From contig JAFLTG010000028.1 in assembly GCA_022510545.1 (NCBI GenBank), positions 1 through 33,397 on the forward strand: a stretch of DNA of 33,397 bases, written 5' to 3'. Each line of letters begins with the position of its first letter. Position 1 is the first letter of the stretch. This DNA comes from Lachnospiraceae bacterium (lineage in GTDB: Bacteria > Bacillota > Clostridia > Lachnospirales > Lachnospiraceae). Positions 1 to 33,397 of this stretch are shown in pieces. The translations under genes and the position numbers were made by a program. A model generated the notes under the pieces. That model saw nothing but the letters and a program-made list of their open reading frames with translations, had not been told where the DNA came from and made no database searches.

Positions 1-2
1 GG

Positions 3-3000
3 ATGGGCGATGTGGAAAATGTAGAACAGAGAACGGAGGATGAGTTTGCCTCCGGGCAGGTGGCCTGGGAGCTCGCCCATGGTACAGACGGCGACGGCTG
101 GGGACAGAACCTTACTGGAGACAAGATCGACAAGCATCCCCATTTTACTGATGCCCCTGATAAAGAATTAACTACGACCCCGGTGTACAGAGTCACCCTC
201 AAGGCGCCTAGTAAAGGTATCAACGAAACAATCTATGTTGACCCGGAAACGGATATTGATTTGGAGCAAGACAGGTATAAACTTGAATATCCAGCCAAAT
301 GGTATGTGGTCGATGAAAATGGCGACGGCGTCTTGGATGACGAAGGGCTGCCCATGGTATTTAACGGTGACGTCACAAACCACGATGTGGACGCTGTGGG
401 CGGCGAGCGCATCTTCTTTGCGGGCGAGAATGAAACGGTCACCGTGACCGGAACCTATAATCCGGTCGAGCCTACGCTGACACTGGATCTGGACGGGTAC
501 ATGAAGTACGCAGAAGGGGGCCCGTCCGCCGCAGGCAGGTTTGAATATGAGATCACCGGCGGGAATGAGACTCTCAATGCGGAATTGGGCGAAGACGGAA
601 ATACCCTCACCATTCCGAAGAGCACGGATGTGGGAGTATATACCCTCACTGTAAATGCCCATGAGAAAAAGCCCTTTATCGCGCCACTGGCGCTCGGTGC
701 GTTTGACACAAAAGATGTTCTCCTAACCTTCAATGTGGAGATCATCAAGGCTAATCCTGTAATCGTCATAAAGCCGAAGGCATCCAATGTTGTTGACTAC
801 GGCAGTGTGCTGAGTGACAGCAAACTCACAGACGGCGAGGCCCAGCATCCCACGGCGGGTACGGTGGTTGAAGGCATCTTCACATGGACAAGCGAGGACA
901 CCAAACCCACGGTAAACGAAGCAGCCATCACCGGATATCCCGTCACATTTATACCGACAGATACAAAAAACTATAATAACGCAAGTGCTTATGTCACGCT
1001 GACGGTCAATAAGGTGGATCCGGAGCATGTTAAACCGCCGAAACCGATCAACAGCACATATAACGGTATGGCGGAAGCGCTTATAGAAGCCGGATACGCC
1101 GACGGCGGCGTTATGAAGTATTGGCTCACAGACGATCCTGAGGCTGTGCCGGATGAGAACGCCGAGTTTTCTTATACTATTCCGTCCCGGGCCAATGTGG
1201 GTACCTATTATATCTGGTATAAGGTGATCGGCGACGAAAACCACAATGATACCGAGCCCAAGTGCGTTGAAGCAACCATCAGCCCATGTGAGCTTAAGAT
1301 TCCTGCCCAGAGCGTCACCTATAACGGTAGAAACACCTTCACCCTGGCGTTAGAGGGCGTAGAGGTGGATGGCGAGGACTCCAGCAGGACCGTTATCGCC
1401 ACCTTGATAGCGGAAAGCAAGGACGCGGGCAATTATGCGTATGCGGAAAAGGCAGGAGAAGGCAAGTACACGGTGACCCTTTCCAACAGCAACTACATTG
1501 TGGACGCGAAAAATGCCGGAACGCTGACGATTGACCCGCTGCCGGTGGTACTGCAATGGGAGGGCCCGCTTACCTTTGCATTTAAAGAGAATGTGACCCA
1601 TAAGGTAACAGCAAAAGTGACAAACGGTATTGAGGGCGATACGTTTACCCTGGCCTACGAGAATAATACCAATGTAAATGTGGGAAATTACACCGCAAAG
1701 GTCATTGATCTTGGAGATGAGAACTATACCTTGGAAAATGGGCAGAATGTGACCCAGAAATGGTATATCCTCAAAGAGCTAAAGGACATTAAATTTAATC
1801 CGCCAGATCACATCACATATGGTGAACCGCTGACACTTACGGTTGAAATTACAGTAAAATCCGGTCTGAAAGATACTGATAAGGTAATATTCTATATAGG
1901 CGATTGGGAGCAAGACGTACCTATTGACCTAAAAACCGGCGTGGCGACTTGGGTTATCCCGGACGCAGAGTCTGAGCATGGCTTCTCCGTAGGGCGGATA
2001 GCCGTTTATGCAGAATATCTCGGAAACGAAAATGAGGAAGTTGTAGAAAGTTTTGCTTCCACCATCACTGTTGAACCCAAAACCATCACTGCCACGATCA
2101 AAGGTGATAACACAACCAAAACCTATGACAAAAACATGATCGCCACAGGTCTTGAGCTTGATTTTGGACCTGACGGAGTGGAGAAGTGCGATATAGGCAA
2201 TGTGACCGTCTCGGCAGACAGCTATACTTACAACAGCTATCTGGTGACTGATGCCAATACCATCACAGCCAATCACGTCACCTTGAGCGGTGTTCAGAGC
2301 GGAAACTATACGGTCGAAGTTCAGTCCATAGACGGCAAGATCGAGCCGAAAGTGGTAAAGCTAGAGTGGAGAGGCGTGTCTGACCGTGTATACGATGGAA
2401 AACCCTCAAACGTCACCGCCACGGCGACTGAGCTGATTCCTGGTGATGATGAGTGCTTTGTAGAGGTGTCTGGCGGTTCTGAGATCAATGCGGGTGGCCC
2501 TTATACCGCAAAAGCAGAAAAGCTGTCAGACCCGAACTACGATCTGCCCGGTGACGGCACGACGACCGTAACGTATCAAATTGATCCTGCCCCGCTGTAT
2601 ATCCCCGAGAAGACGGTCACCTACAACGGAACCAATGAATTTGATGTGGGGCTGGATGGAGTAACTCTGGCGGACGGTACCAGCGAAAAAATCACCGTCA
2701 AGCTCATTACCAGCAGCGCCGACGTAGGCAGTTATGACTACGACAAGGAGAAAGCAGACAGCGGGAACACGCCAAGCGAAGACAGCAAGTACACGGCAAG
2801 CGAAGACAGCCAGAATTATATAATTGCAAACGGCGCGACGGTGACGATTATAAAGGCCGATTCGACCTGTATTCCGCCCGTTGCAAAGCATCTAAAATAC
2901 AACGGTAATGCTCAGGAATTGGTTGAAGCAGGCAGCACTGAAGACGGAACGATGGAGTACAGCCTTTCAGCAGACGGACCCTGGTATGTTGATCTTCCTA

Positions 3001-3413
3001 CCGGCATTGAAGTTGGTACTTATGTGGTTTGGTACAGGGTTGTAGGGGACAAAAACCACAACGATAGTGCTCCGAAATCTGTGGAGGCTACGATTGATAA
3101 GGAAGCCCCATCGAGCGATCCGGTCGACCCGGATCCAACCGACCCGAAAAAGCCGAGCAAGACGAAAAAGCCGGGCAAGCCAACCGATACGAGCAACCCG
3201 ACCGATTCAAGCAATCCGAATAATCTGATTAGCTCAGGCAATACCACGAAAAACCCGGATAGTACACAAAGCTTGGGTAGTATACTAAAAACCGGTGATG
3301 AGACGAATATTGCGCTGTGGGTGATTCTGCTTATCCTATCTTTGGTGGGAATTGTGGGAGCTCTATTCTATGAAAAGAAGATAAAATTATTTAGTTCAAA
3401 GAAAGACACATGA
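3..3413 (+). CDS. Large repeat-containing cell-surface protein (5' truncated by window edge)
   Basis: The frame is open to the left edge, so the first ATG (base 3) is probably internal and the N-terminus is missing; 1136 codons remain. The protein is a chain of beta-rich extracellular repeats resembling MBG/YDG-type and other bacterial Ig-like modules. Two copies of one module are obvious, at about residues 338-428 and 952-1033; both contain a YNG motif, a GTY-(I/V)-WY-(K/R)-V segment and an HND-x-x-P-K-x-VEATI ending. Other repeats carry TYDKN and VYDGKPSN motifs. A Pro/Ser/Thr/Lys/Asn linker (about 1035-1092) leads to ILKTGDET (T1097-G1098), one hydrophobic segment (about 1103-1123) and a Lys-rich tail, the layout of a sortase-anchored protein. 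The usual LPxTG proline is absent, so covalent anchoring is uncertain. The gene is visibly richer in G+C than its neighbours, which suggests acquisition. A role in adhesion or surface display is inferred; no ligand is suggested. Confidence 0.8.
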   Translation: MGDVENVEQRTEDEFASGQVAWELAHGTDGDGWGQNLTGDKIDKHPHFTDAPDKELTTTPVYRVTLKAPSKGINETIYVDPETDIDLEQDRYKLEYPAKWYVVDENGDGVLDDEGLPMVFNGDVTNHDVDAVGGERIFFAGENETVTVTGTYNPVEPTLTLDLDGYMKYAEGGPSAAGRFEYEITGGNETLNAELGEDGNTLTIPKSTDVGVYTLTVNAHEKKPFIAPLALGAFDTKDVLLTFNVEIIKANPVIVIKPKASNVVDYGSVLSDSKLTDGEAQHPTAGTVVEGIFTWTSEDTKPTVNEAAITGYPVTFIPTDTKNYNNASAYVTLTVNKVDPEHVKPPKPINSTYNGMAEALIEAGYADGGVMKYWLTDDPEAVPDENAEFSYTIPSRANVGTYYIWYKVIGDENHNDTEPKCVEATISPCELKIPAQSVTYNGRNTFTLALEGVEVDGEDSSRTVIATLIAESKDAGNYAYAEKAGEGKYTVTLSNSNYIVDAKNAGTLTIDPLPVVLQWEGPLTFAFKENVTHKVTAKVTNGIEGDTFTLAYENNTNVNVGNYTAKVIDLGDENYTLENGQNVTQKWYILKELKDIKFNPPDHITYGEPLTLTVEITVKSGLKDTDKVIFYIGDWEQDVPIDLKTGVATWVIPDAESEHGFSVGRIAVYAEYLGNENEEVVESFASTITVEPKTITATIKGDNTTKTYDKNMIATGLELDFGPDGVEKCDIGNVTVSADSYTYNSYLVTDANTITANHVTLSGVQSGNYTVEVQSIDGKIEPKVVKLEWRGVSDRVYDGKPSNVTATATELIPGDDECFVEVSGGSEINAGGPYTAKAEKLSDPNYDLPGDGTTTVTYQIDPAPLYIPEKTVTYNGTNEFDVGLDGVTLADGTSEKITVKLITSSADVGSYDYDKEKADSGNTPSEDSKYTASEDSQNYIIANGATVTIIKADSTCIPPVAKHLKYNGNAQELVEAGSTEDGTMEYSLSADGPWYVDLPTGIEVGTYVVWYRVVGDKNHNDSAPKSVEATIDKEAPSSDPVDPDPTDPKKPSKTKKPGKPTDTSNPTDSSNPNNLISSGNTTKNPDSTQSLGSILKTGDETNIALWVILLILSLVGIVGALFYEKKIKLFSSKKDT

Positions 3414-3439
3414 AATAATAACATAAGCCAATATGCTAA

Positions 3440-3491
3440 AATTGGGTAGTGCGTAGCTTTTAACGGCCACACACTACCCAATTAGTTTTTT
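3440..3491 (+). terminator. Intrinsic terminator after the surface protein
   Basis: Perfect 12-bp inverted repeat (AATTGGGTAGTG at 3440-3451, CACTACCCAATT at 3472-3483) with a 20-base loop, followed within two bases by a run of six T. It lies 27 bases after the stop codon of the surface protein and before the rarA promoter. Confidence 0.8.
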
Positions 3492-3520
3492 GGAAAACGT
3501 GTACCTGAGAAAATTTAACA

Positions 3521-3550
3521 TTTACACTATGGTATACGAGATGGTAATAT
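3521..3550 (+). promoter_or_regulatory. Probable promoter of rarA
   Basis: TTTACA (3521-3526), an 18-base spacer and TAATAT (3545-3550) preceded by TG at the extended -10 position. It sits 31 bases before the rarA start codon. The hexamers are only 5/6 and 4/6 matches, so the call is moderate. Confidence 0.45.
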
Positions 3551-3581
3551 AAAATAGTATGTGCAGGAAAGGAGCCCCCTA

Positions 3582-4919
3582 ATGGACATCTTCGAATACA
3601 TGCGAAATACCAACATGGAAAAAGAATCCCCCCTTGCCGCCCGCCTTAGACCTCAAACTTTAGACGAGGTAGTAGGCCAGCAGCACATAATCGGCAAGGA
3701 TAAGCTTCTTTACCGTGCAATTAAAGCCGATAAACTAAGCTCCCTCATCTTTTACGGTCCTCCCGGAACCGGTAAGACCACGCTTGCCAAGGTGATAGCC
3801 AACACCACCAGCGCGGAATTCACTCAGATTAATGCAACCGTAGCCGGCAAGAAAGATATGGAAGCAGTAGTGGAGCAGGCGAAAAATACGAGTGGAATGT
3901 ATGGTAAAAAAACCATACTTTTTATAGACGAAATACATCGTTTTAATAAAGGTCAGCAGGATTATCTGCTTCCCTTTGTAGAAGACGGCACCATCATATT
4001 GATTGGTGCAACCACTGAGAGTCCGTATTTTGAGGTCAACGGAGCTTTGATATCAAGGTCCATAATTTTTGAACTAAAGCCCTTGTCTAAGGATGATATT
4101 AAAGAACTGATAAGTCGCGCCGTATATGATAAGGATAAAGGAATGGGCGGCTATGATGCTGTTATTGACGAGGATGCAGAGGATTTCTTGGCGGAACTTT
4201 CAGGAGGAGATGCAAGACATGCGTTGAATGCGGTAGAGCTTGGCATCATGACCACTGAAAGAAGTGAAGACGGAAAGATACATATCACATTAAAAGTAGC
4301 AGAAGAATGTATTCAGAAAAGAGTTATCCGATATGATAAGGGCGGTGATAACCACTATGATACGATATCCGCTTTTATTAAAAGTATGAGAGGTTCCGAT
4401 GCCGATGCGGCGCTCTATTATCTGGGAAGGATGCTCTATGCAGGGGAAAGTGTGACTTTTATCGCAAGGAGGATAATGATATGTGCAGCGGAGGATGTGG
4501 GAAATGCGGATCCTAATGCATTGACCGTGGCAGTCAATGCATCCTTAGCGGTTGAAAGGGTAGGTATGCCCGAAGCACAGATTATTTTAGCACAGGCTGT
4601 GGCTTATATAGCCACCGCACCTAAGAGTAATGCCAGCAGTCAGGCGATTTTTGAAGTAATGTCTACGGTGGAAGAGACCGGAAACCTTCCGATTCCCACA
4701 CACTTACAGGATGCCCATTACAAAGGGGCAAAGAATCTTGGTCACGGAGTCGGCTATAAGTATGCGCATGATTATCCTAATAATTATGTAAACCAGCAGT
4801 ATTTACCGTATGAATTAAGCGGGAAGGAGTTTTACAGACCTTCCGGTAACGGCTATGAAGTTAAGATCAAGGAACATATAAAACGTATAAAGAAAGAGGC
4901 GGCCCATGAATCAAAGTAA
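3582..4919 (+). CDS. rarA: Replication-associated recombination protein A (AAA+ ATPase)
   Basis: RarA/MgsA-type clamp-loader-like AAA+ ATPase of 445 residues, thought to act at stalled replication forks. The ATG at 3582 was chosen over the in-frame GTG at 3561 because AGGAAAGGAG lies at 3564-3573 with an 8-base gap, and the protein then begins MDIFEYMR, followed by the family's PLAARLRPQTLDEVVGQ segment. Walker A is GPPGTGKTT (about 59-67), Walker B is ILFIDEIHRF (about 112-121), sensor 1 is IGATTESP (about 141-148) and an arginine-finger-like SRS follows (about 158-160). The C-terminal part carries the tetramerisation-type sequence with AEDVGNADP and PKSNAS motifs. Length and motifs are normal for the family. 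The last 14 bases overlap the next gene, so the two are probably co-transcribed. Confidence 0.95.
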   Translation: MDIFEYMRNTNMEKESPLAARLRPQTLDEVVGQQHIIGKDKLLYRAIKADKLSSLIFYGPPGTGKTTLAKVIANTTSAEFTQINATVAGKKDMEAVVEQAKNTSGMYGKKTILFIDEIHRFNKGQQDYLLPFVEDGTIILIGATTESPYFEVNGALISRSIIFELKPLSKDDIKELISRAVYDKDKGMGGYDAVIDEDAEDFLAELSGGDARHALNAVELGIMTTERSEDGKIHITLKVAEECIQKRVIRYDKGGDNHYDTISAFIKSMRGSDADAALYYLGRMLYAGESVTFIARRIMICAAEDVGNADPNALTVAVNASLAVERVGMPEAQIILAQAVAYIATAPKSNASSQAIFEVMSTVEETGNLPIPTHLQDAHYKGAKNLGHGVGYKYAHDYPNNYVNQQYLPYELSGKEFYRPSGNGYEVKIKEHIKRIKKEAAHESK

Positions 4920-6750
4920 ATCAATGGACACACCAAAGAAGAAAAAACCTAAAAATCAGGTTTTCAAAATATATGCTGCTGTATTGGCTATGGCAGCCAT
5001 CGCAGTATTCGCTTACATTATTTTGCAAACGCATAAGTCTCAGATATCCACAGTAGAAGCGATGTTCTACACAGAAATTGATAATATAATGAGCTATGGC
5101 AGGATTCAGAATAAGAAAGTTGAACTGGTCAGGGAAGCCGGTAAGGATGCTTCCTTTACTTCATTTGATGCGATGGAATATATGCTTAAAGGAATTGAAA
5201 ACAGGCCTGAGCAGGTGGAACTGACCAAAGGTGAAGAGAGTAATTTTGCTACGATTGAAAGCTGTCTTATAAATCCTGCGACCGGAAAGGTGGATATCAA
5301 GGTTACTGCATCGGATATAGCGTCAAGTGATGATGGATATTATTATATTTTTGAGGAAAAAACATACGAAATGGCGATAAATGGCGAAGATTATATTATA
5401 GAGGAAGGGAAGGATACGGAATTGACTTTCTCGGTCAATCTAAATTATAATTCCGCCAATTCCAGACTTTTTTCCAAGTTTGTAGTTGCAATGCTTAAAG
5501 ACGGCGAGTTTGTTGAAATCAGCAAACCCTGTTATATTACGAATCCCGAGGCTATTGCGAAAAGCTCACCTTCATTTACGCAGACTAAGTCCAAGAAAGG
5601 TCTGCTGGTTGACCCTAATAAGCTTTCGACTTCCGAGCTTGATGATTTAGGCGTAAAGCATGCCGCCTATAATGTTTTTGTCAGCCGGTTTTTTGGTGGT
5701 TCAGGGATTGGTTATACATATAACGGAAAAAGTTATTCCTTTAGCCGGGCGGTAGTGGAAGAGTATGACCATGTTTTTTCCACACTGACTAAGAAAGGAA
5801 TTGACGTTACGGCGATAATCTTAAATGACTTACATGGTAAGACGGAACTCATACATCCGCTGGCACGTTCAGGAGGAAGTGCGCCATACGCTGCTTTTAA
5901 TGCGGCAGATGAGAGCGGTACGCAGTATCTGGCGGCAATTGCCTCGTTTCTTGCGCAGCGCTACAACGGCAGCGGACATGGTAAGGTAATGAACTGGATA
6001 ATAGGTAACGAAATCAATGCCAGACATGAATGGAATTATATCAAGTATATGGAAACGGACAGTTATGTGGAGGAGTATGCCAAGGCATTCCGTATTTTTT
6101 ATAATGCGATCAAAAGCATTAACGGTAACGCAAGAGTCTACATCTCTCTTGACCAGCAATGGGGGCAGAGTCTTACCAGGTCTAACGGTTACGGTTCTAA
6201 AGAAATACTGGATTCTTTTAACAGAAATATTAAAAAAAGCGGAAATATAAACTGGGGAGTGGCGCAGCATCCGTATAATTATCCTTTAAATAACGCGAGA
6301 GCATGGACTGCATCGGGCAGGGCAGCCTCCTATATACTGGATTCCGAGACAACGCCGGTACTTTCCATTAAAAATATTCACGTACTGACCGATTATCTGC
6401 AAAAAGAGGAGTTTCTGACGGACGACGGGGAAGTCAGACATGTAACTTTGAGTGAAATGGGTTATACTTCATCAGCGGGGCAGGAGCTTCAGGCAGCGTC
6501 CTTTGTGTATGCCTATAAAATCGTAGAAGCGAACCGGTATATTGATAACCTGCTTTTATCCAGGGAAACCGATGCTTCAGTGGAGGTGGCTCAGGGACTT
6601 GCGCTGGGGATTAATGATCAGGGCGGAGGCCATAAGTCCATATATAATGCATACAAATATGTGGATACGGACAGAGCCGCGGAATATACGGACTTTGCGC
6701 TGAGAGTGATAGGAATTTCAAGTTGGAGTGAAGTGATTAAAAGCTATTAA
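4906..6750 (+). CDS. Membrane-anchored putative glycoside hydrolase (DUF5722-like)
   Basis: A 614-residue protein with a short Lys-rich cytoplasmic tail, one membrane segment (about residues 23-41) and a large extracellular part. The region after about residue 210 resembles the DUF5722 family and looks like a TIM-barrel glycosidase. It contains NWIIGNEINARHEW with Glu369 in an NEI(N) motif, and later TLSEMGYTS with Glu517. Two Glu residues about 150 positions apart in these contexts are what clan GH-A retaining enzymes use as acid/base and nucleophile, but that assignment is inference. The ATG at 4906 overlaps rarA by 14 bases and has a weak GAAAGAGG ribosome site; an alternative ATG lies at 4924. 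It converges with the DUF4364 gene, with only 5 bases between stops and no terminator visible. Substrate unknown. Confidence 0.75.
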   Translation: MNQSKSMDTPKKKKPKNQVFKIYAAVLAMAAIAVFAYIILQTHKSQISTVEAMFYTEIDNIMSYGRIQNKKVELVREAGKDASFTSFDAMEYMLKGIENRPEQVELTKGEESNFATIESCLINPATGKVDIKVTASDIASSDDGYYYIFEEKTYEMAINGEDYIIEEGKDTELTFSVNLNYNSANSRLFSKFVVAMLKDGEFVEISKPCYITNPEAIAKSSPSFTQTKSKKGLLVDPNKLSTSELDDLGVKHAAYNVFVSRFFGGSGIGYTYNGKSYSFSRAVVEEYDHVFSTLTKKGIDVTAIILNDLHGKTELIHPLARSGGSAPYAAFNAADESGTQYLAAIASFLAQRYNGSGHGKVMNWIIGNEINARHEWNYIKYMETDSYVEEYAKAFRIFYNAIKSINGNARVYISLDQQWGQSLTRSNGYGSKEILDSFNRNIKKSGNINWGVAQHPYNYPLNNARAWTASGRAASYILDSETTPVLSIKNIHVLTDYLQKEEFLTDDGEVRHVTLSEMGYTSSAGQELQAASFVYAYKIVEANRYIDNLLLSRETDASVEVAQGLALGINDQGGGHKSIYNAYKYVDTDRAAEYTDFALRVIGISSWSEVIKSY

Positions 6751-6755
6751 GATAA

Positions 6756-7274
6756 TCAGAATAGCTGCTCTATAAGCGACTGATAAACAGCTTGGTTTTT
6801 CTTCTGCCAGTTGTCGCAGATGGCAGAGGCGGTTTCCTCATCGGGAACCGACATGGTTATGTCAACCAATTTAATTTTCTTTTCTGTTGCAACGAGGTGA
6901 ACTTCATATTCTCCGGACGTTGATTTATAGTAGTCTGAGACGATGGAGACTTCGTTACGCATTTTCATTTCGTTTTCCCGGAAAAATTCATCAATCTTTT
7001 TTCTTGTAACTTCGCTTAAGCGCTTTTCAAAGAAGGACAGGGTATCCTGCCCTTCTTTGGTTAATGCAAGATGTGTACGGTTGCGTATAGTGCTTGAGGT
7101 TATCATTCCGGCAGCATCAAGTTCCGCAAAAACCTGTTGCAATGTCAGAAAATCCGTGTATTCCTGTTCCAGAATAAAATCCGCTATCTGGGATTTGGTT
7201 ATCTGAAACGCAGCACGGCCAAGCATATACAGTACAATAAGCTTATATTGAATTAAAGAGTCTTCTTGTATCAT
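6756..7274 (-). CDS. DUF4364 family winged-helix protein
   Basis: A 172-residue protein matching the DUF4364 family common in Clostridia. The N-terminal half looks like a winged helix-turn-helix of PadR/MarR type (ITKSQIADFILEQEYTDFLTLQQVFAELDAAGMI, about 25-58, read as helix-turn-helix-wing). The middle has a charged helical stretch rich in Arg, Lys and Glu (about 85-110), and the C-terminal part is predicted beta-rich. The start is 56 bases downstream of the malic enzyme stop on the same strand, with no clear promoter between, so read-through from malic enzyme is likely. A transcriptional regulator role is a family-level guess; the target is unknown. Confidence 0.8.
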   Translation of the reverse strand: MIQEDSLIQYKLIVLYMLGRAAFQITKSQIADFILEQEYTDFLTLQQVFAELDAAGMITSSTIRNRTHLALTKEGQDTLSFFEKRLSEVTRKKIDEFFRENEMKMRNEVSIVSDYYKSTSGEYEVHLVATEKKIKLVDITMSVPDEETASAICDNWQKKNQAVYQSLIEQLF

Positions 7275-7330
7275 AACAGTTCATACTTTCCTGTGATTTG
7301 CGACGTTTTTCTATGGGAGATTTAAATATT

Positions 7331-8485
7331 TTAATTGCGAATGTGGGATTTCACCGCGTTGGCAACGACCTCTGCAACCTTCGGATTAAAAGCCTCGGGC
7401 ATAATATTGTCTTCGCTAAGTTCATTATCCGGCACAAGTGATGCAATGGCGTTTGCAGCGGCAAGCTTCATTTCTTCCGTGATCTGTCTTGCCCGGCCCT
7501 CAAGAGCACCTTTAAAAATACCGGGAAATGCAACCACATTATTGACCTGATTGGGGAAGTCCGAACGTCCTGTGCCTACTATACGGACACCTGCGGCTTT
7601 TGCCACATCGGGCATGATTTCCGGCACCGGATTGGCCATTGCAAAAAGGATGGAGTCCTTATTCATTGATGCAGCCATTTCAGGAGTCACAATATTGGGG
7701 GCAGACACTCCGACAAAAATATCCGCATTCTTCATGGCATCCGCGAGAGTTCCCGTTTCATTGTCCAGATTGGTCAATTCTGCCATTTTTTGCTGCATAT
7801 AATTTAGACCGTCCAAAGCTTTGTGAATAATACCTGCTTTATCACACATTATAACATTGGTAAAGCCATAGGTAAGCAACAGTTTGGTAATTGCGATACC
7901 TGCGCTGCCTGCGCCGTTTACAACTACCTTGCAGTCTTCCTTTTTCTTGCCTGTTACCTTAAGAGCGTTAATAATTCCGGCAAGAACGACAATGGCAGTA
8001 CCATGCTGGTCATCATGGAAAACCGGAATGTCCAGAATCTCTTTTAATCTTTCTTCTATCTCAAAACAACGCGGTGCGCTGATGTCTTCCAGATTTATAC
8101 CGCCAAAGCCCGGAGCAAGATAAGTGACCGCTTTGATGATTTCCTCGGTATCCTGAGTATCAAGGCAGATAGGCACAGCGTTTACACCACCGAATTCCTT
8201 GAATAGCACTGCCTTACCCTCCATAACAGGCATAGCGGCATAAGGTCCGATATTACCAAGTCCCAGAACTGCGCTTCCGTCGGAAACGACAGCCACTGTA
8301 TTGGCCTTCCAGGTATAGGTATAAGCGGCCTCCTTATCCTGTGCGATTACTTTACAGGGTTCGGCCACACCCGGGGTATATGCAAGAGCTAGGTCTTCCC
8401 TGGATTTTACCGGTGTCTTGGATATTGTTTCAAGTTTTCCGTTCCATTCTTTATGTAATTGTAATGCTTTTTCGTTGGTAGTCAT
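7331..8485 (-). CDS. NAD(P)-dependent malic enzyme (short bacterial type)
   Basis: Oxidative decarboxylation of malate to pyruvate in the cytosol. This is the short malic-enzyme form of 384 residues, without the phosphotransacetylase-like domain found in MaeB. Family landmarks are YTPGVAEPC (Tyr36, catalytic tyrosine), SDGSAVLGLGNIGP (68-81), MEGKAVLFKEF with catalytic Lys91, the metal-site segment NLEDISAPRCFE, FHDDQHGTA, the Rossmann loop NGAGSAGIA and MANPVPEI near the substrate pocket. The ATG at 8485 has GAGGCAA just upstream. A TATAAT-like -10 lies on the minus strand at 8521-8516 without a convincing -35. Cofactor preference cannot be read from the sequence with confidence, and no symbol is given because naming differs between species. 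Confidence 0.92.
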   Translation of the reverse strand: MTTNEKALQLHKEWNGKLETISKTPVKSREDLALAYTPGVAEPCKVIAQDKEAAYTYTWKANTVAVVSDGSAVLGLGNIGPYAAMPVMEGKAVLFKEFGGVNAVPICLDTQDTEEIIKAVTYLAPGFGGINLEDISAPRCFEIEERLKEILDIPVFHDDQHGTAIVVLAGIINALKVTGKKKEDCKVVVNGAGSAGIAITKLLLTYGFTNVIMCDKAGIIHKALDGLNYMQQKMAELTNLDNETGTLADAMKNADIFVGVSAPNIVTPEMAASMNKDSILFAMANPVPEIMPDVAKAAGVRIVGTGRSDFPNQVNNVVAFPGIFKGALEGRARQITEEMKLAAANAIASLVPDNELSEDNIMPEAFNPKVAEVVANAVKSHIRN

Positions 8486-8577
8486 GGATTTGCCTCGTTT
8501 CTATGAATATCGTAAATTATATTTTTTATCATATATTATTAATTATTTTTCTGCAAGGAAAAATAATTAAAAAACTC

Positions 8578-8606
8578 TTTATATTTTCTTTTCTATAGTG
8601 TATAAT
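8578..8606 (+). promoter_or_regulatory. Probable promoter of rho
   Basis: TTTATA (8578-8583), a 17-base spacer and a perfect TATAAT (8601-8606). It would give a leader of roughly 170 bases before the rho start codon. The 296-base gap between divergent malic enzyme and rho otherwise holds only A+T-rich sequence and the hairpin next to the rho ribosome site. Confidence 0.6.
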
Positions 8607-8750
8607 ATCTATCGTGAATAGGTGTTTATGCATTTCAATTTACATATCGAGATATAAAATCCCTCAACCAAAGAGTGAATAAATAATGCTGAGTTATGAT
8701 AAATTAAGGAATCGGGCTTTTTGAAAGTTCTTTTTGAGATATTGAATTAA

Positions 8751-8775
8751 TGTCCATCATATCGGACAAGGGGGT
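8751..8775 (+). promoter_or_regulatory. rho ribosome-binding site with adjacent small hairpin
   Basis: TGTCC (8751-8755) can pair with GGACA (8764-8768), ending one base into the ribosome site AAGGGGG (8768-8774), seven bases before the ATG at 8782. The stem is only 5 bp; a role in rho autocontrol is possible but not shown. Confidence 0.4.
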
Positions 8776-8781
8776 ATAAAT

Positions 8782-10176
8782 ATGAGAGAAAAGTATGAAT
8801 CATTAGCGCTTGCGGATTTAAAGGAAATCGCGAAACTTAGAGGCATCAAGGGAACCTCTACGATGAAAAAAGCGGATTTGGTAGAGGCGATGCTGCGTGA
8901 AGACGAAAAAGATAAGTCGGAGGGCAAAGAGGTAGCGGTTAAATCGGTAGTGCCAAAGAAAGCGGAAAAAGTAGAAAAATCGGAAAAAACAGAAAAAGTC
9001 GAAGCAACGACTTCAGGAAGTGAAGAGGAAAAGTTCCCGGCAGAGCTTGACAGCGGAATAATGGCGCATGGAATTCTCGAGGTTATGAGTGACGGCTTTG
9101 GATTTATACGCTGTGAAAACTATCTTCCCGGAGAAAATGACGTCTATGTATCACCAAGCCAGATAAGGAGATTCGGACTCAAGACCGGTGATATTCTGGA
9201 AGGCAATACCAGAGTGAAAACGCAGGGTGAGAAATTCAGCGCACTTTTGTACGTAAAAACGATAAATGGTTATTCTCCCGAAGTGGCAATGGAAAGAGCC
9301 AATTTTGAAGATCTTACTCCGATTTTCCCGGACGAGCGTCTGAAGCTTGAAGTACCGGGTTCTTCGGTTGCAATGCGTATTATGGATCTTATGAGTCCGG
9401 TGGGAAAAGGACAGAGAGGAATGATTGTATCACCTCCTAAAGCCGGTAAGACAACTTTATTAAAAGAAGTTGCAAAGTCAATTACCAGGAATACACCGGA
9501 GGCGCATCTTATTATTCTTTTGATAGATGAACGTCCCGAGGAGGTTACCGATATCAAGGAAGCTATAGAAGGACCTAATGTAGAGGTTATCTATTCGACT
9601 TTTGATGAACTTCCGGAGCATCATAAAAGGGTATCCGAGATGGTAATTGAGAGAGGTAAACGTCTTGTTGAGCATAAAAAAGATGTTGTGATTCTCTTAG
9701 ACAGTATTACAAGGCTTACAAGAGCATATAACCTTACGGTTCCGCCCAGTGGACGTACCTTATCAGGTGGTCTGGACCCCGCAGCTCTCCATATGCCTAA
9801 GCGCTTCTTTGGTGCAGCTAGAAATATGCGCGAGGGAGGCAGCCTGACTATTCTTGCAACGGCGCTTGTGGAGACCGGAAGTAAGATGGATGACGTAGTA
9901 TATGAGGAATTCAAGGGTACCGGTAACATGGAAATGGTACTGGACCGCAAGCTTTCAGAAAAGAGAGTGTTTCCGGCGATTGATATTCCCAAATCAGGAA
10001 CCAGAAGAGAAGATCTGCTTCTGACTCAGGAGGAACTTGAGGCTATCAATATAATGAGAAAAGCCTTAAACGGCTTAAAACCCGAAGAAGCGGTAGACAA
10101 GATTCTGGATATGTTTGCCAGAACCAGAAACAATAATGAATTTGTAAATATGGTGAAAAAGATAAAATTCATTTAA
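8782..10176 (+). CDS. rho: Transcription termination factor Rho
   Basis: Hexameric RNA-dependent ATPase/helicase that terminates transcription; 464 residues. An N-terminal Rho_N/SAP-like helical domain (1-40) is followed by a Lys/Glu/Ser-rich, low-complexity stretch (about 41-85) and the cold-shock-like RNA-binding domain (HGILEVMSDGFGFIR, about 96-110). The ATPase core has the P-loop RGMIVSPPKAGKTTL (about 212-226), Walker B VVILLDSITRLTRAYN, and the Q/R-loop region SGGLDPAALHMPKRFFGAARN. All expected catalytic motifs are present. The charged linker before the RNA-binding domain is longer than in E. coli Rho, which is common in Gram-positive bacteria. It is followed by rpmE with its own promoter, the order also known from Bacillus. 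Confidence 0.97.
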   Translation: MREKYESLALADLKEIAKLRGIKGTSTMKKADLVEAMLREDEKDKSEGKEVAVKSVVPKKAEKVEKSEKTEKVEATTSGSEEEKFPAELDSGIMAHGILEVMSDGFGFIRCENYLPGENDVYVSPSQIRRFGLKTGDILEGNTRVKTQGEKFSALLYVKTINGYSPEVAMERANFEDLTPIFPDERLKLEVPGSSVAMRIMDLMSPVGKGQRGMIVSPPKAGKTTLLKEVAKSITRNTPEAHLIILLIDERPEEVTDIKEAIEGPNVEVIYSTFDELPEHHKRVSEMVIERGKRLVEHKKDVVILLDSITRLTRAYNLTVPPSGRTLSGGLDPAALHMPKRFFGAARNMREGGSLTILATALVETGSKMDDVVYEEFKGTGNMEMVLDRKLSEKRVFPAIDIPKSGTRREDLLLTQEELEAINIMRKALNGLKPEEAVDKILDMFARTRNNNEFVNMVKKIKFI

Positions 10177-10183
10177 AAAATGC

Positions 10184-10212
10184 TTGCATAAGCAAAATTC
10201 CTATGCTACAAT
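10184..10212 (+). promoter_or_regulatory. Promoter of the rpmE-DUF1385-prmC-prfA run
   Basis: TTGCAT (10184-10189), a 17-base spacer and TACAAT (10207-10212) with TG at the extended -10 position (10204-10205). It starts 8 bases after the rho stop codon and gives an rpmE leader of about 85 bases. Confidence 0.7.
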
Positions 10213-10303
10213 ATATAAGCTGTTGATATTGGCAGCAGTTAATACAAAGAGAATTTTAGATGGCGTAAAACGTCGTAAAATATAGGAAAGGGAGTACGAT
10301 AAA

Positions 10304-10510
10304 ATGAGAGAAGGAATTCATCCTGAATATCATCAGGCAACAGTAACATGTAACTGCGGTAACACATTTACGACAGGTTCTACCAAACCTGAAATCCATG
10401 TGGAAGTTTGTTCCAAGTGCCATTCATTCTACACTGGTCAGCAGAAAGCAGCTCAGGCCAGAGGACGTATTGATAAGTTCAATAAGAAATATGGTGTGGA
10501 AAGCAAATAG
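10304..10510 (+). CDS. rpmE: 50S ribosomal protein L31 (zinc-binding type)
   Basis: A 68-residue L31 of the large ribosomal subunit. Cys16, Cys18, Cys36 and Cys39 (CNC and CSKC) form the zinc ribbon of the C+ form, which is the form replaced by the zinc-free paralogue under zinc limitation in other bacteria. The start has a strong GGAAAGGGAG site (10285-10294). The stop codon lies in the loop of a small hairpin, and a second hairpin follows, before the DUF1385 gene. Confidence 0.95.
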
Positions 10511-10550
10511 TTTGCTTAAAAAGGTTGGGACGAATGTCTCAACCTTATTT
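10501..10550 (+). terminator. Tandem hairpins after rpmE (attenuator-like)
   Basis: First, AAGCAAA (10501-10507) pairs with TTTGCTT (10511-10517) around the rpmE stop codon. Second, AAGGTTGGGAC (10521-10531) pairs with GTCTCAACCTT (10536-10546), an 11-bp stem with one G-U pair and a 4-base loop, followed by ATTTAAAT rather than a pure T run. It probably lowers read-through from rpmE into DUF1385-prmC-prfA. Confidence 0.5.
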
Positions 10551-10590
10551 AAATATAGCTATTACTTTGAACTCGTCGGAGGCAGATAAA

Positions 10591-11640
10591 TTGAAGAATA
10601 GACATAATCAATACTCCGGAATCGGAGGGCAGGCTGTTCTTGAAGGTATTATGATGAAAAATAAAGAGCAGTATGCCATTGCGGTCCGCAAACCGGACGG
10701 GGAGATAGAGGTGGATGTTGATACTTATCATAGTATCATACATGATAGTCCTCTGCTTAACGTACCTTTTATAAGAGGAATCTTTAATTTTATTGATTCC
10801 CTTATTCTGGGAATGAAGAGCCTTAACTTTTCATCTACTTTCTATGAAGATGCGGATGCAAAAGAAACAGCGGCGGACAGAGCTTTTAATAAGATATTTA
10901 AAGATAAGGCGGAGAATGTTTTTATGGGGATAGTGACAGTGATTTCTATCATACTGGCAGTAGCCCTTTTTATGGTTCTGCCGTATTTTCTGACCTCGCT
11001 TTTGCAAAATTATGTTAGAAATGCTTCTTTGTTGGCCATATTGGAAGGTGTCATCCGTATTTTGATTTTTGTGTTATATGTAGTCGGAATTTCGTTAATG
11101 AAAGATATACAAAGAGTATATATGTATCACGGAGCGGAACATAAGTGCATAAACTGCATTGAAAAGGGACGTCCGCTTACAGTCAGAAATGTTATGAGAA
11201 GTTCCAAACAGCATAAAAGATGCGGAACAAGTTTCTTATTATTTGTAATGTTGGTGAGTATAGTTTTGTTTTTCTTTATAAGAGTGGAGAATCCGGCTTA
11301 CAGAGTATTGCTGCGTATTGCATTGATACCGGTTATTGCGGGGATTTCCTATGAGATTATAAGACTCGCCGGAAGGAGTAACAATATATTAGTAAGGATT
11401 ATTTCTGCGCCGGGATTGTGGCTTCAGAGGCTTACGACCAAAGAGCCGGATGCGGATATGGTAGAGGTTGCCATTGCGGCGGTTGAGGCTGTATTTGACT
11501 GGAAAGGATATATTTACGATACATTCGGCTATGAGATAGATGATGAATGGATGGCACAGGAAGCGAAGGATGAAGAAGAGGTAGACGAAGAAGCAGACGA
11601 CGAGAATGTACAAGAAAGACAAACACAGGCTGAGATTTGA
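10591..11640 (+). CDS. DUF1385 family membrane protein
   Basis: A 349-residue protein of the DUF1385 (YqhQ-like) family; the molecular function is not established. Landmarks are GIGGQAVLEGIMMK near the start, YHGAEHKCINCIEKG and HKRCGTSFLLFV. At least three to four hydrophobic segments are visible (about 120-145, 155-175, 215-235 and 245-260 in this numbering), and the C-terminal tail is very acidic. A TTG at 10591 was taken as the start: GGAGG (10578-10582) lies 8 bases before it and the conserved family sequence begins a few residues later. The earlier in-frame TTG at 10525 falls inside the rpmE hairpin and has no ribosome site. It lies between rpmE and prmC, with 3 bases to prmC. Conserved His/Cys residues hint at a metal site, which is inference. 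Confidence 0.85.
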   Translation: MKNRHNQYSGIGGQAVLEGIMMKNKEQYAIAVRKPDGEIEVDVDTYHSIIHDSPLLNVPFIRGIFNFIDSLILGMKSLNFSSTFYEDADAKETAADRAFNKIFKDKAENVFMGIVTVISIILAVALFMVLPYFLTSLLQNYVRNASLLAILEGVIRILIFVLYVVGISLMKDIQRVYMYHGAEHKCINCIEKGRPLTVRNVMRSSKQHKRCGTSFLLFVMLVSIVLFFFIRVENPAYRVLLRIALIPVIAGISYEIIRLAGRSNNILVRIISAPGLWLQRLTTKEPDADMVEVAIAAVEAVFDWKGYIYDTFGYEIDDEWMAQEAKDEEEVDEEADDENVQERQTQAEI

Positions 11641-11643
11641 TAT

Positions 11644-12576
11644 ATGGATTGGAAATATAAACAGGTATACGAATGGGGTGCGGACTGCCTTAAAAAGGCC
11701 GGAATCCGGGAAGCCGAGCTGGATGCACGGCTCCTGCTAGAGTATGTGTGTAAGACCGACAGGAATACGCTGCTTGCGCATAGTGATAGGGAAGTATCTA
11801 AAGAAGAGTATGAAAGTTATGTAAACCATATTTCCCAAAGGGAGAAACATATTCCGCTTCAGCATATTACAGGTATTCAGGAATTTATGGGGCTGGAATT
11901 TGAAGTCAATGCAAATGTGCTGATTCCAAGGCAGGATACGGAAATACTGGTAGAAGAAGTAATGCGGCATCTGCATGACGGTATGCGGATTTTGGATATG
12001 TGTACCGGTTCAGGTTGTATTCTGCTTAGTCTGTTGTATTATTCAAATGACTGTGCGGGACTTGGCATCGATGTCTCCAAGGCAGCACTGGATGTGGCGA
12101 TGCGCAATGCAGAGAAGTTAGAATCCGTTAAAAGCGGGATAAATGTTGATTTCTTGCAGAGTGATCTGTTTGATAAACTTGGAAACATTAAGTTGAGTTA
12201 TAAAGATAAACCGGTGATTGGTGAAAACTTGGAGAATATAGATGATTTTAAATTTGAAATTATTGTTTCAAATCCACCCTATATAAAAAGCTCTGTAATC
12301 AAAACTTTGATGCCGGAAGTCAGGGATTATGAACCAATATCCGCACTGGATGGCAGGGAAGATGGACTGTACTTTTACCGTGAGATAATCAAAGAAGCGG
12401 GAAAATATCTTGCAGGCGGCGGAAAACTTTTTTTTGAAATAGGTTTTGACCAGGGAGCTGACGTAAAGAATATGATGGAAGCTGCAGGATATAAGCAGGT
12501 TGAAATAATAAAAGATTATGCAGGACTTGACAGGGTTGTGTATGGAAGCCTGCTCACAGAAAGGCATGGAGAATAA
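11644..12576 (+). CDS. prmC: Peptide chain release factor N5-glutamine methyltransferase
   Basis: Methylates the Gln of the GGQ motif in release factors, using S-adenosylmethionine. Of its 310 residues, the N-terminal helical domain covers about 1-85 (with the PLQHITG segment), followed by [14 protein letters not shown], the SAM-binding loop [13 protein letters not shown] and the catalytic NPPY in [11 protein letters not shown]. The usual motif I Asp-x-Gly is Asp-Met-Cys-Thr-Gly here, which is common in Firmicutes. A stretch of about 25 residues before NPPY ([20 protein letters not shown]) seems to be a small insertion. The gene starts 3 bases after DUF1385 and ends 1 base before prfA, its substrate's gene, so translational coupling is likely. 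Confidence 0.95.
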
Positions 12577-12577
12577 G

Positions 12578-13651
12578 ATGTTTGATAAATTAGAAGATCT
12601 TCTTAGAAAATTTGAAGAAATAATGAATGAACTCAGTGAGCCTTCGGTAGCAAATGATCAGGAACGCTTTCGCGCCTTGATGAAAGAACAGAGTGACCTA
12701 ACCCCGATCGTGGAGGCTTATAAGGAATATAAGAAATGTAATCAGGATATTGAAGACAGTCTTGCTATGTTAGAGAGTGAATCTGACGATGAAATGCGGG
12801 AAATGTTAAAAGAGGAACTTTCCGTATCCAAAAAAAGAGTTGAGGAGTTAGAGCATGAGTTAAAACTTCTGCTTTTGCCTAAGGATCCGAATGATGACAA
12901 GAACGTAATAGTAGAGATACGTGCCGGTGCGGGCGGTGACGAGGCTGCACTTTTTGCGGCGGAAATATACCGTATGTATGTTCACTATTCCGAGGGCAGA
13001 CGCTGGAAAGTAGAGACTATGGAAGTTGAAGAAATCGGAATAGGAGGAATGAAGAGCGTTACCTTCATGGTAACGGGACAGGGTGCTTATTCCGTACTGA
13101 AATACGAAAGCGGTGTGCATCGTGTGCAGCGTGTTCCGGAAACCGAATCCGGAGGACGTATTCATACCTCTACAATCACTGTGGCAGTTATGCCTGAAGC
13201 GGAAGAGGTAGATGTGGAAATTGATGAAAAGGATATCCGAATCGACGTAATGAGAGCTTCCGGAAACGGTGGGCAGTGCGTCAATACAACCGACTCGGCT
13301 GTACGACTGACACATTACCCTACAGGTATAGTGGTTTACAGCCAGACCGAGAAATCCCAGCTCCAGAATAAGGCCAAGGCGTTTGCGTTATTACGTGCAA
13401 AATTATACGATATTGAGCAACAAAAAGCCCATGATGCGGAAGCTGAACTACGCAAAAGCCAGATTGGTACCGGTGATCGTTCTGAGAAGATAAGAACCTA
13501 TAACTTCCCGCAGGGACGTGTGACGGATCATAGAATCAACCTGACTATCTATAAGCTGGATAAGGTTATGAACGGTGATATTCAGGAGATACTGGATGCC
13601 TGTATATCAGCGGATCAGACGGCAAAACTGGTGAAGATGGGTGAGAATTGA
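12578..13651 (+). CDS. prfA: Peptide chain release factor 1
   Basis: RF1 recognises UAA and UAG stop codons; 357 residues from the ATG at 12578. This start was chosen because [15 protein letters not shown] matches the family N-terminus and GGAG (12568-12571) is suitably placed; the frame is open upstream only because it runs through the end of prmC. The stop-codon recognition P-x-T is Pro187-Glu-Thr189 (usually PAT), and the catalytic GGQ is 231-233, followed by the conserved [14 protein letters not shown]-x-T rather than SPF distinguishes it from RF2. No convincing terminator follows within 100 bases, but the next gene has its own promoter. Confidence 0.97.
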
Positions 13652-13675
13652 GATTATTAAAATTTGTTGAACTTA

Positions 13676-13704
13676 TTGACAATATCTCAGAAAACTGATA
13701 GATT
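13676..13704 (+). promoter_or_regulatory. Promoter of the lipoprotein gene
   Basis: Perfect TTGACA (13676-13681), a 17-base spacer and TAGATT (13699-13704) with TG at the extended -10 position (13696-13697). It lies 48 bases before the start codon. Confidence 0.7.
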
Positions 13705-13752
13705 TATATACTGGATAATTTATTTTAATTAATTAAAACACAGGGAGGAAAA

Positions 13753-14427
13753 ATGAAAATGAAAAAATTATCTATAATAGCAGCAGTTGTACTTACTGTT
13801 GGATTGCTTGGAGGATGCGGAAGCAAGTTTGATGCAGCTGCTTATACTAAGGCATTACTTGACAATTCCTATAAGAATGATTCAACAGATTTTGTGGCTT
13901 TGAAGATTGGTACAGCAGAGGAAGCAGCAGATCTTTATGAGCAGGGACTTGATGCAGAGACTGATGCAATGCTTGCACAATCAGGCAATGCTATATCAGA
14001 TGAGCAGGCAGCAGAGTTCAGAAATGTATTTGCAGACATTCTGGCAGGCGCCAGATATACCGTCGGTGAAGCAGAAAAACAGGATGACAATTCCTATGTA
14101 GTAACAATTACCTATGAGCAGATGCAGATATTTGGACCTGTAATGGAAAAATATATACCGGAAGTTGAAGATCTGGGAAATACATGGGCAGAAGCATATG
14201 CAGCAGGTGAAGAGATTCCTTCAGATGAGGAAATGGTAGCAGCAGTTATTGACTTAATGAAAGACTATTTTGTAGAAACCCTTCAGAATGTAACATATGC
14301 TGACCCTCAAACAACTACAATTAGAATTGAACTTAAGGATAATGTGTATGGACCTAACCAGACTGATCTTATGAATCTGGAGGCATCATTGTTTGATGTA
14401 TCAGCTATGAGCGCTGCATTACAGTAA
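13753..14427 (+). CDS. Putative lipoprotein of unknown function
   Basis: A 224-residue protein with a lipoprotein signal: two Met/Lys codons, a hydrophobic core and the lipobox LLGGC with Cys22. The mature part is acidic and rich in Ala and Glu, predicted mostly helical with short beta strands (for example YTVGEAEKQDDNSYVVTITYEQ). It resembles small extracytoplasmic DUF5105-like lipoproteins, but this is a weak recognition and no function is claimed. The gene stands alone, with its own promoter, a GGGAGG ribosome site and a strong terminator. Alanine is coded largely by GCA and GCT, a more uniform use than in neighbouring genes, which may reflect high expression. Confidence 0.75.
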   Translation: MKMKKLSIIAAVVLTVGLLGGCGSKFDAAAYTKALLDNSYKNDSTDFVALKIGTAEEAADLYEQGLDAETDAMLAQSGNAISDEQAAEFRNVFADILAGARYTVGEAEKQDDNSYVVTITYEQMQIFGPVMEKYIPEVEDLGNTWAEAYAAGEEIPSDEEMVAAVIDLMKDYFVETLQNVTYADPQTTTIRIELKDNVYGPNQTDLMNLEASLFDVSAMSAALQ

Positions 14428-14475
14428 TATCGGGATGTTCGATATTTAGGTAATATTTATATTGTATAGAAAATT

Positions 14476-14503
14476 GCGCAGACCCTATGGTCTGCGCTTT
14501 TTT
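14476..14503 (+). terminator. Intrinsic terminator after the lipoprotein gene
   Basis: GCGCAGACC (14476-14484), loop CTAT, GGTCTGCGC (14489-14497), then TTTTTT. A 9-bp perfect G+C-rich stem makes this a textbook terminator. Its T run abuts the -35 element of the next promoter. Confidence 0.92.
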
Positions 14504-14504
14504 G

Positions 14505-14533
14505 TTGTCTGCTGCTTTGTTATATGCTATAAT
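14505..14533 (+). promoter_or_regulatory. Promoter of the DUF4143-type ATPase gene
   Basis: TTGTCT (14505-14510), a 17-base spacer and a perfect TATAAT (14528-14533) with TG at the extended -10 position. It begins immediately after the preceding terminator's T run. Confidence 0.65.
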
Positions 14534-14565
14534 CAAGATTGGTTTAATGAAGGAGTAGTGGTATT

Positions 14566-15852
14566 ATGTTGGAAAGAAAGATATCAAAATACCTTGATGA
14601 GTGGAAGGTAAAAAAGAAAAAGAAGGCTTTGCTTGTAACTGGAGCAAGTCAGACCGGAAAGACTTTCAGCATACGTAAGTTCGGAAAAGAGAACTATGAG
14701 GTTTTTATAGAAATTAATTTTGCTGAGGATAAAGCGGCAGCGGATGTTTTTGCCAATGTTTCGGTTGCATATGCCCTTATAGACAATCTTACAGCATATA
14801 AGGAAACAAGCCTTAAACCGGGCAAGACCCTTATTTTTCTGGACGAAATCCAGGCCTGCCCTAAGGCAAGGGAGGCTGTGCGTCTTTTGGTAAAAGATGG
14901 AAGATATGATTGTATTGAAGCCGGTTTTATAGAAGAGGTTTTTGATTATGAGGAAAAGTATTCCATGCGTCCGTTGGATTTGGAGGAATTCATGTATGCG
15001 AATGGAATTAAAAGTGATGCCATAGAGTATGTTCGGGACTGCTATGAGCAGAAGTGGGTCGTAAGTGGAAGCGCTCATGAAATGCTCAAGCGAATTTTTG
15101 GATACTATGTTGTGGTAGGAGGGATGCCTGAGGCAGTTCAGCTATTTGTCGATACACATGACATGGGAAAAGTAACCGGGGTACATAAGCGGATTTTAAA
15201 GCAATACAGACAGGATATTGAAAAGGCAGGAAATATATCTAATATAGATAAAACCAAAATGAATAAAATTCTGGATTTTGTGCCTGTAGAGTTAAATAAA
15301 ACGAATAAACGTTTTTTATTGGCAGATATTAAGAAGAGCGCGAGGATGGAGCGTTATGAAAGCAGCTTAAATAAACTGGAGGGCTTAGGTATGACGCTGC
15401 CCTGCTATTATGTAAGCAGCCCCAGATCACCGTTAGGAGATAACGAAAAAAGGAATTTATTCAAATTATATTTGGCGGATTCCGGTCTTTTGTGTGCTAT
15501 GTCTGCCGAAAATACGCAGCTTGGCATCATGCAGGGGAAACTTGAGCCGGAGATGGAAAGCATAATACAAAACGCATTTGCACAGACTCTTACTGCAAAC
15601 GGTTTTGTGCTCAGGTATATTAATGATAAGAATAAGGGTGAAGTGGATTTTCTTGTTCAGAAAGATGAAGATGTAATCCCCATAGAAATTAAAGCCGGAG
15701 ATACATATAAATCACATGCGGCACTTGATCTGATAATGGAGCAAAAAGAGCCGGAGCTTAAAAAAGGCTTTATATTCTGTGACAGAAATGTTGAAAAAGA
15801 AGGAAATATTTTTTATCTGCCCTGGTATATGATTATGTTTTTACAGGATTAA
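14566..15852 (+). CDS. AAA_14/DUF4143-type ATP-binding protein
   Basis: A 428-residue member of the widespread AAA_14 plus DUF4143 family; members are abundant in gut Clostridia and their biological role is unclear. Walker A is GASQTGKTFSIRKF (about 26-39) and Walker B is LIFLDEIQACPKA (about 87-99). DUF4143 occupies the C-terminal half, with VVVGGMPEAVQ, FLADIKKSAR, LYLADSGLL and the nuclease-like end VDFLVQKDEDVIPIEIKAG (Asp, Glu and IEIK spacing like a PD-(D/E)xK fold; this is inference). An oddity is that the usual sensor-type ASGSLLG after Walker B reads EAGFIEE here, and the segment to PLDLEEF is short, so ATPase function may be altered. GAAGGAG precedes the ATG. The M18 aminopeptidase starts 29 bases downstream. 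Confidence 0.85.
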   Translation: MLERKISKYLDEWKVKKKKKALLVTGASQTGKTFSIRKFGKENYEVFIEINFAEDKAAADVFANVSVAYALIDNLTAYKETSLKPGKTLIFLDEIQACPKAREAVRLLVKDGRYDCIEAGFIEEVFDYEEKYSMRPLDLEEFMYANGIKSDAIEYVRDCYEQKWVVSGSAHEMLKRIFGYYVVVGGMPEAVQLFVDTHDMGKVTGVHKRILKQYRQDIEKAGNISNIDKTKMNKILDFVPVELNKTNKRFLLADIKKSARMERYESSLNKLEGLGMTLPCYYVSSPRSPLGDNEKRNLFKLYLADSGLLCAMSAENTQLGIMQGKLEPEMESIIQNAFAQTLTANGFVLRYINDKNKGEVDFLVQKDEDVIPIEIKAGDTYKSHAALDLIMEQKEPELKKGFIFCDRNVEKEGNIFYLPWYMIMFLQD

Positions 15853-15881
15853 ACAGCTTTGAATAACGCAGAGGTGTTACA

Positions 15882-17180
15882 GTGGAAAATAAGGATGATA
15901 TTTTTATGAATAATATGATGCAGCTAAAGGAACTGTTTAACTTCATTGATGGAAGTCCAACCTGTTTTCATGCGATGGCAAATCTGGAAAAAATGCTTGA
16001 AGATGAAGGTTTTGTCAGGCTGGATGAGAAAGATATATGGGAAATTGAAAATGAAGGGAAATATTATGTTAACCGAAATGGTTCATCGATAATCGCCTTT
16101 GTTATGCCGGCTCAAAAGCCAGCAGGCTTTCATATGGTGGCAGCGCATAGCGATTCACCCTGCTTTAAGCTCAAAGAAGCGCCGGAAATAGTAGTAGATG
16201 ACGTTTATCTTAAGCTGAATGTGGAGAAATATGGCGGAATGATTCTTTCAACGTGGCTGGATAGACCGTTATCCATAGCAGGCAGGGTTATAATAAAAAG
16301 TAATAACTCTTTGGAAAGCCGTCCGGTTAATTTGGACCGGGATGCCGCAATCATACCCAATCTCGCAATTCATATGAACAGGGATATGAACAAGGGGATA
16401 GAATACAATCCACAGGTTGATATGCTGCCGCTTATAGGGGAAGCAGGGTCAAAGAAAGAGTTTTTAGAGCTTATAGCAAAGGAGGCGGCCGTATCGGCAG
16501 AAGATATTTTAGGCTCCGACCTCTTTTTATATAACAGGGATAAATGCCGTTTGATTGGAATAGACGATGCGTTTATCGCGGGTCCGAGACTGGATGATCT
16601 GGAATGTGCTTTTGCGGGAATGACCGCATTGGTCAATGAAAAACCTGAGAATTACATCAATATATGTGCAATATTTGATAATGAGGAAGTAGGAAGCAGA
16701 ACCAGACAGGGAGCGGATTCTACCTTTTTAAAAGATGTACTTGTAAGAATATGTACCAAACTGGGTATGGATGAAGAGGGTTATAGGCGTATGCTGGCAG
16801 ACAGTTTTCTGATTTCTGCCGACAATGCACATGCCTTGCATCCAAATCACCAGGAGAAAGCAGATTTAACCAATAAGCCTGTGTTAAATGGAGGAATAGT
16901 CATCAAGTACCATGGCAGTCAACGTTATGCTACCGATGCATATTCAGCGGCATATATGAAAGATATCTGTAAGCGGGCGGGAGTGCCGTATCAGTCCTAT
17001 GCCAATCGTTCGGATATTGCGGGGGGAAGCACCCTTGGAAATATTCTGGTATCTCAGGTATCGGTAGATATGGTGGATATCGGTTTGCCGCAGCTTGCCA
17101 TGCATTCTGCTATGGAAACGGCAGGGGTTAAGGATGTTGATTATCTGATAGATGCATTTAGAACTTTTTATATAGGGTGA
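15882..17180 (+). CDS. M18 family aminopeptidase
   Basis: Dinuclear-zinc cytosolic aminopeptidase, 432 residues, normal for M18 (aspartyl aminopeptidase-like; it removes N-terminal residues from peptides). Motifs are MVAAHSDSPCFKLK (His89 and Asp91), DNEEVGSRTRQGADS (the acid/metal Glu pair), ISADNAHALHPNH and the C-terminal GGSTLGNI with a following metal His in LAMHSAMET. GTG at 15882 is taken as the start because GAGGTG lies 5 bases upstream; an ATG at 15907 is an alternative. The substrate preference (acidic or hydrophobic N-terminus) cannot be told. No clear terminator is seen, only T-rich runs (17246-17278) ahead of the csoR promoter. Confidence 0.95.
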   Translation: MENKDDIFMNNMMQLKELFNFIDGSPTCFHAMANLEKMLEDEGFVRLDEKDIWEIENEGKYYVNRNGSSIIAFVMPAQKPAGFHMVAAHSDSPCFKLKEAPEIVVDDVYLKLNVEKYGGMILSTWLDRPLSIAGRVIIKSNNSLESRPVNLDRDAAIIPNLAIHMNRDMNKGIEYNPQVDMLPLIGEAGSKKEFLELIAKEAAVSAEDILGSDLFLYNRDKCRLIGIDDAFIAGPRLDDLECAFAGMTALVNEKPENYINICAIFDNEEVGSRTRQGADSTFLKDVLVRICTKLGMDEEGYRRMLADSFLISADNAHALHPNHQEKADLTNKPVLNGGIVIKYHGSQRYATDAYSAAYMKDICKRAGVPYQSYANRSDIAGGSTLGNILVSQVSVDMVDIGLPQLAMHSAMETAGVKDVDYLIDAFRTFYIG

Positions 17181-17279
17181 AAAGTTGATGCAATGTAAAT
17201 ATTTCCGCTGAAAGATACACTTCATAAAATCCGGTTGAGGCGTTTTTAGAAGTTTTTTTGGGGGGAAATATTTTTTTGC

Positions 17280-17309
17280 TTGACAGTATACCCCATAGGG
17301 GTATATACT
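17280..17309 (+). promoter_or_regulatory. Promoter of the csoR-copA unit
   Basis: Perfect TTGACA (17280-17285), an 18-base spacer and TATACT (17304-17309). The first CsoR-type operator fills the spacer and overlaps the -10, so repressor binding would block RNA polymerase directly. Confidence 0.8.
17287..17305 (+). promoter_or_regulatory. CsoR-type copper operator 1
   Basis: TATACCCCATAGGGGTATA is a perfect 8-bp-arm palindrome with a 3-base centre, the TAxxCCCC/GGGGxxTA pattern known for CsoR operators. It sits inside the promoter that drives csoR. Confidence 0.88.
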
Positions 17310-17321
17310 AAATGTTGCAGA

Positions 17322-17340
17322 TATACCCCCGTGAGGTATA
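17322..17340 (+). promoter_or_regulatory. CsoR-type copper operator 2
   Basis: TATACCCCCGTGAGGTATA has the same 19-bp layout as operator 1 with one broken pair. The two sites are offset by 35 bp, about 3.3 helical turns, and site 2 lies just downstream of the predicted transcription start. Confidence 0.75.
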
Positions 17341-17417
17341 TGAGAGGCTTCTGCAAACAAGGAAAGTATATTTAAGATGATTATTTCAAAACATAACAAG
17401 TGTATAAAGAGGTATAT

Positions 17418-17714
17418 ATGAATCAAAACGAAGATAATAAGACTAAGGAACGTTCGGAAAAAGAATATAAGGATCTGATGAACCGCTTAAAAAGAATTGA
17501 GGGGCAGGTCAGAGGTATACAGGGGATGCTTGAGGATGATGCCTATTGTACGGATATTCTGATACAGGTGGCAGCCGTAAATGCGGCCTTGAACAGTTTC
17601 AACAAGGTATTGCTTTCCAATCATCTTCATACCTGTGTGGCGGAAAATATCCGTTCCGGAAATGATGAAGTTATAGATGAGCTTGTAACACTTTTACAGA
17701 AGCTGATGAAGTAA
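17418..17714 (+). CDS. csoR: Copper-sensing transcriptional repressor CsoR
   Basis: A 98-residue, all-helical DUF156/CsoR-family repressor that leaves DNA when Cu(I) binds. ATG 17418 was chosen over the upstream in-frame GTG at 17400 because AAAGAGG sits just before it. The DNA-facing helix has NRLKRIEGQVRGIQGMLE, typical of the family. The Cu(I) ligands are all present with exact spacing: Cys44 (DAYCTD), His69 and Cys73 (NHLHTC), matching the Cys-x24-His-x3-Cys pattern of true CsoR rather than the CstR or RcnR/FrmR variants. Two matching operators lie in its own promoter and copA follows, so it autoregulates the copper-efflux unit. Confidence 0.95.
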   Translation: MNQNEDNKTKERSEKEYKDLMNRLKRIEGQVRGIQGMLEDDAYCTDILIQVAAVNAALNSFNKVLLSNHLHTCVAENIRSGNDEVIDELVTLLQKLMK

Positions 17715-17819
17715 GAATAAGCAAAAAAGTATAAGCAAATAAATAAGCAAGTAAATAAGAAAATGTGAAATTAAGCAGTAAATATTGATGAAATAAAAAT
17801 ATCAGGAAAGGCGAAAAAA

Positions 17820-20429
17820 ATGGAGCAGTATACAATTACAGGAATGAGTTGTGCGGCCTGCAGTGCCAGAGTGGAAAAGGCGGTGTCCAAGGTACCCGGA
17901 GTGGAAAGCTGTTCGGTCAGTCTGCTTACGAATTCTATGGGAGTAGAGGGGACTGCATTGCCGGAAAAAATAATTGCGGCAGTCGAGGCGGCAGGATACG
18001 GGGCAGCTAAAAAGTCTTCCGCAGCAGCAAAAGGTGAAGTTTCTGATGCAGGAACAGCGTCTTATGACAGTATGCTGGAGGATAAGGAAACCCCGCTTTT
18101 GTTAAAAAGAATGATTGTTTCTATTGTTATTCTCATACCGCTTATGTATTTTTCTATGGGACATATGATGTGGAACTGGCCGCTGCCCGGATTTTTTGAC
18201 AATAATCATATTGCAATGGGGCTGGTACAACTTCTGCTTACCATTGCAATTATGGTAATAAATCAGAGGTTTTTTGTAAGTGGTTTTAAGAGCCTTGCAC
18301 ACAGAGCGCCTAATATGGATGCGCTTGTTGCGCTGGGGGCAAGTGCGGCTATGGTATATAGTATATATGCCTTGTTTGCAATGACGGATGCTCAGATACA
18401 GGGAAATCATGAGGCCGTCATGGGTTATATGCATGAGTTTTACTTTGAATCTGCGGCTACGATTCTGACTCTGATTACTGTCGGTAAGATGTTAGAGGCG
18501 CGTTCAAAGGGAAAAACAACGGATGCTTTAAAAGGTCTTATGAAGCTGGCACCTAAAAGAGCAGTGATTGACCGTGACGGTCAAGAAGTGGAAGTTGATA
18601 TCACCAAGGTCAGAATAGGAGATATATTTGTAGTAAGACCTGGAGAAAATATACCTGTAGACGGTATTGTAGTCGAAGGTACCAGTGCGGTCAATGAAGC
18701 GGCGCTGACCGGAGAGAGCATTCCTGTGGATAAACAGGCAGGAGATACGGTATCGGCAGCAACTTTAAATCAGTCGGGCTTCTTGCGCTGTGAGGCAACG
18801 AGAGTGGGTGAAGATACCACTTTGTCACAGATAATAAAGATGGTCAGCGATGCTGCGGCGACCAAAGCGCCGATTGCGAAGGTGGCAGATAAGGTTTCAG
18901 GAGTTTTTGTGCCGACAGTAATCACTATTGCCATATTGACCGGTATAGTCTGGATTATTGCCGGAGAAAGTTTGGGATTTGCTCTTGCAAGAGGAATTTC
19001 GGTACTTGTAATAAGCTGTCCCTGCGCCCTTGGTTTGGCAACACCGGTTGCAATTATGGTAGGAAATGGCAGAGGCGCCAAACATGGAATTATGTTTAAG
19101 ACAGCCCAGTCTTTGGAACTTACAGGTAAGGTTCAGATTGCAGCATTGGATAAAACAGGCACTATTACAAGGGGAGAACCGAAGGTGACGGATGTGGCTC
19201 CGTCAGGAGACTGTACGGAAGAAGAGCTGCTTAAACTTGCTTTTGCCTTGGAACAAAAGAGTGAGCATCCGCTTGCCAAGGCAATCATAGAGCTTTCTAA
19301 TGAAAAAGGAATTCATGAGCAGGCAGCAGATGATTTTCAGGCCGTACCGGGAAACGGTTTATCCGGAATCCGTCAGAACGAGGAGCTGGCAGGAGGAAAT
19401 CTTGCTTTTATAAGGACCAAGGCGGAAGTATCCGCAGAAGCAGCCGGGCAGGCTGAGCGGTTTGCCAATGAAGGAAAGACCCCGCTCTTTTTCAGTAAGT
19501 CCGGAGTTTTCCAGGGAATAATTGCAGTGGCCGATGTGATGAAAGAGGACAGTTCCGAAGCAATAAAAGAATTACAGGAAATGGGAATAAAAGTAGTTAT
19601 GTTAACCGGAGACAATGAGCGAACTGCAAATGCCATAGGAAAGCAGGCCGGTGTAGATGAAGTTATTGCGGGAGTTCTCCCTGACGGAAAGGAAAGCGTT
19701 ATCAGAAGCTTGCAGGAACGCGGCAAGGTGGCTATGGTAGGAGACGGTATTAATGATGCACCTGCATTGACCAGAGCAGACATCGGTATTGCAATCGGGG
19801 CCGGAACCGATATAGCGATTGATGCGGCTGATGTAGTGCTTATGAAGAGCAGATTGAGTGATGTACCGGCTGCAATACGTTTGAGCAGAGCAACACTTAA
19901 GAATATATACGAGAACCTGTTTTGGGCGTTTTTCTATAATGTAATAGGTATCCCGCTTGCTGCCGGTGTTTTATATCCTGCATTCGGACTTAAACTTAAT
20001 CCGATGTTTGCAGCGGCAGCGATGAGTCTGTCGAGTTTCTGCGTGGTAAGTAATGCGCTTAGGTTGAATCTTTTTAAAATGAGTGATGGCTCCGGTAAGG
20101 AAGGGTATACTGACCATAATAGTCAAAGCAGCGATATGACAAACGCATTAAGCACTGATAATAGAAAAAGTAATAGTAACAATCATAAAAATAAAAGTAA
20201 TAATAAGGAGGCTGAAAAAATGGAAAAAACAATGGAAATCAAAGGAATGATGTGCGCACACTGTGAGGCAACGGTTAAGAAGGCGCTTGAGGAATTACCT
20301 CAGGTAAGTGAGGCGGCAGTGAGTCATGAGAAAGGGACTGCGGTAGTCAATCTGAATGAGGAGATTTCAGACGATGTTTTAAGGAAAGCAGTGGAAGACA
20401 AAGACTATGAGGTTGTTTCAATAAGCTGA
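17820..20429 (+). CDS. copA: Copper-exporting P-type ATPase with fused C-terminal CopZ-like domain
   Basis: P1B-type ATPase of 869 residues that pumps Cu(I) out of the cytoplasm. The order is one N-terminal heavy-metal-associated domain with Cys11-x-x-Cys14 (GMSCAACSA), membrane helices, the actuator loop with TGES, the transmembrane CPC (Cys400-Pro-Cys402), phosphorylation Asp444 in DKTGT, the nucleotide-domain HP motif (SEHPLAKA), GDGINDAPAL and two last helices ending near residue 755. An unusual Ser/Asn/Lys-rich linker (about 756-800) then joins a second HMA domain (801-869) with Cys812-x-x-Cys815 (GMMCAHCEA). The linker looks like a translated intergenic spacer, and AAGGAGG plus ATG occur in frame at the junction. 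Spacing to csoR is 105 bases of A+T-rich, AAGCAA-repeating sequence with no promoter seen; the ribosome site is AGGAAAGG. Confidence 0.95.
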   Translation: MEQYTITGMSCAACSARVEKAVSKVPGVESCSVSLLTNSMGVEGTALPEKIIAAVEAAGYGAAKKSSAAAKGEVSDAGTASYDSMLEDKETPLLLKRMIVSIVILIPLMYFSMGHMMWNWPLPGFFDNNHIAMGLVQLLLTIAIMVINQRFFVSGFKSLAHRAPNMDALVALGASAAMVYSIYALFAMTDAQIQGNHEAVMGYMHEFYFESAATILTLITVGKMLEARSKGKTTDALKGLMKLAPKRAVIDRDGQEVEVDITKVRIGDIFVVRPGENIPVDGIVVEGTSAVNEAALTGESIPVDKQAGDTVSAATLNQSGFLRCEATRVGEDTTLSQIIKMVSDAAATKAPIAKVADKVSGVFVPTVITIAILTGIVWIIAGESLGFALARGISVLVISCPCALGLATPVAIMVGNGRGAKHGIMFKTAQSLELTGKVQIAALDKTGTITRGEPKVTDVAPSGDCTEEELLKLAFALEQKSEHPLAKAIIELSNEKGIHEQAADDFQAVPGNGLSGIRQNEELAGGNLAFIRTKAEVSAEAAGQAERFANEGKTPLFFSKSGVFQGIIAVADVMKEDSSEAIKELQEMGIKVVMLTGDNERTANAIGKQAGVDEVIAGVLPDGKESVIRSLQERGKVAMVGDGINDAPALTRADIGIAIGAGTDIAIDAADVVLMKSRLSDVPAAIRLSRATLKNIYENLFWAFFYNVIGIPLAAGVLYPAFGLKLNPMFAAAAMSLSSFCVVSNALRLNLFKMSDGSGKEGYTDHNSQSSDMTNALSTDNRKSNSNNHKNKSNNKEAEKMEKTMEIKGMMCAHCEATVKKALEELPQVSEAAVSHEKGTAVVNLNEEISDDVLRKAVEDKDYEVVSIS
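20205..20222 (+). promoter_or_regulatory. Internal ribosome site and start codon for a CopZ-like chaperone within copA
   Basis: AAGGAGG (20205-20211), eight bases, then ATG (20220-20222) in the copA frame (codon 801). Initiation here would make a free 69-residue HMA protein beginning MEKTMEIKGMMCAHC, the size and sequence of a CopZ copper chaperone. The site is stronger than that of copA itself. Confidence 0.55.
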
Positions 20430-20510
20430 TAGGAATTACTGTATAAGATGTAATCATATGCTAAAATGAAGAATAGCAATTATGATATCTGATATTGCAC
20501 ATGATAAAAC

Positions 20511-20569
20511 CGTACTCATATAGTATATTAATTGTATTGGATTTGACCAATGTGGTCAATAGGAGTACG
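20511..20569 (+). promoter_or_regulatory. Leader dyads around the subtilase ribosome site
   Basis: CGTACTC (20511-20517) is complementary to GAGTACG (20563-20569), which overlaps the AGGAG ribosome site (20561-20565). Nested inside is the perfect dyad TTGACC-N5-GGTCAA (20543-20559). The dyad could be an operator or the RNA could hide the ribosome site; neither is shown. No strong promoter was found, only a weak extended -10 TGCTAAAAT at 20459-20467. Confidence 0.4.
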
Positions 20570-20571
20570 CT

Positions 20572-22479
20572 ATGCCGTCACAGAAGTTTGAAAATTTACT
20601 GAATCTGGCTTTGGAAACACCTATGGAGGAGCGAAATCAGTCGCTTGAATTAAATGTCGGATATGAAAGAGAGGACAATACCTGGGAGCTGATAGTAAAG
20701 TATCATGGCAGCCTCAGAGCAGGATTGTCTTCTTTTTTTTCACTGCCTCAGGGGAATTTGCTGCAGGTGGAAGAATTGATAGCCGGATATGCGATTATCA
20801 CCGTACCGGAGTCATTTGTTGATGCTTTGGCAGCAGTAGAGGAAATCGAATATATAGAGAAACCAAAGCGCTTATTTTTTGAAACTCTTCAAGGTAAAAT
20901 AGCATCATGCATTATACCGGGAAGTCAGCTGGAAACCACTTTGCGTGGACAGGGAGTCATAGTGGCGGTCATAGATTCAGGTATAGCATGGAGAAATCAG
21001 GACTTTCGTAATGCGGATGGAACAAGCCGGATATTGTATCTCTGGGATCAGACCCTGCAGCCGGAACTGATAAGAGAAAGAATTGCGCAAAGCGGAATCA
21101 TTTCGGAAACGGGAGCGACGGAGTATGCTCCGCCGGAAGGTTTTTATAGCGGAGTGGAATTTGATAATGCCCGGATTAATATCGCATTGAATGCATCTTC
21201 CGAACTTGAAGGAGATCTACTGCTTCCAAGTCTGGATACATCAGGGCATGGAACAGCGGTTGCGGGTATTGCGGCAGGAAACGGTGGTGTTTCCGGAGGT
21301 GTTTATGCCGGAGTTGCGCCGGAAAGTGAGCTTATAATTGTGAAGCTTGGAACCCCAAGAGCAAATTCTTTTCCCAGAACAACAGAACTTATGCGAGCAT
21401 TGACTTATGTGGTCAAGAAGTCTCTGGAACTGCGAAGACCCGTTGCCATAAATCTGAGTTTTGGAAATACCTATGGAGCGCACAACGGGACTTCATTATT
21501 GGAACGCTTTATTGATAATATTTCTGAAATAGGCAGGAATGTTATCTGTGTAGGAAGCGGAAATGAAGGAGCATCAGGAGGGCATACAGGAGGAAGTGTC
21601 GGAGTGACAGGCAATGGCAACTCTTTAGGGGGTATAAGTAATAATCCCAATACTACAGTAAATGCCTTAACTGCCGCAATTGAACTTGTAGTAGGAAACT
21701 ATGAATCCGGGCTTAATGTTCAGCTTTGGAAAGATTATGTTGACCGATACAGTCTACGTTTGATTTCCCCTACAGGAGAAAGTTTTACTATTGATACAGA
21801 CAGACCTGGAAAGCAGACATATATTTTAGAGCAGACCAAAATACTTTTGTATAACGGGGAACCGGCGCCTTATCTTACAAGTCAGGAAATATATTTTGAT
21901 TTTCTTCCCTTGGAAAACCGAAGCTATATAAATAGCGGAGTTTGGACATTTGAGTTGGAGGCAATAAAAACAGTTACTGGGAATTATACCTTTTATCTAC
22001 CTTCGGAAACTGTACGCTCAGCACAGACCAGATTCTTAAGACCGACACCGAATGTGACACTGACAATTCCATCTACCGCATCCAAGGTAATAACCGTGGG
22101 TGCTTATCAGACCACGTTAGAGGCATATGCAGATTTTTCCGGGCGTGGATATTTGTATCAGGACAGGTTGGGCGGACGAATAGAAGGTTCTTTTATCAAA
22201 CCGGATCTGGCGGCTCCGGGAGTCAATATTTTAGCGCCCACCAGATCAGGAGGCTATGAGCCGGTCACGGGGACATCATTTGCGACGCCTTTTGTCACCG
22301 GAGCGGCGGCGTTGCTTATGCAGTGGGGAATAGTTGACGGTAACGACCCATATCTGTATGGGGAGAAAGTTAAGGCCTATCTGCGCAAAGGCGCCAAGCC
22401 CATAAGAGGTGAAAGGGTCTATCCCAATGAACGGGTTGGGTATGGGGCGTTGTGCTTAAATTCAAGCTTACCGGAATAA
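20572..22479 (+). CDS. S8 family (subtilisin-like) peptidase, Csp-like
   Basis: A 635-residue subtilase with an intact catalytic triad: Asp135 (VAVIDSG), His227 (SGHGTAVAGIAAG) and Ser569 (GTSFATP). The oxyanion Asn is probably in VGSGNEG. There is no signal peptide or membrane segment. An N-terminal prodomain-like region covers about 1-105, and about 200 residues between the oxyanion Asn region and Ser569 form an insertion of beta-rich sequence (about 365-500), as in the Csp proteases that process the spore-cortex hydrolase in Clostridia. In clostridial Csp sets some paralogues are pseudoproteases; this one has all three residues. Whether it acts in germination or elsewhere cannot be told, as no spore genes are adjacent. 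Confidence 0.88.
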   Translation: MPSQKFENLLNLALETPMEERNQSLELNVGYEREDNTWELIVKYHGSLRAGLSSFFSLPQGNLLQVEELIAGYAIITVPESFVDALAAVEEIEYIEKPKRLFFETLQGKIASCIIPGSQLETTLRGQGVIVAVIDSGIAWRNQDFRNADGTSRILYLWDQTLQPELIRERIAQSGIISETGATEYAPPEGFYSGVEFDNARINIALNASSELEGDLLLPSLDTSGHGTAVAGIAAGNGGVSGGVYAGVAPESELIIVKLGTPRANSFPRTTELMRALTYVVKKSLELRRPVAINLSFGNTYGAHNGTSLLERFIDNISEIGRNVICVGSGNEGASGGHTGGSVGVTGNGNSLGGISNNPNTTVNALTAAIELVVGNYESGLNVQLWKDYVDRYSLRLISPTGESFTIDTDRPGKQTYILEQTKILLYNGEPAPYLTSQEIYFDFLPLENRSYINSGVWTFELEAIKTVTGNYTFYLPSETVRSAQTRFLRPTPNVTLTIPSTASKVITVGAYQTTLEAYADFSGRGYLYQDRLGGRIEGSFIKPDLAAPGVNILAPTRSGGYEPVTGTSFATPFVTGAAALLMQWGIVDGNDPYLYGEKVKAYLRKGAKPIRGERVYPNERVGYGALCLNSSLPE

Positions 22480-22499
22480 TTTAGAACATTGGCAAAAAA

Positions 22500-22556
22500 A
22501 TACCTGCAGATTAAAAACCACTGGCATTAAAAACTGCAGATATTCTTTATTTTTAT
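22500..22556 (+). terminator. Possible terminator between the convergent subtilase and ABC genes
   Basis: ATACCTGCAG (22500-22509) can pair with CTGCAGATAT-like sequence (22534-22543) with one C/A mismatch and a 24-base loop, followed by TCTTTATTTTTAT. The stem is imperfect and the loop long, so this is a weak call. Confidence 0.35.
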
Positions 22557-23383
22557 AAAACCTTAGATAAAAATTCTTTAAGACGCGGATTCTTCGGATT
22601 ACCAAAAAATTCCTCCGGAGAACCGCTTTCTAAAATCTGTCCCTCATCAATGAAAATCACCTTGTTAGCCACTTCTCTTGCAAATCCCATCTCGTGGGTT
22701 ACAATGATCATTGTCATGCCATCTTTTGCCAAGGATTTCATCAAATCCAGGACCTCTCCTACCATTTCAGGATCTAAGGCACTGGTGGGTTCATCAAACA
22801 GAATTACATCGGGATTCATAGCCAGAGAGCGTACAATGGCAACCCTCTGTTTCTGGCCTCCTGAGAGGGTAGAAGGATAAACGTCTGCCTTATCCTCCAG
22901 ACCAATCCGTTTTAGGAGAGCAAGAGCTTCTTCCCTGACTTTTTTACTGATTTCTGTTTTCGTTGTGGTTATAGGAAGCAAATCCTTTTTTTCCGCTTCT
23001 TTCCGGAACAGATTGGAAATGCGTATGCCCAGGTTTTTACGTTTGTCTCGGCGTATATCCTGACACTGCAGATACATTGGAGCCAGCATGATGTTTTCGA
23101 TCACTGTCTTATTATTAAAAAGATTAAAGTGCTGGAACACCATTCCCATATGTCTTCTGTGTACATTGATATCCACCTTCATGTCTGCAATGTCCACTCC
23201 GTTAAAGATAATCTGTCCGCCGGTAGGGTCCTCCATACAGTTTAAGCAGCGCAGGAAAGTACTCTTGCCTGAGCCGGAAGGACCGATAACCACCACAATA
23301 TCGCCTTTATCAATTTTAACATTAATGCCACGCAGTACCTGCATTTCGCCAAAATGCTTTTCCAGATTAATTACGTCTATCAC
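22553..23383 (-). CDS. Polar amino acid ABC transporter, ATP-binding protein
   Basis: ATPase of a GlnQ/ArtP-type importer, 276 residues against a usual 240-250. Walker A is GPSGSGKST (34-42), the signature is [10 protein letters not shown], Walker B is [19 protein letters not shown] and the switch His is in IVTHEMGFA. The extra length is a Lys/Arg-rich insertion of about 35 residues between the Q-loop region ([10 protein letters not shown]) and the signature, around [18 protein letters not shown]. It overlaps the permease gene by 17 bases and is the last gene of a three-gene operon on the minus strand. The specific amino acid is not deducible. Confidence 0.93.
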
Positions 23384-24077
23384 TTTTTCTCAGGCTCCTT
23401 TCCATAATTTTAATGCCCGCGCTGATGATCAGCACAAGCAAGATATAAATGACTGCCATAACAAGATAAGGAACCATGAATTCGTAACTGTTGCTGCCTA
23501 TGTAGTTAAATGCCACATAAAGATCTGCCGCGCCTACAAAGCTGACAACAGAGGTTTCCTTCACCAGGGCAATAAATTCGTTGCCCAGGGTAGGAAGGAT
23601 ATTCTTTACTGCCTGAGGTATTACGATTTTTACCATGGTTGTGCTAAAACTTAAGCCTACTGCGCGTCCGGCTTCCATCTGCCCATGGTCTACGGACAAG
23701 ATACCGCTCCTCATGATTTCAGATATATAAGCGCCGCTGTTTAGACCAAATACCAGTATAGACACCTGTACGCCTGTGATGCGAAGACCCATTAGGGGCA
23801 GCATAACGTAATAGAACACCAGCAGCTGCACCACGATAGGCGTGCCACGGAACAGCCCCACATAAAAGCTGCAGAAACCGTTTAAAATACGGGGCAGCAG
23901 CTTATACTTGGGGATAACCCTTACCGTAGCAATAAGTGTACCGATGATAATACCGATGAACAGTCCCAACACAGCGATCATAAGTGTGTTTTTTAAACCC
24001 TCTATGACCCTTACATAGCCGTTCTGTTCCATAAATATGTATATAAAGTTATCTACTTTCTGACTAAAATTTCCCAT
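23367..24077 (-). CDS. Polar amino acid ABC transporter, permease
   Basis: A 236-residue His/Glu/Gln/Arg/opine-type permease with about five membrane helices. The EAA loop reads [31 protein letters not shown] (about 131-161; EAG...G.........I.LPQA pattern), which docks to the ATPase. AGAGGAT precedes the ATG. The gene lies 14 bases after the binding-protein gene and overlaps the ATPase gene. It probably works as a homodimer because no second permease is present. Confidence 0.93.
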
Positions 24078-24091
24078 TTAATCCTCTATAC

Positions 24092-24988
24092 CTATTGCAT
24101 TTTGTTGATGGATTCCGTAATGAAAGCCGCCGGTGCGGAATCAATGATAACATACTGGATATTGCCGTTTAATAAATCCTGCACTGCCAGTGCTCCGTTC
24201 TTGTACCCTACCGCTGTCGCTGCAAAGCCGTCAAATTCCCAGTCTTCATCACCTTCTACATAGAACTGGCCTGTTGTACCGTTCTGAACGCCGATTTTTA
24301 CACTACTGTCCTTTTCATTCAAAATTGCCTCTATAGCAGCCGCATCCGTGCAGGAATCAAACTCCGTATCGTCAGAAAGAGTGATAAGCCTCTGGGAAGC
24401 AACATAGTAGGATGTTGAAAATGTTACATACTCCTCCCTGTCAGGTTTAACCGTAAGTCCTGCCATTGCAATATCGCATTTCTGCTGGCCTACTGACAGG
24501 CATACGGCATCAAAATCCATATTCTGGATAACCAGCTCCTTGCCAAGGTAGTCTGCCAACGCTGCGGCAATCTCCATATCTACACCGTAGTAGCTGTCGC
24601 CCTTGGTGTATTCAAATGGCTCAAAAGCAGCGTTAGTTGCAACTAACAACTGATCTTTGCTCTCATCCAAAGTTGCGGAAGTTACCGGATCAGGCGTACC
24701 GTCGCCGAAATACTTGTTACAGATTTCATCAAAGGTACCGTCATCTTGAATCTGTTTGATGAAGTCGTTGACGGAATCAAGCAGCTCAGGCTGGGTCTTA
24801 TCCACGCCAAAAGCATATTCCTCATCGGTCAGATCCACCTGGATTACCTTCACGGTTTTTTTAGAGCTGTCATCACCGCTATTATTGCTGTTGCTGCTAT
24901 CATTGCTGTTACTACTGCCGTTACCGCATCCGGCTAAGGCTGCCACAACAGTTACTGTGGCAAGTGCGATTGTAATAAATTTTTTCAT
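24092..24988 (-). CDS. Amino acid ABC transporter substrate-binding lipoprotein, apparently circularly permuted
   Basis: A 298-residue family 3 binding protein with lipoprotein signal ALAGC (Cys21) and an Asn/Ser/Asp linker (22-44). The order of the fold is unusual. Residues 45-96, with VDLTDEEYAFGV, QPELLDSVNDFIKQI, DDGTFDEI and NKYFG, match the segment that normally ends such proteins (lobe-1 return strand and last helices). The canonical beginning follows at residue 114 (LLVATNAAFEPFEY, GVDMEIAAALADYLGKE, DIAMAGLTVKPDREEYVTFS). The chain then ends at lobe 2 with VIIDSAPAAFITESINKMQ, where a normal protein would continue into LTDEEYA. The reading frame is continuous, so this is not a frameshift. 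It is the first gene of the operon, with GGAGG before the ATG. The ligand is presumably a polar or charged amino acid. Confidence 0.9.
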   Translation of the reverse strand: MKKFITIALATVTVVAALAGCGNGSSNSNDSSNSNNSGDDSSKKTVKVIQVDLTDEEYAFGVDKTQPELLDSVNDFIKQIQDDGTFDEICNKYFGDGTPDPVTSATLDESKDQLLVATNAAFEPFEYTKGDSYYGVDMEIAAALADYLGKELVIQNMDFDAVCLSVGQQKCDIAMAGLTVKPDREEYVTFSTSYYVASQRLITLSDDTEFDSCTDAAAIEAILNEKDSSVKIGVQNGTTGQFYVEGDEDWEFDGFAATAVGYKNGALAVQDLLNGNIQYVIIDSAPAAFITESINKMQ

Positions 24989-25014
24989 ATCATATCCTCC
25001 ATTCTTACCAAGCT

Positions 25015-25041
25015 TAGGGTGTAATTTTTAATTTCACCCTA
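25015..25041 (-). promoter_or_regulatory. Dyad in the leader of the amino acid ABC operon
   Basis: TAGGGTG at 25015-25021 and CACCCTA at 25035-25041 are inverted; the A+T centre is also complementary (AATT/AATT) with one T/T mismatch. It lies between the predicted promoter and the binding-protein start, where it could be an operator or an RNA hairpin. Confidence 0.4.
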
Positions 25042-25056
25042 TTTACTGTACTTTGT

Positions 25057-25085
25057 AATGTATCATATATTTCGGTGGATTGCAA
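25057..25085 (-). promoter_or_regulatory. Probable promoter of the amino acid ABC operon
   Basis: On the minus strand, TTGCAA (25085-25080), a 17-base spacer and TACATT (25062-25057) with TG at the extended -10 position. It gives a leader of about 60 bases containing the dyad at 25041-25015. Confidence 0.5.
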
Positions 25086-25131
25086 TATTTTTGCTCAAGC
25101 CGTGAAATTTTGAAATACTTGAAGTTAATGA

Positions 25132-25158
25132 AATTCCGAAATTCTGGAATTCCGAAAT
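25132..25158 (+). repeat. Direct repeat AATTCCGAAAT upstream of the DMT transporter promoter
   Basis: Two identical 11-base copies at 25132-25142 and 25148-25158, 16 bp apart, inside a GAAATT-rich stretch and ending 3 bases before the -35 element. A regulator site is possible. Confidence 0.5.
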
Positions 25159-25161
25159 ATA

Positions 25162-25190
25162 TTGCGATTCCTGTAAGATTATCTTATAAT
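25162..25190 (+). promoter_or_regulatory. Promoter of the DMT transporter gene
   Basis: TTGCGA (25162-25167), a 17-base spacer and a perfect TATAAT (25185-25190), 49 bases before the GTG start. Confidence 0.65.
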
Positions 25191-25239
25191 AGGAAAAGTT
25201 GAAAAAATTTAATTAATTTAAATAATTGAGGAGAACGTT

Positions 25240-26160
25240 GTGAGGAATTCATCTTGGAAAAGTCCGCTGATGCTGTTTCTGACAGCAGTCATTTGGGGTA
25301 TTGCTTTTGTTGCACAAAGTGTTGGAACTGAATATGTCGGAGCGTTTACGTTTAACTTTATACGTTGTATCATTGGTGGTTTTGTGCTTATCCCCTGCAT
25401 TTTTTTACTGGACAAATTGAAGGAGGGGAAAAAAAGCGGGGATACTCTTGTGTCCGGCAGTACGGCAGAAGGGGAGAATACACGGCGTTTATTGCTCATC
25501 GGTGGGTTTTGCTGTGGAGTGATACTGTTTGTGGCAAGTAATCTGCAACAGCTTGGCATCCAATACACAGGTGCCGGCAAGGCTGGTTTTATTACGGCGA
25601 TGTACATTGTTCTGGTTCCTATAATGGGGATTTTTTTAAAGAAAACGATAGGAATTAATATCTGGATCAGTGTGCTTCTGGCAGTGGCAGGGCTCTATCT
25701 TTTATGTATCACGGAAGGGTTTTCTATTGGCCGCGGTGATATTTTGGAACTACTATGTGCCCTTGTTTTTTCAATACATATCCTTGTGATTGATTATTTT
25801 TCTCCAAAAGTGGACGGAGTAAAGATGTCATGTATACAGTTTTTTGTCTGTGGGATATTATCCGGTATTTGTATGTTGATTTGGGAAGAGCCGGTTCTTT
25901 ATGCAATTATGCAGGCATGGCTGCCGATTCTGTATGCCGGGGTTATGTCCTGTGGAGTGGCTTATACATTACAGATTTTGGGGCAGAAGGGAATGAATCC
26001 GACGGTTGCATCCTTAATCTTAAGTCTGGAGTCGGTTGTTTCGGTAATTGCAGGCTGGCTTTTGATTGGGCAGAATCTGAGCAGGCGGGAGTTAGCGGGC
26101 TGTGGGCTGATGTTTGTGGCGATAGTTTTGGCGCAGCTTCCGCAGAAGGAGAAGGGGTAA
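25240..26160 (+). CDS. EamA/DMT superfamily transporter
   Basis: A 306-residue membrane protein with about ten hydrophobic segments in two EamA halves. The first half begins LFLTAVIWGIAFVAQSVGTEYVGAFTFNFIRCIIGG; the second contains LELLCALVFSIHILVIDYFSPKVDG and the conserved ending TVASLILSLESVVSVIAGWLLIGQNLSRRELAGCGLMFVAIVL read as two helices around a short loop. Family members export or import amino acids, nucleosides or other metabolites; the substrate is unknown. GTG at 25240 is the start, with TGAGGAG eight bases upstream. The stop is 1 base from the convergent SGNH gene's stop. A hydrophilic loop (about 60-85, KLKEGKKSGDTLVSG) is longer than usual. Confidence 0.88.
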   Translation: MRNSSWKSPLMLFLTAVIWGIAFVAQSVGTEYVGAFTFNFIRCIIGGFVLIPCIFLLDKLKEGKKSGDTLVSGSTAEGENTRRLLLIGGFCCGVILFVASNLQQLGIQYTGAGKAGFITAMYIVLVPIMGIFLKKTIGINIWISVLLAVAGLYLLCITEGFSIGRGDILELLCALVFSIHILVIDYFSPKVDGVKMSCIQFFVCGILSGICMLIWEEPVLYAIMQAWLPILYAGVMSCGVAYTLQILGQKGMNPTVASLILSLESVVSVIAGWLLIGQNLSRRELAGCGLMFVAIVLAQLPQKEKG

Positions 26161-26161
26161 G

Positions 26162-27493
26162 CTATTTGTAGTAGAAAGTGGCATCATTTGTAATATTTTC
26201 TCCATTTATATCCGTAGCCACATAGATGTGTACATATCCGCTTTCACCGGCAGGAAGAACAAATGTTGTCTCTTCTGAAAAAGGGCAGTATTCCACATAT
26301 TCTTCTTCATTTTCATTTCTTTTGGTAACTTTAAAGTACAGTGGCCCGGTCATATTATGTACCGGAATAATACTGGCTTCAATTTCACCGGCTTCATTCT
26401 TTGGCATCAGGCAGATTACTCCAAATACAGTTTTTTCTTCCTCTGCCATTTTTTGGTCATAACTGTCCCAGAACACAGTATCTGTTTCTTCATTTCCGCC
26501 AAACAAAGAGGCAAATGCCTGGGTAAATATTGTTGCTCCTTTGCCATTTAAATGATGTCCGTCTACCATAAAACAAGAGTCGTCCAAATCCAAAAATGAA
26601 CTGCGGCTAAGACCAAAATCATAGTAGGGTACATTTTTACCTTCCAGAAATTCATTCATCTGAGATATATAGCTGTCATAATTTCCTATTGCCTGAAGCT
26701 GAAAGTCCGAAATTGGTGAAGAGTAAAAAACAAGCTCAATATCTTCTTTCTTGCAAAAATCTATTATTTTATTTAAATATTTCTGATTGTATTCTGAAAT
26801 TGCTTCTTCAGATATTGAAGTAATTGACCTGTTTGAAGAAAAAGTTCCCGGTTTTACCTCTTCATAATTTCTGACAAATCCCTTTCCGGCATATTCCTCG
26901 TTTTCCGCCCTTACATATTCGAAATTTCGATAAGATGCAGTGCTTTTCTTGTGAACTAAATCCAGAATTTCTGATGGTGAGAACAGCTTCTGCCAGTTTC
27001 GCCTGCCTAAAATCAAGCCATGAGCCAGATAATCCTTGCCGCCGCTGTCCCAAATATAAAGAAGGCGATTGGGAGAGAATTTCATATAGTCCGAGACGAT
27101 ATAAGTGGCTGTAGGTGAGTGATATTCCGTGTTTTGCCCCTGTATTAAATAGTATACTTCCATATATACTTTGGAAATATGTCTTTTTTTCGCAGCTTCC
27201 TTCAATAGATAGTAACTGTCCACCGGATTTTGAGAGGATGTGCCGGCATTAAAGGTATTAATTCCCCAGATTTCATCTGTCAAAGCTGTGTCAATGGAAC
27301 GATAACTGTGAGAAGAACCCAGAAAGAGAGCATCTATCTGTTTTTGCTCATATAATTCATGCATTGAGATTCTTGTATATGAATTTATATCATCTGTCAG
27401 AATATAATGCAATGCTTCGTTCACACAGACCATAGCTAAAATGAAAAGTATAAACGCCCCTATTCTTTTTACATATAAACGAAATCGCTCCAT
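26162..27493 (-). CDS. SGNH/DltD-like partner of MBOAT acyltransferase
   Basis: A 443-residue protein with one N-terminal membrane anchor (about 10-30) and an extracytoplasmic SGNH-hydrolase-like domain. The nucleophile block is FLGSSHSYRSID (Ser60/61, His62) and the catalytic dyad block is MVDGHHLNGKGA with Asp311-x-x-His314. FNAGTSSQNP resembles the second SGNH block. Proteins of this layout (DltD, PatB, AlgX/AlgJ-like) finish O-acylation begun by a neighbouring MBOAT. After residue 345 there is a small beta-rich C-terminal domain of unknown role. The gene starts 8 bases after the MBOAT gene on the same strand, which supports the pairing. The acylated polymer is not identifiable here; peptidoglycan or a surface polysaccharide are options. 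Confidence 0.8.
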   Translation of the reverse strand: MERFRLYVKRIGAFILFILAMVCVNEALHYILTDDINSYTRISMHELYEQKQIDALFLGSSHSYRSIDTALTDEIWGINTFNAGTSSQNPVDSYYLLKEAAKKRHISKVYMEVYYLIQGQNTEYHSPTATYIVSDYMKFSPNRLLYIWDSGGKDYLAHGLILGRRNWQKLFSPSEILDLVHKKSTASYRNFEYVRAENEEYAGKGFVRNYEEVKPGTFSSNRSITSISEEAISEYNQKYLNKIIDFCKKEDIELVFYSSPISDFQLQAIGNYDSYISQMNEFLEGKNVPYYDFGLSRSSFLDLDDSCFMVDGHHLNGKGATIFTQAFASLFGGNEETDTVFWDSYDQKMAEEEKTVFGVICLMPKNEAGEIEASIIPVHNMTGPLYFKVTKRNENEEEYVEYCPFSEETTFVLPAGESGYVHIYVATDINGENITNDATFYYK

Positions 27494-27501
27494 AAAGTCT
27501 C

Positions 27502-28977
27502 CTAAAATTGAAAATAAATAAATTGACTTGCATCATACTGATAGCCATATATACCAAATAAAAGAATCGACCACACTATACAAAGATATATAAAGCCTCG
27601 AAAGAAGACATTTCTTTTATATAATTCACGGCGCAGTCTGATTCCCCTTTCATGCATTATATCTATCATAAAGAGAATAAATAATGCGGCAATCAGTACA
27701 ATCCAATCGGCATATCCTAAACCCATTGCTTCAAATGTCTGCAGCCGCTTGTATCTAAGCATCTGGGCAAAATATCCGAAGGCCTGTCCTATTGTTTCGG
27801 CGCGGAAGAAAACCCATAATACTGTGACAATGCCAAATGTAATACCTGTTTTAAATATCCGCACCAATATTCCGAGGGCAGCATTACGCTCTTTCTTAAT
27901 ATTTCCCAATATATTTCCCAATATCTGTGCACATCCGTGCAAAGCTCCCCAGATAACGTATGTCCATGCGGCCCCATGCCACAATCCGCTGCACAAAAAG
28001 ACTATCAGAATGTTTCTGTTTTGTTTTAACTTACCTTTGCGATTTCCGCCCAGTGGGATATATAGATAATCCGTAAACCAGGTAGTGAGGGAAATATGCC
28101 ATCTTCGCCAGAAATCCTTGATATTTTCCGCCAGATATGGCTGCCTGAAGTTGTCCATCAGCTGTATTCCCATGACCTGTGCCGCACCCTTGGCAATATT
28201 GCTGTATCCGCCGAAATCGCAATAAATCTGAAAGGAAAAAAGAAGTGCGGCAGTGACTAACTCCACACATCCATATGAATGATAATTATCATAAACCTGA
28301 TTGACTACAATTGCTATCCTGTCCGCAATGACAATTTTTTGGAAAAGGCCCCACGTCATGAGCAGCACACCGTCACGAACACGCTCATAATTAAGGAGTT
28401 TCAACTTATCCATACCTTCAATCTGGACAAGGAGATTTTTGGAACGCTCAATAGGACCTGCAACTAACTGTGGAAAAAATGAAACAAACAGGGCATATTT
28501 TGCAAAGTTTTTTTCCACTTCCACCTGCTGTCTGTAGATATCCATTGTGTAGCTCAAAGCCTGAAAAATATAAAAAGAAATACCTACGGGAAGTATTATA
28601 TCAAAAGCCGGTTCATAAGTTTTGAGATTGAATGCTTTTAAAACAAAATTTATATTGTCTGTTACAAAGTAAAAATATTTATAAAAAAACAGGATGGAAA
28701 GATTTAAGATGAAACTGACTGCAACGCAAAGCTTACGTAAAGATGTCTTCTTGCTTTCGTTCAAGTCTATCACGGATAATTTCCACAGCGCAAGACCTCC
28801 AAGCCATGTAACAGCCGTGGAAAACAGAAGTAATAGAGCATAAGAAGCATTCCAGCACATGTAAAAATAATAGCTCGCTGCCAAAAGCCATAAATAGCGA
28901 GATTTGGCCGGTATCGCAAAATAAACGAGCACTACGATTGGAAAAAATATGAGAAACTGGAATGAATTAAACAGCAT
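27502..28977 (-). CDS. MBOAT family O-acyltransferase (AlgI/DltB/PatA-like)
   Basis: A 491-residue polytopic membrane protein with about 10-12 hydrophobic segments. It starts MLFNSFQFLIFFPIVVL, a hallmark of the AlgI group. Conserved parts are LPVGISFYIFQALSYTMD (about 129-146), FPQLVAGPIERS (about 168-179), FWRRWHISLTTWFTDYLYIPLGGNRKG (about 289-315, His294) and CSGLWHGAAWTYVIWGALHG (about 329-348), with the putative catalytic His334. It moves an acyl group, usually acetyl, across the membrane for transfer to an extracellular polymer by the SGNH partner encoded 8 bases downstream. A strong promoter drives the pair, divergent from the fructosamine-kinase-like gene. No polymer-synthesis genes are adjacent. 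Confidence 0.93.
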   Translation of the reverse strand: MLFNSFQFLIFFPIVVLVYFAIPAKSRYLWLLAASYYFYMCWNASYALLLLFSTAVTWLGGLALWKLSVIDLNESKKTSLRKLCVAVSFILNLSILFFYKYFYFVTDNINFVLKAFNLKTYEPAFDIILPVGISFYIFQALSYTMDIYRQQVEVEKNFAKYALFVSFFPQLVAGPIERSKNLLVQIEGMDKLKLLNYERVRDGVLLMTWGLFQKIVIADRIAIVVNQVYDNYHSYGCVELVTAALLFSFQIYCDFGGYSNIAKGAAQVMGIQLMDNFRQPYLAENIKDFWRRWHISLTTWFTDYLYIPLGGNRKGKLKQNRNILIVFLCSGLWHGAAWTYVIWGALHGCAQILGNILGNIKKERNAALGILVRIFKTGITFGIVTVLWVFFRAETIGQAFGYFAQMLRYKRLQTFEAMGLGYADWIVLIAALFILFMIDIMHERGIRLRRELYKRNVFFRGFIYLCIVWSILLFGIYGYQYDASQFIYFQF

Positions 28978-29025
28978 GATACGTCACCACATGTGCAACC
29001 CTTCTCATTAGTTTCATTGCACCAT

Positions 29026-29054
29026 ATTATACCCTAATATAGTATGCTTCGCAA
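29026..29054 (-). promoter_or_regulatory. Promoter of the MBOAT-SGNH pair
   Basis: On the minus strand, TTGCGA (29054-29049), a 17-base spacer and a perfect TATAAT (29031-29026), about 49 bases before the start codon. Confidence 0.65.
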
Positions 29055-29109
29055 GTTTTTTAATACGCTGTTTGTGCAAAATATAGGATACGTACGGCAT
29101 AGAGAGATT

Positions 29110-29138
29110 TTGACCGCACATATTTATTATGGTAAAAT
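29110..29138 (+). promoter_or_regulatory. Promoter of the fructosamine-kinase-like gene
   Basis: TTGACC (29110-29115), a 17-base spacer and TAAAAT (29133-29138) with TG at the extended -10 position (29130-29131), about 56 bases before the ATG. Confidence 0.65.
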
Positions 29139-29194
29139 ATACTATATTTTATATTGAAAATATTAAACTGATGCGAAAGAGAGGTTGACATAAC

Positions 29195-30109
29195 ATGCCT
29201 TTCCCGGTACCAAAGCATTTCACCTCAATGGAAGATGCTATCATTACACTTTTTGGAAGTGGAATCAAAATTACACATACCGACAGGATTTCCGGCGGTG
29301 ACATCAATGATGCATACGGATTGACGTTAACTGATGGAACACATATTTTTATGAAGTCCAATTCTAAGGAAAATGCTTCATTTTTTACTGCGGAAGCAAT
29401 GGGACTGAGTGCTATTGCACAGACTAAAGCCATAGGAACGCCTGATATTATCTGTACTGGTACCGATGAAGGCAGGTTTGGCGGTTCTTTTTTGCTTATG
29501 GAATTTATTGAAAGCAAGGGACATATCTCCAATTATTGGGAGACTTTCGCCTATCAGTTGGCGGCAATGCACAAGTCTCCGACGGAAGATTTCGTTGACG
29601 GGGGAAAATACGGTTTTGTCTGCGACAACTATATTGGTGCGCGAAGACAGATAAATACTGTCAATGAAAGTTGGACGGCCTTCTTTCGCGATTGTCGCCT
29701 GAAACCTCAGTTTAAAGCAGCTGCCGCATACTTTGATTCTTCAGATTTAAAAAAGATATTGAAACTGCTTGACCATATTGACAATGTTCTTGTGGAACCG
29801 GAGCAGCCCTCTTTATTGCATGGCGATTTATGGTCCGGTAATTTCATCACGGGAAATGACGGCAAAGCCTGGCTTATTGATCCGGCGGTTTATGTGGGAC
29901 ATGCAGAAGCGGACATTGCCATGACAGAGCTTTTTGGCGGATTTTCACAGGCATTTTATGCTGCCTATGAGGAAACCGGTCTCTTGCAGCCCGAATATAG
30001 CAGCCGCCGGGACCTGTACAATTTATATCATCTTTTAAATCATCTTAATATGTTTGGACGCTCGTACCTTTCATCCGTGAAACGTATTGTGGATAAATAT
30101 GCGAAATGA
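29195..30109 (+). CDS. Fructosamine kinase family protein
   Basis: A 304-residue protein-kinase-like small-molecule kinase. Members phosphorylate ketosamines on glycated proteins or amino acids (fructosamine- or ribulosamine-3-kinase), but substrates of bacterial members vary. The catalytic loop is LLHGDLWSGNF (about 206-216, with Asp and Asn), and the metal-binding DPAVYVGHAEADIAM follows (about 229-243), both typical of the family. The N-terminal nucleotide-binding lobe has SGGDINDAYGLTL and a probable ATP-binding Lys in FMKSNSKE. GAGAGG precedes the ATG. It has its own promoter and no neighbour that clarifies the substrate. Confidence 0.9.
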   Translation: MPFPVPKHFTSMEDAIITLFGSGIKITHTDRISGGDINDAYGLTLTDGTHIFMKSNSKENASFFTAEAMGLSAIAQTKAIGTPDIICTGTDEGRFGGSFLLMEFIESKGHISNYWETFAYQLAAMHKSPTEDFVDGGKYGFVCDNYIGARRQINTVNESWTAFFRDCRLKPQFKAAAAYFDSSDLKKILKLLDHIDNVLVEPEQPSLLHGDLWSGNFITGNDGKAWLIDPAVYVGHAEADIAMTELFGGFSQAFYAAYEETGLLQPEYSSRRDLYNLYHLLNHLNMFGRSYLSSVKRIVDKYAK

Positions 30110-30158
30110 CGTATTTAAAATGACAGATTTAAATTACATTAGTTATTTCAAAAAATGT

Positions 30159-30187
30159 TTGCATTTTGGAATTGGCAGGATTATACT
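30159..30187 (+). promoter_or_regulatory. Promoter of the 144-residue unknown gene
   Basis: TTGCAT (30159-30164), a 17-base spacer and TATACT (30182-30187), 27 bases before the ATG. A strong AAAGGAGG ribosome site follows at 30198-30205. Confidence 0.65.
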
Positions 30188-30214
30188 ATTGAATAGAAAA
30201 GGAGGAATGTTCTC

Positions 30215-30649
30215 ATGAGAATAGGCGGTATTGGTAATGTTTACCCTACTTATGTATATAATCCGAATACGGTAGATGCTTCCAGCATGAACAAGTTATC
30301 CAGAATTTCGGATAATGTGCTTGATAAAAAGGTAAATTACTCAGAGACTACTGCACAAGAGAATCAGAATCCATTGAAAAAGGGGGAGACCTTAGATTTT
30401 GAAGGAATTCTGGCAAAACAGATGCAGCAGAGTCAGAATCGTGCGGCAAAGATTATGCCAAACGGATTAGAGCCTGCAAAAGAGCAGGATAATACTGAGG
30501 AAGTTAAGACACAGACATCTCAGGTTAAGTCATTATCAGAGAATACTAATGTAAATCAGAATGCCGAGAATGCTGCAACCGAAAACAATTCCAATGTAAC
30601 ACAGATGCAGAGAGCGATTCAGGCATATGAGATGTTTATGACAGCATAG
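30215..30649 (+). CDS. Small hydrophilic protein of unknown function
   Basis: A 144-residue protein that I cannot assign to a named family. It begins MRIGGIGNVYPTYVYNPN, has no signal peptide or membrane segment, is rich in Asn, Gln, Glu and Lys, and ends in an amphipathic helix QMQRAIQAYEMFMTA. A second helix-prone stretch is EGILAKQMQQSQNRAAKIM (about 68-86), and the Gln/Asn/Glu-rich middle is probably disordered. It has a good promoter, a very strong ribosome site and originally a strong terminator, so it is probably well expressed as a single gene. The IS now splits that terminator. The layout (ordered ends, disordered centre) fits a small binding or secretion-related protein, but no function is claimed. 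Confidence 0.75.
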   Translation: MRIGGIGNVYPTYVYNPNTVDASSMNKLSRISDNVLDKKVNYSETTAQENQNPLKKGETLDFEGILAKQMQQSQNRAAKIMPNGLEPAKEQDNTEEVKTQTSQVKSLSENTNVNQNAENAATENNSNVTQMQRAIQAYEMFMTA

Positions 30650-30722
30650 TAGGTACTTAAGAGCATTACATAAATCAGTTTGTAAGTGAAATTTAAAGAG
30701 GGCAGTTCCGGAAGTCGTTATT

Positions 30723-30747
30723 TGATATGCTCCCCTTGGAGTAGACA
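30723..30747 (+). repeat. IS left terminal inverted repeat
   Basis: Starts TGATATGCTCCCC and ends GTAGACA; it matches the reverse complement of 32242-32266 at 20 of 25 positions. Its inner part also pairs with the transposase ribosome site. Confidence 0.85.
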
Positions 30748-30787
30748 TTGGAAATAATAAAAATGTCTATTTCAAGGAGGAGCATAT
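30725..30787 (+). promoter_or_regulatory. Hairpin sequestering the transposase ribosome site
   Basis: ATATGCTCC (30725-30733) pairs with GGAGCATAT (30779-30787); 30734-30749 pairs with 30762-30777 (with two G-U pairs), leaving A30778 bulged. The total is about 25 bp with a 12-base loop. The AAGGAGG ribosome site (30774-30780) lies inside the stem, so RNA entering from outside the IS would be poorly translated. Confidence 0.75.
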
Positions 30788-30790
30788 TTT

Positions 30791-32191
30791 ATGTCTAAGA
30801 AGCCAAGAAGACTAACACAAGAAGAGAAACTATGGGCAGTAAAGGAGTATCTGGATGGAAAAGGCAGTACCTATTCAATAGCCGATAAATATGGTGTTAC
30901 AGATACGACAATCCGTAGATGGCTGGATCAGTATAAGGTGGAGGGAGACATGGCATTCCAAAAATCATCTTTACCGGCATCCATATCCCCTACAGACAAG
31001 CTCTGTGCAGTCCATGACTATCTGGAAGGGAGGGCAACCTTACGGGAACTGACACTAAAGTATGGTGCAGGCAGTACCAGTATCCGCAAATGGATTGCAA
31101 AATATCAATCCGGTGGGGATGCTGCACTACTGCCAGTTCATACAAAAAAGCACTACAGCAGATCGTTCAAGCACAAAGTCATACAGGCATATCTTTCAGG
31201 GGAAGGCAGTTATTACGATCTGGCTGTCCGTTTTAAAATCCCATCCTTCGAGACTGTACGGAAATGGGTTTTGCAGTATAATGATTGCGGGGGCATAAAA
31301 GGCTCTGAAACAGGAGGTACTGCAATCATGACAAAAGGACGCAAAACAACTTTTGATGAAAAGACAGAGATCGTTTCTTTCTGTATAGAAAACAATAATG
31401 ATTATCAACTGACTGCTGAAACATATAAGGTGTCTTACCAGCAGGTCTATTCCTGGGTAAGAAAATATAAATCCCATGGCGCAAAAGCTTTAGAGGACCG
31501 CCGGGGGCGGACAAAACCAGAAGCAGAAATGACAGAGCTGGAAAGGCTGCGTGCTGAAAACCGGCTTTTAAAAGCCCAGAACAGACAGATAAAGTCCAGC
31601 CTAAAACATCGTTATGACGGATGCACCAGACCATCCAGAAATCCTGCATTCATTGCTGGGAATGTTTTAAACAGGGATTTTCATGCAGAACATTTCAACG
31701 AGAAATGGGTTACTGATGTCACGGAATTCAAGTATGGGGTATCTTTTGACCATATACATAAGCTTTACCTGAGTGTGATCTTAGATTTGTGTGACCGCAG
31801 ACCTGTTGCTTATGTGATAGGGGACCATAATAATAATCAGCTTGTATTTGACACATTCGATGCTGCTGTCACTGCCAATCCGGATGCACATCCCATCTTC
31901 CACAGCGACAGAGGATACCAGTATACCTCACGGGTGTTCCATCAGAAGCTGGAAGATGCAGGTATGATCCAGAGCATGTCGCGTGTGGCGCATTGCACGG
32001 ATAATGGACCAATGGAAGGGTTCTGGGGGATTTTAAAACGAGAGATGTATTACAGGCAAAAATACCATACAAAGGAAGAACTGGTCCAAGCGATCAGAGA
32101 ATATATGCTGTACTACACAAATGACCGTCCACAACGTGGACTGGGAGTATTGACTCCAATGGAATTTCACCAGAAACTGCTGGCAGCATAA
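30791..32191 (+). CDS. IS3-family transposase, single-frame with four N-terminal HTH units
   Basis: A 466-residue DDE transposase. Four successive helix-turn-helix repeats are visible at about 8-56, 66-113, 121-168 and 185-235, each with a (Y/F)-x-(V/I)-x-x-x-x-(I/V)-(R/Y)-x-W-(L/I/V) core. Next comes a leucine-zipper helix (ELERLRAENRLLKAQNRQIK, about 250-270). The catalytic core has Asp in KWVTDVTEFK, Asp in FHSDRGYQYTS and Glu in DNGPMEGFWGILKREMYY, all intact. Typical IS3 elements split this into orfA and orfB joined by -1 frameshifting; here it is one continuous frame, and only about 40 residues separate the zipper from the core, so the usual OrfB helix-turn-helix region seems absent. 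The AAGGAGG ribosome site 10 bases upstream is in a hairpin. Confidence 0.92.
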   Translation: MSKKPRRLTQEEKLWAVKEYLDGKGSTYSIADKYGVTDTTIRRWLDQYKVEGDMAFQKSSLPASISPTDKLCAVHDYLEGRATLRELTLKYGAGSTSIRKWIAKYQSGGDAALLPVHTKKHYSRSFKHKVIQAYLSGEGSYYDLAVRFKIPSFETVRKWVLQYNDCGGIKGSETGGTAIMTKGRKTTFDEKTEIVSFCIENNNDYQLTAETYKVSYQQVYSWVRKYKSHGAKALEDRRGRTKPEAEMTELERLRAENRLLKAQNRQIKSSLKHRYDGCTRPSRNPAFIAGNVLNRDFHAEHFNEKWVTDVTEFKYGVSFDHIHKLYLSVILDLCDRRPVAYVIGDHNNNQLVFDTFDAAVTANPDAHPIFHSDRGYQYTSRVFHQKLEDAGMIQSMSRVAHCTDNGPMEGFWGILKREMYYRQKYHTKEELVQAIREYMLYYTNDRPQRGLGVLTPMEFHQKLLAA

Positions 32192-32194
32192 AAA

Positions 32195-32237
32195 TGTTGC
32201 CCAGCCTGCACTGGGCAACACAAAAATTTTTATTTTT
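32195..32237 (+). terminator. IS internal terminator after the transposase
   Basis: TGTTGCCCAG (32195-32204), loop CCTGCA, CTGGGCAACA (32211-32220): a perfect 10-bp stem starting 4 bases after the stop codon. The T runs begin six bases further on (32227-32237). Confidence 0.65.
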
Positions 32238-32241
32238 CAAT

Positions 32242-32266
32242 TGTCTACTTGACGGGGAGCACACCA
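32242..32266 (-). repeat. IS right terminal inverted repeat
   Basis: Read on the minus strand it starts TGGTGTGCTCCCC and ends GTAGACA, matching the left repeat at 20 of 25 positions. The CA end at 32265-32266 abuts the ATT duplication. Confidence 0.85.
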
Positions 32267-32328
32267 ATTGACTTTGGGAATGCCCTCTTTTTGTATATTG
32301 CAATCGACTAAATGACAGTTATAAAGTT

Positions 32329-33024
32329 TTATTCAGATGCCAGTTTTTTAACTCTTGACATAGCCTCTTTAACAGGTGGAAGCAGCAGGATTATAATAGT
32401 GATAGCAGCCTCTGTGAATATATATGATCCATTGTAGGCTAATGAATAGGGCAGTGGATCCCAGCCTTCCCAAGTATAATTGGCAAAAAAGACAAAGCCG
32501 GAGATTACAGTAAATATGTATCTTCCTATAACACCTACAATATAACCTTTTATAAGCCCAAACTTTGAATTACTAAACAAACCGGATAATCCCAGCGCTC
32601 CGAAAGCCAATGGATAATCAATCAGCATCTGCATTGGATACAGCACATAGGGCTCGATTAATAATTGCAAAATTCCATAGGCAACCCCGGCGAACAGTCC
32701 GGCGCCTAAGCCGAACCAGTAGCCTGGCAGACATATAATCAGCATAGAGAGTAGAGTAATCGAACCTCCCATGGGCATATCGAATATCTTCAAGTTTGAA
32801 AGTACCGTACCAAGGGCCAGTGCCATAGCGCAGAATGCCAGCTGTTTTATGGTCAGTTTTACGGAAGGCTTAGATATGCTGGAATTTTTGGATGTTTGTT
32901 TTCCTGCAAAGAACAGTGCAGCAGCTAGTAAGGCAAGAATAATTATTGCAAGCACTATATTTCCATAAATTGTGGGTACGTATGTCATTTCGTCCCAATC
33001 GTTAACAACAGTATTGTAAAACAT
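32329..33024 (-). CDS. thiT: ECF transporter S component, thiamine-specific (ThiT-like)
   Basis: Substrate-capturing membrane subunit for thiamine that works with a shared ECF energizing module (not encoded here). It has 231 residues; the ThiT core is about 180, and this protein adds an N-terminal segment with one extra hydrophobic helix (about 20-42). Core landmarks are KQLAFCAMALALGTVLSNLKIF, MPMGGSITLLSMLIICLPGYWFG, EPYVLYPMQMLIDYPLAFGALGLSG and the C-terminal WEGWDPLPYSLAYNGSYIFTE, which hold the Glu, Tyr, Trp and Asn residues that line the thiamine pocket in ThiT. A TPP riboswitch in the leader independently supports the thiamine assignment. The start codon follows directly on the terminator T run. 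The gene's 3' side is 62 bases from the IS. Confidence 0.93.
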   Translation of the reverse strand: MFYNTVVNDWDEMTYVPTIYGNIVLAIIILALLAAALFFAGKQTSKNSSISKPSVKLTIKQLAFCAMALALGTVLSNLKIFDMPMGGSITLLSMLIICLPGYWFGLGAGLFAGVAYGILQLLIEPYVLYPMQMLIDYPLAFGALGLSGLFSNSKFGLIKGYIVGVIGRYIFTVISGFVFFANYTWEGWDPLPYSLAYNGSYIFTEAAITIIILLLPPVKEAMSRVKKLASE

Positions 33025-33054
33025 AAAAAAACCTCCTTTAAGATGCTAAGGAGG
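33025..33054 (-). terminator. TPP riboswitch expression platform: terminator that includes the thiT ribosome site
   Basis: On the minus strand, CCTCCTT (33054-33048) and AAGGAGG (33038-33032) form a 7-bp stem followed by TTTTTTT and immediately the ATG. The second arm is the Shine-Dalgarno sequence itself. The minus-strand TCCTTA at 33052-33047 could instead pair with TAAGGA of the aptamer (33131-33126), giving an antiterminator when TPP is absent. Confidence 0.75.
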
Positions 33055-33120
33055 GAGACACAATATAATCAATAATATGCAGGTAAAAGTTTAAATACGC
33101 CATACATACCAAAGATTAAT

Positions 33121-33209
33121 CTGCTTCCTTACGCCGGTATTATCCGGTTCAAGTAGTGAGGGTTAGAAATATTGTGTATATTTCAATCTCAGCAATGTGC
33201 TCCCCTAGC
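33121..33209 (-). ncRNA. TPP (thiamine pyrophosphate) riboswitch aptamer
   Basis: On the minus strand the conserved THI-box elements occur in order: AGGGGAGC, GCTGAGA, ACCC, then CTTGAACCGGATAATACCGGCGTAAGGAAGC-type 3' half (with GGATAAT and CCGGCGTAAGGA as key blocks). CCGG-ATAATA-CCGG makes the P4/P5-side hairpin, and the GCTA/AAGC ends can close P1. It lies about 97 bases upstream of thiT. A TTGACT at 33245-33240 may be its -35, but no good -10 was found at the right distance. Confidence 0.93.
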
Positions 33210-33397
33210 GATTATTTAGTTAACATAATAGTGCCTGTAAGTCAAGCATCAGTTTATGTATATTGATACTATAAAGATATATTATGTATTTGTCAAGTTG
33301 TAAGACTTATTAAGGTATTTATAAATTGAAATTTGTGGCTGGGCCTGAAAGACGGATTGCACAAATAGTAAGCTGGCTGGTGGTCGGCTTTCGGGAA
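33210..33397. other. A+T-rich intergenic sequence to the window edge, no gene called
   Basis: Bases 33210-33330 are A+T-rich and should contain the thiT promoter. The last ~65 bases are more G+C-rich, and three minus-strand frames enter from the right edge but close within 25-38 codons without recognisable protein sequence. I see no RNA gene or repeat here. Confidence 0.5.

Follow-up and report, generated by a model that had tools for sequence, protein, structure and literature searches.

In the canonical family-3 substrate-binding protein (SBP), lobe 2 is inserted into lobe 1, the hinge is crossed twice and both ends of the chain lie on lobe 1. The window, by which the whole stretch of 33,397 nucleotides analysed here is meant, carries a gene whose product seems to depart from this plan, as the sequence that ordinarily closes such proteins stands in front of the sequence that ordinarily opens them. 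An earlier note on this DNA had proposed a natural circular permutation. The question raised by the locus is whether the exchange is genuine, whether the rearranged protein still serves transport, and how often such proteins have arisen. The evidence makes it very probable that the gene codes for an SBP lipoprotein that serves an ABC importer for polar amino acids, and that this protein represents a circularly permuted form of the family-3 (type II, cluster F) fold.

The gene and its operon

The SBP gene is the head of an SBP-permease-ATPase operon of the polar amino acid type (Table 1), and its reading frame is unbroken, as the earlier note had stated. The motif LAGC is taken by us to be a lipobox; Cys21 is conserved in at least 90% of the 60 rows of alignment A1. 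This alignment and alignment A3 each combine 59 of the 80 relatives from named genomes, described below, with the window protein. The names of lobes and hinge strands given to the segments come from knowledge of the fold and presumably hold for the window protein.

Table 1. Features of the permuted SBP gene and of its operon in the window.
Feature	Positions	Strand	Basis or remark
Family-3 substrate-binding lipoprotein gene, very probably circularly permuted	24092..24988	minus	298 aa + stop, ATG start, uninterrupted ORF
Signal peptide with putative lipobox LAGC, residues 1-21	24926..24988	minus	sequence and conservation
Low-complexity Ser/Asn linker, residues 22-44	24857..24925	minus	sequence; model
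Segment 3, residues 45-96: lobe-1 part that is C-terminal in canonical proteins, with second hinge strand, now first	24701..24856	minus	alignments, segment profiles
Joint, residues 97-113, old C-terminus to old N-terminus	24650..24700	minus	alignments
Segment 1, residues ~114-206: lobe-1 part that is N-terminal in canonical proteins, with first hinge strand	24371..24649	minus	profiles, model
Segment 2, residues ~207-298: lobe 2; chain ends where segment 3 is expected	24095..24370	minus	profiles
Permease, same operon	23367..24077	minus	PF00528; TIGR01726 above cut-off
ATPase, same operon, GTG start	22553..23383	minus	best NCBIfam match GlnQ, below cut-off

A search of the window with Rfam gave nothing near the operon, the only match being a TPP riboswitch aptamer elsewhere (33109–33216, minus strand; 67 bits against 54.3). 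When 16 of the 80 named-genome loci were searched in the same way, two matches were obtained, both at least 1.7 kb beyond the SBP gene.

Exchanged order of the segments

A phmmer comparison with PDB chains placed two stretches of the window protein on the same chain of AncCDT-1 (5t0w) in exchanged order: residues 102–291 aligned with residues 11–189 (i-E 7.7e-16), and residues 46–94 with residues 197–245 (i-E 4e-5). The profile of alignment A1 was split likewise by AncQR (4zv1), with positions 103–280 on 10–173 (i-E 2.8e-25) and positions 32–87 on 178–233 (i-E 4.5e-7). The swapped split was found in four of the five alignments listed for this profile against the PDB; the fifth, 6h30, is a tandem SBP. 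PF00497, the sole Pfam match of the window protein, also occurs in two stretches. Model positions 97–131 are encoded by the upstream DNA and positions 1–97 by the downstream DNA, which is not collinear with the canonical order. The score is 103.7 bits against a curated cut-off of 26.4, and all 60 members of alignment A1 match at E ≤ 0.001.

The best stretch of TIGR01096 runs from residue 104 to 287 and covers positions 15–184 of 250. Since the match stops at position 184, residues 97–298 do not hold the full-length unpermuted SBP that the earlier note had named as the alternative to its own reading. The companion idea, that residues 45–96 are an unrelated N-terminal domain, was rejected on the basis of the PDB, PF00497 and TIGR01096 alignments. 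All 11 NCBIfam SBP models listed (GlnH, HisJ, ArtJ, TIGR01096 and others) scored far under their cut-offs (GlnH, 96.8 against 303); permutation by itself lowers such scores. As the profile libraries used report permutants as split partial matches, annotation can hide permuted SBPs.

To describe the order, three segment profiles were built from 11 canonical relatives: segment 1 comprises the opening part of lobe 1 together with hinge strand 1, segment 2 corresponds to lobe 2, and segment 3 comprises hinge strand 2 and the last two helices of lobe 1. The canonical order is 1-2-3, and the window protein reads 3-1-2 (type A). Across 134 ORFs that belong to the lineage of the window, the match to segment 2 stops at model position 68–73 of 75 and that to segment 3 begins at position 1–4 of 53; the profiles are thus covered nearly end to end, which indicates that the rotation is close to exact. 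The earlier note had claimed that the C-terminal segment (residues 45–96) precedes the N-terminal one (residue 114 on) and that the chain stops where the tail should come. The first claim is confirmed by the PDB, PF00497 and segment-profile alignments, and the second by the end of segment 2. From the limits of the segment profiles and from the predicted elements, the chain would be cut where hinge strand 2 ordinarily follows the last helix of lobe 2.

In the 60 sequences of alignment A3, segments 3 and 1 and the joint between them make up a block of 162 columns without an indel. In the moved tail, L53, T54, E56, Y58, A59, F60, D63, L69, N74, G84, I89 and F94 are invariant in 60 sequences, which indicates that the tail is conserved rather than decaying. 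This bears on the idea that the protein is the relic of a GlnPQ-like tandem SBP, in which the first copy has lost its start and the second its end, so that folding is incomplete and residues 45–96 are a relic or a spacer. Tandem SBPs do exist: one match to 6h30 spans the border between two copies, and in one related locus (L120) a single frame encodes three canonical copies. However, a strongly conserved tail, a near-exact rotation without overlap, an order that persists in operons across the Clostridia and a lobe 1 that is predicted to be compact with the tail included make such a relic very improbable. The tandem route may describe the origin of the permuted SBP, not its present state.

Two cysteines of the window protein, residues 90 and 163 (24717–24719 and 24498–24500, minus strand), are a possible disulfide or metal site, as far as can be read from the sequence. 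They stand in motifs that are characteristic of the window's lineage. An EICxKYF-like motif was found in 103 of 145 ORFs of order 3-1-2 and a FD[AS]VCL motif in 120 of the 145; each was found in none of 65 ORFs of type B (defined below) and none of 46 canonical ORFs.

Predicted structure

The full-length protein was modelled with AlphaFold2 from 60 sequences (mean pLDDT 86.6, pTM 0.71), and pLDDT falls below 50 only at residues 20–40. Foldseek matched this model to family-3 SBPs, best to 4prs (E 3.8e-10), over 189 columns of the 226-residue target; a linear aligner must miss the out-of-order tail, hence the partial coverage. All 50 structures listed as matches bear titles of SBPs for amino acids or opines, of the related cyclohexadienyl dehydratases, or of ancestors of these. 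The 20 best PDB matches have rmsd values of 4.0–7.0 Å over 173–195 columns, which indicates that the lobe-to-lobe arrangement of the full model is not well fixed. The comparison with known SBPs that the earlier note had suggested agrees as to the GlnBP-like two-lobed α/β content and leaves the lobe orientation uncertain.

A separate model of lobe 1 (residues 45–206, comprising the tail, the joint and segment 1) reached a pLDDT of 93.6 and a pTM of 0.88, with values of 95–97 in the ten-residue blocks that contain the joint. It fits GlnBP structures at 1.3–1.4 Å over 82–84 columns, a length that fits segment 1, the aligned range not being shown. On the strength of pTM and pLDDT, we read this as a contiguous lobe 1 that is predicted to be compact, the tail packing in cis. 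The suggestion of the earlier note that the old termini are joined on lobe 1 and the chain is opened at the lobe-2 exit is supported by the sequence and by this model.

The ArgBP of Thermotoga maritima shows tail swapping, and the tail of the window protein could by analogy pack in trans, in a domain-swapped dimer whose lobe 1 is completed by the tail of the neighbour. The confident monomer model of lobe 1 and the short joint, which is free of indels in 60 aligned sequences, argue for packing in cis and make the swapped dimer improbable, although both observations are still compatible with it.

Occurrence in the Clostridia

When one genome per species was scanned, 217 relatives were obtained, of which the best 80 were kept. 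The search for homologues of the same order, as proposed in the earlier note, was successful, as all 80 kept loci of named genomes read 3-1-2. According to the record titles, 79 of these 80 relatives are Clostridia and one belongs to Thermoflexaceae. The order is also present in records that are not titled MAG (Mediterraneibacter massiliensis, Eubacterium ruminantium and Eubacterium sp. MSJ-21), and in two genomes for which a single contig is listed (G035, G191; sequences L020 and L016). The genome of the window is a fragmented assembly (178 contigs, completeness 87%), which could have pointed to an artefact of assembly or annotation. That reading is refuted by the order shared among the 80 named-genome loci and the single-contig genomes, and its probability is negligible.

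Genomes drawn at four taxonomic ranks were surveyed as well. In the draw from the window's family, at least 32 of 299 genomes (its own included) carry the window's lineage, all 32 being read as sequence, and a further genome (G030) has a different 3-1-2 protein, L119. The order draw, family members included, gave at least 15 of 344 genomes with the window's lineage, spread over three families, and one genome beyond these (G409) with the other 3-1-2 type. In the class draw, at least 19 of 255 genomes carry the window's lineage and at least four the other 3-1-2 type; 17 of these 23 were read as sequence and six were judged by match span. Seven of the 398 genomes of the phylum draw match at E ≤ 1e-28, two of them (both of the window's family) with order 3-1-2 and five with the canonical order. 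The distribution counts are lower bounds, since few candidates were scored per genome and the thresholds were strict. The surmise that similar arrangements are widespread in Clostridia is supported by the family, order and class draws together with the survey of named genomes.

Within the window's genus, the permuted gene looks patchy. Another genome of that genus, G060, which is listed as 100% complete, has three matches at E ≤ 1e-8 (L262, L263 and L264): two SBPs in canonical order and an ORF that shows only segment 1.

A second, complementary permutation

Another type of relative (B) starts in lobe 2 and ends after segment 1. Its order, 2-3-1, is the complementary permutation; only the orders 3-1-2 and 2-3-1 render both lobes continuous, and each keeps a single hinge crossing. 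In 10 of 49 ORFs, B is fused to a permease, which is attached after segment 1. A full-span match to a B protein was found in 61 of the 299 genomes of the family draw, of which 41 were read as sequence; the other 20 were assigned from match span and ORF length, and tandem canonical arrays could be concealed among them. Genome G195, which has such an array (L120), was excluded from the count. Among the 255 genomes of the class draw, 18 match a B protein at E ≤ 1e-45, and by sequence 13 of them are B and five are 3-1-2.

A set of 260 loci was fetched with permuted and canonical queries, and its order counts are therefore not frequencies: 145 ORFs read 3-1-2, 65 read 2-3-1 and 46 read 1-2-3 (131, 60 and 43, respectively, when only those distinct in the last 200 aa are counted). 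Six more ORFs score for segments 1 and 3 or for segment 1 alone (divergent canonical proteins), and one is a triple 1-2-3. Since each segment scores at least 13 bits in all 145 ORFs of order 3-1-2, the swapped order is not due to chance. The classified ORFs of these loci include no intermediate, for instance one of order 3-1-2-3. The window's lineage and a B match do not occur together in any of the 299 family genomes (6.5 expected; hypergeometric 4e-4), a comparison confounded by shared ancestry.

Viral and plasmid sources were searched as well. In viral contigs, 179 pattern matches yielded no confirmed relative of B order, BFVD gave no match at E ≤ 0.001, and none of 68 plasmid records with a match had 80% of the query in one place.

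Ligand site and role in transport

Arg184, Asp283, Gly177, Thr179, Phe122 and Phe159 are invariant in the 60 sequences of alignment A1. Arg184 and Asp283 align with an Arg and an Asp of AncQR, and we assume that these positions contact the α-carboxylate and the α-amine of the ligand, respectively. The permuted protein would still close on an amino acid and deliver it to its permease. The first 227 loci, some of whose ORFs recur between loci, were inspected for a neighbouring permease. Such a gene follows the SBP gene on the same strand, or is fused to it, in 122 of 128 ORFs for order 3-1-2, 49 of 49 for 2-3-1 and 45 of 46 for the canonical order. The sole 3-1-2 SBP in frame with a permease among the 128 ORFs (L080:3968–5593, 542 aa) comes from a MAG and is possibly a sequence error.

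A different role is suggested by one gene (L123:510–2654, the same gene as L265), which encodes a 715-aa Ser/Thr kinase (PF00069 and PF00497) with a 3-1-2 SBP as its C-terminal sensor domain. The permuted proteins might on this model have left transport to act mainly as anchored sensors or receptors. Such a shift is quite improbable in view of the permeases just counted, and a full-length kinase match was obtained in only one of the 26 genomes searched, its own.

The ATPase of the operon has an insertion between Walker A and LSGGQ that appears by eye to be rich in Lys and Arg. The spacing of these two motifs is 103 in all 37 ATPases beside canonical SBPs and 102–103 in all 32 beside B; beside 3-1-2 SBPs it ranges from 103 to 172, with a median of 137 (129 ATPases).

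Number of origins

Trees were built on segments set in one common order; since all were reordered alike, segment order cannot drive the grouping. The 82-row tree leaves out L123 and L118, and the 109-row tree leaves out L123, L118, L258, the domains of L120 and the divergent canonical rows. In both SBP trees, rows with segment 1 only were left out and near-identical rows were thinned. In the 109-row tree, the window's lineage (A1) forms a single clade (100/100) on a long stem. A second 3-1-2 group of seven rows (A2) lies among canonical proteins, L119 beside the canonical L205 and the other six together, and L254, also 3-1-2, is placed elsewhere with weak support. The B rows make up a large clade and a divergent group beside other canonical proteins, with L234 as a single unresolved row. 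This tree needs seven order changes, and its strongly supported branches force at least three changes to 3-1-2 and at least two to 2-3-1.

A single origin of all permutants was rejected by the AU test (p = 0.0025 with 109 rows, 0.0134 with 82 rows). With 109 rows, neither all A as one clade (p = 0.133) nor all B (p = 0.098) was rejected, and with 82 rows the same was true of A1 with A2 (p = 0.093), B with L125 (p = 0.338) and A1 with B (p = 0.084). In a tree of the permeases, those of the window's lineage stand apart (100/100) and the two A2 permeases examined lie among canonical ones; joining A1 and B was marginally rejected (p = 0.044), and joining A1 and A2 was not (p = 0.193). The joints between the old termini are mostly 16–21 residues long, recognisably alike within each lineage and different between groups. 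That permutants arose at least twice is a firm conclusion, and four or more origins are our best guess.

The likely source of the permutants is a duplication in tandem and in frame, the product of which was then cut back to another stretch of the repeat; this would have happened in several lineages, the cut falling in either hinge linker. The locus L120, in which three nearly identical canonical SBPs in tandem are joined to a permease (973 aa), shows a possible kind of precursor.

Possible consequences for the hinge and the tether

The former C-terminal segment (hinge strand 2 and the last two helices) stands at the front in the window protein, and a conserved joint of 17 residues connects it with the former N-terminal strand. 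One of the two covalent hinge connections would thereby be cut and one would remain, the cut second hinge strand probably still packing in place. The lipid tether would enter the hinge side of lobe 1, leaving the free end on lobe 2, whereas in the B-permease fusions the N-terminus would be on lobe 2 and the permease would follow lobe 1. The effects on tethering, permease docking and affinity are putative; a change in anchoring and docking, as the earlier note had suggested, is structurally reasonable.

A wider reading is tentative, and we would give it somewhat short of an even chance. The Clostridia would have un-nested both SBP lobes repeatedly and independently, at least four times, in the only two lobe-preserving ways (lobe 1-lobe 2 and lobe 2-lobe 1), by cutting either hinge linker. 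The results would be single-hinge SBPs with tethers on different lobes, in which closure pulls on the membrane anchor or, in B fusions, on the permease, i.e., a mechanically coupled importer that perhaps has a lower affinity and releases faster.

Comparison with known systems

Family-3 SBPs are the textbook case of the hinge-bending model, and the two natural permutants suggest that a version with a single covalent hinge has been retained by evolution. Matched natural sets (1-2-3, 3-1-2 and 2-3-1) beside homologous permeases offer tests of the hinge strands and of the tether position, and the permuted SBPs are ready-made scaffolds for sensors, for which such permutants are now built by hand. 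The findings also bear on the idea, cited in PMC9815098, that duplication and domain dislocation gave rise to the periplasmic-binding fold from two lobes, as the interleaving is here undone.

Compared with the family-3 (cluster F) SBPs GlnH, HisJ, LAO and ArtJ, the window protein is likewise a lipoprotein, is homologous over the mature length, belongs to the same type of operon and conserves the ligand contacts. It differs in its order 3-1-2, in a lobe 1 that is contiguous, in ends that would lie on different lobes and in a single putative hinge crossing. Two hinge crossings and both termini on lobe 1 are thus absent from it, as judged from its order and, for the hinge, from fold knowledge and PMC5087393.

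In the open-access literature, TpMglB-2 (Tp0684) with its homologues, for which the name "Type Ic / Cluster Bc" was proposed (PMC4990184), was the sole natural permuted SBP found, and a family-3 report in a subscription journal is possible. The portions of PMC3597751, PMC7683729, PMC6335823 and PMC3454389 that were available hold nothing bearing on a natural family-3 permutant. A natural permuted SBP was thus already known in another fold cluster. According to the sections of PMC4990184 used here, TpMglB-2 resembles the window protein as a natural circular permutant and a tethered SBP that also occurs in Gram-positive gut bacteria. It is, however, a Type I (cluster B) sugar binder with a different cut, and its permutation added a fourth lobe crossing, whereas that of the window protein would remove one. 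In the same sections, the authors gave adaptation to anchoring as a possible reason and saw no obvious mechanical advantage. The window protein is not a member of Cluster Bc, as PF00497 is its only Pfam match and its listed structure matches are of another kind.

The B fusions recall the GlnPQ-type and tandem SBP-permease fusions (6h30, L120), which hold SBP domains in one chain with each other or with a permease. In those fusions every SBP domain is canonical, whereas the B fusions place the permease after segment 1.

The closest counterpart is man-made. In the engineered cpLAO-BP, one interdomain linker was deleted and the termini were joined by (GGS)4, and the protein still binds lysine and arginine (PMC5087393, section 3.1). 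By analogy, a permutant of this kind can work. Its lysine binding of 107 µM is 36-fold weaker than the literature value for the native protein, which shows that the function of a permutant need not be unchanged. The two proteins share the fold cluster, the cut in one linker, a short joint between the old termini and new termini on different lobes. The engineered protein differs in its (GGS)4 joint and its flanking fluorescent proteins, and section 3.1 of that paper does not state which linker was deleted; in the window protein, the same kind of rearrangement is very probably natural.
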